Shown here: positions 1 through 64,000 of the stretch, one piece after another
How the letters are laid out: each line of letters opens with the position of its first letter
Numbering within the stretch: position 1 is the first letter of the stretch
NCBI RefSeq assembly: GCF_000188155.2
Contig: NZ_KE124774.1
Span: forward strand, 2,920,356-2,984,355
DNA from: Methylocystis sp. ATCC 49242
GTDB taxonomy: Bacteria; Pseudomonadota; Alphaproteobacteria; Rhizobiales; Beijerinckiaceae
Direction of reading: 5' to 3'
DNA: 64,000 bases
The notes under the pieces: model-generated
Told to the model about the DNA's origin: nothing
The model's input: the letters and a program-made list of their open reading frames with translations, nothing else
The model's database searches: none
Position numbers and translations under genes: made by a program

Positions 1-1410
1 CTCCTCGCCTTCCTTCAGCGAGATAGAGTTGACGACGCCCTTGCCCTGCAGGCATTTCAGGCCCGCCTCGATCACCTCGAACTTGGACGAGTCGACCATC
101 ACCGGCACGCGGGCGATGTCGGGCTCCGCTGCAAGCAGGTTCAGGAAGTCGATCATCGCCTGCTGCGAATCGAGCAGGCCCTCGTCCATGTTGACGTCGA
201 TGACCTGCGCGCCATTGGCGACCTGATCGCGCGCGACGTCGAGCGCCGCCGTGTAATCGCCATTGGTGATGAGCTTGCGGAACTTGGCCGAGCCCGTGAC
301 ATTGGTGCGTTCGCCGACATTGACGAAGGGAATGTCCTTCGTCAGCGCGAAGGGCTCGAGGCCCGAGAGGCGCAGCATCGGCTCGATCTTCGGCACGACG
401 CGCGGCTTCATGCCCTTCACCTTCTGCGCGATGGCGCCGATGTGATCGGGTGTCGTGCCGCAGCAGCCGCCGAGAATATTGACGAGCCCGGCCGAGGCGA
501 ATTCGCCGACGAGCTCCGCCATATATTCGGGGCTCTCGTCATAGAGGCCGAATTCATTCGGCAGGCCGGCGTTCGGGAAGGCGCAGACGCGCGTATCGGC
601 GATACGGCCGATCTCCGCAATATGCTGACGCATCTCGCGGGCGCCCAGCGCGCAGTTGAAGCCAATCGAAAACGGCTTGGCGTGGGCGAGCGAATTCCAG
701 AAGGCGACCGAGGTCTGACCAGAAAGCGTGCGGCCCGAGAGATCGGTGATCGTGCCGGAGATCATGATGGGGAAGCGCGTGCCGACTTCGTCGAAGGCGT
801 CTTCGAGCGCATAGATCGCCGCCTTGGCGTTCAGCGTGTCGAAGATCGTCTCGACGAGCATGATGTCGGCGCCGCCGTCGATGAGGCCGAGCGCGGCTTC
901 CCTATAGGCGGCGCGCAGCTCGTCGAAAGTAACGGCGCGGAAGCCGGGATTCGACACGTCCGGCGAAATGGAGGCGGTGCGGTTCGTCGGACCCATCGAT
1001 CCGGCGACGAAGCGGCGCACGCCGGTCTTCGCCGCGACTTCATCGGCCGCCGCGCGCGCGAGTTTCGCGCCTTCGCGATTGAGCTCGAAGGCGAGATGCT
1101 CGAGGCCATAGTCGGCCTGCGCGATCGTCGTCGAGGAGAAGGTGTTGGTCTCGATGATGTCGGCGCCGGCCTCGAGATACTGGATATGGATCGCCTTGAT
1201 CGCCTCGGGCTGCGTGAGGATCAGGAGGTCATTGTTGCCGCGCAGATCCTTCGGGTGATCCCTGAAGCGCTCGCCGCGGAAATCGCTTTCCTCGAATTTG
1301 TGGCGCTGGATCATCGTGCCCATGGCGCCGTCGAGGATGAGGATGCGGCTCGACGCCGCTTCTTCGAGCGCCTTGAGAATCCTGGGTCCGTAAGCTTTGT
1401 CGAGGGTCAT
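1..1410 (-). CDS. metH: Cobalamin-dependent methionine synthase MetH, N-terminal 470 residues (cut by window edge)
   Basis: MetH transfers the methyl group of 5-methyltetrahydrofolate to homocysteine through bound cobalamin in the cytosol. The visible part opens with [18 protein letters not shown] and [11 protein letters not shown]. It carries the zinc-binding cysteines of the homocysteine domain (GFNCALG and GGCCGTTP motifs). It then enters the pterin-binding domain ([26 protein letters not shown]) and is still open at base 1, so the cobalamin and SAM-reactivation modules lie outside. Its ATG overlaps the metF stop in an ATGA arrangement at 1407-1410, implying translational coupling in the sahR-metF-metH operon. 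Identity is secure. Confidence 0.96.
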
Positions 1411-2306
1411 GCGTCTACTTTCTCGCGAACGGGACGAACGCCGAGCAGATGGCAAATGGCGAAAACGAGATCTGCGCGGTTGTTGGTGTAAAAGTGAAAT
1501 TCATTGACGCCGGCGCGGGCGAGGCCCATCACCTGCTCGACCGCGGTGGTCGCCGCGACGAGCGCGCGTGTCTCTGGATCCTCGTCGAGACCCTCGAAAC
1601 GCTCGGCGACCCAACGCGGCACGCTCGCGCCGGCCTTTTGCGCAAAGCCGGCAACCTGCCGGAAATTGCGGATCGGCATGATGCCGGGGACGATGGGAAT
1701 CGTGATTCCCCGCGCGCGCGCCCTGTCGAGAAACCGGAAGTAGATGTCGTTGTCGAAGAAGAATTGCGTGATGGCGCGCGTCGCCCCCGCGTCGATCTTC
1801 GACTCCAGCGCGTCGAGATCCTGCTCGATCGAGGCGCTTTCTGGATGGCCTTCGGGATAGGTCGAAACTGAAATCTCGAAATCATGCAGACGGCGAATAC
1901 CGCGCACGAGATCGGAAGACGAGGCGTAGCCATTGGGGTTCGCCTCGAATTTCGTGCCGACGCCCGTCGGCGGATCGCCGCGCAGGGCGACGATGTGACG
2001 GACGCCCGCGTCCCAATAGCCGCGCAGAATTTCATCCGTCTCTTCCTTCGAGGAGGAGACGCAGGTCAGATGCGCGGCGGGCTTCATCTGCGTCTCGCGG
2101 GCGATGCGCGTGACGATGTGATGGGTGCGCTCGCGCGTCGAGCCGCCGGCGCCATAGGTGACGGAGACGAAATGCGGATTGAGCGCGGCGAGCCGCTTCA
2201 CGGTCTCCCAGAGCTGCGTCTCCATCTCCGGCGTCTTCGGCGGGAAGAATTCATAGGAGATGTTGAAGCGACCCCGGGTCGCGGTGGGATGGAGCGCGTT
2301 GAACAT
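1407..2306 (-). CDS. metF: 5,10-methylenetetrahydrofolate reductase MetF
   Basis: A 299-residue FAD enzyme that reduces methylenetetrahydrofolate to 5-methyltetrahydrofolate, the methyl donor used by the adjacent MetH. The N-terminal [14 protein letters not shown] motif holds the catalytic glutamate and VALRGDPP the folate-contacting aspartate. TAHLTC-like ([10 protein letters not shown]) and GIMPI segments complete the TIM barrel. The length equals that of E. coli MetF. I chose the ATG at 2306 (MFNALHP) because it overlaps the stop of the upstream regulator by one base (TGATG) and gives the family length. A longer in-frame reading upstream overlaps sahR and has no family similarity. Confidence 0.96.
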
Positions 2307-3319
2307 CAGGCGGTCTCGTAGGAAGAAGCAGGAACGGGATCGGCAATGACGCGCGGGTCGCGCGCGAGCCAGAGAGACACGGTGAGCTTGGCGCCCTCCT
2401 TCGCGTCCGGCGCGAGCTCGCGGTGGAGAATCGTCTCCAGCCCCGCCTGGCGAAGAAGCCCGACGATCTCGCTCTCCGAAAAGCCGAGGCGGCGATGGGC
2501 GTGCTTGTCGCGCAGCGCTTCCTCGTTGTGAGGCGCGAAGTCGACAACGAGCAGTCGGCCGCCGGGCGCGAGCACGCGCGCCGCCTCGCGCAGCGCGCGC
2601 GCGGGATCGTCGAGATAATGCAGCACCTGATGCATGATCGCGAGATCGACCGAATTGCGCTCGATGGGCAGCGCATAGATGTCGCCCTGGCGCAGCTGAA
2701 CATTGCGCAGGCCGGTTTCCTCGAGCCGCCCGCGCGCGACGGCGAGCATGGCCGAGGAGAGATCGACGCCGATGGCGCGCTCGGCGAGCGGGGCAAAAAG
2801 CTCGAGCATGCGGCCCGCCCCGGCGCCGAGATCGACGACGCAGCGGACGGGCCTGTCGCCGACGGCGTCCCGCATCGCCTCCTCGACCAGCGCCTCCGGC
2901 ACATGCAGGGAGCGGATGTCGTCCCATTCGGCGGCGTGGGCGGCGAAATATCGGGCCGCGTTTTCGGCGCGGGCGTGGCGCACCTCGGCGAGACGCGCCT
3001 GATCCTCGGAAAGGATCGAATCATGCTGGTCGAGCCAGGCGACGATGTCGCGGGCGAGCGCGCCGGCGCCGCCGGCCGGGGAGAGCCGGAAAAACGCCCA
3101 GGCCCCCTCGCGACGGCGCTCGACGAGGCCGGCCTCGACAAGGAGCTTGAGATGGCGCGACACGCGCGGCTGCGACTGGCCGAGGATCGTGACGACTTCG
3201 CTGACAGTGAGCTCCGACTGCGCAAGAAGCGCGAGCAGGCGCAGCCGCGTCTCTTCGCCGGCGGCGTTGAGCGCCGCAATCGCCGGCTCCAGCCGTAAGG
3301 TGGTGTTGGGGCCGATCAT
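2306..3319 (-). CDS. sahR: SahR-type regulator: ArsR helix-turn-helix fused to SAM-methyltransferase fold
   Basis: A 337-residue fusion. Residues about 10-95 form an ArsR winged helix (LTVSEVVTILGQSQPRVSRHL, then VEAGLVERRREGAW). Residues about 130-300 form a class I methyltransferase fold with the SAM/SAH site VVDLGAGAGRMLELF. ArsR-methyltransferase fusions upstream of metF/metH in Proteobacteria are SahR, which senses S-adenosylhomocysteine and represses methionine-cycle genes. The operon position here (first gene, coupled to metF) fits that role. The start at 3319 is preceded by GAGG five bases away. An inverted repeat at 3338-3353 is a plausible autoregulatory operator. The family assignment is strong; SAH sensing is inferred. 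Confidence 0.85.
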   Translation of the reverse strand: MIGPNTTLRLEPAIAALNAAGEETRLRLLALLAQSELTVSEVVTILGQSQPRVSRHLKLLVEAGLVERRREGAWAFFRLSPAGGAGALARDIVAWLDQHDSILSEDQARLAEVRHARAENAARYFAAHAAEWDDIRSLHVPEALVEEAMRDAVGDRPVRCVVDLGAGAGRMLELFAPLAERAIGVDLSSAMLAVARGRLEETGLRNVQLRQGDIYALPIERNSVDLAIMHQVLHYLDDPARALREAARVLAPGGRLLVVDFAPHNEEALRDKHAHRRLGFSESEIVGLLRQAGLETILHRELAPDAKEGAKLTVSLWLARDPRVIADPVPASSYETA

Positions 3320-3337
3320 TCAATCCTCACATGAGAC

Positions 3338-3353
3338 ATAAAGATATCTATAT
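3338..3353. promoter_or_regulatory. Candidate SahR operator upstream of sahR-metF-metH
   Basis: The sequence ATAAAGATATCTATAT is a 16-base inverted repeat centred between 3345 and 3346 with seven of eight base pairs matching. It lies 18-34 bases before the sahR ATG. It overlaps a likely minus-strand -10 (TATATA) that sits 16 bases after CTTGCG. An AT-rich palindrome at this position in a GC-rich genome fits the operator of an autoregulated ArsR-type repressor. Binding by SahR is inferred. Confidence 0.55.
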
Positions 3354-3465
3354 ACGTTGATCAATACTCGCGCAAGCGACAAAATTCGTGCTCACGAATT
3401 GGGCGCGCCTGCTTCAACTTGTCACTTGACCAGAATCGAAAGCGGGTTCATCCTTTTCTTATATC

Positions 3466-3840
3466 GCACCTGCCTCCCCCGGTTGGAGACCGAAGGCAGG
3501 GCCGCTCGGGCGGGACCTCGATGCGGACGCGGTATCAGGAACCGCCGTTGGACTCCCCTGTCACCGGCGAGGCCGAAGCAACGATGTTGCGAGAGGAGCA
3601 TGACGCCACCGGGTCAGATCGTTTGACCGGCGTTTGGTTCCGGTCAAGTCGGAAAGCCAGGCTCAGCGCTGCCTGACAAATTCCGAACCGCTCAAATATT
3701 CTCTCCATGACTGAGGACAGCCCGCCACGAAGGCCAAGTAGCGGGCGACCCATGTGAAGCTGGAAAAATCCCAGATACGTTTCCCTAGAGGAAGCAAATC
3801 GGCCCCGTGCGCCTCAGGCGACGGGGCCTTCACTTTTTTC
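3466..3840 (+). ncRNA. Candidate structured RNA (sRNA or degenerate cobalamin-riboswitch-like element)
   Basis: This stretch has no convincing gene but several hairpins on the plus strand. CCTGCCT pairs with AGGCAGG around an inner CGGT/ACCG stem. CCGGGTCA, TGACCGG and CCGGTCA at about 3609-3646 can form two mutually exclusive hairpins. GCCCGC (3720-3725) pairs with GCGGGC (3741-3746), and a Rho-independent terminator ends the block. The order GGAA, CTGTCACCGGCGAG, CATGACGCCACCGG, CAAGTCGGAAAGCC loosely recalls the conserved order of cobalamin riboswitches. The match is too degenerate to call one. The type and boundaries are uncertain. Confidence 0.35.
3802..3840 (+). terminator. Rho-independent terminator
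   Basis: GGCCCCGT (3802-3809) pairs with ACGGGGCC (3822-3829). The intervening bases form an inner CGCC/GGCG stem with a TCA loop, and the hairpin is followed by TTCACTTTTTT. It ends a plus-strand transcript for which no protein gene is visible. This is the best evidence that 3.47-3.84 kb is transcribed as RNA. Confidence 0.7.
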
Positions 3841-4240
3841 ACGCCACTTTGGCCGGAGCGTTCTACGTTTTGCTGGACGCAGCACCGGGCCGGGTGAATC
3901 TTTTTGGCGTTCGTGCGGTTCGATAGATTTTGCAAATCGAACGTTATTACGCGGGATGCCTTCCACGCTGCATTTTCCGGCTGTTTGGCATCCGGCGCCT
4001 CATCCTGATCACAGATGGCTCGATCGGGCCGAAGTCGGTCGAATATGGCGGGCGGCGTCATGCTGGACTCGATCATGGTCTGATCGATCAACGCCGGGCA
4101 TGGCGGATAACGGCATGGCTAGTTGACTCGGCAGAGAGTCGCATTCCATGATACGTGTTGCCGACACTCAATATTCGCGGCGCATGCGGCAAAATCTCAA
4201 AAATTCCAGAAACTTTTACAGCAATAATGGGAATACGGAA
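3841..4240. other. Non-coding leader region before the phosphoesterase gene
   Basis: No credible gene is seen here. The base composition is less GC-rich than the neighbourhood. GTTCGAT (3918-3924) and ATCGAAC (3936-3942) form a seven-base inverted repeat with an 11-base loop. An open frame in phase with the downstream gene begins at 4148. Its 31 extra residues are polar and precede the signal peptide, so I treat them as untranslated. Confidence 0.4.
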
Positions 4241-6307
4241 ATGTCGGTCCAGCTGAATAGCCGTTCTGTGAAAATTTTTGGGGTGATTGCGGCGGCGTGC
4301 ATCGTCGCTTTCGACAGCAGCAGCGCATTGGAATCGGGGGCAGAATCCGCTCGCCACGGCGCGACCCGCACACCAATCGAACATCTTATCGTCGTTGTCG
4401 GCGAGAATCGGGGCTTCGACAATGTGTTCGGCGCCTATGTCCCACCCGATCCGACGCAGACAGTCTGGAATCTGCTGTCGCTGGGGATCGTTGACAGAGC
4501 CGGTTTGCCGGGACCCAATGCGGCGCTCGCGCGACAGCAGCAAGCAACCGACACGAGCTTTTTTCAGCTGGCTCCGACCCGGACCGGCGCGCCGTCGTCC
4601 TTGCCGCAACCCAGCACCACGCTCAACGCGTTGCCGGCCTCGCCCTGTTTACTGTCGCAGCTCTATACGAAGCTCGGCAAAAATCCCTCGGGAGTGCTGT
4701 TTTGCACTGACACCGGCCTGTTGCCGCTCGACCAGATCCTGCTTTCGAAAGGAGGAACCGGTCAGCTGTTCTATGATCCGACGTTGAACGCCTATCCGGT
4801 TCCGGATTGCCGTTATCCGACCCATCTGCCGAACGCCCCCTATTCACTCGTGGGGGCTTCGACATTGAATCATTGCCCGTCGCCTCCCTTCATCAAACCG
4901 GTGATCACGCCTACCCAGTTCAGCGACAACACCGGCGATCCCGTGCACCGCTTTTTTCAGATGTGGCAGCAAAACGATTGTCGCAGTTCCGCGATCTCGA
5001 GAAAAAATCCCAGCGGATGCTTGGGTGATCTCTATGTCTGGGTCGCGACGAGCGTCGGATGGCAAATCACTCGGGACGGAAAACCGCCGACCAACGCCCA
5101 GGCCACGTTCCAGGGCGCGGTCCCGATGGGCTTTTACAACATGGCGGCCGGCGACTACCCGTATTTTCGGTCGCTCGCTGAAAGATACGCGATCAACGAC
5201 AACTACCATCAGTTCATCATGGGCGGGACGGGAGCGAATTCGCAGTCCATCCTGACCGCCGACGTCTACTATTTCACGGACAGCAAAGGGAATCCGGCGA
5301 AGCCTCCAGCGGAGCTGATCGAGAATCCGAACCCCCGGCCCGGCAGCAATAATTTCTATACGCACGCCGCTCCCGGCGCCGTCGACCCGGGCAACACCAG
5401 CACCGGCGGGCTCGTCAATTGCTCCGATATGACGCAACCGGGCGTGAAGGCGATCCGGCAATATCTGAGGTCGCTGCCATACCGGGCGTTCAATGACGGC
5501 AACTGCGCGCCCGGCCGCTATTACCAGGTGGATAATGAGTATCCGAGCTACAACCGCCTCGGCGGCCCGAACACCCTCGGCAATGAATTTCCCGCCGGCC
5601 CCGCCTTCGCGATCGGTCCACAGACGATTCCAACGATCGGCGACACCCTCGCCGCAAAAGGGGTCTCATGGAAATATTACGGCGGCGGCTTCAATCGGGC
5701 TGCCGATCCGCCGCTCGCGAACTCGCTCTATTGCGCAATCTGCAACGGCTTCCAGTATTCGCGCTCGATCATGACCGGTCCGCTGAAGAACAACCTCAAG
5801 GACTTCAACTCGTTCCTCAGCGACGTGCGCGGCGGCGACCTGCCTGCGGTCTCATTCGTCAAACCCGACTTGCTCCTCGACAGTCATCCGGGCACTTCCA
5901 CGCCGCCGCTTTTCGAGGCGTTCGTGAAACGCGTCGTCGAGGCTGTCCAAAAAAATCAGTCGATCTGGCGGAACACCGCGATACTGATCACCTTCGACGA
6001 AGCGGGAGGCTACTATGACTCGGGTTATATCCAGCCGATCGACTTTTTTGGCGACGGGCCGCGCACGGTGATGATCGCGATTTCCCCCTATGCGAAAACC
6101 GGCATGGTCGACCATACTTATTCCGATCACGCATCGATCGTTAAGTTCATCGAGCGCAACTGGAATCTGAAACCGCTGTCGTCACGCAGCCGCGACAATC
6201 TGCCGAATCCGATAGCGCTCCCTTCGGCGCCCTATTTTCCGACCAACAAGCCGGCGATCGGCGATTTGATGAACATGTTCGACTTCCCCCGCGCGTCCGA
6301 GCATTAA
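4241..6307 (+). CDS. Secreted phosphoesterase (phospholipase C / AcpA acid phosphatase family)
   Basis: A 688-residue exported hydrolase of the family that includes phosphatidylcholine phospholipase C and AcpA acid phosphatases. From the ATG at 4241 the product begins with an N-terminal signal peptide (KIFGVIAAACIVAFDSSSA). This is followed by IVVVGENRGFDNVFGAY at residues 50-66, the family metal/nucleophile motif usually written ENRSFD. Later motifs are NDNYHQFIMGGTGANS, ITFDEAGGYYDSGYIQP and DHASIVKFIERNW, in the family order. It is isolated, with no same-strand partner nearby. The AT-richer flanks and less biased codons suggest possible transfer. Substrate (phospholipid or phosphomonoester) cannot be decided from sequence. 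Confidence 0.82.
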   Translation: MSVQLNSRSVKIFGVIAAACIVAFDSSSALESGAESARHGATRTPIEHLIVVVGENRGFDNVFGAYVPPDPTQTVWNLLSLGIVDRAGLPGPNAALARQQQATDTSFFQLAPTRTGAPSSLPQPSTTLNALPASPCLLSQLYTKLGKNPSGVLFCTDTGLLPLDQILLSKGGTGQLFYDPTLNAYPVPDCRYPTHLPNAPYSLVGASTLNHCPSPPFIKPVITPTQFSDNTGDPVHRFFQMWQQNDCRSSAISRKNPSGCLGDLYVWVATSVGWQITRDGKPPTNAQATFQGAVPMGFYNMAAGDYPYFRSLAERYAINDNYHQFIMGGTGANSQSILTADVYYFTDSKGNPAKPPAELIENPNPRPGSNNFYTHAAPGAVDPGNTSTGGLVNCSDMTQPGVKAIRQYLRSLPYRAFNDGNCAPGRYYQVDNEYPSYNRLGGPNTLGNEFPAGPAFAIGPQTIPTIGDTLAAKGVSWKYYGGGFNRAADPPLANSLYCAICNGFQYSRSIMTGPLKNNLKDFNSFLSDVRGGDLPAVSFVKPDLLLDSHPGTSTPPLFEAFVKRVVEAVQKNQSIWRNTAILITFDEAGGYYDSGYIQPIDFFGDGPRTVMIAISPYAKTGMVDHTYSDHASIVKFIERNWNLKPLSSRSRDNLPNPIALPSAPYFPTNKPAIGDLMNMFDFPRASEH

Positions 6308-6366
6308 ACTTTCTAATGGACGCGCCGGGGGCTGGCCGGTTTTGTTCCGAATTCAAGAGGGTTGCC

Positions 6367-6406
6367 GCGAGGCGGATCATGGCGCGAGAGCCATGCTCCG
6401 CCTCGC
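6367..6406. repeat. 17-base inverted repeat (long hairpin)
   Basis: The arm at 6367-6383 (GCGAGGCGGATCATGGC) pairs with 6390-6406 over 17 bases with one mismatch and a six-base loop. It lies 60 bases after the phosphoesterase stop. There is no U-tract on either strand, so it may be a transcript-stabilising hairpin or a dispersed palindrome rather than a classical terminator. Confidence 0.6.
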
Positions 6407-6631
6407 GTCGCATGGGGATGCTTTTGAATCCCTGGACTGTGGTTGTGAAGTTCCCGGCGGGCGGCGCCATGGAATTTCGGCGTCGCTCCGAGGCGGCCTG
6501 CTTTCGCAGGGCGCCGGGGATCCAAGACCCTGCTTACGCATTCGTGGATATTGGCGGCAGTCGCGCGGCTGTCGAAGATCAGCCCGCCCAAAGCCAGGCC
6601 GCTTGGATGAGCGGTGAAACGCCGGCGGCGC

Positions 6632-6662
6632 GAAAAAGGCCGGGCGCGCGAAACGCCCGGCC
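6632..6662 (-). terminator. Rho-independent terminator of the CoA-transferase gene
   Basis: On the minus strand a nine-base stem (6638-6646 with 6654-6662, arms GGCCGGGCG/CGCCCGGCC) is followed by TTTTT. It lies 12 bases beyond the minus-strand stop codon at 6675. The rest of 6308-6637 holds no supported gene. Confidence 0.8.
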
Positions 6663-6674
6663 CGAGGGCGCGGC

Positions 6675-8636
6675 TTAGACTGACGCCTTTTCTTCCTCAT
6701 TGGCCACGACCTGCAGGAAGGTCTCGGCCGCCTCGCGACGCTCGAAGACATGCGGCTGCAGGCCGCGCTTGGCCATCGCCTCCTTCATCTTCATTCGGGC
6801 GAAGGCGCTCGTCGCATAGCGGGTGGTCGTCAGATAATAGTGCTGGCTCAGATATTCGATCATCTCGGCGTAATCGTCGTAAAGCGCCTCGTTGATCCGC
6901 GCGCCGTCGTGGTTGACGACCGAATTGACGCGCTTGCCCACCTTCTGACAGGCGGCGATGAGCGCGTTGCGCATTTCGTCGATGTCCTTCTTCGTGCGCG
7001 CGTTCCAGCCCTCGAGATTGAGGAAGAGAATATTGCGCGCGGCGTCGTAGGTGATGCGCTGATCGAGATTGAGATTGATCAGGTCGTTCAGGAGGCCCAT
7101 CGGCTCGTCGATGAAGATGCGCCTGTCCATCGGCTGCGGGTCGTTGATGATCGGCTTGAAGTCCATGAACGGCAGGATGTGCTTGTCGATGTCGATGCCC
7201 GGCGCGACCTCGATCAGTTCGAGACCCTTGTCCTTGAGCTGGAACACGCAACGCTCGGTCACGTAATAGACCGGCTGCTTGCGCTTCTGGGCGAACTTGC
7301 CGGAGAAGGTGATCTGCTCGACGAAGTTCAGGAACTTCTTGTTGCGGCCTTCCTGCGCAATGTTGACCTTGCCGTCTGCGATCTCGACGCGCAGGCCGCC
7401 ATTGGTGAAAGTGCCGGCGAAGACGACGAGGCGCGCGTTCTGGCTGATGTTGATGAAGCCGCCGCAGCCATTGAGGCGGCCGCCGAATTTCGAGGTGTTG
7501 ACGTTGCCCTGCACGTCGGCCTCCGCCATGCCGAGGCAGGTCATGTCGAGGCCGCCGCCGTCGTAGAAGTCGAACTGCTGGTTCTGCTGGATGATGCAGT
7601 CGGCGTTGGTCGCGGCGCCGAAGCTGGAGCCCGAGGCGAGAACGCCGCCGATGGCGCCGGCTTCCGTCGTCAGCGTGATGTAGGGCGTGACCTTTTCCTC
7701 ATTGGCGACGGCCGAGATGCCCTCCGGCGCGCCGACGCCGAGGTTCACCACGCCGTTCGGCGGCAGCTCGAAGGCGGCGCGGCGCGCGATGACCTTGCGC
7801 TCGTCGAGCGGCATCTTGGCGAGCTTCTCGACGGGGACGCGGACTTCGCCCGCGAGCGCCGGATTGTAGATCACGCCATAGTTCATGCGGTGCATTTCCG
7901 GCGGATCGGCGACGACGACGGCCGACACCAGAACGCCCGGAACGTGCACGTCCTTGGGCTTGATCGAGCCCTGTTCGACGATGCGCTCGACCTGCGCGAT
8001 GACGATGCCGCCATTGTTGTGGGCGGCCATGGCCTGGGCGAGGTTGTCGAGGACCAGCGCCTCCTTCTCCATGCTGATGTTGCCGGAGGGGTCGGCCGAT
8101 GTGCCACGGATGAAGGCGACGTCGATCTTGGTGGCGATATAGAACAACCACTCCTCGCCCTGGATATTATGGTACTTGACCATATCCTCCTTGGTTCGCT
8201 CGTTCACCTTGCCGCCGCCGAAGCGCGGATCGACATAGGTGTAGAGACCGACCTTGGAGAAGAGCCCCGGCTGACCCGAGGCGCAGGCGCGGTAGAGCTG
8301 CGAGATGACGCCCTGCGGCAGGTTGTAGCCGCAGATCTTTTCTTCCTGGGCCGCCTGGGCGACCTTGGGCATGCGTCCGAAATTGGCGGCGATGACCCGG
8401 CGCAGAAGGCCCTCGTGATGGAAGCGGCCGGTGCCGAGGCCCTTGGAGTCGCCGGCGCCGGCGGTCATGATGAGGGTCAGGTCGCGGGGATGCTGGGTCT
8501 CGACGTAGCGCTTCTCCAGCGCGGCGTGCAGGGCCTCCGGGATACAGCTCTGGACGAAGCCCGTGGTGGTCACGACGTCGTTGTCGCGAATGAGCGCAAT
8601 CGCCTCGTCGGCGCTGATGACCTTGTTGTTCGCCAT
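6675..8636 (-). CDS. Fused acyl-CoA:carboxylate CoA-transferase with C-terminal extension
   Basis: A 653-residue family I CoA-transferase of the single-chain YdiF/propionate CoA-transferase type. It moves CoA between acyl-CoA and a free acid such as acetate or acetoacetate. The N-terminal half carries FIRGTSADPSGNIS. The second half holds TLTTEAGAIGGVLASGSSFG with Glu325 as the expected nucleophile. About 130 residues after position 525 exceed the usual 520-530 length. They form an extra domain that may resemble a STAS fold. I chose ATG 8636 (MANNKVIS); a GTG 27 bases upstream is possible. Substrate preference is unknown. Confidence 0.85.
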   Translation of the reverse strand: MANNKVISADEAIALIRDNDVVTTTGFVQSCIPEALHAALEKRYVETQHPRDLTLIMTAGAGDSKGLGTGRFHHEGLLRRVIAANFGRMPKVAQAAQEEKICGYNLPQGVISQLYRACASGQPGLFSKVGLYTYVDPRFGGGKVNERTKEDMVKYHNIQGEEWLFYIATKIDVAFIRGTSADPSGNISMEKEALVLDNLAQAMAAHNNGGIVIAQVERIVEQGSIKPKDVHVPGVLVSAVVVADPPEMHRMNYGVIYNPALAGEVRVPVEKLAKMPLDERKVIARRAAFELPPNGVVNLGVGAPEGISAVANEEKVTPYITLTTEAGAIGGVLASGSSFGAATNADCIIQQNQQFDFYDGGGLDMTCLGMAEADVQGNVNTSKFGGRLNGCGGFINISQNARLVVFAGTFTNGGLRVEIADGKVNIAQEGRNKKFLNFVEQITFSGKFAQKRKQPVYYVTERCVFQLKDKGLELIEVAPGIDIDKHILPFMDFKPIINDPQPMDRRIFIDEPMGLLNDLINLNLDQRITYDAARNILFLNLEGWNARTKKDIDEMRNALIAACQKVGKRVNSVVNHDGARINEALYDDYAEMIEYLSQHYYLTTTRYATSAFARMKMKEAMAKRGLQPHVFERREAAETFLQVVANEEEKASV

Positions 8637-8782
8637 GTCCTTAGGATTCCCTCGTCGCTCCACTCTCTTATGCGGGCGCCCGTCGCGTCGCCGCCCCGGT
8701 GGATGCTGTGCTCAAATGACGGGCGCAAGCGTAGAGACCGCGTTCCGCTTTCGCAATAGCGGCGATCCGCCGCATGCGAAAT

Positions 8783-9157
8783 CTAGTCGCCGCGATAGAC
8801 GCATCCCTCGAAGCAGCTGTCGCGGAACAGCCCCACTTCGTAAAGGCCCGGGAGCGACGGCGCGAGATCGCGCCAGATATAGACGCAAAGGTTCTCAAGC
8901 GTCGGCTTGCCGAGCCCTTCAAGATCATTGAGGAAGGAGTGGTCGAGCCTTTCGCGCAGCTCCGCGAGGCGTCGGCCGAGCTTGCCGAGGTCCATCACCC
9001 ATTCCTCTCCGGCGTTCCGCTCGCCGCGCAGCGTCACGCGCAGCCGGAAGGAGTGACCGTGCAGATTGCGGTACTTGCCGCCCTCCGGGGCCTCCGGATC
9101 GTAAAGCGCGTGCGCCGCCTCGAAATAAAGCTCGCGATAGACCTCGAAACTCGCCAC
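8783..9157 (-). CDS. queD: 6-pyruvoyl-tetrahydropterin synthase / QueD family protein with Cys-to-Tyr change
   Basis: A 124-residue homologue of QueD, which converts dihydroneopterin triphosphate to 6-carboxytetrahydropterin in queuosine precursor synthesis. The zinc histidines are present (His16 in YFEAAHAL, His33 and His35 in NLHGHSF). So are RLDHSFLND and the C-terminal DSCFEGCVYRGD. The catalytic cysteine of E. coli QueD (Cys27 in HKCGRLHGH) is replaced by Tyr29 in GKYRNLHGH. I chose the GTG at 9157 because AAAGGA lies nine bases upstream; the longer frame adds an unrelated Gly/Ala stretch. queE follows upstream on the same strand, so a pathway role is still likely. Confidence 0.82.
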   Translation of the reverse strand: MASFEVYRELYFEAAHALYDPEAPEGGKYRNLHGHSFRLRVTLRGERNAGEEWVMDLGKLGRRLAELRERLDHSFLNDLEGLGKPTLENLCVYIWRDLAPSLPGLYEVGLFRDSCFEGCVYRGD

Positions 9158-9271
9158 GTCGATTAATCCTTTCCCGCCGCCCGCGGACGCCGCGGCCGTC
9201 GGACCCCTCGCATAAGCTCGGCGTCGCTTCGCTCCTAAACCAACGCCATGGATTTCGGTCAACCGGGGCTT

Positions 9272-9904
9272 CTACCTCACCCCGATCATCTTGTGCGTCT
9301 GCAGCGACAGGCGCCAGCGCGGATGCGCCAGGCAATAGTCGACCGCCGCCTTCGTATTGCGCACAATTTCCGGCCCGTCCATGGGCTGCAGCAGAAAATG
9401 CCGAAAGTCGAGCCGCTCGAATGTCGCAGGATCGACGCCGGGCTGCGGATAGACGAGCTTCAGCTCGCTCCCGCTGGTCTGGACGATCGGCGCGCCCGCC
9501 TTGGGCGAGACGCAGATCCAGTCGATCCCCGGCGCCGCCGCAATCGTGCCATTGCTTTCGATCGCGATCTCGAAGCCCTCGTTGTGGAGAGCGTCGACCA
9601 GCGCGGGGTCTACCTGCAGCATCGGCTCGCCGCCGGTCAGCACGATGAAGCGGTCCTCGTCGTCCGCTCCCCAAATCGCCACGAGGTGGTCGGCGAGTTC
9701 TCGCGCGCCGGGGAATTTGCCCCCGCCTTCCCCGTCGACCCCGGTAAACTCAGTGTCGCAGAAATTGCAGGCGGCCTCGGCGCGATCCTCCTCTCGCCCG
9801 CTCCAGAGGTTGCAGCCGGCGAAGCGGCAGAAGACGGCGACGCGGCCGGCGTTGACGCCCTCGCCCTGCACCGTCCTGAAAGCTTCCTTGACGAAATAAG
9901 CCAT
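9272..9904 (-). CDS. queE: 7-carboxy-7-deazaguanine synthase QueE (radical SAM)
   Basis: A 210-residue radical SAM enzyme that contracts 6-carboxytetrahydropterin to 7-carboxy-7-deazaguanine, the step after QueD. The cluster cysteines are Cys31, Cys46 and Cys49, giving the C-x14-C-x2-C spacing of the Burkholderia-type QueE rather than CxxxCxxC. VLTGGEPMLQ is the SAM-binding GGE motif and FRTVQGEG the N-terminal signature. It lies 114 bases upstream of queD on the same strand. queC and queF are not in the window. Confidence 0.93.
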   Translation of the reverse strand: MAYFVKEAFRTVQGEGVNAGRVAVFCRFAGCNLWSGREEDRAEAACNFCDTEFTGVDGEGGGKFPGARELADHLVAIWGADDEDRFIVLTGGEPMLQVDPALVDALHNEGFEIAIESNGTIAAAPGIDWICVSPKAGAPIVQTSGSELKLVYPQPGVDPATFERLDFRHFLLQPMDGPEIVRNTKAAVDYCLAHPRWRLSLQTHKMIGVR

Positions 9905-9960
9905 TTGCCCGCCGCTCTAGCGCTTCGGCGGGCCCCGAGTCCAGCGCGACGAGCGGAATC

Positions 9961-10338
9961 TCAGCCCTTTTTCGGAAGCTCCTCGTCCTTCCCGTCCGGC
10001 TCCGCCGGCTGGGGCCGCGGGTCGAGGCTGCGGATATAGGTGACGATGTCGTCGATCTCCTTGCGCGAGAGATGCATGTCGGGCATCGGCGGATGCGGGT
10101 CGATGAGGAAGTTCGCGAGCTGCTTCCGGTCGGCGCGCCGCCGGGCGATGTCGAAGAAGGAAGGCGCGTCGGCGTTGGCGGCGGTCTGGTCCTTCACGAC
10201 GACATGACAGCTGGAGCACCAGCGCTTCGATATGACAGCGCCGCGATTTGCGTCGCCCGCCAGGGCCGGCGCGGCGGCCGCGCCGAGAATCGCGCTGGTG
10301 AAAAAGGCGACGGTCAGCGCGTGGTTAAAGAAAGCCAT
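9961..10338 (-). CDS. Periplasmic class I cytochrome c
   Basis: A 125-residue exported monoheme cytochrome. Residues 1-27 are a signal peptide ending in APALA-G. The heme motif CSSCH lies near residue 41, and a PPMPDM segment near residue 85 supplies the probable methionine ligand. It ends in a charged tail (DGKDEELPKKG). It probably shuttles electrons in the periplasm; partner proteins cannot be named. It is a single gene, 56 bases upstream of queE on the same strand. Confidence 0.85.
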   Translation of the reverse strand: MAFFNHALTVAFFTSAILGAAAAPALAGDANRGAVISKRWCSSCHVVVKDQTAANADAPSFFDIARRRADRKQLANFLIDPHPPMPDMHLSRKEIDDIVTYIRSLDPRPQPAEPDGKDEELPKKG

Positions 10339-10798
10339 TCCTCATTCCTTGTCCGGGGGCGCGGATGCGACGTCGATTCGACCTCCCGCGCGCCGGCCGA
10401 TGAAAGCATAAGTCGAGCTTCAAGAGAATCTCGGCGAAGCCCGTGTGGGCGCGTTACGCGGACGCAGCATGAAATGAATTGGTAAACACGATAGTTTCAA
10501 TTTTGAGATCGATGCATTTTCGCAACACTCATTGTGCCTTCCTTGCAACACCAGAAAACATTGAGAGCAGGCTGATCGAATCCGCCCTGAAAGCCCCTTT
10601 TCAGCCATAAAAGCTGCGCTAAGGTCATCTGGTCACTTGCTCATCCAAGACGCGGAGACAATCGCCGGCAGCGTTCCCGCTCCGGGGAAGAGAAACCGTT
10701 TTTCCGCTGCGCGCGAGGATGGTGGTCGAGTTTCGGCATTCGGTTCGGGCGTGGGCGCCGGTTCACGGCGGTTTTGGGTTGAGAAAGTCGGATCGGTT
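10339..10798. other. Intergenic region between divergent cytochrome c and exoR
   Basis: No gene is supported in this 460-base stretch. It must hold the divergent promoters of the cytochrome c and the ExoR-like gene. Bases 10470-10570 are AT-richer. A small inverted repeat CTGAAA (10587-10592)/TTTCAG (10599-10604) is the only structure I noted. An in-frame extension of the exoR frame back to 10637 exists but has no signal-peptide or family character. Confidence 0.4.
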
Positions 10799-11689
10799 AT
10801 GGTCGGGTCTGCGAAAAGAAACGTTTTTTCCGCCGCATCGCAAAAACTGAAGCGCGCTGCGCTCCCGGCCGGCCTCTTCGCCGCAAGTCTCGGCATGCTT
10901 GTGACCGCCTTCGTCGATCCGGCTCCGGCCCTCGACGCCCCGGCTGCGCGCTCGGCGCCCGAGAGGACGCCGCTGCCCATGTTCAAGGACCCGCGCGCGG
11001 CCCTGCGCGCCGGCATAGAGAGCTATCACGCCGGCGACCCCGCGACCTCGGTCACGGCCCTGAGCTACGCCGCCGACGGCGGCGAGCCGCTCGCGCAATG
11101 GAAGCTCGGCCGCATGTACGCCGAAGGCGACGGCGTGACGCGCGACGACGCCAAGGCCTACGACTATTTCTCGAAGATCATCGAGCATTTCGCCGATGAC
11201 GAGCCGGATCCGCGCGAACGCTCCATGGCGGCGAACGCCTTCGTGGCCGTCGGGCTGTATCTGCGCGACGGCGTCTCGGCCGCGAAGATCGAGCCCGATC
11301 TCGACCGCGCCTTCGAGCTCTTCCGCTATGCGGCGACCTATTTCCGCAACGCGGACGCGCAATATCAGCTGGCCCGCATGTATCTCGACGGCGTCGGGGT
11401 AAAGAAGGACCTGCGCCAGAGCGTGAACTGGATGGAGCTCGCCGCCCGCAAGGGACATCCGCAGGCCCAGGCCATCCTCGGACGAATGATCTTCAACGGT
11501 GAAGCCGGCGGCGCGGCCCAGCGGCCGCGCGGCCTGATGTATCTGACGCTGGCGCGCGACGCCGTTTCCGGCTCGGCCAGCGAGCAGTGGATCGTGGACC
11601 TCCACGCCAAGGCGCTGGACACGGCGAGCGAGGCCGACCGCAAGGCGGCGGTCGCAATGCTCGAAGATTATCTGCGCGAGCGCAACTGA
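10799..11689 (+). CDS. exoR: ExoR-like periplasmic Sel1-repeat regulator
   Basis: A 296-residue protein with a signal/anchor segment (AALPAGLFAASLGMLVTAFV) and then Sel1/TPR-like repeats. Examples are AQWKLGRMYAEGDGV, DAQYQLARMYLDGVGV and LAARKGHPQAQAILGRMIF. Order and wording follow Sinorhizobium ExoR closely (AQWKLARMYAEGDGV in that protein). ExoR is a periplasmic inhibitor of the ExoS-ChvI two-component system controlling exopolysaccharide and motility. ExoS and ChvI are not in the window. I chose ATG 10799, which gives a family-like length; the ribosome site is weak. Homology to ExoR is good; function is inferred. Confidence 0.8.
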   Translation: MVGSAKRNVFSAASQKLKRAALPAGLFAASLGMLVTAFVDPAPALDAPAARSAPERTPLPMFKDPRAALRAGIESYHAGDPATSVTALSYAADGGEPLAQWKLGRMYAEGDGVTRDDAKAYDYFSKIIEHFADDEPDPRERSMAANAFVAVGLYLRDGVSAAKIEPDLDRAFELFRYAATYFRNADAQYQLARMYLDGVGVKKDLRQSVNWMELAARKGHPQAQAILGRMIFNGEAGGAAQRPRGLMYLTLARDAVSGSASEQWIVDLHAKALDTASEADRKAAVAMLEDYLRERN

Positions 11690-11722
11690 GGCGCGCCCGC
11701 GCCTTCTTCGAACTGGCCGGCG

Positions 11723-12607
11723 TTATTGCCGGCCAGCCGATCCCCTGAATTTCACCGGGATTTTCAGGCGCCGCACGCCGTCGGCGCTGGCGGGCGGGAA
11801 GTTTCCGGCGCGAATATTGACCTGTACTGACGGCAGCAACAGCCGGGGCGCCGCGAGCTCGCGGTCGCGCGCCTTGCGCGAGGCGACGAATTCCTCTTCG
11901 CTCACGCCGTCCCTGATCTGCACATTTTTCGCGCGCTCCTCGGCGACGGTCGTCTCCCAGAGATAGACGTCGCGACCGGGCGCCTTGTAGTCGTGACACA
12001 TGAAGAGCCTCGTCTGCGGCGGTAACGCCAGCAGGCGGCAGATCGAATGATAGAGCGCGCGGGCGTCGCCGCCGGGGAAATCGGCCCGCGCGGTCCCGTA
12101 ATCGGGCATGAACAGCGTGTCGCCGACGAAGACCGCATCGCCGATCTTGTAGGATATGTCCGCGGGCGTATGGCCGGGCGTGAACAGGACCTCGACCTCC
12201 AGTTCGCCAAGCAGGAATTTCTCGCCATCGGCGAATAGCCGGTCGAAATCGGCGCCATCCGGCTTCAGATCATCCGCCTCGAAGATGGGCCGGAAAATCT
12301 TCTGCACCTCGGTGATCTTCTCGCCGATGCCGATTTTCGCGCCCGTCGCCGCCTTCACGACCGGCGCGGCCGAAAGATGGTCGGCGTGGGCGTGCGTCTC
12401 CAGAACCCATTCGACCGTCAGGCCCTGATCGCGCGCGGCGGCGAGGATGGCGTCGATGGAGCGCGAATCGGCGACGCCGCCGCCCGGCTCATAATCGAGC
12501 ACGGGGTCGATGATCGCCGCCTTTTTCGTCGCGGGGTCGGAGACGAGATAGGTGATGGTGAAGGTGGGCTCGTCGAAAAAGGCCTGGATATTCGCCGCCT
12601 GAGCCAT
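11723..12607 (-). CDS. blh: Blh/ETHE1-like metallo-beta-lactamase-fold persulfide dioxygenase
   Basis: A 294-residue protein of the MBL fold with THAHADHL metal ligands, GHTPADISY, VGDTLFMPD and a final CHDYK histidine. This set is typical of ETHE1 and Blh enzymes, which oxidise glutathione persulfide to sulfite. The extended C-terminal part (SVQVNIRAGNFPPA) is typical of Blh. It is divergent from a TauE/SafE permease across a 91-base AT-rich promoter region, the arrangement of bigR-type sulfide detoxification loci. Persulfide dioxygenase activity is inferred from family and context. Confidence 0.85.
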   Translation of the reverse strand: MAQAANIQAFFDEPTFTITYLVSDPATKKAAIIDPVLDYEPGGGVADSRSIDAILAAARDQGLTVEWVLETHAHADHLSAAPVVKAATGAKIGIGEKITEVQKIFRPIFEADDLKPDGADFDRLFADGEKFLLGELEVEVLFTPGHTPADISYKIGDAVFVGDTLFMPDYGTARADFPGGDARALYHSICRLLALPPQTRLFMCHDYKAPGRDVYLWETTVAEERAKNVQIRDGVSEEEFVASRKARDRELAAPRLLLPSVQVNIRAGNFPPASADGVRRLKIPVKFRGSAGRQ

Positions 12608-12646
12608 GTTCTGGCCTCCCGTCTGCAGATTGCTCTTGCCCTATAT

Positions 12647-12673
12647 ATAAGACTTATCTAAATAAGCAATATC
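12647..12673. promoter_or_regulatory. Overlapping operator palindromes between blh and tauE/safE
   Basis: ATAAGACTTAT (12647-12657) and CTTATCTAAATAAG (12653-12666) are overlapping perfect inverted repeats. Bases 12659-12673, read on the minus strand (GATATTGCTTATTTA), match 11 of 15 positions of the TATATTGCGAATATA operator found before the RND operon. The block lies between two divergent genes, so one repressor could control both. Confidence 0.5.
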
Positions 12674-12698
12674 TAATGTATGAACGCCGGAGATCGAC

Positions 12699-13541
12699 AT
12701 GACATTGGCTTCGCCCGAACTTCTTCAACTGGGCGCGGCCGTGCTCTCTGGCGTCTTCGTCGGTTTTTCCCTCGGCCTTGTCGGGGGCGGCGGCTCGGTC
12801 CTCGCCGTGCCATTGCTCGTCTATTTCGTCGGCGTCGGCGATCCGCATGTCGCCATCGGCACGAGCGCCGTGGCCGTCGCCGCGAACGCGCTGGCGAGCC
12901 TCGGCAATCACGCCCGCGCCGGCACGATCAAATGGCGCTGCGCCTCCGTCTTCGCGCTCTTCGGCGTCGCCGGCGCCTTCGGCGGCTCGACGCTCGGCAA
13001 GATGCTGGATGGCCAGAAGCTTCTTGCGCTCTTCGGCCTGCTGATGCTCGTGGTGGGCGCGGTGATGTTCCGGCGTCGCGGCGGGGAGGGTTTTCACGCC
13101 GTGCGGCTGAACCGCGACAACTTCCCCCGCCTCGCGGCGCTTGGCCTCGTCATCGGCGGGCTTTCCGGCTTTTTCGGCATCGGCGGCGGGTTTCTCGTCG
13201 TGCCCGGCCTGATGCTCGCCTCCGATATGCCGATTCTCTACGCCATCGGATCGTCGCTCGTCTCGGTCACGGCCTTCGGCGTCACCACCGCGGGCAATTA
13301 CGCGCTCTCGGGCCTCGTCGACTGGCCGCTCGCGGGCGGCATTCTCGGCGGCGGGGTGATCGGCGGCATGATCGGCGCGGCGACCGGGCGGCGCCTCTCG
13401 ACGCAGCGCGGCGCCCTGGCGGCGGTCTTCGCGATGATCATCGTCGCGGTGGCGATCTATGTGCTCTGGCGCAGCGCCGCGGCGCTCGGCCTTCTCGAAC
13501 TCGCGAAGGACTGGCTCTCTACGCCGTCAGCTCCGCGCTGA
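12699..13541 (+). CDS. TauE/SafE family sulfite or sulfur-anion exporter
   Basis: A 280-residue inner-membrane permease with eight or so hydrophobic helices. It shows the two glycine-rich pseudo-repeats typical of TauE/SafE (GLVGGGGSVLAVPLL and GFFGIGGGFLVVPGL). GGAG seven bases before the ATG at 12699 supports the start. With the divergent persulfide dioxygenase-like gene, export of the sulfite produced by persulfide oxidation is the likely role. The last 23 bases overlap the end of the convergent xth gene. Confidence 0.85.
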   Translation: MTLASPELLQLGAAVLSGVFVGFSLGLVGGGGSVLAVPLLVYFVGVGDPHVAIGTSAVAVAANALASLGNHARAGTIKWRCASVFALFGVAGAFGGSTLGKMLDGQKLLALFGLLMLVVGAVMFRRRGGEGFHAVRLNRDNFPRLAALGLVIGGLSGFFGIGGGFLVVPGLMLASDMPILYAIGSSLVSVTAFGVTTAGNYALSGLVDWPLAGGILGGGVIGGMIGAATGRRLSTQRGALAAVFAMIIVAVAIYVLWRSAAALGLLELAKDWLSTPSAPR

Positions 13542-14328
13542 TCGCGACATGGTCCGAGGGCTTCTCGCCCGCGCGCATGGACTTGTGGATCTCGACGCCC
13601 GCGAGCCGGTCGGCGGCGCGGGGCGAGAGCAGCAGATGGTCGATGCGCAGCCCGCGGTTTTTCTGCCAGGCGCCCGCCTGATAGTCCCAGAAAGTGTAAA
13701 GGCCCGGCTCGTCCGTGACGGCGCGCAGCGCGTCCGTATAGCCCAGATTGATTACCCGCTGCAGCGCCGCCCGGCTCTGCGGCATGAACAGCGCATCCCC
13801 GATCCAGGCCGCCGGATCGTGAACGTCGCGGGCTTCGGGGATGACATTGTAGTCGCCGGCGAGAATCGTGACTTCCTCGAGCCGCAACAGATCCGCGGCG
13901 TGGCGGGTCAGCGCCTCCATGAAGGCGAGCTTGTAGGTGTATTTCGGCGTGTCGGGCGGATTGCCGTTCGGCGCATAGATCGACGCGACGCGCAGGACGC
14001 CGCCGGCGCCGTCTGAAATCACCGCCTCGACATAGCGGGACTGCGCCTCGCCGTCGAAGCCCGGCAGGCCGATGGTCGTTTCCTCGATCGGGCGGTTAGA
14101 GAGAATCGCGACGCCGTTGAACGTCTTCTGGCCATGGACGACGACGTTATATCCCGCGTCCTCGATCTCGGACCGCGGAAAGGCGTGGTCCTCGCATTTC
14201 AGCTCCTGCAGGCAGAGAATATCCGGCGCGGTTTCCTTCAGGAAAGCGAGCAGCGGCGAAAGCCGCTGCCGGACCGAGTTCACATTCCAGGTGGCGACGC
14301 GCAATTCTTGGCTCCCGCGCGGAGCCAT
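13519..14328 (-). CDS. xth: Exodeoxyribonuclease III
   Basis: A 269-residue AP endonuclease/exonuclease of base-excision repair. It carries VATWNVNSVRQR with the metal-site Asn, CLQELKCED with the catalytic Glu, LAGDYNVIPEARDVHDP, and RIDHLLLSP plus KPSDHVAI with the catalytic His. Length equals the family norm. It lies eight bases downstream of the cytochrome c-prime-like gene on the same strand and overlaps tauE/safE tail to tail. Confidence 0.94.
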   Translation of the reverse strand: MAPRGSQELRVATWNVNSVRQRLSPLLAFLKETAPDILCLQELKCEDHAFPRSEIEDAGYNVVVHGQKTFNGVAILSNRPIEETTIGLPGFDGEAQSRYVEAVISDGAGGVLRVASIYAPNGNPPDTPKYTYKLAFMEALTRHAADLLRLEEVTILAGDYNVIPEARDVHDPAAWIGDALFMPQSRAALQRVINLGYTDALRAVTDEPGLYTFWDYQAGAWQKNRGLRIDHLLLSPRAADRLAGVEIHKSMRAGEKPSDHVAISAELTA

Positions 14329-14336
14329 CGGCTCCG

Positions 14337-14861
14337 TTAATCCAGCCGATAGGCGGCGTGACAGGCGTTGCAGGCTTGCACGACTTGCGACAGCTCGGCA
14401 AGCGCCGGACGCAGGTCGCCGCCCTGTTTGACCTTGGCCGCCTCCTCAGCGAATTTGTCGGCCTGCTGATGCATCGTCATGCCGAGCGCGCGCATTTCGT
14501 CGGGCATGTGCTTGGCCATCATCGCCGGCATGTCGCCCAGTTCGCCCGATTTCGCATTGGGCTTGCAGGCGGCGGAGCCCGGCGAGCCGGCGCCGAGCCG
14601 CGTCTGCGCGATCTTCGCGGCCGCCGCGCCGTCGCCCTTCGAGAGCGCGGCGAGAATTTCCGCCACCGCCTCCTGATGCCCGCGCATGTTGGCAAGCATC
14701 TTCGCCTTCATGGGGCCGGGAACGTCGACCTCGATGCGCGCATCCTTCATCTTCGGCGACATCTGCATGTGTTCGTGATGGTCGCTGTCCTGCGCGATGG
14801 CGGCGGCGGCGAAAAGCGAGAGACCGCAGGCGGCGGCCAAGATGGTTTTGCTGCGCATCAT
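14337..14861 (-). CDS. Periplasmic cytochrome c-prime-like protein (class II)
   Basis: A 174-residue exported protein with signal peptide MMRSKTILAAACGLSLFAAAAIA. The heme motif CNACH sits ten residues from the C-terminus (CNACHAAYRLD), the class II position. The body is alpha-helical and rich in Met and His (HHEHMQMSPKM near the mature N-terminus), which may bind metal. Class II cytochromes bind NO or serve in electron transfer. Two internal Cys-region residues (SAACKPNAKSG) suggest an insertion relative to ordinary cytochrome c-prime. It lies between xth and the copper/SafE fusion gene. Confidence 0.75.
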   Translation of the reverse strand: MMRSKTILAAACGLSLFAAAAIAQDSDHHEHMQMSPKMKDARIEVDVPGPMKAKMLANMRGHQEAVAEILAALSKGDGAAAAKIAQTRLGAGSPGSAACKPNAKSGELGDMPAMMAKHMPDEMRALGMTMHQQADKFAEEAAKVKQGGDLRPALAELSQVVQACNACHAAYRLD

Positions 14862-14926
14862 CAGTTCCTCCTCGAAAAACGATCGAGCCTAACGCCGTGC
14901 GCCGGATTTTTCGCGACGGCGAATCG

Positions 14927-16552
14927 TCACGGCTTTGTCTCCGGCAGTTTCAAGATCTGTCCCGGGCGCAGCTTGCCCTTGCGAAGGCCCGGATTGACGG
15001 CGGCGATGTCGCGCCAGCGTTTCGCGTCGCCGTACAGTTTCTTCGCGATCCGTTCGAGCGTGTCGCCGCGCTGGACGGCGTAAGATTTTTCCGGCGCGAG
15101 CGGGGGCGCCGGCGGCGCGACTTCGACTGGCGCGACTTGGGCCGGCGCGACTTGGGCCGGCGGGCCGGCGGCCGGGGGGGCCGCCTGCGGCTCGGGGGGC
15201 GTCGCCTTCGGCGCCTCGCCGGCCTCCACCACCTCGAACTCGCCGCGGATCATTCCCATCCAGCAGCTCCATGGAATCACGCCCGTTTCCTTCGGGGTGA
15301 ATTCGATGGTCTGCAGGCCGGGCTTGAGATCGAACTCGAGCTTCAGCGACGGTACGATGATGCGATTGTTGCAGCTCGTGAGCTCGGCGGCGTTGATCAC
15401 CCATTTCACCGGCACGCCGCGAATGAGCGTGAAACGCTTCGGCTTGTAGCCGAAACGGTTCGCCTCCATCTCGATCGTCTGGACCGCCGGAACCTTCTGC
15501 TCCGGGACGGAAACGGGCGCGCTCTGACGCATCCGCGCCAGCAGGGAGCCGAGGTCGTAACCCGTCCCGGTAAGGATGATCCCGCGATTGATCATCACCG
15601 CGCCGAGCGCAACGACGATCATGCCCGAGGCCTTCAGCAGCCGGTGCGTCAGCGCGCTCGACAGCATTGAGGCGATGACGCCGAAGGCGAGCATCACGGG
15701 CAGCGTGCCGAGGCCGAAGGCGAAGAGCATTTTCGCGCCCTCGACCGGACTGCCCGTGCCGGCCGCCATCACATACATCGCCTGCAACGGCCCGCAGGCG
15801 ATCATCAATCCATTGAGCAGGCCGATGACGAAAGGCTGATGTCGCCCGCTCGCCTCCCGATAGACCCAGTTCTCCAGCGGCGCCGGCAGCCCGAGACGGA
15901 ACCGGCGCAGCGGCGCGAAAAGGCCCAGCATGTTGAGGCCGAAAATGATGAGAAAGGCGCCCGCCGCAATTCCCGCGACGCCGCGCAGCATGGGCGTGAA
16001 GGCGATGACGGCGCCGAGCCCGCCGAAAAGCGCGCCGATCGCCGTATAGGAGAGCGTCTTGCCCGTCCCGAAGGCGACATGGGACATGAGCGAGGAACGG
16101 CCGGCGGCGGCGTCCGCCGCCGTATAGCTCACGACGAAGGCGCCGCACATGCCGATGCAGTGGAATCCGGTGACGAGGCCCAGCAGGAAAATGAGCCACA
16201 GGCTCATATGCTGCGTAATGTCGGGGGCCCCGCCCGCGCTGATCCATTGCGTGTCGATGTAGATGAGCGCCGCGAGCGCCGCCAGCGCCCCGACGACGAC
16301 GGCGAGCCGCCGCCAAACGGGCGGCGTCCGCGCCTCGCCGAGTTCGACGCGATAGCCGTTCTGTTCGACGCAGGCCCGGATCGCCTTGAACGTCGTCGCC
16401 TGCGGATCATAGTCGACGACGACGGTCTCGGTCGGATAGCTCGCCTTGACGGTCCTCACGCCGGCAAGCTTGCGCAGCCCGATCTCGATGACGCGCTCAC
16501 AGCCGTGGCAATGCATGCCATGCGCGCGGAATGTGACGGTTATTTCGCTCAC
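14927..16552 (-). CDS. Four-domain HMA - SafE/DsbD-like membrane - cupredoxin - LysM fusion protein
   Basis: A 541-residue membrane protein. Residues 1-70 are a heavy-metal-associated domain with GMHCHGC (Cys15, Cys18). Residues about 90-330 form a polytopic SafE/UreH-like domain (GLVTGFHCIGMCGAFVVSYT). Residues about 347-441 form a cupredoxin with SCNNRIIVPS and PWSCWMGMIRGEF copper ligands. A Pro/Ala linker leads to a C-terminal LysM domain (residues about 490-541, VQRGDTLERIAKKLYG). HMA-SafE-cupredoxin fusions are linked to copper handling and oxidase maturation; the peptidoglycan-binding LysM is unusual. I chose GTG 16552 with GAGG five bases upstream. Confidence 0.8.
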   Translation of the reverse strand: MSEITVTFRAHGMHCHGCERVIEIGLRKLAGVRTVKASYPTETVVVDYDPQATTFKAIRACVEQNGYRVELGEARTPPVWRRLAVVVGALAALAALIYIDTQWISAGGAPDITQHMSLWLIFLLGLVTGFHCIGMCGAFVVSYTAADAAAGRSSLMSHVAFGTGKTLSYTAIGALFGGLGAVIAFTPMLRGVAGIAAGAFLIIFGLNMLGLFAPLRRFRLGLPAPLENWVYREASGRHQPFVIGLLNGLMIACGPLQAMYVMAAGTGSPVEGAKMLFAFGLGTLPVMLAFGVIASMLSSALTHRLLKASGMIVVALGAVMINRGIILTGTGYDLGSLLARMRQSAPVSVPEQKVPAVQTIEMEANRFGYKPKRFTLIRGVPVKWVINAAELTSCNNRIIVPSLKLEFDLKPGLQTIEFTPKETGVIPWSCWMGMIRGEFEVVEAGEAPKATPPEPQAAPPAAGPPAQVAPAQVAPVEVAPPAPPLAPEKSYAVQRGDTLERIAKKLYGDAKRWRDIAAVNPGLRKGKLRPGQILKLPETKP

Positions 16553-16593
16553 CAACGCCTCGCCGCCGGCGCCGTTCTCATGTCGGCGCGTAC

Positions 16594-16779
16594 CTATTTG
16601 CCGAGCGTATTGACGCCGAGCAGACGATAGGCCGGGCAGAAATTGATGAAGGCCGTCGCCAGCGGCACAATGCCGATGAGACCCCACATCGTCTTCGGTC
16701 CGACGAAAACGAGACTGAGCAGGAGGAGACCCGCGGCGATGCGGATCATCTTGTCGGTCTTGCCGATATTCGCTTCCAT
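16594..16779 (-). CDS. DUF2892 (YgaP-type) two-helix membrane protein
   Basis: A 61-residue protein with MEANIGKTDKMIRIAAGLLLLS and GIVPLATAFINFCPAYRLLG. It matches the DUF2892/YgaP transmembrane domain, often linked to rhodanese and sulfur genes. It lies 41 bases upstream of the four-domain fusion on the same strand. A second DUF2892 gene occurs at 23508-23708. Function is unknown beyond membrane location. Confidence 0.85.
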   Translation of the reverse strand: MEANIGKTDKMIRIAAGLLLLSLVFVGPKTMWGLIGIVPLATAFINFCPAYRLLGVNTLGK

Positions 16780-16855
16780 GGCGTCACTCCTTCAAATTCG
16801 ACGCCCTTAAGATAGGGCCGCGCAGGTTCCCGCTCAGCGACTTCGTCGCCCAAGG

Positions 16856-16876
16856 GGCGCGGCGAAGCGCCGCGCC
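16856..16876 (-). terminator. Hairpin directly after cydX
   Basis: GGCGCGGC (16856-16863) pairs with GCCGCGCC (16869-16876) around a five-base loop, immediately beyond the cydX stop. There is no clear U-tract, so it is either a weak terminator or a 3-prime protective hairpin for the cyd transcript. Confidence 0.45.
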
Positions 16877-16990
16877 TTATTGTTCGCGGCCGTCCTTGCC
16901 GTCTTCTTCGTCGAGTTCGAGCCACATGGCGTTGAGGATGGCGAAGGCGCAGGCGAGGCCAAGGCCCAGGATCCAGGAAAAATACCACAT
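16877..16990 (-). CDS. cydX: Cytochrome bd small subunit CydX
   Basis: A 37-residue single-helix protein reading MWYFSWILGLGLACAFAIL at its start and ending in LELDEEDGKDGREQ. The MWYFSWILG opening and acidic tail match CydX, which binds CydA and stabilises the heme site of cytochrome bd. It starts 18 bases after the cydB stop. Confidence 0.92.
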   Translation of the reverse strand: MWYFSWILGLGLACAFAILNAMWLELDEEDGKDGREQ

Positions 16991-17008
16991 GCGTCCTTTT
17001 CTCCGCGC

Positions 17009-18148
17009 TCAGTAATGAAAGTCGTCGCCGGCCTCTATCGCGCTCTCCGTGACCGGCCCGCGCAGCACGTAATAGACCCACGACGTGTAGACGAGGATGA
17101 TCGGCAGAAAGAACACGACCGCGGCGAGCATGAGTCCCAGCGTCGTCTGGCTGGACGAGGCGTCCCACACCGTCAGGCTGTGATCGGGATGGGAGGACGA
17201 CGGCAGCAGGAAGGGAAACATGCTGAAGCCGGCCGTCGTCACGATGCCCGCGACCGACAGGCTGGAGGCGAACAGGGCGACTGTCCGCGCGCCGACCGCC
17301 AGCGCCACCGCCGCGACGAGCGCGCCGAGATAGGCGAGCGCGGGCGCGGCCGCCGGCCATTTGAAGGCGGCGTAATTGTATAGCCAGCCGCCCGCGCCGG
17401 TCGTCACCGTCTTGAGCAGCGGATTCGACGGCCCGGACGGATCGATCTCCGACGTGATGCGGTAGCCGTCGACGCCGAGCGCCACCCACAGACCCGCGGC
17501 CGTGAAAAGCAGAGCCAGCGTCAGCGCCGCCACCGCGCCGATGCGGCGCGCGCGGGCCGCGACCTCGCCCTCGGTCTTGCGGGCGAGATAGGCCGCCCCC
17601 TGCATCACGATCATCGTCAGGCTGACGAGGCCGCAAAGCAGCGCGAAGGGCCGAAGCAGCCCGATGAGGCCGCCCTCATAGGCGACGCGCAGCGACTGGT
17701 CGAAGTGGAAGGGCACGCCGAGCAGCACATTGCCGAAGGCGACACCGAAGAGGAGAGACGGGAAAAAGCCGGAGATGAAGAACAGCCAGTCCCAGGCGTT
17801 GCGCCAGCGGGCCGACTCTCCCTTGCTGCGAAAGGTGATCGCGACCGGCCGCAGGATCAGGCCGAGCAGCACCAGCAGCATCGCCAGATAAAAGCCGGAG
17901 AAGGAGGTGGCGTAGAGCGGCGGCCAGGCGGCGAAGATCGCGCCGCCGCCCAGGATGAACCACACCTGATTGCCTTCCCAGACCGGGCCGATCGTATTGA
18001 GAACCACACGTCGCTGCGTGTCGTTCCTCGCGACGAAAGGATGCAGGATCGCGACGCCGAGATCGAATCCGTCCATGACGGCGAAGCCGACGAGCAGCAC
18101 GCCGAGGATCGCCCACCAGATGAGGCGCAGAGTCATATAATCGAGCAT
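17009..18148 (-). CDS. cydB: Cytochrome bd ubiquinol oxidase subunit II CydB
   Basis: A 379-residue polytopic membrane subunit. Characteristic segments are MDGFDLGVAILHPFVARND, VWEGNQVWFILGGGAIFAAWPPLYA and the C-terminal TSWVYYVLRGPV. CydB pairs with CydA to form the heterodimeric high-affinity quinol oxidase of the inner membrane. It starts 15 bases after cydA in the same operon. Confidence 0.96.
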   Translation of the reverse strand: MLDYMTLRLIWWAILGVLLVGFAVMDGFDLGVAILHPFVARNDTQRRVVLNTIGPVWEGNQVWFILGGGAIFAAWPPLYATSFSGFYLAMLLVLLGLILRPVAITFRSKGESARWRNAWDWLFFISGFFPSLLFGVAFGNVLLGVPFHFDQSLRVAYEGGLIGLLRPFALLCGLVSLTMIVMQGAAYLARKTEGEVAARARRIGAVAALTLALLFTAAGLWVALGVDGYRITSEIDPSGPSNPLLKTVTTGAGGWLYNYAAFKWPAAAPALAYLGALVAAVALAVGARTVALFASSLSVAGIVTTAGFSMFPFLLPSSSHPDHSLTVWDASSSQTTLGLMLAAVVFFLPIILVYTSWVYYVLRGPVTESAIEAGDDFHY

Positions 18149-18163
18149 CTCTCCGAGCTCCCT

Positions 18164-19741
18164 TCAGCGCGAGGCGTCATAGGCGGGCTGCGGGACCGGC
18201 AGCGGGCCGGCTTTCGCCCCCTCATCCGGCTGCGGACGCGGTCCGATGCGCACATATTTGACGATCAGCGTCACATCGACCACGGCCAGCGCGGTGTAGA
18301 AGATCACGAAGGCCGCGAGACTCGCCGCGACATTCGAAGCGGGAACATTGGACACGCCGAGGAAGGTCGGCATGATTCCGTCGATGATCCAGGGCTGGCG
18401 GCCATATTCGGCGACGATCCAGCCAAGCTCGGCCGCGATCCACGGCAGCGGCAGGCTGAGCATCGTCAGGCGCAGGAACCACGGCCTTCCGCAACGGCGA
18501 CGGCTCGACAGGTAGAAGGCGGTCCCGAAGAGGGCGATGAAATAGAAGCCCAGCGCGACCATGATGCGGAACGACCAGAAGAGCACCGGCACGTCGGGAA
18601 TGGTGGACATCGCCGCCTGCCTGATCTCTTCGTCGGTGGCGTTTTCGATGTCCGGCCTGATGCGCTTCAGCAGCAGCGAATAGCCCACGTCCCGCATCGA
18701 ATTTTCGAGGTCGGCGGGAACCTCGGCATTGGCGGTTCCGCCCAGCGCGACCATCCACGTATAGCCCGGCAGGCCATTGCGAATGCGCTTCTCGGCGTTG
18801 GCGACGAGCGGCTTGATGCCCTCGACCGGCGTATCGAGCGAGCGCGTCGCGATGAGGCCGAGGACATAGGGAATCGTCACCTCATATTTCGTCGTCTCGC
18901 TCTTGAGGTCGGGGAAGCCGAAGAGCGTGAAGGACGCCGGCGCCGGCTCGGTCTCCCACATCGCCTCGATCGCGGCGATCTTCATCTTCTGGTTTTCGCC
19001 GGCAGTGTAGCCGCTTTCATCGCCGAGCACGACGACCGACAGCGCCGAAGCGAGACCGAAGCTCGCGGCGACCGTCAGCGAACGGCGCGCTATGTCGCGA
19101 TGGCGCCCGCGCAGCATGTAATAGGCGCCGATCGACATGACGAACATCGCGCCCGTGACATAGCCGGCGCTGACCGTATGCACGAATTTCGACTGCGCGA
19201 CGGGATTGAAGAGCACTTCCGAGAAAGACGAAAGCTCCATGCGCATGGTCTGCGGATTGAATTTCGCGCCGACGGGATTGGACATCCAGGCGTTGGCTAC
19301 GAGAATCCACAGCGCCGAGAAATTGGAGCCGAGCGCCACGAGCCAGGTGACGACGAGATGCTGCACCTTCGTCAGACGATTCCAGCCGAAGAAGAACAGG
19401 CCGACGAACGTCGCCTCCAGAAAGAAGGCCATCAGCCCTTCGATGGCGAGCGGCGCGCCGAAGATGTCGCCAACGTAATGCGAGTAATAGGCCCAGTTCG
19501 TTCCAAACTGGAATTCCATCGTCACGCCCGTCGCGACGCCCATCACGAAATTGATGCCGAAAAGCGTTCCCCAGAATTTCACCGCGTCGCGCCAGACTTC
19601 GCGTCCCGTCATCACATAGACGCTCTCCATGATCGCGAGCAGGAGCGCGAGGCCCAGCGTCAGCGGCACGAAGAGGAAATGATAAAGCGCTGTCAGCGCG
19701 AATTGCAGGCGCGAGAGCGTGACGACGTCGAGATCGAACAT
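18164..19741 (-). CDS. cydA: Cytochrome bd ubiquinol oxidase subunit I CydA
   Basis: A 525-residue heme-bearing subunit. LSRLQFALTALYHFLFVPLTLG places the heme b595 ligand at His21. GDESGYTAGENQKMKIAAIE and MWETEPAPASFTLFGFPD belong to the quinol-binding Q-loop. The loop is the long, E. coli bd-I type rather than the short cyanide-insensitive-oxidase type. The oxidase reduces oxygen to water with quinol. Bd oxidases tolerate sulfide, which fits the upstream sqr gene. Confidence 0.96.
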   Translation of the reverse strand: MFDLDVVTLSRLQFALTALYHFLFVPLTLGLALLLAIMESVYVMTGREVWRDAVKFWGTLFGINFVMGVATGVTMEFQFGTNWAYYSHYVGDIFGAPLAIEGLMAFFLEATFVGLFFFGWNRLTKVQHLVVTWLVALGSNFSALWILVANAWMSNPVGAKFNPQTMRMELSSFSEVLFNPVAQSKFVHTVSAGYVTGAMFVMSIGAYYMLRGRHRDIARRSLTVAASFGLASALSVVVLGDESGYTAGENQKMKIAAIEAMWETEPAPASFTLFGFPDLKSETTKYEVTIPYVLGLIATRSLDTPVEGIKPLVANAEKRIRNGLPGYTWMVALGGTANAEVPADLENSMRDVGYSLLLKRIRPDIENATDEEIRQAAMSTIPDVPVLFWSFRIMVALGFYFIALFGTAFYLSSRRRCGRPWFLRLTMLSLPLPWIAAELGWIVAEYGRQPWIIDGIMPTFLGVSNVPASNVAASLAAFVIFYTALAVVDVTLIVKYVRIGPRPQPDEGAKAGPLPVPQPAYDASR

Positions 19742-19756
19742 TTCTTCTGTCCTGCT

Positions 19757-19921
19757 TTACCTGGATGCGGGCGCGCGATCGGCCAGCGCCGCCGTCATGT
19801 CCGCCGGCGTCACCTTCACGCGATGTGAGGGGCTGAAGAACAGCGCATAAAGCGCAAATATCGCGACGATCTTGAAGAGGAGCGCGAGCGTAAGCTCGCG
19901 CCCCAGCGGAGTAAGCGTCAT
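19757..19921 (-). CDS. cydP: CydP-like small cytochrome oxidase-associated protein
   Basis: A 54-residue protein starting MTLTPLGRELTLALLFKIVA, with one transmembrane helix (ALLFKIVAIFALYALFF) followed by SPSHRVKVTP. Position (15 bases before cydA) and the pattern of a helix ending in LFFSP match the putative small subunit CydP of Proteobacteria. It starts 43 bases after the sqr stop, linking sqr and cyd. Confidence 0.78.
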   Translation of the reverse strand: MTLTPLGRELTLALLFKIVAIFALYALFFSPSHRVKVTPADMTAALADRAPASR

Positions 19922-19964
19922 ATCCGCGGTCCTCTCTGGGCGGCGGCCCCGCGGGGTCGCCAGA

Positions 19965-21245
19965 TTACAGTATGCGGCGCAACCGTTCGATGCCGAGCAG
20001 CTTCATGATGTAGCGCTCATAGACCGGTTCGCTCTGTCCCTTGCGCACCTTGCGCAGGAAATATTTTTCATAGGCGATCTTCGCCAGATGCACCCACCGG
20101 CCCTCGCTCGACCAGTTGACATTGCGCGGCGGAATTTGCGGCTGCGCGACGAAAGCCACGCCCCTGTCGCCGAAATCTGCAAGGCAAACCGCGTTCCAGG
20201 TGCCTTCCTCTTTCGGCTCCTTGCCGTCGATGACCGCGGCGATGTTGTGCGCGGTGGCCGTCACCATCGATTCGATCATATAGCCGGTCTTCGGCATGCC
20301 GGTCGCGACCGGCGTCGCTTCCGCCGGCGGAATGGCGACGCAGACGCCGACGCTGAAGATATTCGGGTATCTTGGATTACGCTGGTGCTTGTCGATGATG
20401 ACGAAGCCGCGCGGATTGACGAGGCCCTCGATTCCCTTCAGCGCCTCGATGCCCGTAAAAGCCGGCATCATCATCGCGAACTTGAACGGAACCTCGTGCT
20501 CCTTCTTCACCGAGCCATCGTCGTTGAGTTCCTGACATTTGAGCAGGCCCGGCTCGATCGACGTCGTCTTCGCGTTGGTGATCCATTTGATGTCGCGGTC
20601 GCGGAACGCAGATTCCAGCATGCCCTTGGTGTCGCCGACGCCGCCCAGACCGAGATGGCCAATATAGGGTTCGGACGTCACGAAGGTCATCGGCACCTTG
20701 TGGCGGATGCCGCGGCGACGCAAATCGGTCGAGACGATCATCGCATATTCATATGCCGGACCGAAGCAGGACACGGCGGGCGCGGCGCCGATGACGATGG
20801 GGCCGGGATCCTTGCAGAAGTCGTCCCAGGCCTTCGAGGCGATCTCGGCATGCTGCAGCGTGCAGATCGAATGCGTGTGGCCGCCGTGCGGGCCGAGGCC
20901 GGGAATTTCCTCGAACGCGAGTTTCGGACCGGTCGCGATGACGAGATAATCGTAGGAGACGCTCTCGCCATTATTCAATTCGACGCGATTCTCGTCGGGA
21001 TGCAGGCGCTTCGCGCCGATGGACGTGAAGCCGATGTTCTTCTTCCGAAAGACCGGTTCGAGCGGCACCTTCAACTCGTCGGGCTTGCGCCAGTTCACCG
21101 CGAGCCACGGGTTCGACGGCGTGAACTGGAAATTCGGAATATCGGAGATGACGGTGACCTGATGCGCCTTCTTCAATTCATCGCGCACTTCGATCGCCGC
21201 AGCGACGCCGCCGATGCCGGCGCCAAGAATAACTACGTGAGCCAT
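19965..21245 (-). CDS. sqr: Sulfide:quinone oxidoreductase (type I-like)
   Basis: A 426-residue FAD enzyme that oxidises sulfide to polysulfide or zero-valent sulfur and reduces membrane quinone. GAGIGGVAAAIE is the N-terminal FAD site. The three redox cysteines are all present: Cys128 (SICTLQHAE), Cys160 (SCFGPAYEYA) and Cys354 (NAVCLADFGDRG). The first two fall at the same numbers as in Acidithiobacillus SQR, and the C-terminal amphipathic segment is retained (AKIAYEKYFLRKV). GGAGG nine bases upstream supports ATG 21245. It lies directly before cydPABX and after a Crp/Fnr regulator, so electrons probably go to cytochrome bd. Confidence 0.95.
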   Translation of the reverse strand: MAHVVILGAGIGGVAAAIEVRDELKKAHQVTVISDIPNFQFTPSNPWLAVNWRKPDELKVPLEPVFRKKNIGFTSIGAKRLHPDENRVELNNGESVSYDYLVIATGPKLAFEEIPGLGPHGGHTHSICTLQHAEIASKAWDDFCKDPGPIVIGAAPAVSCFGPAYEYAMIVSTDLRRRGIRHKVPMTFVTSEPYIGHLGLGGVGDTKGMLESAFRDRDIKWITNAKTTSIEPGLLKCQELNDDGSVKKEHEVPFKFAMMMPAFTGIEALKGIEGLVNPRGFVIIDKHQRNPRYPNIFSVGVCVAIPPAEATPVATGMPKTGYMIESMVTATAHNIAAVIDGKEPKEEGTWNAVCLADFGDRGVAFVAQPQIPPRNVNWSSEGRWVHLAKIAYEKYFLRKVRKGQSEPVYERYIMKLLGIERLRRIL

Positions 21246-21326
21246 TTTCTCTTTCCTCCCCACGCCCGCCGGCGCGAGCCGAGACGTGTATTTGACATGC
21301 CTAGTTGAATTGAATTCTTCAGCGAC

Positions 21327-21995
21327 TTAGTCACGCTCGTCGTCACAAAGCGCGCGCAAAGCATTGACGTCCATGATTTCCGCGCCGCCGCGCGACAGTT
21401 TGACCCATCCCGACCGTTCGAAAATTTTCAGCGTGCGTCCGACGACTTCGCGCGCCGTGCCGAGATCGGCGGCGAGCGACTGCTGCGTGACATTTATGCG
21501 ATTGTCATTGTCGCGTAACGCGAGAAGGCGCTCGGCAAGGCGCACATTGATGCGCGTGCAAACGATCTCCTCGATGCGGGACATCAGCGTCGCGATGCGC
21601 TTGCCATAGCCGTCGAAGACCAGCGCGCGAAAGGCGGAGGACGCGTTCATCAGACCGGTGAAACGATCTGCGGGAACGATATAGGCGACGACGTCCGTTT
21701 CGGCGACGCCCTCTGCGGCATAAGCGTCGTCCGAAATGAGCGACGCCGTCGTGAGAATGCAGGTTTCGTTCGCGCCGACGCGATAGAGCACGATTTCGCG
21801 GCCAGACTCGGTCACGCGCTGAATGCGGACAGTTCCCGACACGACGAGCGGAAACTGCACACATTGATCGCCGGGTCGGAAAAGAACGGCGCCGCGCGGA
21901 ATCTGTTTGCGGATGGCGGCGTCGCGCAGCATCGCCTTCGTCGCGTCGTCGAGCGCGCGCAGGGAAGGAACTTCGTCGATCCAGTCCGATGGCAT
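21327..21995 (-). CDS. Crp/Fnr family transcriptional regulator
   Basis: A 222-residue regulator with a cyclic-nucleotide-type beta barrel (RGAVLFRPGDQCVQFPLVVSG) and a C-terminal helix-turn-helix (VTQQSLAADLGTAREVVGRTL). It lacks the N-terminal cysteine cluster of FNR, so it is not an Fe-S oxygen sensor. Scattered cysteines (GDQC, ETCIL, IVCTRI) leave thiol sensing possible. It lies 81 bases upstream of sqr and 66 bases after tolC on the same strand, so it probably controls or belongs to this sulfur-respiration cluster. The effector is unknown. Confidence 0.88.
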   Translation of the reverse strand: MPSDWIDEVPSLRALDDATKAMLRDAAIRKQIPRGAVLFRPGDQCVQFPLVVSGTVRIQRVTESGREIVLYRVGANETCILTTASLISDDAYAAEGVAETDVVAYIVPADRFTGLMNASSAFRALVFDGYGKRIATLMSRIEEIVCTRINVRLAERLLALRDNDNRINVTQQSLAADLGTAREVVGRTLKIFERSGWVKLSRGGAEIMDVNALRALCDDERD

Positions 21996-22061
21996 GTTCA
22001 GCCTTTCGTCGCGAGCCTCACGCAGCCTTCGCCGGATGGAGACTCTTCGTTGCCTGATTTT

Positions 22062-23492
22062 CTACCGCCCGTCCGGGGTCTGGGTTCCGAACCATTTTGT
22101 CTTGACCTGCTCGAAATGGACTCCGGGGTCGTAGAGCGCGACATTGAGATTGAGCTCGCGCGCCGACAATCTGCCGATCGCGCCCAGCGCCGCATAGGAC
22201 GCCACCACCCGGTCGCGCTGCGACGTCACCAGCTGCACCCGCGCGTTCAGCAACGCCTGCTGCGCGTTCAGCACGTCGAGCGTCGTCCGCTGCCCGACCT
22301 TCGCCTCCTCGCGCACGCCGGCGAGCGCCGTCTCCGCCGCCTTCACCGCCGCCTGTCCCGAGATGATCGACGCCTTCGCCGTCTCCAGCAGGCCATAGCT
22401 CGACACCACGCTCGCCCGCACGCTGTCGCGCTGCAGATCGGCGTTGAGCCGCGCCTGGCCCAGCTGCTCCTTCGCCTGACGGATCGAGGCGTATTCGGCC
22501 CCGCCCTGATAGAGCGGGATGTTCAATTGCCCGCTCGCCGCGGCCGAGAACTGCCGCGATCCCGGCAGGCCAAGAAACGAATCATACTGGTTCGACAGCT
22601 GCGCGTTCACCGACAGCGACGGCGCCAGCGCCCCCTCCGCCACCTTCACCGCGAGCTCCGCCACATCCACCTGATGCAGCGCCGCCGCCACGCCCGGATG
22701 TTCGGCGAGCGCAATCGTGATGGCGTCGTTGAGCGACTTCGGCAGCAGCGGCTCCAGCGAGCGGCCGGGCTCCAGATTCTTCGGCTCATTGCCGATGATC
22801 TGGCGATAATTGGCGACGCTCGTCTTCAGCAGCGCCTGCGCCCCGTAAAACTCCGAACGCGCCTGCGCGAGCGAAGCCTCCGCCTGCGCCACGTCGGTGC
22901 GCGTGACCTCCCCCACCTGGAAGCGGTCGCGGGTCTGCTTCAGCTGCTCCTCGAGCACCGCGATATTGCTCTTGCGCAGCGCCAGAACCGCCGTGTCGCG
23001 CAGCACATTCATGTATGCCGTGGCGCCGTTCTGAAGGATCGCCTGCTCGGTGAGCCGCATTGTCGCGCGCGCGGAGAAGACGCCGGACTCCGCCTGCCGC
23101 ACCGAATTTTCCGTGCGGCCGCCGTCGAACACGGTCTGCGAGACGTTCAGCGTCGCGCCGCGCGGATAGCCGGTGTAGACGTCGCTGAAATTGCCGCCGC
23201 CGGAGGCCCCCGCCTGCTGATTGTCGGCGCCGAAGGGGATCTTGATCCGCGCATGCTGCGGCCCCGCCGAGGCGGTGATGCTGGCTTTCGGCCGAAGCCC
23301 CGCGAGCGCCTTGGGCGCGTCCTCGTCCCGCACCCGGACGCTGGCGCGGCTCTGATTCAGATCCGGATTGCCGTCATAGGCCCGCGCCAGAGCGGAAAGA
23401 AGGCTCTCCGCAAACGCAGGACAAATGCTCGCGCCCGAAAAGGCGAGCGCGAGAGCGATCGAGCGAAGCGACGCTGGCGGGGACGCAGGCAT
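22062..23492 (-). CDS. tolC: TolC-family outer membrane channel
   Basis: A 476-residue outer membrane efflux protein with signal peptide (SIALALAFSGASICPAFA). It has the two long coiled-coil repeats of TolC, seen as paired NxxxA/Q-rich helices (QAESGVFSARATMRLTEQA, RDRFQVGEVTRTDVAQAEASL, REEAKVGQRTTLDVLNAQQAL). Its position 15 bases after the DUF2892 gene in the arsR operon, facing the adaptor-RND genes, suggests it is the exit duct of that pump rather than a general TolC. Confidence 0.92.
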   Translation of the reverse strand: MPASPPASLRSIALALAFSGASICPAFAESLLSALARAYDGNPDLNQSRASVRVRDEDAPKALAGLRPKASITASAGPQHARIKIPFGADNQQAGASGGGNFSDVYTGYPRGATLNVSQTVFDGGRTENSVRQAESGVFSARATMRLTEQAILQNGATAYMNVLRDTAVLALRKSNIAVLEEQLKQTRDRFQVGEVTRTDVAQAEASLAQARSEFYGAQALLKTSVANYRQIIGNEPKNLEPGRSLEPLLPKSLNDAITIALAEHPGVAAALHQVDVAELAVKVAEGALAPSLSVNAQLSNQYDSFLGLPGSRQFSAAASGQLNIPLYQGGAEYASIRQAKEQLGQARLNADLQRDSVRASVVSSYGLLETAKASIISGQAAVKAAETALAGVREEAKVGQRTTLDVLNAQQALLNARVQLVTSQRDRVVASYAALGAIGRLSARELNLNVALYDPGVHFEQVKTKWFGTQTPDGR

Positions 23493-23507
23493 TTCCGCGA
23501 GACGAAA

Positions 23508-23708
23508 TCAGAAGGCCGCGCCGGGCTTGACGCCGAAACGCCTGAGCATCATCGCCAGCGGACAAAAGCCCGTGAACGCCGCCTGCAGGAGATTCACGCC
23601 GACGAAGGCGGCGAGCAGCAACCACCAATCGGAGAAGAAATGTGCGAGCGCAAGGCTCGTCAGCACCATTGTTCCGGCAAAGGCCATGACCACGCGATCT
23701 ATGCTCAT
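23508..23708 (-). CDS. DUF2892 (YgaP-type) membrane protein
   Basis: A 66-residue two-helix protein starting MSIDRVVMAFAGTMVLTSLA and containing GVNLLQAAFTGFCPLAMMLRRFG. The FTGFCPLAMML motif is the DUF2892 signature. Its ATG overlaps the arsR stop by four bases (ATGA at 23705-23708), so the two are translationally coupled. DUF2892 proteins recur in BigR-type sulfide operons. Confidence 0.9.
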   Translation of the reverse strand: MSIDRVVMAFAGTMVLTSLALAHFFSDWWLLLAAFVGVNLLQAAFTGFCPLAMMLRRFGVKPGAAF

Positions 23709-24085
23709 CGGACACGATCCTTGATCTTGGCGCCAGCCGTTTTCCGGGCTCCGGCTTTCGGCGCAGGAGGGGCGACCCCACATTGCTCCGCGCAGAACAA
23801 TTCGTAAAGCAGGCCAATGACCCGCGAGACGTTTGCGTTGGCCAGAGAATAATAGATCGTCTGTGACGACCGGCGCGTTTTAACGAGATCATCCGCTCTC
23901 AGCCGCGCGAGATGCTGCGAAAGAGACGATTGGCTCAGGCCAATCGCTTCCTGCAGCTTCGTCACCGACTGTTCGCCCTTGTGCAATTCGCACAGGACCA
24001 TCAGCCGGTGGCGATTGGCGAGCGCCTTCAGGAAACTTTCGGCTTCCGCGGCTCTCGGCGCGAGTTCGACCGGATTTACATTCAT
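23705..24085 (-). CDS. bigR: BigR/SqrR-like ArsR-family persulfide-responsive repressor
   Basis: A 126-residue winged-helix repressor (AIGLSQSSLSQHLARLRADDL recognition region). Cys32 (MVLCELHKG) and Cys98 (ELFCAEQCG) are 66 residues apart. This is the same separation as the redox cysteines of BigR (42/108) and SqrR (41/107), which form a tetrasulfide bridge with persulfide. I chose ATG 24085 over a start 36 bases upstream because a CTTGAC promoter places transcription start at or next to this ATG, giving a leaderless message. It heads arsR-DUF2892-tolC. Persulfide sensing is inferred. Confidence 0.85.
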   Translation of the reverse strand: MNVNPVELAPRAAEAESFLKALANRHRLMVLCELHKGEQSVTKLQEAIGLSQSSLSQHLARLRADDLVKTRRSSQTIYYSLANANVSRVIGLLYELFCAEQCGVAPPAPKAGARKTAGAKIKDRVR

Positions 24086-24092
24086 GACTGCT

Positions 24093-24122
24093 AAATTACG
24101 TTTTGCGAATATAAAAGTCAAG
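24093..24122 (-). promoter_or_regulatory. Promoter and operator of the arsR (bigR-like) operon
   Basis: On the minus strand CTTGAC (24122-24117) is followed after 17-18 bases by GTAATT/TAATTT (24099-24093). The spacer holds TATATTCGCAAAA, matching 12 of 15 positions of the palindrome before the RND operon. The predicted start of transcription falls within a base or two of the ATG at 24085. Confidence 0.65.
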
Positions 24123-24189
24123 CGGGCTTTGTCGACACAGCGAAAATCGATGGATCGATTTGTCGCATTTCGAGGCTTGGCCGTGATGT

Positions 24190-24204
24190 TATATTACGAA
24201 AATC
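24190..24204. promoter_or_regulatory. Candidate BigR-like operator upstream of the HiPIP gene
   Basis: TATATTACGAAAATC matches 12 of 15 positions of TATATTGCGAATATA found before the RND operon. It lies 53-67 bases before the HiPIP start. No clean -35/-10 pair was identified here. Confidence 0.4.
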
Positions 24205-24256
24205 GAATTTAAGCGAAACCCTAATGAATTCTGGGGTGAAATTCGGGGAGGACGCC

Positions 24257-24520
24257 ATGTGTGGATGTGATCGTGAACCCGCGCGCGGCCGGCGCAACCT
24301 GCTGAAGCTTCTGGCCGCCGCCGCGGGAGTCGGCGCGGTCGGCGCATTGTTCGGCGCGGGACCGGCGCGGGCGAAATCGAGCCAGGCGGCCGCAGCCTAT
24401 CGCGGATCGCCTAACGGGCGCCAGCGTTGCGCCAACTGCTCCTGGTTCGAGCCGCCGTCGGGATGCGGGGTGGTTCGCGGCCCCGTGAGCGCGCACGGCT
24501 GGTGTAATCTCTGGGGTTGA
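24257..24520 (+). CDS. High-potential iron-sulfur protein (HiPIP), Tat-exported
   Basis: An 87-residue protein with a twin-arginine-type leader (GRRNLLKLLAAAAGVGAVG, cleavage near GPARA). It is followed by a HiPIP core with AAYRGSPNGRQRCANCSWF and four cysteines in the order C-x2-C-x8-C-x12-C, ending HGWCNLWG. HiPIPs are small periplasmic [4Fe-4S] electron carriers exported folded by Tat. The N-terminus also has CGC. GGGAGG five bases upstream supports ATG 24257. It sits between the arsR operon and the RND operon and has a similar operator, so it is probably co-regulated. Confidence 0.85.
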   Translation: MCGCDREPARGRRNLLKLLAAAAGVGAVGALFGAGPARAKSSQAAAAYRGSPNGRQRCANCSWFEPPSGCGVVRGPVSAHGWCNLWG

Positions 24521-24761
24521 GGCGCAGAAGTCGCGGCGCGGGTCCTGTCCATGGATCGATTCATATCCACTGACGCCCGATGGACGAAAATCGGACTCGC
24601 GTCGTCCGGCAAGTTCGAAGAATTGCGGCCGCATCGGCGCAAGTGATCGCCTTTTCGTCGAAGCTTTTCCGCGGATCGCGCGGAAAGGCTGACTGCGTCC
24701 GTTCAACCGATCTTTCGGGCGCGTTCGGGAGTTTTGCCAATGGCCTCGGCGCGGGACGCTC
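24521..24761. other. Intergenic stretch with one strong hairpin
   Basis: No gene is supported. TTTCCGCG (24666-24673) pairs with CGCGGAAA (24679-24686) around GATCG. It could end the HiPIP transcript, but no U-tract follows on either strand. Confidence 0.35.
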
Positions 24762-25052
24762 TCAGCGTCCGACCGCAAGCCCCGGCACGATTTCGAGCGC
24801 TTCGGCGGGAGAGCGGAAGGGGATGGAGTTGACCTCGCCGCCCGTAAAATAGCGTTCGCTCGATGATGAATGGTGACGCGGATGGCGGGGATAGTCGATG
24901 CGAGGCCCGAGCGCCGCGTCGCTCGGCTCGCCAAGCTCTTTCTGGCGGTTCTTCGGCGCATGCCTGTCGGCGGCAAGGGAGGCGCCGGGGAGCGCTGCGA
25001 GACCGGAGACCATCCCGATCGCTAATCCTGCGAGAATGGCGCGCCTGTTCAT
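24762..25052 (-). pseudogene. Short secreted protein resembling the N-terminus of a TonB-dependent receptor; probable remnant
   Basis: A 96-residue frame with a signal peptide (RRAILAGLAIGMVSGLAALPGASLAA). A His/Ser-rich segment follows (YPRHPRHHSSSS), then GGEVNSIPFRSPAEALEIVPGLAVGR and a stop. The end resembles the start of a TonB receptor plug domain, where an arginine-rich PGL-V motif is followed by several hundred further residues. Nothing receptor-like continues downstream, so a decayed receptor is the simplest reading. A genuine small secreted protein is the alternative. Confidence 0.45.
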
Positions 25053-25184
25053 TTTCTTCCCCGCATCGGGCTTCGAGCCATGCTTTGCCAGATGTTATCC
25101 GAGAGCGAAAATCATAGATGATCGGAGCTAAACACGCCATAGTTGTGAGCGACCGGCCTTGCGGGCCGGGCTATTAAATTCGTT

Positions 25185-25213
25185 CTTGCTAATTTATATA
25201 TTGCGAATATAAC
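25185..25213 (+). promoter_or_regulatory. Promoter and palindromic operator of the adaptor-RND-AhpD-rhodanese operon
   Basis: CTTGCT (25185-25190) and TATAAC (25208-25213) are 17 bases apart. The spacer and -10 are covered by TATATTGCGAATATA (25197-25211), a perfect six-base inverted repeat around GCG. Related sequences precede arsR (12/15), HiPIP (12/15) and blh/tauE (11/15). Repression by the BigR-like protein is the inferred control. Confidence 0.68.
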
Positions 25214-25243
25214 CTTCGACAATCGCCGCCACGGGGAGACTTG

Positions 25244-26221
25244 ATGCGCCGCTTCCGCCTGCCCCTTTTCCGCGCCGCTGCGATTGCGGCGCTCGCTTGC
25301 CCCGCCACCGCGGGCGAGGTCACGCTTCACCTTGCGCCCGTCGACGATCTGAAGGCCGTCGTCGCATCCGTGGAGCCCGCGCATCAGCTCATCGCCCGAG
25401 CGCGCATCGGCGGCACGGTGACCGCGCTCAAGATAAAGGAAGGAGACGTCGTCGCCGCCGGGGCGGAGCTTGCTTCCGTCGCCGATCAGAAACTCTTTCT
25501 GCAGATGCAGGCGCTCGACCAGCGCATCCGTTCGCAACAGGCGCAGCGCGACAAGGCGAGGACGGATTTCGAGCGCGCGCAGGAGCTTCTGCGCCGCGGC
25601 GTTTCGACCAAGGTCATGTACGATCAGGCCAAGACCGGGCTCGACGTCGCGGAACGCAATCTCGCCGCGCTGCAGTCCGATCGCAGCGTCATCGAACAGC
25701 AGGCGGCGGAAGGTTCGGTGAAGGCGCCGGGGCCGGGGCGTATTCTCACGGTCCCCGTGTCGGTCGGCCGCGTCGTGATGCCGGGAGAAACGATCGCGAC
25801 GCTCGCCGAGGATAAGTATATTCTCCGTCTGCAATTGCCGGAGCGTCATGCGCGATTCATGCGCGCCGGCGACCGCGTCGAGATCGGCGAGCGCGGATTG
25901 CACGCCGACGCCCATGGCGCCCGCAAGGAAGGGCGCGTGCGGATCGTCTATCCCGAGATTCAGGGCGGTCGCGTGATCGCCGACGTCGAGGTCGAGGGGC
26001 TGGGCGATTATTTCGTCGGCGAGCGTGCGCGCGTCTATGTCACCACCGGAAAGCGCGACGCGATCCTTGCGCCGAAATCAGCGATCTATCGCCGCGCCGG
26101 CGTCGATTTCGTTCGGCTCGGCGATGGTTCGGAAGTCGTCGTGCAGACGGGCGAGGCCCATGGCGACGCAATAGAAATCCTCTCCGGCCTGCATGACGGC
26201 GACGTGGTGCAGACGCCATGA
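25244..26221 (+). CDS. RND efflux periplasmic adaptor subunit (HlyD/AcrA family)
   Basis: A 325-residue membrane-fusion protein with signal peptide (LPLFRAAAIAALACPATA). It has a lipoyl half-motif (GGTVTALKIKEGDVVAAGAELASV), a helical hairpin (residues about 85-145) and beta-barrel and membrane-proximal parts (APKSAIYRRAGVDFV). It couples the inner-membrane pump to the outer-membrane channel. GGGGAG five or six bases before the ATG at 25244 sets the start. Its stop overlaps the RND start by four bases (ATGA). Confidence 0.92.
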   Translation: MRRFRLPLFRAAAIAALACPATAGEVTLHLAPVDDLKAVVASVEPAHQLIARARIGGTVTALKIKEGDVVAAGAELASVADQKLFLQMQALDQRIRSQQAQRDKARTDFERAQELLRRGVSTKVMYDQAKTGLDVAERNLAALQSDRSVIEQQAAEGSVKAPGPGRILTVPVSVGRVVMPGETIATLAEDKYILRLQLPERHARFMRAGDRVEIGERGLHADAHGARKEGRVRIVYPEIQGGRVIADVEVEGLGDYFVGERARVYVTTGKRDAILAPKSAIYRRAGVDFVRLGDGSEVVVQTGEAHGDAIEILSGLHDGDVVQTP

Positions 26222-29200
26222 AGCAGGAGACGAAGGAATCATTCCACCCCGGCATTTCCGGAACGCTGACGCGCGTCTTCATCAATTCGCCGCTGACGCC
26301 GCTACTGCTGCTCGCCTCGATTCTCGTCGGCCTCATCGCATTGCAGGCGCTGCCGCGCGAGGAGGAGCCACAGATTTCCGTGCCCATGGTCGACATTCTC
26401 GTCCAGGCCAACGGCTACAAGGCGGAAGACGCGATCGAACTCGTCACGCGCCCGCTCGAGGACATCGTCAAGGGCATCAATGGCGTCGAGCATGTCTATT
26501 CGCAGACGCGCGACGACAGTGTGATGGTGACGGCGCGATTCTTCGTCGGCACGCCGCAGGACAACGCCGTTCTGCGCGTGCATGACAAGATACGCGCCAA
26601 TATTTCCGATCTGCCGAAGGGAATCCCCGAGCCGCTCATCATCGGGCGCGGCATTGACGATGTCGCGATCGTGGTGCTGACGCTTTCCGCGAAACCGGAA
26701 CATGCGGACAAATGGACCGACAACGGCCTTTATCAGGTCGCGGCGGAATTGCAGCACGATCTCACCAAGGTCGACAATGTCGGGCTCAGTTACATCGTCG
26801 GCGGCAGCCCCAACCAGATCCGCGTCGAGCCCGATCCCGAGCGCCTGTCGCAATTTGGCGTGACGCTCAACCAGCTCATCGACAAGCTGACCAACGCCAA
26901 CCGCTCCTTCATGGTCGGCTCATTCCGCGAGGGCAATCGTTCGGTTCCGGTCGTCGCGGGACAGACGTTGCAGGGCGTGCCGGATATCGGTCTCCTGTTG
27001 CTGACGACGCGCGACGGGCGGCCCGTATATGTGAAGGACGTGGCGGATGTGATTGTCGGCGCCGCGGAGCCCGACAAGCGCAGCTGGACCATGACGCGCG
27101 AGAAGGGCGGCGAGCTTCTGAAGCGTCCGGCCGTCAGCATCGCCATCGCCAAGCGCAAGGGCGCCAATGCGGTGATCGTGGCCGAGGAGGTGATGCGTCG
27201 CCTCGAGTCGGTCAAAGGCCGCATCGTTCCCGAGGATCTCGAGATCACCGTCACCCGCGACTATGGCGAGACGGCCACTGAAAAGGCGAACGAGCTTCTC
27301 TTCCATCTCGCGCTCGCGACCGTGTCCATCGTCGCGCTCATCGTCGTCATGGTGGGCTGGCGTGAGGGCGTCGTCGTTTTCGTCATCATTCCGACGACGA
27401 TCCTGCTGACGCTCTTCGCCTCATGGCTGATGGGCTACACGATCAACCGCGTCAGCCTTTTCGCGCTCATCTTCTCCATCGGCATTCTCGTCGACGACGC
27501 CATCGTCGTCGTCGAGAACATCGTGCGCCACTGGCACATGCGCGGCGAGCGCAGCCTGATCGACACGGCGGTGGAGGCCGTGGCGGAGGTCGGAAATCCG
27601 ACCATCGTCGCGACGCTCACCATCATCGCGGCGCTGTTGCCGATGATGTTCGTCTCGGGGCTCATGGGGCCCTATATGAGTCCGATCCCGGCGAACGCCT
27701 CGCTCGCCATGGTTTTCTCCTTCTTCGTCGCCATGACGATCACGCCCTGGCTGCTGCTGAAGATCGCCGGCAAGCGCTTCGAGCAGGAAGGCGGCGCGGG
27801 TCACGATCACTCGCATGAGCGCGGCGCGATGGGCGATTTCTACGCGCGCATCGCGACGCCGCTGTTGCAGGGGCGCAAGCGTTCGCAGCGATTTCTCATC
27901 GCCGTTGGCGTGGCGACGCTGCTTTCCATGGGGCTGTTCGTCACAAAGAGCGTGCGCGTAAAACTTCTGCCCTTCGACAACAAGTCGGAGATCGCCGTCG
28001 TCGTCGACCTGCCGCGCGGCGCCTCTCTGGAGGAAACCGACCGCGTGCTGACCGCCGCGGCCGAGCGGCTGAAGGACATTCCGGAACTTACCTCCATCCA
28101 GTCCTATTCAGGCACGGCGGCGCCCTTCAACTTCAACGGCCTCGTGCGCCATTACTACATGCGCGCCGCGCCGGAGATGGGCGATCTCGCGATCAATCTT
28201 CTGCCCAAGGATGAACGCAAGCGCGCGAGCCACGCCATTGCTCTGGAGATTCGCGAGAAGCTGAAGGGCCTGCCCATGCCGGAGCACACCGCGATCAAGG
28301 TCGTGGAAGTGCCGCCGGGCCCGCCCGTGCTCTCGACGCTGCTCGCGGAAGTCTATGGCCCGGACGCCGAGACGCGGCGCGAGCTGGCGACGAAGCTGCG
28401 CAAGGCTTTCGACGCGGTCGACTTCGTCGTCGACACCGACGACTCTTTCGGCCAGCGCGCGGAGCGGCTGCGCTTCGAGATCGATCAGGAGGCGCTCGAA
28501 TTTCACGGCGTCGAGGAGCGCGCCGTCTATGACACGATCGGCGCGCTCGTCGGCGACGTGAAGATAGGCTTCTCGCAGCGCGGCGGCGGCGCCAAGCCGA
28601 TCGATATTTCCGTCGCGCTTCCGCGTTCGGCGATGACGACCGGCGAGCGCATTCTCTCGACGCCCCTCCCCGCCGGCGGCACCCCGCGCCAGGGCGCCAA
28701 TGTCGAGCTCGGCGACGTGGTGAAGGCGACGCGGGAACTCGGCTCGTATCCGATCTTCCGCCACAACGGCCGCTTCGCGGAAATGGTGAGCGCCGAAGTC
28801 GCCGGACGATTCGAGGCGCCGATCTACGGCATGTTCGCCGTCGAGGACGAGATCAAGAAGATCGACTGGGGTCCGAAAGGCGCGCCGACGATCAAATATC
28901 ACGGCCAGCCGCTCGACGATTCGCAGCCCACTTTCCTCTGGGACGGCGAATGGGAAGTCACCTATGTCACCTTCCGCGACATGGGCGCGGCCTTCATGGT
29001 GGCGCTGCTCGGCATCTATCTGCTCGTCGTCGCGCAATTCGGCTCGTTCAAATTGCCGCTCGTGATTCTGGCGCCGGTGCCGCTCACGCTCGTGGGCATC
29101 GTCATCGGCCATCTACTGTTCAACGCCGCCTTCACCGCGACGTCAATGATCGGCTTCATTGCGCTCGCCGGCATCGTCGTGCGCAATTCGATCCTGCTCG

Positions 29201-29490
29201 TCGACTTCATCCGCCACCTGCGCGAGAAGGGCATGCCCCTGCGCGCTGCGTTGATCGAGGCCGGCGCCGTGCGCTTCAAGCCGATCTTCCTCACCGCCGC
29301 GGCGGCGATCATCGGCGCGGCCTTCATCCTCACCGATCCGATCTTCCAGGGTCTCGCCATCTCGCTCGTCTTCGGCCTCGCGTCGTCGACCGCCCTGACC
29401 CTGCTCGTCATTCCCGCGATCTATGTCGTCCTGCGCGACGACGAACGCCCCCCGGCGCCGGCGCCGGCAGATGAAAGGAGGCCTGCATGA
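26218..29490 (+). CDS. RND efflux transporter permease, 1090 residues
   Basis: A full-length RND pump with two halves, each with one plus five helices and a large periplasmic domain. The TM4 proton-relay region reads FALIFSIGILVDDAIVVVENIVRHW with paired aspartates. The second half has the FIALAGIVVRNSILLVDFIRHL signature. The cytoplasmic loop between the halves carries a His-rich HDHSHERG segment at about residue 529. The pump is proton-driven and works with the adjacent adaptor and probably the TolC protein at 22062-23492. Context (rhodanese, AhpD-like, BigR-like repressor, SQR) suggests export of a sulfur-linked or thiol-reactive compound; the substrate is unknown. Confidence 0.95.
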   Translation: MKQETKESFHPGISGTLTRVFINSPLTPLLLLASILVGLIALQALPREEEPQISVPMVDILVQANGYKAEDAIELVTRPLEDIVKGINGVEHVYSQTRDDSVMVTARFFVGTPQDNAVLRVHDKIRANISDLPKGIPEPLIIGRGIDDVAIVVLTLSAKPEHADKWTDNGLYQVAAELQHDLTKVDNVGLSYIVGGSPNQIRVEPDPERLSQFGVTLNQLIDKLTNANRSFMVGSFREGNRSVPVVAGQTLQGVPDIGLLLLTTRDGRPVYVKDVADVIVGAAEPDKRSWTMTREKGGELLKRPAVSIAIAKRKGANAVIVAEEVMRRLESVKGRIVPEDLEITVTRDYGETATEKANELLFHLALATVSIVALIVVMVGWREGVVVFVIIPTTILLTLFASWLMGYTINRVSLFALIFSIGILVDDAIVVVENIVRHWHMRGERSLIDTAVEAVAEVGNPTIVATLTIIAALLPMMFVSGLMGPYMSPIPANASLAMVFSFFVAMTITPWLLLKIAGKRFEQEGGAGHDHSHERGAMGDFYARIATPLLQGRKRSQRFLIAVGVATLLSMGLFVTKSVRVKLLPFDNKSEIAVVVDLPRGASLEETDRVLTAAAERLKDIPELTSIQSYSGTAAPFNFNGLVRHYYMRAAPEMGDLAINLLPKDERKRASHAIALEIREKLKGLPMPEHTAIKVVEVPPGPPVLSTLLAEVYGPDAETRRELATKLRKAFDAVDFVVDTDDSFGQRAERLRFEIDQEALEFHGVEERAVYDTIGALVGDVKIGFSQRGGGAKPIDISVALPRSAMTTGERILSTPLPAGGTPRQGANVELGDVVKATRELGSYPIFRHNGRFAEMVSAEVAGRFEAPIYGMFAVEDEIKKIDWGPKGAPTIKYHGQPLDDSQPTFLWDGEWEVTYVTFRDMGAAFMVALLGIYLLVVAQFGSFKLPLVILAPVPLTLVGIVIGHLLFNAAFTATSMIGFIALAGIVVRNSILLVDFIRHLREKGMPLRAALIEAGAVRFKPIFLTAAAAIIGAAFILTDPIFQGLAISLVFGLASSTALTLLVIPAIYVVLRDDERPPAPAPADERRPA

Positions 29491-29846
29491 TCAACGACTG
29501 GCCGGAGCTCGCGAAGCTCCTCACGGCGGATATTCGCAACCTGCGCGTCGGCGCGCCGGATGTGATGAAGGCCTTCTCGTCGATGGCGACGTCGGCGGGA
29601 GCGCCGGGCGCGCTCGACGCCAAGACGAAGGAATTGATCGCTCTCGCGGTCAGCGTCGCGGTACGTTGCGACGACTGCATCGCCTTCCACGCCAAGGCGG
29701 CCGCGCAGCGCGGCGCGACGCGCGAGGAGGTGCTGGAGACGCTCGGGATGAGCATCTACATGGGCGCGGGCCCTTCGGTGATGTACGCGAGCCATGCGCT
29801 CGCCGCCTTCACCCAGTTCGAGGCCGGAAAACCGGCCGAAGGTTAG
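29487..29846 (+). CDS. AhpD-like / carboxymuconolactone decarboxylase family protein
   Basis: A 119-residue protein with the redox motif CDDCIAFHAKA (CxxC followed by His), typical of the AhpD-like CMD family. Such proteins act as thiol peroxidase partners or thiol reductases. Helical MYASHALAAFTQFEA ends the chain. Its ATG overlaps the RND stop by four bases and GAAAGGAGG precedes it, so it is translationally coupled to the pump. Its role may be reduction of persulfide or disulfide, which is inferred. Confidence 0.88.
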   Translation: MINDWPELAKLLTADIRNLRVGAPDVMKAFSSMATSAGAPGALDAKTKELIALAVSVAVRCDDCIAFHAKAAAQRGATREEVLETLGMSIYMGAGPSVMYASHALAAFTQFEAGKPAEG

Positions 29847-29860
29847 GAAAGGAAAGCAGA

Positions 29861-30208
29861 ATGCTCTCAGGTCTCATGTCGAAACTCGCCGGTGGCGGCG
29901 GAGAACTTCCGACGATCGAACACGACGACTTCGCCCGCGCCGTGAAGGACGGCTCCTGCTGCATCGTCGACGTGCGCGAGCCGCATGAATATGCGGCGGG
30001 CCACGTGCCCGGCGCCACCAATCTGCCGCTGTCGCAGTTCGATCCGGCGAAACTGCCGGGCGGCAAGCCGGTGGTCATCATCTGCCAGGCGGGCGGACGC
30101 TCCGCCAAGGCGTTGACCGCCGCCATGCGCGCCGGCTGCAAGGATGTCAGCCATTATGCGCCCGGCACCGGCGGCTGGCGCGCCCGCGGCGGCGCGGTGC
30201 AGGCCTAA
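29861..30208 (+). CDS. Single-domain rhodanese (sulfurtransferase)
   Basis: A 115-residue rhodanese domain with IVDVREPHEYAAGHVPGATNLPL and an active-site loop ICQAGGRSAKA containing the catalytic cysteine. It transfers sulfane sulfur between persulfide and acceptor. It begins 14 bases after the AhpD-like gene with GGAAAGG upstream and is the last gene of the pump operon. It has no signal peptide, so it acts in the cytosol. Confidence 0.93.
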   Translation: MLSGLMSKLAGGGGELPTIEHDDFARAVKDGSCCIVDVREPHEYAAGHVPGATNLPLSQFDPAKLPGGKPVVIICQAGGRSAKALTAAMRAGCKDVSHYAPGTGGWRARGGAVQA

Positions 30209-30214
30209 CGCAAA

Positions 30215-30246
30215 CAAAAAAGCCGCGGGCGTTCTCGCTCGCGGCT
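30215..30246. terminator. Hairpin terminator after the rhodanese gene
   Basis: AGCCGCGGGCG pairs with CGCTCGCGGCT around TTCT (about 30221-30246). The A-run at 30215-30220 becomes a U-run on the minus strand, and the plus strand has only TCT after the stem. It is therefore a good minus-strand terminator and a fair plus-strand one. Confidence 0.6.
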
Positions 30247-30253
30247 TCTGGCG

Positions 30254-30285
30254 CAAATTCGGCAAATTTGAATTCGCCGAATTTG
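30254..30285. repeat. Perfect 10-base inverted repeat
   Basis: CAAATTCGGC (30254-30263) and GCCGAATTTG (30276-30285) pair perfectly around a 12-base AT-rich loop. It lies just after the terminator hairpin of the pump operon. It may be a second terminator stem or a protein site. Confidence 0.5.
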
Positions 30286-30368
30286 CTCTCGCTTCACATC
30301 TTGTCGCGCGTCCAAACGGAAAACCGCATACACTTTTCCTGAACGCGCTTTGAAAACTGCCGAGGCGG

Positions 30369-30487
30369 CCTCCTGCTTCGAGACGCGAGCCTCGCTCGCT
30401 CCCCAGCATGAGGCCCACGTGCCGCGGCGAAGAAAGAAGCCCCTCATGCTGAGCAGCCTGCAAAGCAGGCGTCTCGAAGCACGAGGG
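30369..30487. repeat. Two inverted copies of a 45-base dispersed palindromic repeat
   Basis: The right copy (30442-30486) runs CCTCATGCTGAGCAGCC ... GCGTCTCGAAGCACGAGG. The left copy (30369-30413) is the same unit in reverse orientation with internal variation. Each unit is itself palindromic. A related unit lies inside ileS at 53004-53045. This type of short GC-rich palindrome is common between genes in Hyphomicrobiales. The remaining intergenic DNA to 30537 holds no gene. Confidence 0.75.
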
Positions 30488-30537
30488 GCGTCAACAGCGT
30501 TCCGTCCGCTGTCACATCGCGCAGCGGTCGCTCCCGA

Positions 30538-31128
30538 TCACGCGGCCTTGCCGATCTCGGTCGCCTTCGGCACCTCGATCAGCTTGCCGGTCTTGACGTC
30601 GTAAATGTAGCCGTAGATCGGAACGTTCTTCGGCACCAGCGGATGCGAGCGGATGCGCGCCACGTCCTGCGCGACGCTCTCTTCCTGATTCTTGATCGTG
30701 TGCCATTTGATGAAATGGCCGGCCGCGCAGCCGCCGCCATGCTGCGGGTTCGACCACTTCAGCGTCGACATGTCGAGCGCGGCGGTGGCGAGGCTGTCCT
30801 CGAGCAGGTCGCCCATGACCTCGTCGCAGAAAAGCTCCATCCCGCAATTGGTGTGATGGATCACGAACCATTCCTTCGTGCCCAGCAGCTTGTGCGAGAT
30901 CACGAGCGAACGGATCGCGTCGTCCGAAGCGCGGGCGCCGGCGTTGCGAATCACATGGGCGTCGCCTTCCGAAAGGCCGGCGTATTTGGCCGGGTCGAGA
31001 CGCGCGTCCATACAGGTCAGGATCGCGAAGCCCCGCGCCGGCGGCAGCGCGAGTTCGCCCTTATTGCCGAAGCCCGCGACATAAGCGGCGTTTGCCGACA
31101 TGACTTCATCGACGATCTTGCTCGCCAT
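30538..31128 (-). CDS. Beta-carbonic anhydrase-like protein
   Basis: A 196-residue beta-class carbonic anhydrase fold for interconversion of CO2 and bicarbonate. Zinc ligands are the Cys of [11 protein letters not shown] and the His-Cys pair of [10 protein letters not shown], with the Asp-Arg dyad DAR intact. It lacks a signal peptide. This short subfamily often shows weak or no measured CO2 hydration. A second beta-CA gene (57408-58118) is of the classical type. It is a single gene ending next to a palindromic repeat. Confidence 0.88.
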
Positions 31129-31273
31129 GTTTCTCTCCCATTGCTCTCGTTGTTTTGAACGACTCTATTTTTTGACGGCGTGCGACTGTGTGACGCTCCC
31201 TCCGTATTTTCAAGAAGAATGACTCTGCGATCTTCGTGACAAAGTCGCTTGATTGCGTGTCGGCATGAAGAAG

Positions 31274-31305
31274 TTGACAGAATCGCGCCTTGTTACTTTA
31301 TAACA
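31274..31305 (+). promoter_or_regulatory. Sigma-70-type promoter overlapped by a palindrome, upstream of the hydrolase
   Basis: TTGACA (31274-31279) and TTTATA (31297-31302) have 17-base spacing. The inverted repeat TGTTACTTTATAACA (31291-31305) covers the -10. The repeat resembles Zur-type boxes in outline, but no zinc gene is adjacent. The start of transcription would be near 31309, 42 bases before the hydrolase ATG. Confidence 0.55.
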
Positions 31306-31350
31306 TCCGCCCCATGGCCGCCGCGCCTCAACACAAGACTTGGTGTTCGA

Positions 31351-32235
31351 ATGTCCGAACTTGCTGACCTTTTGCCCGGTTTCGACTCGCACTGGATCGA
31401 TACGCAGGCTGGAAAAATCTTCGCCCGGTCGCATGGCGCGGGACCGCCGCTCGTGCTGCTGCATGGCTTCGGCCAGACGCTTGTCGCCTGGCGCAGGATC
31501 GCGCCGGCGCTGGCGAAGCGCTTCACCGTGGTCGCGATGGATCTGCGCGGCTATGGCTGGTCGGCCGTTCCCGAGAGCGAGAAGGGCGAAGCCTATACGA
31601 AGCGGGAGATGGCCGACGACGTCGTCAAGGTGATGGAGGCGCTGGGGCATGTGCAATTCGCGCTCGTCGGTCATGATCGCGGCGCGCGGGTCGGCATGCG
31701 TCTCGGGCTCGACCATCCGGGGCGCCTGACCAGGCTTGCGCTGATCAACATCGCGCCGATCGACGACGCCTTCGGCGCGGGCGATCTGCAGCGCATGGGG
31801 CGCGCGCGCTTTCTCTCCGCCGAAGCGCCCAGGCCCGAGGAGCTGATCGGCCTCGATCCGGCCGGCTTTCTCGACGACGCGCTGAAAAGCTCGACCAAAG
31901 AGAAGACGCTCGACGTCTTCGGGCCGCAGGCGCTCGCCCATTATCACGCCGCATTCAACGAACCGACGCGAATCCACGCCTTCTGCGAGGACTTCCGCGC
32001 CGGCGCGACCATCGACCGCGATCAGACCCTCGCCGACAGGGAGGCCGGCCGGAAGCTTCGGGTCCCGACGCTCATTCTCTATGGCGAGACGACCTTCCCC
32101 GCCGACGGCCCCTCGCTCGTCGACGCATGGAAGGAGTTTGGCGACGACGTCACGGGCGCGAGCGTCGACAGCGGCCTCTATGCGATGGAGGAGGCGCCCG
32201 AGGCGACGCTCGCCGCGCTGGAGGGTTTTCTTTAA
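31351..32235 (+). CDS. Alpha/beta hydrolase of the haloacetate dehalogenase group, catalytic His replaced
   Basis: A 294-residue hydrolase. LLHGFGQT is the oxyanion loop and VGHDRGARVGMRLGLDHP holds the dehalogenase-type nucleophile Asp109 with Arg110. HAFCEDFRAGATIDRD is typical of fluoro/haloacetate dehalogenases. The C-terminal position that should read SGHF/SGHFL reads SGLYAMEEAPE, so the catalytic His is Leu276 (codon CTC at 32176-32178; CAC would be His). Either the activity is lost or altered, or a base is wrong. I chose ATG 31351, 42 bases after the predicted transcription start; the ribosome site is weak. Confidence 0.85.
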   Translation: MSELADLLPGFDSHWIDTQAGKIFARSHGAGPPLVLLHGFGQTLVAWRRIAPALAKRFTVVAMDLRGYGWSAVPESEKGEAYTKREMADDVVKVMEALGHVQFALVGHDRGARVGMRLGLDHPGRLTRLALINIAPIDDAFGAGDLQRMGRARFLSAEAPRPEELIGLDPAGFLDDALKSSTKEKTLDVFGPQALAHYHAAFNEPTRIHAFCEDFRAGATIDRDQTLADREAGRKLRVPTLILYGETTFPADGPSLVDAWKEFGDDVTGASVDSGLYAMEEAPEATLAALEGFL

Positions 32236-32238
32236 AGA

Positions 32239-32685
32239 TCAGCGTCGCGCCCGAAAGAAGTCGCGCAGCAGCTGCGCCGCCTCGCTTTCGCGTATGCCGC
32301 CATAAACATCCGGCGCGTGATGGCAGGTCGGCTGGGAGAAGAAGCGCGGCCCGTGATCCACGGCGCCGCCCTTCGGATCTTCCGCCGCGAAATAAAGCCG
32401 GCGGATGCGCGCGAAGGAGATGGCGCCCGCGCACATGGCGCAGGGCTCGAGCGTGACATAGAGATCGCAGTCAACGAGCCGCTCGGAGCCGATTGCGGCG
32501 GCCGCCTGCCGTATGACCAGCATTTCGGCGTGAGCGGTCGGGTCACGGTCGCGCAACGTGCGGTTTCCCGCCGCCGCGATCACCGCGCCCGCGCGCGCGA
32601 TCGCCGCGCCGACCGGCACTTCCTCGGCGCGCGCCGCCTCGCGCGCGGCGGCGAAGGCGGCTGCGAAGGGGTCTGTCACGCTCAT
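32239..32685 (-). CDS. tadA: tRNA-specific adenosine deaminase TadA
   Basis: A 148-residue zinc deaminase that converts the wobble adenosine of tRNA-Arg(ACG) to inosine. TAHAEMLVI provides the zinc His and catalytic Glu, and EPCAMCAGAI the two zinc cysteines. EEVPVGAAI and the C-terminal YGGIRESEA complete the family pattern. I chose ATG 32685 (MSVTDPF) because upstream in-frame sequence overlaps the divergent rlu gene and lacks similarity. It ends three bases from the convergent hydrolase stop. Confidence 0.93.
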   Translation of the reverse strand: MSVTDPFAAAFAAAREAARAEEVPVGAAIARAGAVIAAAGNRTLRDRDPTAHAEMLVIRQAAAAIGSERLVDCDLYVTLEPCAMCAGAISFARIRRLYFAAEDPKGGAVDHGPRFFSQPTCHHAPDVYGGIRESEAAQLLRDFFRARR

Positions 32686-32755
32686 TCTCAATTCTCCGCC
32701 GCAATTGTCCGAGCATCGCGCTTCAAAGCCCGCGCAACGCCTGCTATCAGAACTC

Positions 32756-34678
32756 ATGGCTGACAAGAAACCGACGAAGCGCCCCGGCGCGCCCGGCGGC
32801 GATCGCCCGATGCGGCGCCGCGCCCCCAGTTCCGACATGACGCGCGACGAGGCGCGCAAGACAACCGGCCCCCGCAAGCCGGGATTCGCCAAGACGGCCG
32901 CTGAAAAACCGCGCGGCGAAAAATCCGGCAAGCCGCGCGGCGCCGTCGAGCGCCCGAAACGCGCCGTGAGGCCAGCGCCCGCGCCGGTCGAGAAAACCAG
33001 CAGCTTCGAGGGCGAGCGCATCGCCAAGGCGATGGCGCGCGCAGGCGTCTGCTCGCGCCGCGAGGCGGAGCAATGGATCGCGGAAGGCCGCGTCGCCGTC
33101 AACGGCGTCGTGCTGCCGAACGCCGCCTTCAATGTGAAGGAAGGGGACAGGATCACCATCGACGGCGCCCCCATGCAGGAGCGCGAGCGCACCCGCCTTT
33201 TCCTGTTCCACAAGCCCGCCGGCTACGTCACGACGGCGCATGATCCCGAGGGACGCCCGACTGTCTTCGCCTTTCTGGAGGAGCGCCACGGCGAGCTTCC
33301 CCGCGTCGTCAGCGTCGGACGGCTCGACATCAACACCGAAGGACTGCTGCTTCTCACAAATGACGGCGGCCTCGCGCGCACGCTGGAATTGCCGGCGACC
33401 GGCTGGACGCGGCGCTATCGCGTGCGCGTCCATGGCGACACCGACCAGGCGCAACTCGACGAACTGCGAAAGGGCGTCACCATCGACGGGGTCGTCTATG
33501 CGCCGATCGAGGCGCGGCTCGAGCGCGTGCAGGGCGCCAACGCCTGGATCGCGATGAGCCTCACGGAAGGCAAGAATCGCGAGATCAAACGCGTGATGGC
33601 GCATCTCGGGCTCGACGTGACCCGGCTGATCCGCGTCTCCTACGGGCCGTTCCAGCTCGGCGAACTGGCCGAAGGCGCGGTCGAGGAAGTGAAACTCAAG
33701 ATTCTGCGCGAGCAACTGGGCAAGAGCCTCGCGGAGCTCGCCGGCGTCGACTTCTCCTCGCCGGTGCGCGAACGCACCGCGACCGAAGAACAGGAAATGC
33801 GTGAACGCGCGGAAAAACGCCCGCGCAAGCATGTCTCGGTGTTGCGCAAGCAGCGCGACGAGAAATCCGGGAAGGGCCCGCGCGCGCGCATCGAACGCGG
33901 CGCCACCGCCGATCGCAAGGGCCGCGCCGTCGTCGTCGAGCGCGTCACGCCGACCGCTCGAAAGGCGGAAAGCGAAACGACGACGCGCAATGCGCGGCGC
34001 TTCGAGGCGATGCGCGGCGAAGGGCGGCGGCCAGGACCGGAAGGCGGGCGCGCCGAAAGGCCGGCGCGCGAGGAGCGGGGCCAGCGCGAAAGCTTTGCGC
34101 GCGGAGAGGGTCGCCGGGACGAGCGACGCGCGGGCGACGCTCGCCGCCCGCCGCGTTTCGAGGAACAGCGCGGCGAAAGACCCGCGCGCGCGCCACGGGA
34201 GCGCATGGGGGAACGGCGCGACGAACGTCCACGGGATGCGCAGAGATTCGAGCGACGGCCGGATGATCGCGCGGGCGGCCGGTCGTCTGGCGAGCGTGCA
34301 AATTATCGCGCCGGCAATCGGGACGAGACCCGCTACGAGAAGCGTCCCCCCCGTCGCGACGACGACGAGGCCCGGCCGGCTTCGCGCGCTCCGCGCGGCG
34401 CGGGCGCGGCGCGCGATGAGAGACCGCGGAAGTTCGACAGGCCCCGCGGCGACCGCGAATTTTCAGCGGCCGATCGCAAACCGGGCGCGCGCAAATTCGA
34501 TCGCCCGCGCGAGGCCACGGACGCGAGACCGCCGCGCGCCGGCGGGCTGTCCAGAGGTTCGCGCAGCGGACCGGCGGCCGGGCCGGGCAGAGGTCCTCGC
34601 AAAGGTCCTCCGGGAGGCGGTCGCGGCGGACCCGGCAAGGGCCGGCCCTCGGGTCCGCGCAGGCCGCGCGGGGAATAA
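32756..34678 (+). CDS. rluB: RluB/RsuA-type 23S rRNA pseudouridine synthase with long Arg-rich tail
   Basis: A 640-residue protein. The first 80 residues are basic and disordered. Residues about 86-135 are an S4 RNA-binding domain (RIAKAMARAGVCSRREAEQWI). Residues about 145-335 are the synthase with Asp191 in GRLDINTEGLLLLTNDG. Residues about 345-640 are a low-complexity Arg/Gly/Glu/Pro tail that ends in Gly-rich repeats. RluB converts a uridine near 2605 of 23S rRNA to pseudouridine. Rhizobial homologues often have such tails, probably for RNA or ribosome contact. Four bases separate it from rsmD, so they form an operon. Confidence 0.9.
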   Translation: MADKKPTKRPGAPGGDRPMRRRAPSSDMTRDEARKTTGPRKPGFAKTAAEKPRGEKSGKPRGAVERPKRAVRPAPAPVEKTSSFEGERIAKAMARAGVCSRREAEQWIAEGRVAVNGVVLPNAAFNVKEGDRITIDGAPMQERERTRLFLFHKPAGYVTTAHDPEGRPTVFAFLEERHGELPRVVSVGRLDINTEGLLLLTNDGGLARTLELPATGWTRRYRVRVHGDTDQAQLDELRKGVTIDGVVYAPIEARLERVQGANAWIAMSLTEGKNREIKRVMAHLGLDVTRLIRVSYGPFQLGELAEGAVEEVKLKILREQLGKSLAELAGVDFSSPVRERTATEEQEMRERAEKRPRKHVSVLRKQRDEKSGKGPRARIERGATADRKGRAVVVERVTPTARKAESETTTRNARRFEAMRGEGRRPGPEGGRAERPAREERGQRESFARGEGRRDERRAGDARRPPRFEEQRGERPARAPRERMGERRDERPRDAQRFERRPDDRAGGRSSGERANYRAGNRDETRYEKRPPRRDDDEARPASRAPRGAGAARDERPRKFDRPRGDREFSAADRKPGARKFDRPREATDARPPRAGGLSRGSRSGPAAGPGRGPRKGPPGGGRGGPGKGRPSGPRRPRGE

Positions 34679-34681
34679 GCC

Positions 34682-35239
34682 ATGCGCATCGTCGGCGGCG
34701 CGCTGCGCGGGCGCGCGCTTTCCGCCCCGCGCTCGCAGGCGATTCGTCCGACATCCGACCGCCTGCGCGAATCGGTCTTCGACATTCTCGCCCACGCCTT
34801 CGGCGATCCCGTCGCCGGCGCGGCGGTCATTGATCTCTACGCCGGCACGGGGGCGCTCGGCCTCGAGGCGCTGTCGCGCGGCGCGGCGCGCGCGCTTTTC
34901 GTCGACGATGGAGCCGAAGCGCGCGCCCTGTTGCGCGCGAACATAGAAGCGCTCGGCCTCGGCGGCGTCACCCGCGTTTTCCGGCGCGACGCGACGAAGC
35001 TCGGACAGGCGCCGGCGGGCGAAGCCTTCTCGCTCGCCTTTCTCGATCCGCCCTATGGCAAGGGGCTCGCGGCGCCGGCGCTCAACGCGCTGATCGACGG
35101 CGGCTGGCTTGCGAAGGACGCGCTCGTCGTCATCGAGGAATCGGCCGACGCGCAGATCGAACTGCCGGAAGGTCTCGCGCAGGAAGACGCGCGCCGCTAT
35201 GGCGACACGCAATTCGTCTTCGCGCGTCACGCGGGCTGA
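34682..35239 (+). CDS. rsmD: 16S rRNA (guanine966-N2)-methyltransferase RsmD
   Basis: A 185-residue methyltransferase with MRIVGGALRGRAL at the start and IRPTSDRLRESVFDIL. The SAM site reads VIDLYAGTGALGLEALSRGA and the catalytic N-methylation motif LDPPYGKG. It modifies G966 of 16S rRNA during 30S assembly. It follows rluB by three bases, and its end is three bases from the convergent mutS stop. Confidence 0.96.
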   Translation: MRIVGGALRGRALSAPRSQAIRPTSDRLRESVFDILAHAFGDPVAGAAVIDLYAGTGALGLEALSRGAARALFVDDGAEARALLRANIEALGLGGVTRVFRRDATKLGQAPAGEAFSLAFLDPPYGKGLAAPALNALIDGGWLAKDALVVIEESADAQIELPEGLAQEDARRYGDTQFVFARHAG

Positions 35240-35242
35240 ACT

Positions 35243-37915
35243 TCACGCCTTCGACTTCAGCTCATAGAGCGCCGCAAGCGCGTCGCGCGGGCTCATCTGA
35301 TCCGGATCGATCTTCGCGAGCGCCTCGCGCAGAGCGTCCTTGGGTTGGGAGATTTCGGCGACGCGCTTGAAGAGGGGCAGATCGTCGATCAGCGCCTCGA
35401 CCGGCGCGCGGCGGTCCGCCGCCTCCAGGTCCGCGAGAATGGCGTGGGCGCGCGAAACGACGCTCGCCGGCAGGCCCGCGAGCTGCGCGACATGCACGCC
35501 ATACGAGCGGTCCGCCGCGCCCTTGACGACTTCGTGAAGGAAAACGACCTCGCCCGCGTGATCGGTCACCTTCATCGTCAGATTGACGAGCCGCGCCATG
35601 CGTTTCGACAGTTGCGTGAGCTCGTGGAAATGCGTCGCGAAAATCGCGCGCGAGCGGTTCACTTCATGCAGATGCTCGATCGTCGCCCAAGCGATGGAAA
35701 GGCCGTCGAAGGTCGCCGTGCCGCGGCCGATCTCATCGAGGATGACGAGCGAGCGCGGCGTGGCGCAGTTCAGGATCGCCGCCGTTTCGACCATCTCGAC
35801 CATGAAGGTCGAGCGCCCGCGCGCAAGATCGTCGGAGGCGCCGACGCGCGAAAAGAGACGATCGACGACGCCGATGCGCGCCTCGCGCGCAGGCACAAAG
35901 GAGCCCGCCTGCGCGAGCAGGGCGATCACCGCGTTCTGGCGCAGGAAGGTCGATTTGCCGGCCATGTTGGGGCCGGTGACGACGGCGATGCGGCCAGCCT
36001 TGTCGCCCGAGAGATCGCAGTCATTCGCCGCGAAGGCCTTGCCCTGCGCCTCCAGCGACGCCTCGACGACGGGATGGCGCCCGCCGATGATCGCAAAGTC
36101 GAGCGAATGGTCGACGAGCGGTCGCGTCCAGCCGCGTTTTTCGGCGACTTCCGCCAGCGCGCTCAGAACATCCAGCCGCGCGAAACCCTGGGCGAGATTC
36201 TGCAATTCATCCGTTCGCGAGAGAATTTGCGCGGCGAGCGCGTCGAAAAGCGCGAGTTCGCGCGCGAGCGCGCGGTCGGCGGCCGACGCGATCCTGCTTT
36301 GCAGCTCGACGAGTTCGCGCGTCGAAAAGCGCATCGCGTCGGCCATGGTCTGGCGATGGGTGAAGGTTTGGTCGAAAGGCGGGCGCAGCAGCTTTTCGCC
36401 CTGCGCCGCCGGCAATTCCAGAAAATAGCCGAGAAAGTTGTTGTGCTTGATCTTCAGCTTCGTTCCGGTCTGGTCCGCATAGCGCGACTGAAGCGAGGCG
36501 ATCACGTGACGGCTTTCGTCGCGCAGGGACCGCGCTTCGTCGAGCTCCGCGTCGCGGCCTTCGCGGATGAAATCGCCGCCGCGCCTGTCGAGCGGAACGC
36601 TGTCCCCGAGGCTTCGCGCAATTTCATGCGCAAGCGCTGCGTCGGCTGTCGCGAGCATCGCGACGTCGCGGGCGATTTCACCCGGCGCCCCGGCGCGCGC
36701 GAAAAGCTCCGCGACGTCGCGCGCCGCCGTCAGCGCGGCGCCGACGCTTGCAAGATCGCGCGGGCCGCCGCGTTGCAGGGACAGGCGCGAGACGGCGCGC
36801 GCGAGATCGGGCGCGCGGGCGAGTTTCGCGCGCAACGCAGAACGGATGTCGGGATTTTCGAGAAAGAACGCCACCGCGTCGTGTCGCGCGCCGATGAGCG
36901 CGGGATCGGTGGAGGGCGCGGCGAGGCGTTCGGCCATCAGACGCGCGCCGGCGGAGGTGACGGTGAGATCGACGACGGAGAGGAGCGAGCCTTCGCGCGC
37001 GCCGGACAGCGTGCGGGAAAGCTCCAGATTGGCGCGTGTCGCGGCGTCGATGTCGAGCGTCGCGCTTTCGCGCAGACTCATCGGCCGCGCCAGGGCGGGG
37101 CGGCTCCCCTTCTGCGTGCGCTCGACATAGAGGATCGCGGTCGCGGCGGCCGAAATCTCCGCCTCGCTCAGCGCGCCGAAGCCGGCAAGCGTCGCGACGC
37201 CGTAAAAATCCTGCAGCCGGCGCGGCGCGTCGCCGGCCTCACGGCCGAGCGGCGCGACAGGCGCGCCGACGCCCGCAAAAACGGCGACGACATGGTCGTC
37301 CCGGCACAGCGCCTCGGCGGCCACGATTTCACATGGTTCGAGCCGCGCGAGCGTCGAAGCCAGTTCGCTCTCCGCGCAGTCGCTTACGGTGAAGGCGCCC
37401 GTGGAAATATCCACGCTCGCCAGACCATAACGCCAGCCGCCATCGGCGCCGCGTATCCTTGAAACGGCGGCGAAGGCGTTTGCGCGGGCGGGGTCGAGCA
37501 GAGCGTCTTCGGTGATCGTGCCGGGCGTGACGAGGCGCACCACGTCCCGCCGCACGACGGATTTCGCGCCGCGCTTCTTCGCCTCCGCCGGATCCTCGAT
37601 CTGCTCGCAGACGGCGACGCGAAAACCGAGCGCGATGAGCTTTTGCAGATAGTCGTTGGCGCGCTCCACCGGCACGCCGCACATGGGTATGTCTTCGCCC
37701 AGATGCTTGCCGCGCTTCGTGAGCATGATGCCGAGGGCCCGCGCCGCCGTCTGGGCGTCGTCGAAGAACAATTCGTAGAAATCGCCCATGCGGTAGAAAA
37801 GCAGGCAATCGGCGTTCGCCGCCTTGATTTCTATGTATTGCGCGATCATCGGCGTCGCGCGGGCTTGCGCCTTGTCGTCGGCAACGATGGGTTGGGGGGC
37901 GGCCACGGTCGTCAT
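35243..37915 (-). CDS. mutS: DNA mismatch repair protein MutS
   Basis: An 890-residue mismatch sensor. The N-terminal [12 protein letters not shown] carries the Phe-x-Glu mismatch-reading motif. The connector and clamp domains follow. The ATPase has Walker [14 protein letters not shown], the DELGRGT-like [12 protein letters not shown] and [10 protein letters not shown]. It starts 34 bases inside its own divergent promoter region with maeB. Length and domains are complete. Confidence 0.98.
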
Positions 37916-38108
37916 CGGGCCTATTTTAACGATGCGGGCGCGCCGCCGCCATGCAGGAGCGCGTCTTCAGCGTCGTCCGCGCGAGCGTTCACAGAAATTT
38001 GGCGGGTGACGCGTCCGGGTCGGCGTCTCATGGCCCCCCGCTTGTGAACCCGCCCCCGGCCCGGCTATGTTGCGGCGCAACAGCGCGGCGGACGAAAGGG
38101 CTTATGAC

Positions 38109-40391
38109 ATGGCGGATGACAAGACCACAACGGCCGACCGACCGATATTCTCCGACAAGGAGGCGCTGCTTTTCCATTCGCGCGGGCGCCCCGGCAAGCT
38201 CGCGGTCGTCTCGACGAAGCCCATGGCGACACAGCGTGATCTCTCGCTCGCCTATTCGCCCGGCGTCGCCGCGCCGGTGCTGGCGATCGCGAAAGACCCC
38301 TCGCTCGCCTATGACTACACGACGCGCGGCAACATGGTCGCCGTCATCACCAACGGCACGGCGATACTGGGGCTCGGGGATCTCGGCCCGCTCGCCGCGA
38401 AACCCGTGATGGAGGGCAAGGCGGCGCTCTTCAAGCGCTTCGCCGACATCGACTCCATCGACCTCGAGGTGGACGCCAAGGAAGTCGAGGATTTCATCAA
38501 CGCCGTGCGTTTCCTCGGTCCGTCCTTCGGCGGGATCAATCTCGAGGACATCAAGGCGCCGGAGTGCTTCGTCATCGAGGAGCGCCTGCGCGAGATGATG
38601 GACATTCCCGTCTTCCACGACGACCAGCATGGCACGGCGATCATTTCGACCGCCGGCCTCATCAATGCGCTGAAGCTCACGGGCCGCGACATCGGGACCG
38701 CGAAACTCGTCTGCAACGGCGCCGGCGCCGCCGGCATCGCCTGTCTCGATCTCGCCAAGGCGCTCGGCTTCGATCCGCGCAACGTCACGCTCTGCGACAC
38801 CAAGGGCGTCGTCTATCGTGGCCGGGAAGAAGGCATGAACCAGTGGAAGAGCGCCCACGCCGTCGAGACGAAGGCGCGCACGCTCGCCGAGGCGCTGGAG
38901 GGCGCCGACGTTTTCTACGGCCTCTCGGTGAAAGGGGCGCTCACGCCCGCCATGCTGCAGTCGATGGCGAAAGACCCGATCATCTTCGCCATGGCCAATC
39001 CCGATCCCGAAATCACGCCGGAGGAGGCGCGCGCCGCGCGGCCGGACGCCATCGTGGCGACAGGGCGTTCGGACTATCCCAACCAGATCAACAATGTGCT
39101 GGGCTTTCCCTATATCTTCCGCGGCGCGCTCGACGTCCGCGCGAAGACGATCAACATGGAAATGAAGATCGCCGCCGCGAAGGCGCTCGCCGATCTCGCC
39201 CGCGAGGACGTGCCCGACGAGGTCGCCAACGCCTATCGCGGCGCGCGGCCACGCTTCGGGCGCGACTATCTCATCCCCGCGCCCTTCGATCCGCGCCTCA
39301 TCTCCGTCATTCCGCCGGCTGTCGCGCGCGCGGCGATGGATTCCGGCGTCGCCCGCCACCCGATCATCGACATGAAAGCCTATCGCGCCGAACTCTCGGC
39401 GCGGCGCGATCCGATCGCCGGCCTGATGCAGACGGTTTTCGAGCGGGTGCGGCGCGACCCCAAGCGCGTCGTCTTCGCGGAAGGCGAGGAAGAGCAGGTG
39501 ATCCGCGCCGCGCTCAGCTTCGTCAATCAGGAGTTCGGCACGGCGGTGCTCGTGGGGCGGGAGGACCGCGTCCGCGCCTCGGCGGCCAACGCCGGACTGG
39601 AGCTGCCGCCGACGATCGAAATCCACAACGCCAAGCTCTCGCACCGCAACGCGATCTATGCGCAGTTCCTCTTCGAGCGCCTGCAGCGCAAGGGCTTCCT
39701 GTTCCGCGACTGTCAGCGCCTGATCAATCAGGACCGCAATCATTTCGCCGCCGCCATGATCGCGCGCGGCGACGCCGACGCGATGGTGACCGGCGTCACG
39801 CGTAATTTCTCCAACGCGCTCGAGGAAGTGCGCCGCGTCGTCGACCACAAGCCCGGCCATCGCGTGATCGGCGTGTCGCTCGTCCTGGCGAAAGGCCGCG
39901 TCGTGGTCGTCGCCGACACCGCCATCACCGAACTGCCGGAGGCGGAGGAGCTGGCCGAGATCGCCATCGAGGCGGCCGGCGTCGCCCGCCGCATCGGGCT
40001 GACGCCGCGCGTCGCCATGCTGGCCTTCTCCACATTCGGCTATCCGCCGGGCGAGCGCACCGCCCGCGTGCATGAGGCCGTCCGCGTGCTCGATCAGCGT
40101 CGCGTCGACTTCGAATATGAAGGCGAAATGGGCGCGGACATCGCCCTCAACAAGGATCTGATGAGCGCCTATCCCTTCTCCCGCCTGAAGGACACGGCGA
40201 ACGTCCTTGTCATGCCAGCGTTTCATTCGGCCGCTATCTCGACCAAAATGTTGCAGGAGCTGGGCGACGCGACGGTGCTCGGACCGCTGATCGTCGGACT
40301 CGACAAACCGATTCAGATCGTCCAACTCGGCGCGACGGACATGGATATCGTCAATATGGCGGCGCTCGCCGCCTTCGGCATAGGGGGCTGA
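38109..40391 (+). CDS. maeB: NADP-type malic enzyme with C-terminal phosphotransacetylase-like domain
   Basis: A 760-residue enzyme that decarboxylates malate to pyruvate with NAD(P). Residues 1-420 are the malic enzyme part (LAYSPGVAAPV with the catalytic Tyr region, FHDDQHGTAI metal site, GAGAAGIACLDLA nucleotide site, MANPDPEITPEEA). Residues about 430-760 are a phosphate acetyltransferase-like domain that regulates activity by acetyl-CoA in this family. I chose ATG 38109 (MADDKTTTADRP), since upstream in-frame codons lack similarity. Single gene, divergent from mutS. Confidence 0.95.
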   Translation: MADDKTTTADRPIFSDKEALLFHSRGRPGKLAVVSTKPMATQRDLSLAYSPGVAAPVLAIAKDPSLAYDYTTRGNMVAVITNGTAILGLGDLGPLAAKPVMEGKAALFKRFADIDSIDLEVDAKEVEDFINAVRFLGPSFGGINLEDIKAPECFVIEERLREMMDIPVFHDDQHGTAIISTAGLINALKLTGRDIGTAKLVCNGAGAAGIACLDLAKALGFDPRNVTLCDTKGVVYRGREEGMNQWKSAHAVETKARTLAEALEGADVFYGLSVKGALTPAMLQSMAKDPIIFAMANPDPEITPEEARAARPDAIVATGRSDYPNQINNVLGFPYIFRGALDVRAKTINMEMKIAAAKALADLAREDVPDEVANAYRGARPRFGRDYLIPAPFDPRLISVIPPAVARAAMDSGVARHPIIDMKAYRAELSARRDPIAGLMQTVFERVRRDPKRVVFAEGEEEQVIRAALSFVNQEFGTAVLVGREDRVRASAANAGLELPPTIEIHNAKLSHRNAIYAQFLFERLQRKGFLFRDCQRLINQDRNHFAAAMIARGDADAMVTGVTRNFSNALEEVRRVVDHKPGHRVIGVSLVLAKGRVVVVADTAITELPEAEELAEIAIEAAGVARRIGLTPRVAMLAFSTFGYPPGERTARVHEAVRVLDQRRVDFEYEGEMGADIALNKDLMSAYPFSRLKDTANVLVMPAFHSAAISTKMLQELGDATVLGPLIVGLDKPIQIVQLGATDMDIVNMAALAAFGIGG

Positions 40392-40588
40392 CGCCGCCGG
40401 CCTTTTCCGGGAAGCGTCGCCCCCCGTCCCTCGGGACGCGGCCGCCGGGCGCGCCTCGCGGACGGGACGGCGCACGACTTCCCGACGCCCGGATTCCCGA
40501 GCCTTTGCAGGCTGTTGCGCAGGCCGCCGGCGCGGCGGGGAAATCCGTTCCCGGCAGCCGATGAAGCGGCGCATTTGGAGAAGCGACT

Positions 40589-41893
40589 GTGAACATCACG
40601 ATGATTGGTTCGGGTTATGTGGGTCTCGTGTCGGGCGCCTGCTTTGCGGATTTTGGTCACAAGGTGATTTGCGTCGACGCCGACGCCTCCAAGATCGATC
40701 GGCTGAAGAGGGGGGAAATTCCGATCTTCGAGCCCGGCCTCGACGAACTCGTCGCCAATAACGTCAGGCAGGGCCGCCTCTCCTTCACCACCGATCTCGA
40801 ACCCGCCGTCAAGGGCGCGGACGCCGTCTTCATCGCGGTGGGCACGCCCTCGCGCCGCGGCGACGGACACGCCGATCTCTCCTTCGTCTACGCCGCCGCG
40901 AAGACGATCGCCTCGGCGCTCGACGGCTTCACCGTCGTCGTCAACAAATCCACCGTGCCCGTCGGCACCGGCGACGAGGTCGAGCGCATCATCCGGGAGG
41001 TCAATCCCACCGCCGATTTCGCCGTCGTCTCCAATCCGGAGTTCCTGCGCGAGGGCGCCGCCATCGAGGATTTCAAGCGGCCCGACCGCGTCGTGATCGG
41101 CGTGGAAGACCCGCGCGCCCGCGAGGTGATGGAGGAGATCTACCGGCCGCTGTCGCTCAACGCGCCGCCGCTGGTCTTCGTGGGCCGCCGCACCTCGGAG
41201 CTGACCAAATACGCCGCCAACGCCTTTCTCGCCACCAAGATCACCTTCATCAACGAGATCGCCGATCTTTGCGAGAAGGTCGGCGCCGACGTGCAGGAGG
41301 TCGCGCGCGGCATCGGTCTCGACAAGCGCATCGGCGCCAAATTCCTGCACGCCGGACCGGGCTATGGCGGCTCCTGCTTCCCGAAGGACACGCTGGCGCT
41401 GATCAAGACCGGGCAGGACGAAGGCTCGAGCCTGCGCATCGTCGAGACGGTGGTGGCGGTGAACGACGCCCGCAAGCGGGCGATGGCGCGCAAGATCATC
41501 ATGGCGCTCGGCGGCTCCGTGCGCGGCAAGAAGATCGCGCTGCTGGGTCTGGCCTTCAAGCCCAACACCGACGACATGCGCGACGCGCCGTCACTCGCCA
41601 TCGTCGCCTCGCTCGCCGGCGACGGGGCCGAGGTGCACGCCTATGATCCCGAGAGCATGGAGCAGGCGCGCCCGCTGATGCCGGAAGTGACCTTCCACGA
41701 CGACGCCTATTCGGCGCTCGAGGGCGCGGACGCGCTCGCCATCGTCACCGAATGGGACGCTTTCCGCGCGCTGGATCTCGACCGCGTCAAGAGCCTGCTG
41801 AAACAGCCGATCATCGTCGATCTGCGCAATGTCTACCGACCCGCAGACGTCCGCAAGCGCGGCTTCGCCTATGTCAGCGTCGGGCGCAAATAG
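40589..41893 (+). CDS. ugd: UDP-glucose 6-dehydrogenase
   Basis: A 434-residue NAD enzyme oxidising UDP-glucose to UDP-glucuronate for exopolysaccharide or LPS. GSGYVGLVSGACFADFGH is the NAD site. The catalytic cysteine is in GPGYGGSCFPKDT, and NPEFLREGAAIEDF and LGLAFKPNTDDMRDAPS are family signatures. The start is GTG 40589, with GGAG eight bases before it. It stands alone between maeB and a dispersed repeat; the preceding 197 bases hold only GC-rich hairpins. Confidence 0.96.
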   Translation: MNITMIGSGYVGLVSGACFADFGHKVICVDADASKIDRLKRGEIPIFEPGLDELVANNVRQGRLSFTTDLEPAVKGADAVFIAVGTPSRRGDGHADLSFVYAAAKTIASALDGFTVVVNKSTVPVGTGDEVERIIREVNPTADFAVVSNPEFLREGAAIEDFKRPDRVVIGVEDPRAREVMEEIYRPLSLNAPPLVFVGRRTSELTKYAANAFLATKITFINEIADLCEKVGADVQEVARGIGLDKRIGAKFLHAGPGYGGSCFPKDTLALIKTGQDEGSSLRIVETVVAVNDARKRAMARKIIMALGGSVRGKKIALLGLAFKPNTDDMRDAPSLAIVASLAGDGAEVHAYDPESMEQARPLMPEVTFHDDAYSALEGADALAIVTEWDAFRALDLDRVKSLLKQPIIVDLRNVYRPADVRKRGFAYVSVGRK

Positions 41894-41980
41894 AGCGCTT
41901 TACGCCAAAGTGGAAACCGGTTCGGCGCCAGGAAGCGCGTCAAAAAAGCTGGAGCCCCGATCCGATGAAATCGGATCGGG
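41893..41980. repeat. Dispersed intergenic repeat ending in a perfect 10-base hairpin
   Basis: The unit begins TAGAGCGCTTTACGCC, passes AAGTGGAAACCGG and a GCGTCAAAAAA stretch. It ends with CCCGATCCGA (41956-41965) paired to TCGGATCGGG (41971-41980) around TGAAA. This composite pattern is a familiar intergenic repeat of Hyphomicrobiales. It may also act as a terminator between the convergent ugd and the 80-residue gene, since a U-run follows on the minus strand. Confidence 0.65.
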
Positions 41981-42002
41981 AAAGGCTCTCGGCGCCCGAT
42001 CC

Positions 42003-42245
42003 TCAAAGATGCAGATGAGGAAACAGGCCGGAGACGCGGTGGATGAGAAAAAATCCGGCGGCGAGATGCATGACCAGCGAGGTGGAGCCGTAGCCGAAGG
42101 CGAAAAGGCCGGCGGCCTCCATCGCGCCTCTCAGATAGCGCCGGCTGCGCAGCTTCTTGCGAAGCGGAATGCGGGGTTTCCGGCCGGCGGCTCGATTGGC
42201 GGCGCAGACCGCGCTCTCGTCGAAAGAATAGCTGATACGGCTCAT
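42003..42245 (-). CDS. Small membrane protein, unknown function
   Basis: An 80-residue protein. The N-terminal half is basic (AAGRKPRIPLRKKLRSRRYLRG) and is followed by hydrophobic residues 42-76 (AAGLFAFGYGSTSLVMHLAAGFF), so one or two membrane segments with the basic side inward. GGAGG eight bases before the ATG at 42245 makes translation credible. I do not recognise a family and the neighbours give no clear clue. Confidence 0.65.
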   Translation of the reverse strand: MSRISYSFDESAVCAANRAAGRKPRIPLRKKLRSRRYLRGAMEAAGLFAFGYGSTSLVMHLAAGFFLIHRVSGLFPHLHL

Positions 42246-42540
42246 GGTGAAGACCTCCCATGTGCTGATGTGGTTGCCGGTTCGTAATTCGAATCGAATA
42301 GGCTTCGCTTCTTAACGGCGCGCGAAGAAGATGTTTTCAAATGTCGTCATTTGAAATCCGGTCGTGCATTTTTGGTGGACGGCGCGGCGTTTCGAGCATC
42401 CCGCCTTTACGCCCGAGATAGGACGAAGTTTTTGCCGCGAAACGGGGATTTTCAAATGCATCCGATGCGGTCGCGCGAATGTTAACCGTTTCTGAAACGA
42501 ATCCGCCGCCCCTTCGATGAATTGTTTTCCGATCCCGAAA
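42246..42540. other. Intergenic region upstream of the small membrane gene, with repeats of TTTTCAAATG
   Basis: TTTCAAATG (42335-42343) and CATTTGAAA (42348-42356) form a perfect nine-base inverted repeat with a TCGT loop. TTTTCAAATG recurs at 42449-42458. These may be sites for a regulator of the divergent or neighbouring genes. No coding sequence is supported. Confidence 0.45.
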
Positions 42541-42569
42541 ATGAAAACGCCCGCGACGCTGCGCGGGCG
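42541..42569 (-). terminator. Rho-independent terminator of hemA
   Basis: On the minus strand CGCCCGCG/CGCGGGCG (42562-42569 with 42548-42555) forms an eight-base stem with a six-base loop followed by TTTTCATTTTC. It lies 24 bases past the hemA stop. Confidence 0.8.
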
Positions 42570-42592
42570 TGTCTTTCAAGACGGCGGCGGGT

Positions 42593-43876
42593 TTACTGCG
42601 CCGCGAGCTTGATCTCGGGATAGGTGCAGCGCTCGTCGCTCTTCTCGTCGACGTGCAGATGCGTCGGCTCGACAAAGGCGATGCCGAGCGTATGCCAGAC
42701 ATCCACCAGCGCCTCGACGAGCTGCGCTATATGCGCCTGCGTGTGGCGCGGCGTCGGCGTGATGCGCAGGCGCTCGGACCCTTTCGCGACCGTCGGATAG
42801 TTGATCGGCTGGATATAGACGCCGTGGCGGGTGAGCAGCAGGTCGCTCGCGGCCTTGCACAGCTCCGCGTCGCGCACCATCACCGGCACGATATGAGAGC
42901 CATTGTCGAGCACGGGCAGGCCGGCGGCCGACAACGCATGTTTGGTGATATGGGCCGCGCGCTGATGCGCCGCGCGCAAATCCGGCCGGCGCTTCAGCAG
43001 CCGCACGGCGGCGCAGGCGGCCGCGGCCACGGACGGCGGTATGGCCGTGGAGAAGATGAAGGCGGCGGCATATGAACGGATCGCGTCGATGACCAGCGCG
43101 TCGCCCGCGATATAGCCGCCCATTGTGCCGAAACCCTTGGCGAGCGTGCCCTCGATCACGTCGATGCGGTCCATGACGCCTTCGCGTTCGCAGATACCGC
43201 CGCCGCGCGCGCCATACATGCCGACGGCGTGCACTTCGTCGACATAGGTCATCGCGCCATATTTCTCGGCCAGCGCCGCAATGTCGGCGACAGGGGCGAT
43301 ATTGCCGTTCATGGAATAGAGGCTCTCGAAGACGACGAGCTTGGGCCGGTTTCCGGCCTCGATCAGCAGCTCCTCGAGATGCGCGAGATCATTGTGGCGG
43401 AAAATCTTGCGTTCGGCGCGCGAGCGCTTGACGCCCTCGATCATCGAATTGTGGTTCGAGGCGTCCGAGAGAATGAGACAGTCGGGCAGGAGATCGGCGA
43501 TCGTGGAAATCGCGGCGAGATTGGAAATCCAGCCCGAGGTGAAGACCAGCGCCGCCTCCTTGCCATGGAGGTCGGCGAGTTCGCGCTCAAGCTCGACAAT
43601 GGCGTGGCTGGTGCCGGAAATGTTGCGCGTGCCGCCCGCTCCGGCGCCGACCCTCGACGCCGTGTCGACCATTGCGGAGATCACCTCCGGGTGCTGGCCC
43701 ATGCCGAGGTAGTCGTTGGAGCACCAGACGGTGACGTCGTCGACGCGGCCGTCGTCGCGGTGCCAACGGGCGAGGGGGAAGGTCTCGACGTCACGCTCGA
43801 GATGCACGAAGACTCGATAGCGACGCTCGTCCTTCAGACGGGAGACGGCGGCTTCGAAATATCGCCGGTACACCAT
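42593..43876 (-). CDS. hemA: 5-aminolevulinate synthase
   Basis: A 427-residue PLP enzyme of the Shemin (C4) heme pathway that condenses glycine and succinyl-CoA. [46 protein letters not shown] and the PLP lysine in [15 protein letters not shown] are all present. ALA synthase marks Alphaproteobacteria. GAAGGG before the ATG at 43876 gives the start. The upstream 212 bases are free of genes and must hold the promoter; a weak FNR-like half site (TTGAT at 43894-43898) is the only oxygen-control hint. Single gene. Confidence 0.98.
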
Positions 43877-44088
43877 TCCGTTACCCTTCAGACTTGATGT
43901 TCGTCAGCCCTGTGAACCGCCGGCGAAGCCCCGTCCTGCCGCGCCATCCAGTTTGGACGTTTTCTTACATAGCCCATCCCGGACCCAATTGCGAGCGGCG
44001 GATTGCCGCGTGATAGCAGAGTGTTCCGCCGCACCGCCATATCCGCCGGCATGCTTAATGATGGCGCCACGCCACAGGAGGCGACGCC

Positions 44089-44598
44089 ATGTTGATCGAG
44101 GGATGCGCATACGACGTCACGACGGGTCCGCCGGAAAGCTGGAGCGACGCCATCTTCAGCTGCTCGACTTTCCGGGGGCTGGAGATCGAGGGCGCCGGGA
44201 TCGACGGGGCGCTGATCCATTGCGCGCTGGAAAATGTCGACTGGTATTGGGGCCTCTTCAACGCCGCGCTGGTCGCCCGGACGGATTTCACGAAATGCGT
44301 CTTCCGCGGCTGTTCCTTTCGCGGCGTCGATTTTGCGCAATGCCGCTTCGAGGGTTGCCGATTCGTAAACGACAATCTCGGAGGCTCCTGCATATTCGAC
44401 GATTGCCGGCTCGTGGAATGCGTTTTCGAGGGCTGCGAAATCCTGGCCGGGCCCGCCCGCGATCCGCTCTTCACGCGCGCGTTTTTACGGCTGCGCGCAG
44501 TCGCGCAGCCGGGGATTCGAGGGGCTATGCTGATTCAGGCCGCCAGCGCGTCCAGCACCCGCGCCCAGCTTCGCGCGCCCTTGTGGAAGGACGTGTAG
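44089..44598 (+). CDS. Pentapeptide-repeat protein
   Basis: A 169-residue protein whose middle is built from pentapeptide repeats (A/C-D/N-F/L-x-x), for example TDFTKCVFRGCSFRGVDFAQCRFEGCRF and CIFDDCRLVECVFEGCE. These form a right-handed beta helix. Cys recurs in the repeat. The function of most such proteins is unknown; some mimic DNA and protect gyrase. The C-terminal 40 residues depart from the repeat and overlap the convergent peptidase gene by 64 bases, so the native end may lie earlier. It is divergent from hemA. Confidence 0.7.
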   Translation: MLIEGCAYDVTTGPPESWSDAIFSCSTFRGLEIEGAGIDGALIHCALENVDWYWGLFNAALVARTDFTKCVFRGCSFRGVDFAQCRFEGCRFVNDNLGGSCIFDDCRLVECVFEGCEILAGPARDPLFTRAFLRLRAVAQPGIRGAMLIQAASASSTRAQLRAPLWKDV

Positions 44599-45920
44599 CT
44601 GTATTTCTCGTTGGGCGAATGAATCCGGTCGTCGTCGAGCGCGAAGCCGATCATCAGCGCGTCCATGTCGAGATCGCGCTTGAAGGCGCCGACGATCGGG
44701 ATCGAGCCGCCGCAGCCCGCGAGCACGGCGTCCTTCCCCCATTCCTCGCCGAGCGCGCGGCGGGCGCGGTTCAGCGCCTCCGAGCCGAAGGGGAGCTGTA
44801 GCGCGCCCGAGGCGCCGTGGGAGATGAATTCCACCTTCGCGTCCGCCGGCAGGCGCTCGCGCACGAAGGCGCGGAAGCTCTCCATGATCGCTTTCGGATC
44901 CTGTGTCCCGACGAGCCGGAAGGAGAATTTGGCCGAGGCCTGCGCCGGCAGCACGGTCTTGGAACCCTTGCCGGTGTAGCCGCCGACGATCCCGTTCACG
45001 TCGCAGGTCGGGCGCGCCCAGATCTGCTCCATGATCCCCCGGCCCGGCTCGCCGCCGACGCGGGTGAGGCCGACGTCGGCGAGCCATTTGCGCTCGTCGA
45101 ACTCCAGCGCGCGCCATTGCTCTGCGATGTCCTCGGGAATTTCAGGCACGCCGGCGTAAAAGCCCGGGAGCGTCACCTTGCCGTCGGCGTCGTGCAGATC
45201 GGCGATGATCTTCGAGAGCACATGGACGGGATTGTTCACCGGCCCGCCGAACATGCCGGAATGAAGGTCGTGACTCGCGATGCGGATCACCACTTCCTCC
45301 TGCGCGAGGCCGCGCAGCATGACGGTGATGGCGGGCGTCCTTGCGTTCCACATGCTCGTGTCGCAGACGAGTGCGAGGTCGGGCTGCGAGAGCTCGTCCC
45401 TGTGCTCGGCGAGGAAGCCCGGAAGCGAGGGCGAGCCCGTCTCCTCCTCGCCCTCGAAAAGGAAGGTGACGTTGCAGGGAAGCCCGCCGTTCGCCTCGAA
45501 GGCGCGGCAGGCCTCGAGGAAGGTCATCAGCTGTCCCTTGTCGTCGGAGGCGCCGCGGGCGACGATGTCCTGCCCGTCCTTGCCGTCGGCGAGACGCGGC
45601 GCGAAGGGATCGGCCTCCCACAGCTCCAGCGGGTCCGGCGGCTGCACGTCGTAATGGCCGTAGAACAGCACATGCGGCGCGTCCTTGCGCTTCGCCTTCG
45701 CATGGCCGACGACGATGGGATGGCCCGGCGTCTGGCGCACATCCGCCGTATATCCCAGACCTTTGAGCTGATCGGCGAGCCAGTTGGCGGCGCGCTGGCA
45801 ATGCTGGGTGAAGGCCGGGTCGGTCGAGACCGAGGGAATGCGCAGCAGGTCGAAAAGCCGCTCGGTCGAGGCGGGAAGATTCGCGTCGATGGAATTCAGA
45901 ACCGCGTCGATTGTCGCCAT
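44535..45920 (-). CDS. M20 family dipeptidase
   Basis: A 461-residue zinc metallopeptidase of the M20/ArgE-like dipeptidase group. VLFYGHYDVQPPDP gives the metal His-Asp, ARGASDDKGQ the bridging Asp, and FLFEGEEETGSPS the catalytic Glu pair. ISHGASGALQLPF and a final SPNEKYSY are typical. It probably splits short peptides in the cytosol. I chose ATG 45920 (MATIDAVL), as in family members. It lies 88 bases after the 3-hydroxybutyryl-CoA dehydrogenase gene on the same strand. Confidence 0.93.
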   Translation of the reverse strand: MATIDAVLNSIDANLPASTERLFDLLRIPSVSTDPAFTQHCQRAANWLADQLKGLGYTADVRQTPGHPIVVGHAKAKRKDAPHVLFYGHYDVQPPDPLELWEADPFAPRLADGKDGQDIVARGASDDKGQLMTFLEACRAFEANGGLPCNVTFLFEGEEETGSPSLPGFLAEHRDELSQPDLALVCDTSMWNARTPAITVMLRGLAQEEVVIRIASHDLHSGMFGGPVNNPVHVLSKIIADLHDADGKVTLPGFYAGVPEIPEDIAEQWRALEFDERKWLADVGLTRVGGEPGRGIMEQIWARPTCDVNGIVGGYTGKGSKTVLPAQASAKFSFRLVGTQDPKAIMESFRAFVRERLPADAKVEFISHGASGALQLPFGSEALNRARRALGEEWGKDAVLAGCGGSIPIVGAFKRDLDMDALMIGFALDDDRIHSPNEKYSYTSFHKGARSWARVLDALAA

Positions 45921-46008
45921 GGAATCAGTCCTTCGCAGATTGACGCGAAAGCTAGTGCGGCGACGCGGCGGAGGGAAGGCGCCTGTGCGGCGAACCTTCC
46001 CGAATTGA

Positions 46009-46890
46009 TCACCGCGTCGGCGTCGGCGTGCCGCTGCGGTAGTCGTAGAAGCCGCGCTGCGTCTTCTTTCCGAGCCAGCCGGCCTCGACATATTTCACCA
46101 GCAGCGGACAGGGGCGGTATTTCGTGTCGGCGAGGCCTTCGTGCAGCACCTGCATCACGGAGAGGCAGGTGTCGAGGCCGATGAAATCGGCGAGCTGCAG
46201 CGGACCCATCGGATGATTGGCGCCGAGCTTCATCGCCGTGTCGATCGCCTCGACCGAGCCCACGCCCTCGTAGAGCGTATAAATCGCCTCGTTGATCATC
46301 GGCAGCAGGATGCGGTTGACGATGAAGGCCGGGAAATCCTCGGACACGGTGACCGTCTTGCCGAGCCTGGCGCAGAAGGCCTTCGCCTCCTCGAAGGTCG
46401 CGTCGTCCGTCGCGATGCCGCGGATGAGCTCCACGAGCTGCATCCGCGGGACCGGATTCATGAAGTGGATGCCGATGAAGCGCTCCGGCCGGCCGGTGAT
46501 GGAGGCGAGCCGCGTGATCGAGATCGACGAGGTGTTGGAGGCGATGATGCCGTCGGGCTTCACGACCAGCGCGACGTCGGTGAGGATCTTGCGCTTGACC
46601 TCCTCATTCTCGGTCGCCGCCTCGATCACGATGTCGCAGTCGCGGAAGTCCTGAATCGCCGGCGCGGCGGTGATATGCGGCAGGGCGGGAGCGATGAGGC
46701 TCGCGTCGAGATGGCCGCGCTCGGCGGATTTGCGCATCTGAACGCCGATGTCCTCGATGCCGGCGGCGATCCGTTCGGGCGTGACGTCATTGATGGCGAC
46801 GTCGTATCCGGCGATCGCGCAGACATGCGCGATGCCCTTGCCCATCTGGCCCGCGCCGATGACGCCAACCTTGCGAATCTCGAAGCTCAT
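46009..46890 (-). CDS. 3-hydroxybutyryl-CoA dehydrogenase
   Basis: A 293-residue NAD(P)-dependent L-3-hydroxyacyl-CoA dehydrogenase. VGVIGAGQMGKGIAHVCAI binds NAD. GIHFMNPVPRMQLVELI carries the catalytic His, and NRILLPMINEAIYTLYEGV and GANHPMGPLQLADFIGLD follow. It acts in butyrate/PHB or ethylmalonyl-type acyl-CoA metabolism. It lies downstream of etfBA on the same strand, 189 bases away. The gene name hbd or paaH depends on substrate, which cannot be seen. Confidence 0.95.
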   Translation of the reverse strand: MSFEIRKVGVIGAGQMGKGIAHVCAIAGYDVAINDVTPERIAAGIEDIGVQMRKSAERGHLDASLIAPALPHITAAPAIQDFRDCDIVIEAATENEEVKRKILTDVALVVKPDGIIASNTSSISITRLASITGRPERFIGIHFMNPVPRMQLVELIRGIATDDATFEEAKAFCARLGKTVTVSEDFPAFIVNRILLPMINEAIYTLYEGVGSVEAIDTAMKLGANHPMGPLQLADFIGLDTCLSVMQVLHEGLADTKYRPCPLLVKYVEAGWLGKKTQRGFYDYRSGTPTPTR

Positions 46891-46932
46891 TGTTCGAACA
46901 CCATTGCGAGAGGACCGCTGCGGCGATCTGGG

Positions 46933-46956
46933 ACGACTGCATTGCAAAACAGTCGT
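46933..46956. repeat. Inverted repeat upstream of the dehydrogenase gene
   Basis: ACGACTG (46933-46939) pairs with CAGTCGT (46950-46956) around CATTGCAAAA. A related GCACTGCAA follows at 46961, echoing GCATTGCAA. It lies 43-66 bases before the start codon, in the promoter position. Confidence 0.4.
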
Positions 46957-47032
46957 CGCCGCACTGCAATATAACGCGCGTTCGGTTCGAAAGAAAACCG
47001 GAAAACTTGGCCGGTAACCCGTTTTGGATCGT

Positions 47033-47063
47033 CTCCCCGCCCCGCCGGGGCGGGAGCGGGGAG
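47033..47063 (-). terminator. GC-rich hairpin after etfA
   Basis: CTCCCCGC (47033-47040) pairs with GCGGGGAG (47056-47063) with an inner CCCGCC/GGCGGG stem. It lies 16 bases past the etfA stop. No U-tract follows, so termination efficiency is doubtful. Confidence 0.45.
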
Positions 47064-47079
47064 CGAAAATGATCGCCGC

Positions 47080-48024
47080 TCAGCGCCCCATCTTGGCGAG
47101 TTCGGCGTCGAGCTCCGGCACGGCCTGGAAAAGATCCGCCACGAGGCCGTAGTCGGCCACCTGGAAGATCGGCGCCTCTTCGTCCTTGTTGATCGCGACG
47201 ATGACCTTGGAGTCCTTCATGCCGGCGAGATGCTGGATCGCGCCGGAAATGCCGACGGCGATGTAGAGCTCCGGGGCCACGGCCTTGCCGGTCTGGCCGA
47301 CCTGCAGATCGTTGGGCGCATAGCCCGCGTCGACCGCCGCGCGCGAGGCGCCGATGGCGGCGTTGAGCCTGTTGGCGACCGGATCGAGCACCTTGTGGAA
47401 ATTCTCCGCCGAGCCGAGCGCGCGGCCGCCGGAGATGATGATCCGCGCGGACGTCAGCTCGGGACGCTCGGACTTCGCAAGCTCCTCGCTCTTGAAGGAC
47501 GACACGCCCGGATTGGCGGCGGCGCCGATCGACTCGACGGCCGCCGAGCCGCCCTCGGGGGCGGCGGCGAAAGCCGTCGTGCGGACGGTGATCACCTTTT
47601 TGGCGTCCCTGGCGCGGACCGTCTGCACGGCGTTGCCGGCGTAGATCGGGCGCTCGAAAGTGTCGGCCGATACGACCTTGATGATGTCCGAGACCTGCGC
47701 CACGTCGAGGAGCGCGGCGACGCGCGGCAGGATGTTTTTCGTCGCGCTGGTCGAGGGGGCCATGATCACGTCATAGGAACCCGCGAGGCCGACGATGAGC
47801 GCAGCGACCGGCTCGGCGAGCACATGGTCGAGCGCGGCGTCCTCGGCGTAGAGGACCTTCTCCACGCCCGCGAGCTTCGCGGCCTGGTCGGCGGCGGCCT
47901 TCAGGCCGGGGCCGGCGACGAGAATATGGATCGGGCCGCCGATCTGCTGGGCGGCGGTGAGCGCCTTGGCGGTCGCGGGCGCGAGGGCGCCATTGGCGGT
48001 TTCGGCGAGAAGCAGAATCGTCAT
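47080..48024 (-). CDS. etfA: Electron transfer flavoprotein alpha subunit
   Basis: A 314-residue subunit that binds FAD in its C-terminal domain ([65 protein letters not shown]). It passes electrons from acyl-CoA dehydrogenases to ETF:quinone oxidoreductase. It begins one base after etfB on the same strand. Complete. Confidence 0.98.
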
Positions 48025-48025
48025 C

Positions 48026-48772
48026 TTACAGAACTCCCGCTTCCTTTAGCTTCGAGACGAGTTCGGCGACGGAGCCGACCTTCACGCCCGCCGAGCGGGT
48101 CGCGGGTTCGGCGGTCTTCAGCACTTCGAGGCGCGGCGTGATGTCGACGCCGTAATCGGCGGGCGCCTTGACGGCGACCTCCTTCTTCTTCGCCTTGATG
48201 ATGTTCGGCAGGCTGGCGTAGCGCGGCTCGTTGAGGCGCAGGTCCGTCGTGACGATCGCGGGGAGCTTCAGGCTCACCGTCTGGAGGCCGCCGTCGATCT
48301 CGCGGGTCACGTCCACGGAGCCGTCGGCGAGTTCGACCTTCGAGGCGAAAGTGCCCTGGCCCCAGCCCAGCAGAGCGGCGAGCATCTGGCCGGTCTGGTT
48401 CGAATCGTCGTCGATCGCCTGCTTGCCGAGAATGACGAGGCCGGGCTGCTCCTCGGCGACGATCTTGGCGAGGATCTTGGCGACGGCGAGCGGCTCGACG
48501 GTCTCGTCGGTCTTCACGAGGATGCCGCGGTCGGCGCCCATGGCGAGGCCGGTGCGCAGGGTCTCGTCCGCCTTGGCCGGTCCGATCGAGACGACGACGA
48601 CTTCCGTCGCCTTGCCGGCTTCCTTCAGGCGCAGCGCCTCTTCGACGGCGATTTCGTCGAAGGGGTTCATCGACATCTTCACATTGGCGAGATCGACGCC
48701 CGAGCCGTCGGGCTTGACCCGGATTTTGACGTTGTAATCGACCACCCGCTTCACGGGCACGAGAATCTTCAT
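48026..48772 (-). CDS. etfB: Electron transfer flavoprotein beta subunit
   Basis: A 248-residue partner of EtfA that binds [22 protein letters not shown] opens the chain, [17 protein letters not shown] and [23 protein letters not shown] are typical. The gene order etfB-etfA followed by a hydroxyacyl-CoA dehydrogenase links it to fatty acid or PHB oxidation. Confidence 0.98.
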
Positions 48773-48931
48773 CGTGCGACCCCCTGGCGAAATCCGCCCT
48801 TGCGTGTCGGAACGCGCGCGCGTCCCTTTCTTTGCTGGAACCTTTGCGCGGTCTGGTAACGGGGGCGCGTTCCCAAGTCAAACGGGGATGTCAAGTCGAA
48901 GGCGAGACCCGGCGACGCGGGCGCTTTCCCG

Positions 48932-49774
48932 TCAGCCTTCGGTCTTCGCATCCGCCGGCGGCGGAAGATTCTGCGGGGGCGCGGGCGGCGGCGGCTGTCG
49001 CGGCCCGCGGTCGAAGAGCGGATGGCTGCGGCGCTTGAAAAACGGCGTCAGGATCAGCCCCACCACAATGCCGCCGACATGGGCCATCCAGGCGACGCGG
49101 CCCTCGCCCCCGCCGGTCGCATTGAGCAGCTGGATCAGGATCCATGCGCCGATGAAAAGAAAGGCGGAGGCGTGGAAGGAGAAGAGCGGCGGCCTGAGGC
49201 CGAGGATCCGGCTGTTGGGCGCGCGCGAACGGTCGAAGAGCGCCACGAACCAGACCGGCATCAGCAGCATGGTCAGCGGCGGAAAGAAGCCCGTTACGGT
49301 CGCGTGCGGATAGAGCAGCAGAAAGGCGACGCAAACGCCCGAAATCGCGCTCGAGGCGCCGATCAGCGGCGCGATCGAATCCGGCGTCGTGTAGACATAG
49401 AACACGCCCGCGCCGACGCCGCAGGAGAGGTAGAAGAGCAGATAATGCAGCGAGCCCATCGCGTCTTCGACATTGTCGCCGAAGACGTAGAGAAAGAGCA
49501 TGTTGCTCGCGATATGCAGCACCGAGGAGTGGAAGAACAGCGACGTCAGCAGCGTCAGCGGCGCCGGCGGGCCGACGATCCAGTCCGCGAGCGTCGCCTC
49601 GCCGAAAAGCACGCGCGGAATGACCGCGAAACCGCGGATGAGCGTCAGGGGATCGCCGAACGCCTCGCTGTAGACGAGGAGGAATACGACGACATTGAGC
49701 GCGATCAGCGTCCAGTTGACGATTGGCCGGCGCAGACGCCGCATGGGCGCGTCGTCGTAAAGCGGCATCACCAT
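48932..49774 (-). CDS. Rhomboid family intramembrane serine protease
   Basis: A 280-residue protein with six or seven helices. LTSLFFHSSVLHIASNMLFLYVFG carries the family HxxxN region, IGASSAISGV the catalytic serine (GxSx), and WMAHVGGIVVGL the catalytic histidine. A Pro-rich tail (about residues 255-275) is cytosolic. It cleaves membrane proteins within the bilayer; substrates are unknown. It lies 54 bases after the flippase gene. Confidence 0.92.
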   Translation of the reverse strand: MVMPLYDDAPMRRLRRPIVNWTLIALNVVVFLLVYSEAFGDPLTLIRGFAVIPRVLFGEATLADWIVGPPAPLTLLTSLFFHSSVLHIASNMLFLYVFGDNVEDAMGSLHYLLFYLSCGVGAGVFYVYTTPDSIAPLIGASSAISGVCVAFLLLYPHATVTGFFPPLTMLLMPVWFVALFDRSRAPNSRILGLRPPLFSFHASAFLFIGAWILIQLLNATGGGEGRVAWMAHVGGIVVGLILTPFFKRRSHPLFDRGPRQPPPPAPPQNLPPPADAKTEG

Positions 49775-49828
49775 CGCGCGTTCCTCCTCATTCGGCCGAA
49801 CTCTAACATAGGCGCGCTTTTTCGCCTG

Positions 49829-51256
49829 TCACGCCCGCGCGATGAGCGGGCGCAACAGGGCGAGGGCGATGCTGCGCAGGCCGGCGATATCGAAAATGAC
49901 GACCATGACGCCGTAAATCGCCGCGCCCGTTCCGATCTGCAGGAGCATCGTGAAGAAGCCGGGCTCGAAAGCCCGCATCGGCGCCAGCGCAAGATACATC
50001 ACGCCGGTCGCCACCAGCGCCGCGAAGACGTCCCAGAAGGACGGCCAGACCGGCTGCGCGCGCAGCGCATAATAGATCGTGACGGCGAGCGCGGCGAGAT
50101 AGCCGCCCGCCTGCGCAATGGCGAGATTGGACGCGTCCCGTCCCCAGGGCAGCACGAAAAGCAGCGCCAGCGACACGACGACGGCGGCGACCGCCGCGAC
50201 GATCAGCGGCGCGGTGCGCTTTTCGATCTGGAACACGGGATTGATCCCGAAACTCATGAAGCCCATGGCGAAGAGGCCGGGCAGCAGCAGGCCGAGATAA
50301 TGGCCGAAGGGTCCGCGAAACTGCCCCGGCACGATCAGCGCCTCGACCGAGGGCATGACGAGCCAAAGCCCCACGCAGGCCGGCAGAAGGAAGACGAAGA
50401 CGACGCTCATGTTGCGCGCGACCTGCTCCTTGGCGCGGTCCTCGCCATGCTCCTCATGCGCCGCCACGGCGATCTGGAACAGGAGCACGTCCAACGCCGA
50501 GCCGAAGGCCATGACCGCGCGCATGCCGAGATCATAGGCGAGCGAAAACTGCCCCGTCTCCGCAAAGTCGTAGACGCTGGCGACGATCGAGCGCGAGGCG
50601 AGCGGCATCGCCTGATAGAGGAGATGCGCGGCGACGATGGGCGCGCTGTAGGCGACGAGCCATTTCGTCGTCTGCAGCTCCGCCGCGCGGAAGGGGGCGC
50701 CGGGATCGCGCAGCGCGGCGCGGGTGAAGAGCACCGTGCCGAACAGGCTCGCGACGCCGCCGGCGAGCGCGACGCTCGCCGAATGAAACAGAAATGCGCC
50801 GCCGCCGATGAGAACGAGCGCGAGAGCGTTTTTGACGAATAGCAGCCGCCCGTAGGCGTGGTCGTGAAAGCGCGCGCGCGCCAGCGCGGTCGAATAATCG
50901 AACAGGCCGTTCGCCGTCGCGGTGAGCAGCGCGAGAAGGATGAGGTCGCTTTCGAAATCGAGCTCGGGACCGATCAGCGCATAGAGGCCGGTGCTGAGAA
51001 AGAGAAAAAGCGTGACGCCGAGAAAGGACGCGTCCATCGTGGCGCGCACCGCCGGCACGCTGTCGCGCGTGCGCTCGGAATAGAAGCGCGTCGCCGAAAG
51101 CCTCAGCCAGTCGTAGAGCGCCGTCTGGACGACGACGGCGATGGCGAAGGCGAGCGCGAAGCGGCCGTATTCCTCGGGGCCGAGAAATTTCGCGACCACG
51201 AGGCCGATGAAGAAATTGGTGATCGTGTTGAGGAGAAAGGCGAGGAGGACTTTCAC
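49829..51256 (-). CDS. Polysaccharide flippase (Wzx/RfbX-like)
   Basis: A 475-residue membrane protein with about twelve to fourteen helices. The start MKVLLAFLLNTITNFFIGLVV plus AKFLGPEEYGRFALAFAIA is typical of the MVF/MATE-like polysaccharide exporter group. It probably flips lipid-linked sugar units for exopolysaccharide or O-antigen. No glycosyltransferase genes are adjacent. The 169 bases separating it from ileS are GC-rich and hold no gene. Confidence 0.88.
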   Translation of the reverse strand: MKVLLAFLLNTITNFFIGLVVAKFLGPEEYGRFALAFAIAVVVQTALYDWLRLSATRFYSERTRDSVPAVRATMDASFLGVTLFLFLSTGLYALIGPELDFESDLILLALLTATANGLFDYSTALARARFHDHAYGRLLFVKNALALVLIGGGAFLFHSASVALAGGVASLFGTVLFTRAALRDPGAPFRAAELQTTKWLVAYSAPIVAAHLLYQAMPLASRSIVASVYDFAETGQFSLAYDLGMRAVMAFGSALDVLLFQIAVAAHEEHGEDRAKEQVARNMSVVFVFLLPACVGLWLVMPSVEALIVPGQFRGPFGHYLGLLLPGLFAMGFMSFGINPVFQIEKRTAPLIVAAVAAVVVSLALLFVLPWGRDASNLAIAQAGGYLAALAVTIYYALRAQPVWPSFWDVFAALVATGVMYLALAPMRAFEPGFFTMLLQIGTGAAIYGVMVVIFDIAGLRSIALALLRPLIARA

Positions 51257-51425
51257 TTGACGGCTGTCCCCTCCCCGACCCTGCCCGGCTGCGCGGCGGA
51301 CGGCGCCGGCGCGCCGCCTTCGCGGGGACTCCCGTTCACACTGATTGCGAGTCGTCGCCTGCCCGCCGCGCAGGAGCGCGACAGGGAGGGAACGGGACGC
51401 GCTCGCAGCCTTTTCATGCGACCCG

Positions 51426-54400
51426 TCAGGCGCTCCAGCGGCCGAGCGCCTGCAACTCGCGCAGCGCCTGAGCGTCGCGGCGGGTGACGCCCGGATATTC
51501 CGGATCGGCGGTCGTCGGGTCGAAATATTTCCATGAGCGCGCGCATTTCACGCCCGATGCGCGATTGGGGACCACCGCCACATTCGCGACCTCGGGCAGA
51601 CGGAACGCATCTGCGGGACCATCGCCGGATTCGATGCGAATATCCGAAACGATGCAGATTTCCGCGAAATCCACGCCGTCGAGATCGATGCGCAGCTTGG
51701 CGTCGGAAATATAGACTGTCGGAGCCGCTTCGAGCGAGGAGCCGATGCGCTTCTGCGCGCGCTCGATTTCCAGCGCGCCGGTGACGACCGAGCGGATGGC
51801 GCGCACGCCCTCCCACTTCTTGGCCAGCGCCTCGTCGCGCCAATGCGACGGGACGTCGGGGAAGCTCTCGACATGAACCGACGTCGCATCGGGATAGCGC
51901 GCGAGCCACGCCTCTTCCGCCGTGAAGACGAGAATCGGCGCGAGCCATGTCGTCACGCAGCGGAAGATCCGCTCGATCACGGCGAGGGCCGCCTTGCGCT
52001 TCACGCTCGACGGCGGCTCGCAATAGAGCGTGTCCTTGCGGATGTCGAAATAGAAGGCGGAGAGATCGCTTGTCATGAAGGGCGTGAGAAGCGCCACGAC
52101 CTTCTTGTAATCGAAAGCCGCATAGGCGGAGCGGACAGCGGCGTCCATCTCGACGAGACGATGCAGCATGAGACGTTCGAGTTCGCCCGCATGTTCGAGC
52201 GCGGCGTCGTCGCCCGATTCGTAATGCGCAAGCGTGCCCAGCATCCAGCGCAGCGTGTTGCGCAATTTGCGATAGAGTTCGACGAAGGTCTTGAGAATTT
52301 CCGGACCCACGCGCAGATCGTCGGCGTAGTCGGACGCCGCGACCCACAGGCGCAGAATGTCGGCGCCCGAATCCGCGATCACCTTCTGCGGCGCGACGAC
52401 ATTGCCGAGCGACTTGGACATCTTGCGTCCCTTCTCGTCGAGCACGAAGCCATGCGTCAGCACGGCGTCATAGGGCGCGCGCCCGCGCGTGCCGCAGCTT
52501 TCGAGAAGCGAGGAATGGAACCAGCCGCGATGCTGGTCGGAGCCTTCGAGATACATCACCTCATCGGCGCCGCCATCGCGCTTGCGGTTGATTCCGGCAA
52601 GCGCGGGGAAGTTCGCCGGATCGTCCAGCACGAAGGCGTGCGTGGAGCCCGAGTCGAACCACACGTCGAGAACGTCGGAGACTTTCTCGTAATCAGCGGG
52701 ATCATATTCAGGCGCGAGGAAACGCGCGGCGGCGCCGGTCTCGTACCAGGCGTCGGCGCCTTCCTTCTCGAAAGCCTCGACGATGCGGGCGTTGACGCGC
52801 GGATCGACGAGAATGTCGTGCGTTCCCTTCTTCACGAAGACCGCGATCGGCACGCCCCAGGCGCGCTGGCGCGAGACGACCCAGTCGGGACGATTGGCGA
52901 TCATGCCGCGGATACGATTCTCGCCGGCCGCTGGCGTCCATTGCGTGCGCGCGATCTCTTCCAGAGCGATGGCGCGCAGCGTCGGCCGATTTCCGCGATC
53001 CGTATCCTGAGGAGCTTGCGAAGCGCGCGCCTCGTCAGGATGAGGGTTCGATTGCGAGAACGGCTTGTCCATCGCGATGAACCATTGCGGCGTGTTGCGG
53101 AAGATGACCGGCTTCTTCGAGCGCCAGGAATGCGGATATTGATGCTTGAGTCTGCCGCGCGCGATGAGATTGCCCGCGGTCACGAGGGCCTGAATCACCG
53201 ATTCATTGGCGTCGCCCTTGTCGCCCTTGTCGGTGATGACGCGTTTGCCCTCGAAGCCCGGCGCTTCCTTCGTGTAGAAGCCATCCTCGTCGACCGTGTA
53301 GGGAATGCGCGCATCGATTCCGGCCTCGGCGAGGCGACGGCCGTTCGCCATCCATATATCGAAGTCCTCGCGGCCATGTCCCGGCGCCGTGTGCACGAAA
53401 CCCGTGCCAGTGTCGTCGGTGACATGGTCGCCGTCGAAGAGCGGCACGTCGAAATCGTAACCCAGATGCGCGAGGGGATGGGCGCAGACGAGCCCGCTCA
53501 GCATCGCGGCGGGAACGTCATGCAGGCGCTCATAGGCGTCGACCTTGGCGGCCTTGAACACTTCATTCGCCAGCTTGTCGGCGAGGATGAATTTCGAGCC
53601 CGGCAGCGCCCAATTGTTCTCCGGCGCATGGGTGACGTGGTAGAGGCCATAATCGATCTTCGATGAAAAGGAGATCGCGCGATTGCCCGGCAGCGTCCAG
53701 GGCGTCGTCGTCCAGATGACCACGCGCGCCTCGGAGAGGTCGCCTTCCGCGCCGCGCGGGATGGGGAACGCCACCCACACCATGTCGCTGGTGTGATCCT
53801 CATATTCGACTTCCGCTTCAGCGAGCGCGGTCTTCTCGACGACCGACCACATCACGGGCTTGGAGCCGCGATAGAGCAGGCCGTTCTCCGCGAATTTCAT
53901 GATCTCGCGGGCGATGATCGCCTCGGCGGGATAGGCCATTGTCGCATAGGGACGATCCCACTCGCCGGCGACGCCGAGGCGCTTGAACTCCTCGCGCTGC
54001 ACGGAAAGCCAATGCTCCGCATAGGCGCGACATTCGCGGCGGAAGGCGACCATTTCCTCTGGCTGCGCGAAGTCGGGCTTCTTCTTGCCCTTGGCGCGGT
54101 AGTTCTCTTCCTCGATCTTCCATTCGATCGGCAGGCCATGGCAGTCCCAGCCCGGCACATAGACGCAGTCCTTGCCGGTCATGCGCTGGCTGCGCGTCAC
54201 CACGTCCTTGAGGATCTTGTTCAGCGCGTGGCCGATATGGATGTTGCCGTTGGCGTAGGGCGGGCCGTCATGGAGCGTGAATTTCGGGCGGCCCTTCGCC
54301 GCCTCGCGCATCTTTTCGTTGAGGCGGATTTCTTCCCAGCGCTTAAGGAACTCGGGCTCGCGCTGGGGCAATCCCGCGCGCATCGGAAATTCCGTGACCG

Positions 54401-54449
54401 GAAGATAGAGGCTTTTCGAATAGTCGGGCCCTTTGGGAGTGTCGTTCAT
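51426..54449 (-). CDS. ileS: Isoleucyl-tRNA synthetase with palindrome-derived insert
   Basis: A 1007-residue class I synthetase. [20 protein letters not shown] carries HIGH and [13 protein letters not shown] carries KMSKS. The editing domain and anticodon-binding part are complete. Between [16 protein letters not shown] and [13 protein letters not shown] there are about 25 extra residues (about 459-483). Most of these ([17 protein letters not shown]) are encoded by the palindrome at 53004-53045. E. coli IleS reads directly on here. The C-terminal CxxC zinc cluster is reduced (CARSW). It lies 206 bases after the small membrane gene. Confidence 0.97.
53004..53045. repeat. Palindromic repeat inserted in frame within ileS
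   Basis: ATCCTGAGGAGC at 53004-53015 faces GCCTCGTCAGGAT at 53029-53041. The unit ends in GATGAGG, giving an imperfect 38-base palindrome. On the coding strand it starts CCTCATCCTGACGAGG, like the CCTCATGCTGAGCAGCC unit at 30442. It adds 17 or so residues to IleS without a frameshift. Confidence 0.75.
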
Positions 54450-54655
54450 CGCTCAAAAACCGGTCATCAGCCGCGGCGACGCCGCCGGCAAGGTTCGGGT
54501 CACATAGAGGATTTGAAGAAAAAGCGCCAATGCGCCCGACCCCGGACCCCGCGCGAAATCAATCCCGAGCGCGGGCCGGGCCGGTGATTCGTGACGCGCG
54601 AACAATGACCATGCCGTTGTCTATCAAGCGCAGGCGCGGCCGCAAAGCGGAAAAA

Positions 54656-54943
54656 TCAGCGTAACCGCCTGTTCGACCCGCCGCCGATGAGCCCGGAGAA
54701 CCAGGCGCCCAGTCCCAGCACGGCCGCGACCGGAACGAGGATGAGGAACAGGCCGGAAAGGAAGAAGAAGCCGAGCGCCAGCAGGAGAAGGAGGCCGAGG
54801 CCGACCATCAGGCTGCCGAACGGCCCGAGCCTGACGAATTTCACCTCGCCGCCGCCGGTGGAAATCCAGATGCGCGAGGAGGTCTCGTCGCGGAATTCCT
54901 CGCCGGGCGGTATGATCTCGATATCGCGCTTTTCTTCGCTCAT
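54656..54943 (-). CDS. Small membrane protein, unknown function
   Basis: A 95-residue protein. Residues 1-40 are acidic and soluble (EEKRDIEIIPPGEEFRDETSS). Residues about 45-85 form two hydrophobic helices (SLMVGLGLLLLLALGFFF, LFLILVPVAAVLGLGAWF), and the C-terminus is SNRRLR. The start ATG 54943 has GGAG upstream. Homologues sit beside ribF and ileS in related genomes, from memory. Function is unknown. Confidence 0.75.
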   Translation of the reverse strand: MSEEKRDIEIIPPGEEFRDETSSRIWISTGGGEVKFVRLGPFGSLMVGLGLLLLLALGFFFLSGLFLILVPVAAVLGLGAWFSGLIGGGSNRRLR

Positions 54944-54997
54944 GGCGGGCTCCTGTCTCGCTCATAAGATAAGCCGCCGGAGCATCGTGGCAAACTT

Positions 54998-55951
54998 CTA
55001 TCGTCTCGCGAGGATTTCCCGCGCCCTGTCGCTGTCGTCATGCATCCGGTCGATCAGCGCCTCGACGCTGTCGAACTTTTCCTCGCCGCGGATGAAGCCG
55101 TAAAAGGCCACCTCGACTTCCTTGCCGTAGAGATCGCCGTCGAAATCGAAGACGAAGACTTCGAGCAGCGGCGCGCCATTGTCGAATGTGGGGCGCCGGC
55201 CGAAATTGGCGACGCCGTCACGAGTGACGCCGTCCGCCTGAAGCGTAACGGCGTAAATGCCGTGACGCAGCCGGTTCGAGGGATCGAGCGCGATATTGGC
55301 GGTGGGGAAGCCCAGAAGCCGGCCGCGCTTGTCGCCGTGACGCACCCGGCCCAGCACGAAATAGGGGTGGCCGAGAAGGCGGCGCGCCGCGGCCACGTCG
55401 CCCTTCTCCAGAAGCTCCCGCGTCGCCGTGGAAGAGACGGCTTCGAGACTGCCGTCCTCGTCCTGGGTGATTCGGTCGACGATCTCGACGGCGAAGCCGA
55501 GCCGATTCCCCTCCGCGACAAGAAATTCCGGCCCGCCCTCGCGGCCCGCGCCGAAGCGGAAGTCATAGCCGGCGACGACGGCCGAAAGGCCGAGCCGCTT
55601 CACCAGAATTTCCTCCGTGAACTCCCGCGCCGGCCGGGCGGCGAAGGCCCTGTCGAAAGTAAGGACGATCATGCCGTCGAGCCCGAGGCGGGCGGCCTGG
55701 GCCGCCTTGGCGTCGGGAGGCGTGAGGCGGAAGATCACCGATTGGCCGGCGAAGACGTCCGCGGGATGCGGCTCGAAGGTCAGCAGCGCACAGGGCTTGC
55801 CGAGCTTTTTCGCCAGCGCCTGCGCGCGGGCGACCACGCCGCGATGGCCGCGATGCAGCCCGTCGAAATTGCCGAGCGCCGCGACGGCGCCGTCGAGCCC
55901 CGCGGGCGGAGAGGCAGGGTCGCGCGCGACGATGAAGGAAGGATCGGTCAC
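54998..55951 (-). CDS. ribF: Bifunctional riboflavin kinase / FMN adenylyltransferase RibF
   Basis: A 317-residue enzyme making FMN and then FAD. The N-terminal adenylyltransferase holds ALGNFDGLHRGHRGVV (nucleotidyltransferase HxGH) and GYDFRFGAGREG. The C-terminal kinase holds GHPYFVLGRVRHGDKRGRLLGFPTANI. Length is normal. It sits 18 bases after the MaoC gene in a minus-strand run. Confidence 0.97.
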   Translation of the reverse strand: MTDPSFIVARDPASPPAGLDGAVAALGNFDGLHRGHRGVVARAQALAKKLGKPCALLTFEPHPADVFAGQSVIFRLTPPDAKAAQAARLGLDGMIVLTFDRAFAARPAREFTEEILVKRLGLSAVVAGYDFRFGAGREGGPEFLVAEGNRLGFAVEIVDRITQDEDGSLEAVSSTATRELLEKGDVAAARRLLGHPYFVLGRVRHGDKRGRLLGFPTANIALDPSNRLRHGIYAVTLQADGVTRDGVANFGRRPTFDNGAPLLEVFVFDFDGDLYGKEVEVAFYGFIRGEEKFDSVEALIDRMHDDSDRAREILARR

Positions 55952-55969
55952 GGCGGGGGCCGATCGGCG

Positions 55970-56455
55970 TCAGGCCGACGCCGGCTTCTCCGCTGGCGCC
56001 GCCGGCGAGGCGGCGCGCGCCGCCTGTTCGCGCGAAGGCACCATCACCGTCGCCTCGCCATCGAGCACCACCTTGCCGTCGACGAGACACTCGCATTTGA
56101 GCTTGGCGCGGCGGCCCTTCTCGACGAGCTCCACCACCTCGACCACGACAGTGATGACGTCGCCGATTTTCACGGGCGCCCGGAAGTTCAGGGTCTGCGA
56201 AAGATAGACCGCGCCCGGGCCGGGCAGATACATGCCGATGACGGTCGAGATCAGCGAGGCCGTGTAGAGGCCATGGACGATGCGTTCGCCGAAGCGCGTC
56301 TTGGAGGCGAAATGATCCGACAGATGGATCGGATTGCGGTCGCCCGACAGATCGGCGAAGGCGATCACGTCGTCGTCCATCACCGCCTTCATCAGCGTCT
56401 CGCGCATGCCGACGCTCAGATCCTCGAAATAATAGATTTTGAACGGCGTCGACAT
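55970..56455 (-). CDS. MaoC-family (R)-specific enoyl-CoA hydratase-like protein
   Basis: A 161-residue hot-dog fold protein. DLSGDRNPIHLSDHFA carries the catalytic Asp-His of hydratase 2 (D-x-N-P-x-H), and RIVHGLYTASLIS is the second signature. It hydrates trans-2-enoyl-CoA to (R)-3-hydroxyacyl-CoA, useful for PHB precursors. The last 25 residues are an Ala/Pro-rich tail. I chose ATG 56455 (MSTPFKIYYFED); a GTG nine bases upstream is possible. It follows the HAD gene by 50 bases. Confidence 0.9.
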   Translation of the reverse strand: MSTPFKIYYFEDLSVGMRETLMKAVMDDDVIAFADLSGDRNPIHLSDHFASKTRFGERIVHGLYTASLISTVIGMYLPGPGAVYLSQTLNFRAPVKIGDVITVVVEVVELVEKGRRAKLKCECLVDGKVVLDGEATVMVPSREQAARAASPAAPAEKPASA

Positions 56456-56505
56456 GGGTTTCACCGGATTGTTGCGCGGAGTTGGGGCGAAGCGCCCGCA
56501 CCCTT

Positions 56506-57411
56506 TTACCAGAAAACTTCGCGAGCCAAAGCGACAGGACGCGCGCCCGCGACCTCGATCAGCCGCGCGAGCGCCAGCGGGTCGAGATCCTCGCCCGTCG
56601 GGCGCAGCTCCAGCGCATGCACGCCTTCCGTGATGAAGAGGCAGTCGAGCCCGACGCGCCCCGCGCCGGTCAGATCCGTGACGGCGCCGTCGCCGACCGC
56701 GAGGATCCTCGATTTCTCCAGCGGCGCGCCCCGCAGGCCGGCCAGGCGCTCCATAGCGGCGGCGTAGATCGGCGGATGCGGCTTGCCGAACATGGCGACC
56801 CGACCGCCGAACATGGCGTATCGCTCGGCGAGCGCCCCGGCGCAGTAGACGATATCGTCGCCGATGGCGACGACGATGTCGGGATTGGCGCAGAGCATTT
56901 CGAGCCCGCGCGCCGCGAGCGTCTTCAGGCCCGGATCGTAATCCTGCGGCGTCTCCTCACGCTCGGCGAAAAGCCCGGTGCAGACGATGTAGTCCGCTTC
57001 TTGCGGCCCGACCTTGCGGATGGGAGCGCCGAGGCGCCGTCCCGCCTCCTCGAAGAGACCGTTGTCGCGCGGCGGGCCGAGGTGGTAGCAGGCCTGCCCC
57101 TCGCGGGCGAGCATGCCCCGAAGCGTCAGCTCGCCCGCCGAGACGAGATCGTCGAAACAGTCTTCAGGCAGGCCGAGGCCGAGAAGCTGGCGTCGGACTT
57201 CGTCATCGGGGCGCGAGGCGTTGGTGATGAGGACGACCGAACCGCCCTTCGCGCGAAAGCGCCGCAACGCTTCGGCGGCGCGCGGAAAATGACGCTTGCC
57301 GTCGATCAGCACGCCCCAGACGTCGCAAAGCAGCGCGTCATAGCGACCGGCGATTTCGTGAAGGCCCTCGATCACGGGAATATCCGCCACGGGCGACTGA
57401 ACGGGCGTCAA
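56506..57411 (-). CDS. HAD-superfamily hydrolase, class IIA (TIGR01459 type)
   Basis: A 301-residue HAD phosphatase. LLCDVWGVLIDGKRHFP is motif I with the Asp-x-Trp variant. VVLITNASRPDDEV is motif II, KPHPPIYAAAM motif III and VGDGAVTDLTGA motif IV. This class is common in Alphaproteobacteria; the substrate is unknown. Its ATG overlaps the upstream carbonic anhydrase stop by four bases. Confidence 0.9.
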   Translation of the reverse strand: MTPVQSPVADIPVIEGLHEIAGRYDALLCDVWGVLIDGKRHFPRAAEALRRFRAKGGSVVLITNASRPDDEVRRQLLGLGLPEDCFDDLVSAGELTLRGMLAREGQACYHLGPPRDNGLFEEAGRRLGAPIRKVGPQEADYIVCTGLFAEREETPQDYDPGLKTLAARGLEMLCANPDIVVAIGDDIVYCAGALAERYAMFGGRVAMFGKPHPPIYAAAMERLAGLRGAPLEKSRILAVGDGAVTDLTGAGRVGLDCLFITEGVHALELRPTGEDLDPLALARLIEVAGARPVALAREVFW

Positions 57412-58118
57412 AACCGCGCCTCTGTGAAGGCCGCGGCGTAGGCTCTTTCGCCGACGGGCAGAAAGGCGCCGGTCTGCTCCTGGAGCCAGAACAGCCGGCC
57501 GTCGGAAATGCGGAACAGCGCGCCATGCAACGTCAGGTGTTTGTGGTGCTCCAGCACCTGCACCATCGGGAAGGTGCGCAGATTGCGCAGGGTCTGTTTG
57601 ATGGCTTCGAACTCCAGCCGCTCTATGTATCGCGGATCGTCGGGATTGGGCGCAACGCCGAGCCGCTCCGCGGCCGGCGCCAGCATCTTGATCCAGTCGC
57701 CGATGAAGTCGCTGTGGCTCAAGGGGGGCGTCTCGGGCCGCGCGATGTTTTCGGCATAGGCGCGCACGCCGCCGCAGAGGCCGTGGCCGAGCACGACGAC
57801 ATGCTCCACCTTCAGCGCCATCACGGCGTATTCCAGCGCCGCCGAGGCGCCGTGATGATGGTCGTCCGGCTCATAGGGGGGCACGAGCGCGGCGACGTTG
57901 CGCAACACGAACAATTCGCCCGGCCCCGCGCCGAAGATCGCCTCCGGCGCGACGCGCGAATCGCTGCAGCTGACGATCATGGTTTTCGGGGTCTGGCCCT
58001 TGGCGAGCTCCCGGAACTTGTCATATTCGGCGACGAAACGGCCGGCGAGAAAACTCTCGTAGCCTTCGAGAAGATGCTGCGGCGGCCCGCCGATGGGTGT
58101 TTCTTCCGGGACCGCCAA
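57408..58118 (-). CDS. Beta-carbonic anhydrase (classical)
   Basis: A 236-residue enzyme of CO2/bicarbonate interconversion. VSCSDSRVAPEAIF holds the zinc Cys and the Asp-Arg dyad, VVLGHGLCGGVRAY the zinc His and Cys, and HLTLHGALFRISDG the tail. I chose TTG 58118 (AVPEETPIGG) because GGAGG lies six bases before it and upstream codons lack similarity. It leads a minus-strand run with the HAD, MaoC and ribF genes. Confidence 0.9.
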   Translation of the reverse strand: MAVPEETPIGGPPQHLLEGYESFLAGRFVAEYDKFRELAKGQTPKTMIVSCSDSRVAPEAIFGAGPGELFVLRNVAALVPPYEPDDHHHGASAALEYAVMALKVEHVVVLGHGLCGGVRAYAENIARPETPPLSHSDFIGDWIKMLAPAAERLGVAPNPDDPRYIERLEFEAIKQTLRNLRTFPMVQVLEHHKHLTLHGALFRISDGRLFWLQEQTGAFLPVGERAYAAAFTEARF

Positions 58119-58257
58119 TCTCGACCTCCGTCCGTCTGGAGAACGCCGCGACCGCGAAATTCTCTCATGCGGATGGCGGAACAGCCTCTTATTGTGTAGA
58201 CGGGGCGGCAAGGCAAGAGAAGATCGAGCCTGCAAGATAACCTGTTCGGAGCCCGAT

Positions 58258-59127
58258 ATGATTTCGAAATTGAAACGCAGCGTCCTGGCGATGCCGGGCT
58301 CCAACGCCCGGGCGCTGGAGAAGGGCAAGAGCCTTCCCGCCGACGTTTTGATGTTCGAACTCGAGGACGGCGTCGCGGAGTCGGCCAAGGCCATGGCGCG
58401 CGAGCAGGTCGCCGCCGCCGTCTCGCGCGGCGGCTATGGCGCGCGTCAGGTCGTCGTGCGCGTCAACGCCCGCGGCTCGGAATGGTACAAGCCCGACGTC
58501 GCCGCCATCGCGCCCACGGGGCCGGACGCCATCGTCATCCCCAAGGTCAATTCGCGCGACGACATTCTGAAGGCCGCCGCCGACATCGTCGCCGCCGGCG
58601 CGCCGCTCAGGACAAGGCTCTGGGCGATGATCGAGACGCCGCGCGCCATCTTCGACATCGAGAAGATCGCCAGCGCCGCCGACGATCCGGCGTCGCGGCT
58701 CGAGGTGCTGGTGCTCGGCCCCAACGACATCGCCAAATCGACCCGGGCGCGGCTCACGCCCGGCCGGCCGGCGCTGCTTTCCTGGCTTTCGGCGGGAGTT
58801 CTCGCCGCGCGTGTCCACAATATCGAGATCATCGACGGCATCTACAACGACTTCAACGACGAAGCGGGGCTTCGCCGCGAGGCGGAGCAGGGCCGCGACA
58901 TGGGCTTCGACGGCAAGATGCTCATCCATCCGAACCAGATCGGCCCGGTGAACGAGATTTTCGCCCCGAGCGCCGAGGAGGTGGATTTCGCCCGCAGGAT
59001 CATCGCGATCTTCGACGAGCCGGAAAACGCCGAGAAGGGCGTCGTGCAGATCGACGGCAAGATGGTCGAGCGCCTGCATCTCGACATCGCCCGCCGCACC
59101 CTCGAGCTGATGGCCGCCGCGGGCTGA
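58258..59127 (+). CDS. HpcH/HpaI-type CoA ester lyase (CitE-like)
   Basis: A 289-residue TIM-barrel lyase. LKRSVLAMPGSNARALEKGK, FELEDGVAESAK, RVNARGSEWY, IIVIPKV-type (DAIVIPKVNS) and ETPRAIFDIE are family motifs. It probably cleaves or forms malyl-CoA, citramalyl-CoA or a related thioester. The shorter length than the serine-cycle Mcl (about 320) argues for a CitE-like role. The start is ATG 58258 after a 139-base divergent region with the carbonic anhydrase. Substrate is undetermined. Confidence 0.9.
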   Translation: MISKLKRSVLAMPGSNARALEKGKSLPADVLMFELEDGVAESAKAMAREQVAAAVSRGGYGARQVVVRVNARGSEWYKPDVAAIAPTGPDAIVIPKVNSRDDILKAAADIVAAGAPLRTRLWAMIETPRAIFDIEKIASAADDPASRLEVLVLGPNDIAKSTRARLTPGRPALLSWLSAGVLAARVHNIEIIDGIYNDFNDEAGLRREAEQGRDMGFDGKMLIHPNQIGPVNEIFAPSAEEVDFARRIIAIFDEPENAEKGVVQIDGKMVERLHLDIARRTLELMAAAG

Positions 59128-59213
59128 ACCCGGCCGCAGCCGCCGGGCGCCGGCCTGTTTCGCAGGCGCCCGGGCTCCATTATAGTTTTCGCCAAACTGC
59201 GAGGATTTCGACC

Positions 59214-60533
59214 ATGGCCGGACCCGACGCCGACGAGAAGGATAATGTTCCAGCGGTGGAGGGCGGAGCCGGCGACGCCGGAAAGACGCCGGAAGCGCCC
59301 CGAAAGCCGCCCGGCGCGGCGCGGCGCGGCGGCGGCCTGCTCATGAAACTGTCCGGCTCGGCGCTGCTGCTCCTGATCGCGATCGGAGCAGGCGGCTATG
59401 GCGCGCTGATTTTCAAGGATAAGGATCCGCGCATCCGCCTCGTGGCGGACTATGTCGAAAGCGGCGTCGGCGAAGCGCAATCGGCGCTCGACAAGGCGCA
59501 GGCCAGCCTCGCGGAGCTGATGGGCGAGACCAAGCCGGCCAAGGGCTCGAAGGTCACGACCTACCGGGCGGCGCCGCTCGCGCAATCGCCCGAACCCGAA
59601 AAAGCGCCGGAGCCGGTCAAGGCTCCAGAGCCGGCGAAAGCGCCGGAGCGCGTCGAGAAGGCTCCCGAGGCGCCGGCCGCCCCCGCGCAACCGGCTTTTT
59701 CCGCCGCCGACGCCGTCGCGCTCGAAGCGCGCGTCGAGGCCACCGTCGAGGCCTCCAACGAGCTGGCGCGCAAGGCGCTGCAACTCGCCGAATCGGCCCT
59801 GGCGGCGGCGGAGGCCGCGAAATCCGGCAGGGCCGCCGCGCCCGGAGCAACGGCTCCCGCCGACGCCGGCGGCTTCACGGCCGAGGAGATGAGTTCGGCG
59901 CTAGAGGGGCGCATCGACGCGCTCGGCGATCAGCTCAAGGCGCTGGCCGACCGTCTGGACTCGCCCAAGAACGAGACCCGCGCCGCGCCCGAGGCCGAGG
60001 CGCCGAAAGCGCCCGCGGCGGACGGCGCCGCCACGACGGTGGTGGTCGCCTTCACGCTCCAGCGCGAGCTCGAGGCGGGGCGCCCCTACGCCGACGAAAT
60101 CGCGGCGCTGACCCGCCTCGGGGCCGACGCCGGCGTGATCGCAAGTCTCTCGCCCATGGCGGAGAAGGGCGCGCCGACGGGAGCGCAGCTGCGCGAAACT
60201 TTCGCGCCGATCGCCAAACGCCTGCGCGCCGCCGAAAATCATGCGGGCGGGGATCTGGCCGAGCATCTCCTGCATGGCGCGAGCAAGCTCGTGAAAGTCC
60301 ATCCCACCGGCCAGCCGCATCCGGAAACGGTCGACGGGAAGCTCGACAAGATCGACGCCGCGCTCGTCCACGGCGACTTCGCGGCGGCGCAGGCGGCTTT
60401 CGAGAGCCTGCCGGAGGCGGCGCAGGCCGAGGGGAAGGAATTCGGCGAAATGCTTCAGCAGCGCATCGCCGCCGCTAAGGCCGCCGACGATCTTCTGCAC
60501 AGCGCCATCGCCGCCCTGGGCGGCCAGAAATAA
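59214..60533 (+). CDS. Alphaproteobacterial Mic60 (mitofilin-domain) membrane protein
   Basis: A 439-residue protein with one N-terminal membrane helix (SGSALLLLIAIGAGGYGALIF) and a Lys/Glu/Pro-rich linker (PEPEKAPEPVKAPEPAKAPE). It also has a coiled coil (residues about 160-260) and a C-terminal mitofilin-like domain (VVAFTLQRELEAGRPYADEI, FEMLQQRIAA-like end). Alphaproteobacterial Mic60 shapes intracytoplasmic membrane in Rhodobacter and is encoded in heme operons next to HemY. Here hemY follows by 15 bases, but hemC/hemD are not in the window. GAGG nine bases before ATG 59214 sets the start. Confidence 0.8.
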   Translation: MAGPDADEKDNVPAVEGGAGDAGKTPEAPRKPPGAARRGGGLLMKLSGSALLLLIAIGAGGYGALIFKDKDPRIRLVADYVESGVGEAQSALDKAQASLAELMGETKPAKGSKVTTYRAAPLAQSPEPEKAPEPVKAPEPAKAPERVEKAPEAPAAPAQPAFSAADAVALEARVEATVEASNELARKALQLAESALAAAEAAKSGRAAAPGATAPADAGGFTAEEMSSALEGRIDALGDQLKALADRLDSPKNETRAAPEAEAPKAPAADGAATTVVVAFTLQRELEAGRPYADEIAALTRLGADAGVIASLSPMAEKGAPTGAQLRETFAPIAKRLRAAENHAGGDLAEHLLHGASKLVKVHPTGQPHPETVDGKLDKIDAALVHGDFAAAQAAFESLPEAAQAEGKEFGEMLQQRIAAAKAADDLLHSAIAALGGQK

Positions 60534-60548
60534 GCGAGAGCGCCAGCC

Positions 60549-61943
60549 ATGCTGTTTTTATTCTTCTTCATCCTCGCGCTGGCCGTCGTCGCCCTGGGCC
60601 TCGAATGGCTGATCGAGCAGCCTGGCTCGCTGACGCTCGAATTCGCGGGCTGGCACATGGAGGCGTCGATCCCCGTGGCGGTCGCCGGCCTTCTGCTGCT
60701 GATCGCGACCGTCATCGTGGTCTGGGCGATCGTCGTGGCGCTGATTCGCCTGCCCCGCCGCATGGCCGGCGGCTCTCGCGAACGGCGCCGGGAGCGGGGC
60801 CTCGACGTGATTTCGCAGGGCCTTGTCGCCGTGGGAGCAGGCGACCTCGCCCGCGCGCGAAAGGCCGCGGCGCTGGCCGAGCGCCTGCTGCCCGGCGAAC
60901 CGCTGACGCAGATGCTCAATGCGCAGGCGGCTCAGCTCTCCGGCGACCATCAGGCGGCGGCGAAAGCCTTCCACAAGATGACGCTGAAACCGGAGACGAA
61001 ACTTCTGGGCCTGCGCGGCCTGCACATCGAAGCTAAACGGCGGCAGGACGCGGAAGCGGCGCATCATTTCGCGAAGGCCGCCCATGAGATCGCCCCGCTC
61101 CCCTGGGCCGGCTCCGCCGTGCTCGAACATCACGCCGCCGGGGGCGACTGGGAGAAGGCCCGCGCGGCGGTCGAGGCCAATCTCGCCGCCAAGGCGATCG
61201 ACGCCGCGACCGCGCAGAATTTGCGGGCGGTGATCGAGACGGCGATGGCGATGGAGAAGGAGCGCGAGCATCCCCACGACGCGCTGCGCCTCGCCCGCCA
61301 GGCGCTGAAGCGCCGCCCCGGATTCCCGCCCGCTGCCGCAACCGCCGCGCGCGTGCTGATTCACCATGGCGACCGCAAACAGGCGCTCAAGCTCATCGAG
61401 ACCGTATGGGCGACGAAGCCCCATCCCGATCTCGCGGAAGTCTATTTCGAGGCGTTGCCCGACGAGTCGAACAGCCAGCGCGTCGCGCGCATCGAGAAAC
61501 TCGCCAGACTCGCGCCCGACGCTCCGGAGAGCCGCCACATTCTCGCGCAGGCCGCGCTCTCGGCCCGCGACTTCACGAAAGCGCGCGAGGCGCTGGCGCC
61601 GCTCGTCGCCGCGGGTCAGCACCCCACGGCCCACACCTGCCTGCTCATGGCGGAAATAGAGGACGCCCAGAACGGCCCGAGCGGGCCGGTGCGCGAATGG
61701 CTCGCGCGCGGATCGCGGGCGCCGCGCGACCCTGCCTGGATCGCAGACGGCGTCGTCTCGAAACACTGGCTGCCGATCTCGCCGGTCAGCGGCAAGCTCG
61801 ACGCCTTCGAGTGGAAGATCCCGCCCCATTCGGCCCAGCACCTCACCGAAGAGGGCCAGCCGAACATTCCGGCCGCCTTCCTCGCGCGCCAGCCGGCGTC
61901 GCTGGAAGCGCCCGCGTCGGGCGCGGGCGGCGTCGCTCAGTAA
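60549..61943 (+). CDS. hemY: HemY-type TPR membrane protein
   Basis: A 464-residue protein. Two N-terminal helices (LFFFILALAVVALGLEWLI, VAVAGLLLLIATVIVVWAIVVAL) precede TPR-like helices (for example GAGDLARARKAAALAERLLP, LRLARQALKRRPGF). It matches the proteobacterial HemY N-terminal domain family. Despite the name it is not the oxidase of protoporphyrinogen; its role in heme metabolism is unclear. Cotranscribed with the Mic60-like gene, it ends seven bases inside the convergent smr gene. Confidence 0.85.
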   Translation: MLFLFFFILALAVVALGLEWLIEQPGSLTLEFAGWHMEASIPVAVAGLLLLIATVIVVWAIVVALIRLPRRMAGGSRERRRERGLDVISQGLVAVGAGDLARARKAAALAERLLPGEPLTQMLNAQAAQLSGDHQAAAKAFHKMTLKPETKLLGLRGLHIEAKRRQDAEAAHHFAKAAHEIAPLPWAGSAVLEHHAAGGDWEKARAAVEANLAAKAIDAATAQNLRAVIETAMAMEKEREHPHDALRLARQALKRRPGFPPAAATAARVLIHHGDRKQALKLIETVWATKPHPDLAEVYFEALPDESNSQRVARIEKLARLAPDAPESRHILAQAALSARDFTKAREALAPLVAAGQHPTAHTCLLMAEIEDAQNGPSGPVREWLARGSRAPRDPAWIADGVVSKHWLPISPVSGKLDAFEWKIPPHSAQHLTEEGQPNIPAAFLARQPASLEAPASGAGGVAQ

Positions 61944-62497
61944 CCGCGGGCGCGATCCGCGCGGCGGATGCGCACATAGAGCGCGCCTTCGCCGCCGTGA
62001 TGCCGCGCCGCCTCGCCGAAGCCGACGACGACGTCGCGCAGATGCGGCGACTGCAGCCACATGGGGACGGCGCGCCTCAGCACGCCGCCCTCCTCGCGCG
62101 ACAGACCCTTTCCGGTGACGACGATCGCCACCTTCGCGCCTTCCGCCTGAGCGCGGCGCAGAAAGGACGTGAGGGCGCGCTGCGCCTCGTCCTGCCGCAT
62201 CCCATGCAGATCGAGCTTGGCGTCGACCTCCAGCCTCCCGCGCTTGATCTTGACGCGCGTGCGATGATCGATGTCGACGAGCGGCGTGACGGCGGGCCGC
62301 GGGGGCGGCGGCGGGCGGTCGCGGTTGGGCGCGGCCGCGGAAATCTTGTGGGGCGGCTCCTTCGCCGAGGTCGGCGCGGCTTCGACCGGCGGGGCGGGGC
62401 GCGCATGAAAGGGCCGCACATTGGCCGTCACGATCGTCCAGAGCTCGGCCTCGGCGTGCGACAGCCGGCGGGTGTATCGGCGCGGCCCCTCGCTCAC
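61937..62497 (-). CDS. Smr-domain protein
   Basis: A 186-residue protein. After a Pro-rich linker (residues 55-68), the Smr domain opens with LDLHGMRQDEAQRALTSFL. It contains VVTGKGLSREEGGVLRRAVPMWL and the end motif HGGEGALYVRIRR. Smr domains nick DNA or RNA. Its start overlaps the MltA stop by four bases. Genes mltA-smr are paired in many Alphaproteobacteria. Confidence 0.9.
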   Translation of the reverse strand: MSEGPRRYTRRLSHAEAELWTIVTANVRPFHARPAPPVEAAPTSAKEPPHKISAAAPNRDRPPPPPRPAVTPLVDIDHRTRVKIKRGRLEVDAKLDLHGMRQDEAQRALTSFLRRAQAEGAKVAIVVTGKGLSREEGGVLRRAVPMWLQSPHLRDVVVGFGEAARHHGGEGALYVRIRRADRARGY

Positions 62498-63582
62498 GGC
62501 GCAGCCTCGTCGACCGGCAGGAAAACGGTGAATTCGGCCGGATGGCGCACCAGTCCGGCGCGCCGGCCGGCGGCGTCTCCCGCGCCGAAGAACAGATCGG
62601 CGCGGGCCGCCCCGAGAATAGCCGACCCTGTGTCCTGCGCGATCATCAGCCGCTCCAGCTTCGCTTCCGTTTCATCCTGCCACGGAACGCGGGTTTCGAT
62701 CCAGAAGGGCAGGCCATAGCACCAGATCGACCGGTCGACGGCGATGGACCGCAGAGGCGTGAGGGCGCAGCCCTCTCCGCCGATCGGGCCGACCTGCCGG
62801 TCGCTCGACGCGTCGATACCGAAGAATACAGAAGATCGGTTTTCCTGCATCAGCTTCCGGCCGGGCTCGCCGCTGGCCGCTCCCAGACGGCGCAGGGTCG
62901 CTTTCATCGTCTCGAGCGACATTTCGCCGGCCGGCGTGATCCCGCGTTCGATCAGAAGCCTGCCGATGGAGGTGTAGGGCCAGCCGTTGCGGCCGTCATA
63001 GGTGAGCGGGAGGCTCGCGCCGTCCGGAAGCCGCAGCCGAGCCGAGCCCTGCACCTGCATAAGAAACAGCTCTACCGCGTCGCGCACGAAGGCGATGGGC
63101 CGGGAGCCGGTCGCGGCGCCTTCTTCCTCGATCGCGCGACGGTCGGGATAGGGCGCGAGCGTTCCGTCAGCCGCGCGGCGCGCGCTCGTCAGGGTCTCTC
63201 CGGTCGGGAGCCGCAAGGGGGCTTCGTTCAATGTGACGAGATCGGGCGGTCGCGACAGGATCGGCGTCTCGAAGCCCGGCTCCGGCGCAAGTCGCGCCTC
63301 GACCTCGGGCTCGTAATAGGCGGTGACGAACCCGGCGCGGTTCAGCCGAAAGGGCCGGAACCAGCGCCGGAAGAAATCTTCGGGGTTCGCCTCTTCGAGT
63401 GCGGCTTGTGAGGCCGCGACGAGGCCGGGAGGCGGCTGGCGGGCGGGACGCTGTTCGGTCTCCGCCGTCACAATCCGGACGGCCGAGCGCCGAAAGGCCG
63501 CGAGGGCTTCATCGAGACTGTCGCGAGTAAAACCGTCGAGCGCCTCGAAGGCGACGGGCGACAGACCTTCAGGCCGGCGCAC
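62494..63582 (-). CDS. mltA: Membrane-bound lytic murein transglycosylase A family protein
   Basis: A 362-residue enzyme of the MltA fold that cuts peptidoglycan to 1,6-anhydro products. FVTAYYEPEVEARLAPEPG, LFLMQVQGSARLRLPDG and AQDTGSAILGAARADLFFG (the 3D domain with the catalytic Asp region) are typical. No signal peptide is visible at the N-terminus (RRPEGLSPVAFEALDG), so the true start may be elsewhere or export differs. It lies three bases after the upstream Tim44-like gene. Confidence 0.9.
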   Translation of the reverse strand: MRRPEGLSPVAFEALDGFTRDSLDEALAAFRRSAVRIVTAETEQRPARQPPPGLVAASQAALEEANPEDFFRRWFRPFRLNRAGFVTAYYEPEVEARLAPEPGFETPILSRPPDLVTLNEAPLRLPTGETLTSARRAADGTLAPYPDRRAIEEEGAATGSRPIAFVRDAVELFLMQVQGSARLRLPDGASLPLTYDGRNGWPYTSIGRLLIERGITPAGEMSLETMKATLRRLGAASGEPGRKLMQENRSSVFFGIDASSDRQVGPIGGEGCALTPLRSIAVDRSIWCYGLPFWIETRVPWQDETEAKLERLMIAQDTGSAILGAARADLFFGAGDAAGRRAGLVRHPAEFTVFLPVDEAAP

Positions 63583-63585
63583 CGC

Positions 63586-64000
63586 TTATTCTGCGGGTCG
63601 CGTCGCGACGAGTTTCCAGTTCGGGTCCGAGGCGCGCGGGTCGCGCGCAAAGGTCCACAATTCGACGACCGGAATCGTATGTCCGCCCTCGATCGTCTCG
63701 CCTTCCTTGTTGCGGCGCAGATTCATCAGCCGTGTTGCGAAGCGCACGGTGATCTCGTTGAGACGCGGCGCGGCGCGGGCCGACTCCACCAGCGCGGAAT
63801 CGATGGCTATGACGGCCGTCTCCATCGTCTCGCCATTCTCTTCGCGACGAGCGATCTCGGCGGCGAAGCCGTCGAAAACCTCCTTGGAAAGAAGCGGACG
63901 CAACTGGTCCCGGTCGCCCCTGGCGAAGGCCGAGACTATCATGTCATAGGCGCGCCTGGCGCCGTCCAGAAAAGCCTGGCCGTCGAAACGCGGGTCCGCA
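63586..64000 (-). CDS. Tim44-like domain protein, C-terminal part (cut by window edge)
   Basis: The visible 138 codons match the Tim44/TimA-like domain of Alphaproteobacteria. They begin ADPRFDGQAFLDGARRAYDM, contain RLNEITVRFATRLMN and end VELWTFARDPRASDPNWKL. The N-terminus, expected to hold a membrane helix, lies beyond base 64000. The gene order timA-mltA-smr is common in Hyphomicrobiales. The function may be related to membrane protein import or assembly, which is inferred from mitochondrial Tim44. Confidence 0.88.
   Translation of the reverse strand, partial: ADPRFDGQAFLDGARRAYDMIVSAFARGDRDQLRPLLSKEVFDGFAAEIARREENGETMETAVIAIDSALVESARAAPRLNEITVRFATRLMNLRRNKEGETIEGGHTIPVVELWTFARDPRASDPNWKLVATRPAE

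Follow-up and report, generated by a model that had tools for sequence, protein, structure and literature searches.

The window, by which we mean the whole 64,000-nt stretch of Methylocystis sp. ATCC 49242 DNA that was analysed, carries ileS on the minus strand; its product scored 781.6 bits against TIGR00392 (cut-off 621.4) and contained the Pfam domains tRNA-synt_1 and Anticodon_1. A length-variable linker of the enzyme contains one unit of a palindromic repeat, here called type A, which also forms an intergenic pair in the window and an array within another gene of the same genome. The features are as follows:

51426-54449, minus strand: ileS, isoleucyl-tRNA synthetase of 1007 aa, the host gene (ORF, TIGR00392, Pfam)
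52983-53057, minus strand: length-variable linker of IleS, residues 465-489, 25 residues running from a block of ten residues to TLR (length variance, pLDDT)
53003-53046, minus strand: type A palindromic unit in ileS, in frame, single and worn (repeat match, arms, relatives)
30370-30412, minus strand: intergenic type A copy, first of an inverted pair (matrix score 53.0; inverted repeat 30369-30413/30442-30486)
30443-30485, plus strand: intergenic type A copy, second of the pair (matrix score 58.6, the best in the window)
L026:456-3014, on contig C6 near 3863900 of the same genome: MmeI-like gene

On the plus strand, the ileS unit starts with TATCCTGAGGAGC and ends with GGATGAGGG, and its 11-nt arms are 91% complementary. 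The original prediction held that a palindromic repeat lies in frame in this gene and that it is akin to an intergenic palindrome at 30369-30487, and both statements were borne out. The stretch 52985-53080 had seven matches in its own genome, itself and six others (78-90% over 31-54 nt), the best by E-value being 86% over 42 nt (53004-53045, E 4.9e-6). The type A core, TCATCCTGAGGAGC, occurred at 20 sites in the genome with up to one mismatch, compared with one site for the reversed control. Around the core matches, 25 full copies of about 45 nt, equal to 15 codons, were extracted from 13 loci, with ileS excluded.

An ungapped matrix built from 24 equal-length copies of these 25 placed the intergenic pair at the top of the window, as members of the same family, followed by 53001-53043 in ileS with a score of 4.1. 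Sixty 64-kb windows simulated with a first-order Markov model reached at most 1.2, which puts the ileS copy above chance by only a small margin; the ungapped score is low because the right half of this copy is shifted by 2 bases. The hairpin at the site was also ordinary (z -0.3, with 67 of 196 windows of the gene more stable), and the copy in the window is a worn one. Rfam gave no match to 52800-53300 of the window at E values up to 1, nor to seven filled ileS loci at gathering scores. The intergenic pair is flanked by ORFs at 29423-30208 (plus strand) and 30538-31128 (minus strand), and the only ORFs spanning it, of 80-198 aa, look spurious by eye. The place ranked fourth by the matrix, 40423-40465, scored -1.3 and may be a diverged copy.

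Other in-frame copies in the genome, which the original prediction proposed to look for, were found in the gene of the MmeI-like DNA methyltransferase. Five type A units, all among the 25 copies, follow one another in frame at residues ~401-506 (~105 residues), between the methyltransferase and target-recognition domains. Eight ORFs (126-293 aa) overlapping type A copies beyond this gene were scanned and no Pfam family was detected in them. In other Methylocystis genomes, in-frame elements were found in PBP1C, CobN, LpxK, DnaE and LigD (L184, L248, L262, L266, L267); the element has domains on either side in LigD and DnaE, and the protein's own sequence on either side in LpxK. Folding confirmed the palindrome in all five and in the MmeI-like gene. 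The C-terminal tail of TatB also carries an in-frame element, which was not folded, in a protein scoring below the curated cut-off of TIGR01410. In 13 of 20 further candidate hosts, the element starts no later than residue 30 of the open frame, which probably places it ahead of the genuine start; these were rejected, and the remaining seven were scanned with Pfam.

The extra segment in IleS had been put at 17-25 residues. The addition itself was confirmed and its size had to be revised: the linker counts 30 aa in the window (the count used in the hairpin scan below) and 9-19 aa in the nine genomes of the genus with short linkers, so that ~11-21 residues were added by this comparison. In the structure of Priestia megaterium IleRS there are 6 residues where the window IleS has 34, the alignment stopping at Priestia residue 415 and resuming at 422, which correspond to residues 460 and 495 of the window protein. 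We know of no such extra segment in E. coli IleS. The predicted IleS model (45 sequences, mean pLDDT 79.8) matched IleRS folds, with pLDDT below 50 at residues 467-486; low pLDDT here proves little on its own, as other stretches of the model, some of them conserved, were also below 50.

Relatives with and without the insert were compared, as had been suggested. ileS was sought in 39 Methylocystis genomes and none was found in G023. In the other 38 the site is present; inserts were read as palindrome-derived in 29, belonging to at least three unrelated families, and nine had short linkers. By eye, the 38 sites were assigned to type A (7), type B (7), type B with half of a type A (2), type C (4), a short C-like form (1), type D (2), type E (1), type F (3), type H (2) and short linker (9). 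Types B to E and H seem to share a nested-hairpin architecture and may form one superfamily, while A and F look unrelated to this architecture and to each other. The linker accounted for 90% of the length variance of IleS, with 21 distinct lengths among the 36 genus sequences used (two partial genes of the 38 were left out). A second variable place in IleS, at residues ~231-239, was considered as a hot spot and rejected: a motif located it in 32 of the 38 genes, missing six, and 29 of the 32 had an identical 15 aa, while the five longer forms, when folded, contained no compact palindrome by eye.

Type A was present at the same place of ileS in six other Methylocystis genomes, most of them with flanks in common. 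In five (G005, G033, G031, G035 and G026), two type A units face each other and the flanking bases are largely identical to those of the window, and in G003 there is a three-fold partial repeat. Most relatives with this type of insert have it paired, and the window has it as a single unit. The window copy looks like either a pair of which one unit was lost or a unit never paired at all. Two more small palindromes are nested within the type A pair of G026 (L174), and an in-frame segment similar to these nested palindromes lies within the type A element that G024 carries in the tail of TatB (L154).

A separate observation concerns an 11-residue duplication of the FIAMDK-SIASG type directly before the insert in 12 genomes of the genus (L031, L038, L039, L043, L171-L174, L178, L181-L183). 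It is doubled in G026 and partial in G033, and was seen solely together with palindromic inserts.

On a quick protein tree from which the linker had been removed, the type changed at least 18 times within the genus, or 12 times with B to E and H merged; both counts rest on types assigned by eye and on a tree in which some branches are weak, and a change can be mimicked where ileS has recombined. Such recombination between species could also move inserts without any fresh insertion.

Of the lettered types, A, B and F were searched individually against their home genomes, as were the Rhodoblastus CGTC insert and those of Boseaceae BT-24-1 and L101. All of the searched inserts matched dispersed repeats of their own genome, L101 weakly. 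Type F occurs in ileS in exactly those three genomes in which it scored as abundant, G006, G007 and G022, with at least 48, 48 and 52 matches, respectively (both strands of the palindrome counted); the closest dispersed copies reach 93% identity with the insert. Elsewhere, type F had one to four matches in ten genomes and none in 26, among the candidates scored, up to 24 per genome. Type B insert DNA had matches in at least 31 of the 39 genomes, among the candidates scored, up to 22 in each. In G007, the coding context of 20 type F copies was also checked, and nine had spanning ORFs. Five of these ORFs, of at least 200 aa, were rejected as hosts, three having no Pfam family and two a domain solely downstream of the element; the four loci with only shorter ORFs were outside the Pfam scan.

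The insert of Rhodoblastus acidophilus DSM 142 (L097) had 50 matches in its own genome, one of them itself and the others over ~29-50 nt, with dispersed copies up to 100% identical over 30-34 nt. The linker is empty in Rhodoblastus strain MO, whose ileS is 88.6% identical and which is perhaps another species than DSM 142. The BT-24-1 insert had 72 own-genome matches including itself, one of 94% over 128 nt. The type A-like insert L101 had just one other match in its draft genome, a short one of 85% over 39 nt, and it is not well supported as a dispersed-repeat insert.

A wider comparison covered 80 loci, 11 of which were taken to be the same contigs as genus genomes. Repeat-like inserts were recognised by eye in L072, L073, L074, L083, L084, L091, L097, L101, L113, L122 and L127, from records of Methylocystis, Beijerinckiaceae, Rhodoblastus, Bosea or Boseaceae, Rhodopseudomonas and others. 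Fifteen of the 80 loci failed the motif and are absent from the tree and hairpin counts; they have the usual short linkers except L084, L109 and L111, L084 being a repeat-like insert.

A hairpin scan in 90-nt windows was carried out on 92 ileS genes. The linker site was the most stable window in 29 of the 34 genes with a linker of at least 35 aa, in 2 of 27 with intermediate linkers and in 1 of 31 with linkers below 20 aa. Two filled sites, those of G003 (type A) and G014 (type H), were not the most stable window of their genes. The palindrome would have been a coincidence if the same segment were present in all Hyphomicrobiales IleS with unrelated DNA. What was found instead is that linkers of 9-27 aa without a recognised repeat are common among relatives, that long linkers are mostly strong palindromes, and that those searched match repeats of their own genomes.

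The stems were compared in eight equal-length type B inserts from one clade, leaving out the type B insert of G008 (81%). The eight are 91-98% identical to the query, which came from G009, the eighth of them, and copies outside ileS reach at most 84%; they look like a single insertion that was inherited. Their stems had a mean difference of 0.022. Third-position stem sites differed by 0.018 compared with 0.207 at third positions in the rest of the gene, and fourfold-degenerate stem sites by 0.025 compared with 0.196 (resampling P 5e-5, which ignores linkage). A copy outside ileS, taken from seven genomes as a control, had values of 0.007 in the stems, 0.143 in the loop, and 0.078 and 0.119 in the flanks; it is spanned solely by ORFs of 66-220 aa and may or may not be coding. 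In ileS and control alike, stems change about ten times more slowly than flanks or third codon positions, and the stem sequence is locus-specific (stem loci L168, L182, L171, L172, L173, L042, L179, L180; L289-L293, L295, L296). Since the control copy is conserved just as strongly, a role of the conserved stems specific to ileS is not indicated and was dropped. Candidate explanations are selection on the hairpin and a process in which one arm corrects the other.

Taken together, the segment in the window is very probably a worn copy of the dispersed type A repeat that was inserted in frame, in a setting where repeats land widely and the linker tolerates the copies that keep the frame. Several unrelated palindromic families would have spread through Hyphomicrobiales genomes as selfish or neutral repeats resembling REPs or Rickettsia palindromic elements, landing across the genome. 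For a copy in an essential gene to persist, the protein would have to accommodate the added residues and the frame would have to stay open. The linker after QWFIAMD could be such a tolerant place, presumably exposed at the surface and neutral for the enzyme, so that the families active in a lineage would end up there, with later copies replacing, nesting in or shortening older ones. The weak ungapped score and the ordinary hairpin of the window copy weigh against this explanation. The slow change of the stems also counts against it, as this is not what inert debris predicts. So do possible recombination of ileS between species, the sites of G003 and G014 that are not the most stable windows, and the single short match of L101.

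It is rather unlikely that the ileS position is a true hot spot, owing to a local property of the DNA that attracts palindromic elements whatever their family, or to hairpins that persist there through their influence on replication or translation, with stems actively kept. A more specific proposal, which we regard as improbable, is that the ileS DNA is itself an insertion target, a near-palindrome in the FIAMD codons attracting hairpin-dependent insertion or template switching. Such a near-palindrome, GTCCATCGCGATGAAC, does adjoin the insertion point at 53067-53082, with overlapping 9-nt arms that are 89% complementary. By reading, inserts of differing families end within ~25 nt, and the FIAMDK-SIASG duplication accompanies palindromic inserts in all 12 genomes having it and none of the nine short linkers, a count without statistics. 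However, the insert ends differ among families, with no common target nucleotide or duplication seen, and the FIAMD residues are also present in empty sites. Tolerance of the linker, as opposed to targeting, would be the likelier cause of its reuse.

Another, very unlikely possibility is that the insert serves ileS in some way, such as by forming a hairpin in the mRNA that would slow the ribosome or adjust expression, and that lineages repeatedly recruit any available hairpin. Strong hairpins of differing sequence at one place, and the low divergence at fourfold stem sites of the eight type B inserts, would agree with this. Nevertheless, the nine genomes with short linkers and many relatives do without such an insert, the site is hardly ever the most stable window when the linker is below 20 aa, the window's own hairpin is ordinary, and the control copy, whether coding or not, keeps its stems equally. 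That the resemblance is chance, the linker being ordinary coding DNA that is self-complementary, can be given almost no credence for the window copy, modest as its margin over the simulated maximum is and freely as linkers of 9-27 aa vary among relatives, in view of the within-genome E-value, the six other genomes with type A at the same place and mostly common flanks, and the close dispersed copies of the type F and Rhodoblastus inserts; for the ileS site as a whole it is already refuted.

The preferred reading, an in-frame copy of a dispersed repeat, agrees with the parallel to Rickettsia palindromic elements drawn by the original prediction. These elements were reportedly described by Ogata and colleagues in 2000 and 2002. 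As in Rickettsia, the repeats here are palindromic and lie in frame within several unrelated protein genes, and type A is dispersed both between and inside genes. The elements are filed here as RPE-like on these features, and not as RPEs proper. In contrast to Rickettsia, the hosts are G+C-rich, free-living methanotrophs and their relatives.

According to Table 1 of PMC3767692, the isoleucyl-tRNA synthetase of R. japonica contains RPE-7, its PBP1C contains RPE-6 and its DNA polymerase III alpha contains RPE-4; these three genes are hosts common to the Rickettsia elements and those found here. That paper favours a single ancient insertion followed by divergence and leaves hotspots possible; passages of PMC3733652 and PMC10969869 also describe Rickettsia palindromic elements. 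Unlike the Rickettsia elements as presented in those passages, unrelated families here occupy one site, next to relatives in which it is empty.

For CGTC-tagged REPs, a passage of Di Nocera et al. 2013 (PMC3733652) mentions intragenic cases including tRNA synthetases, and two Xanthomonas species whose recB genes hold differing REPs in nearly the same position; the number of families per site and the contrast of empty and filled sites seen here exceed the recB case as told there. On one strand, the Rhodoblastus acidophilus insert reads CGTCATTGCGAG...AATCCA, and it is the sole insert to fit the CGTC head and CCA tail of these REPs, a fit read on head and tail alone. In types A, B to E and F, no CGTC head was present by reading, and the combination of CGTC, CCA tail and 8-9 bp stem that defines the superfamily was not found. 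The QMITEs of Coxiella burnetii (PMC5896051) and Br-REP1/2 of Bradyrhizobium (PMC5082802) are also palindromic proteobacterial repeats, likened here by description from passages of these papers. QMITE2 is said there to give genes extra residues in frame, and the passages on either group make no mention of the reuse of a single site. A feature of MITEs, a common target-site duplication, was not seen by eye at the ends of the ileS inserts.

Among the literature matches listed, none dealt with palindromes inserted in ileS, whether in Methylocystis or across Hyphomicrobiales. The phenomenon is real and RPE-like. To what is known it adds hosts that are free-living, a site used by several families, relatives in which this site is empty or filled, and the agreement between a lineage-specific repeat and the lineage-specific insert in ileS.

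To summarise, protein segments arising from palindromic repeats, best known in Rickettsia and Wolbachia, also occur in free-living bacteria. The ileS linker is a replicated natural experiment, in which one loop of an essential enzyme is empty or filled by unrelated repeats across dozens of relatives. This system allows tolerance to be tested against targeting, insertions to be dated by the repeat family active in a lineage, and the way in which palindromic repeats maintain their stems to be measured. If the position were a true hot spot, ileS would offer a natural landing site for studying the movement of REP-like DNA.
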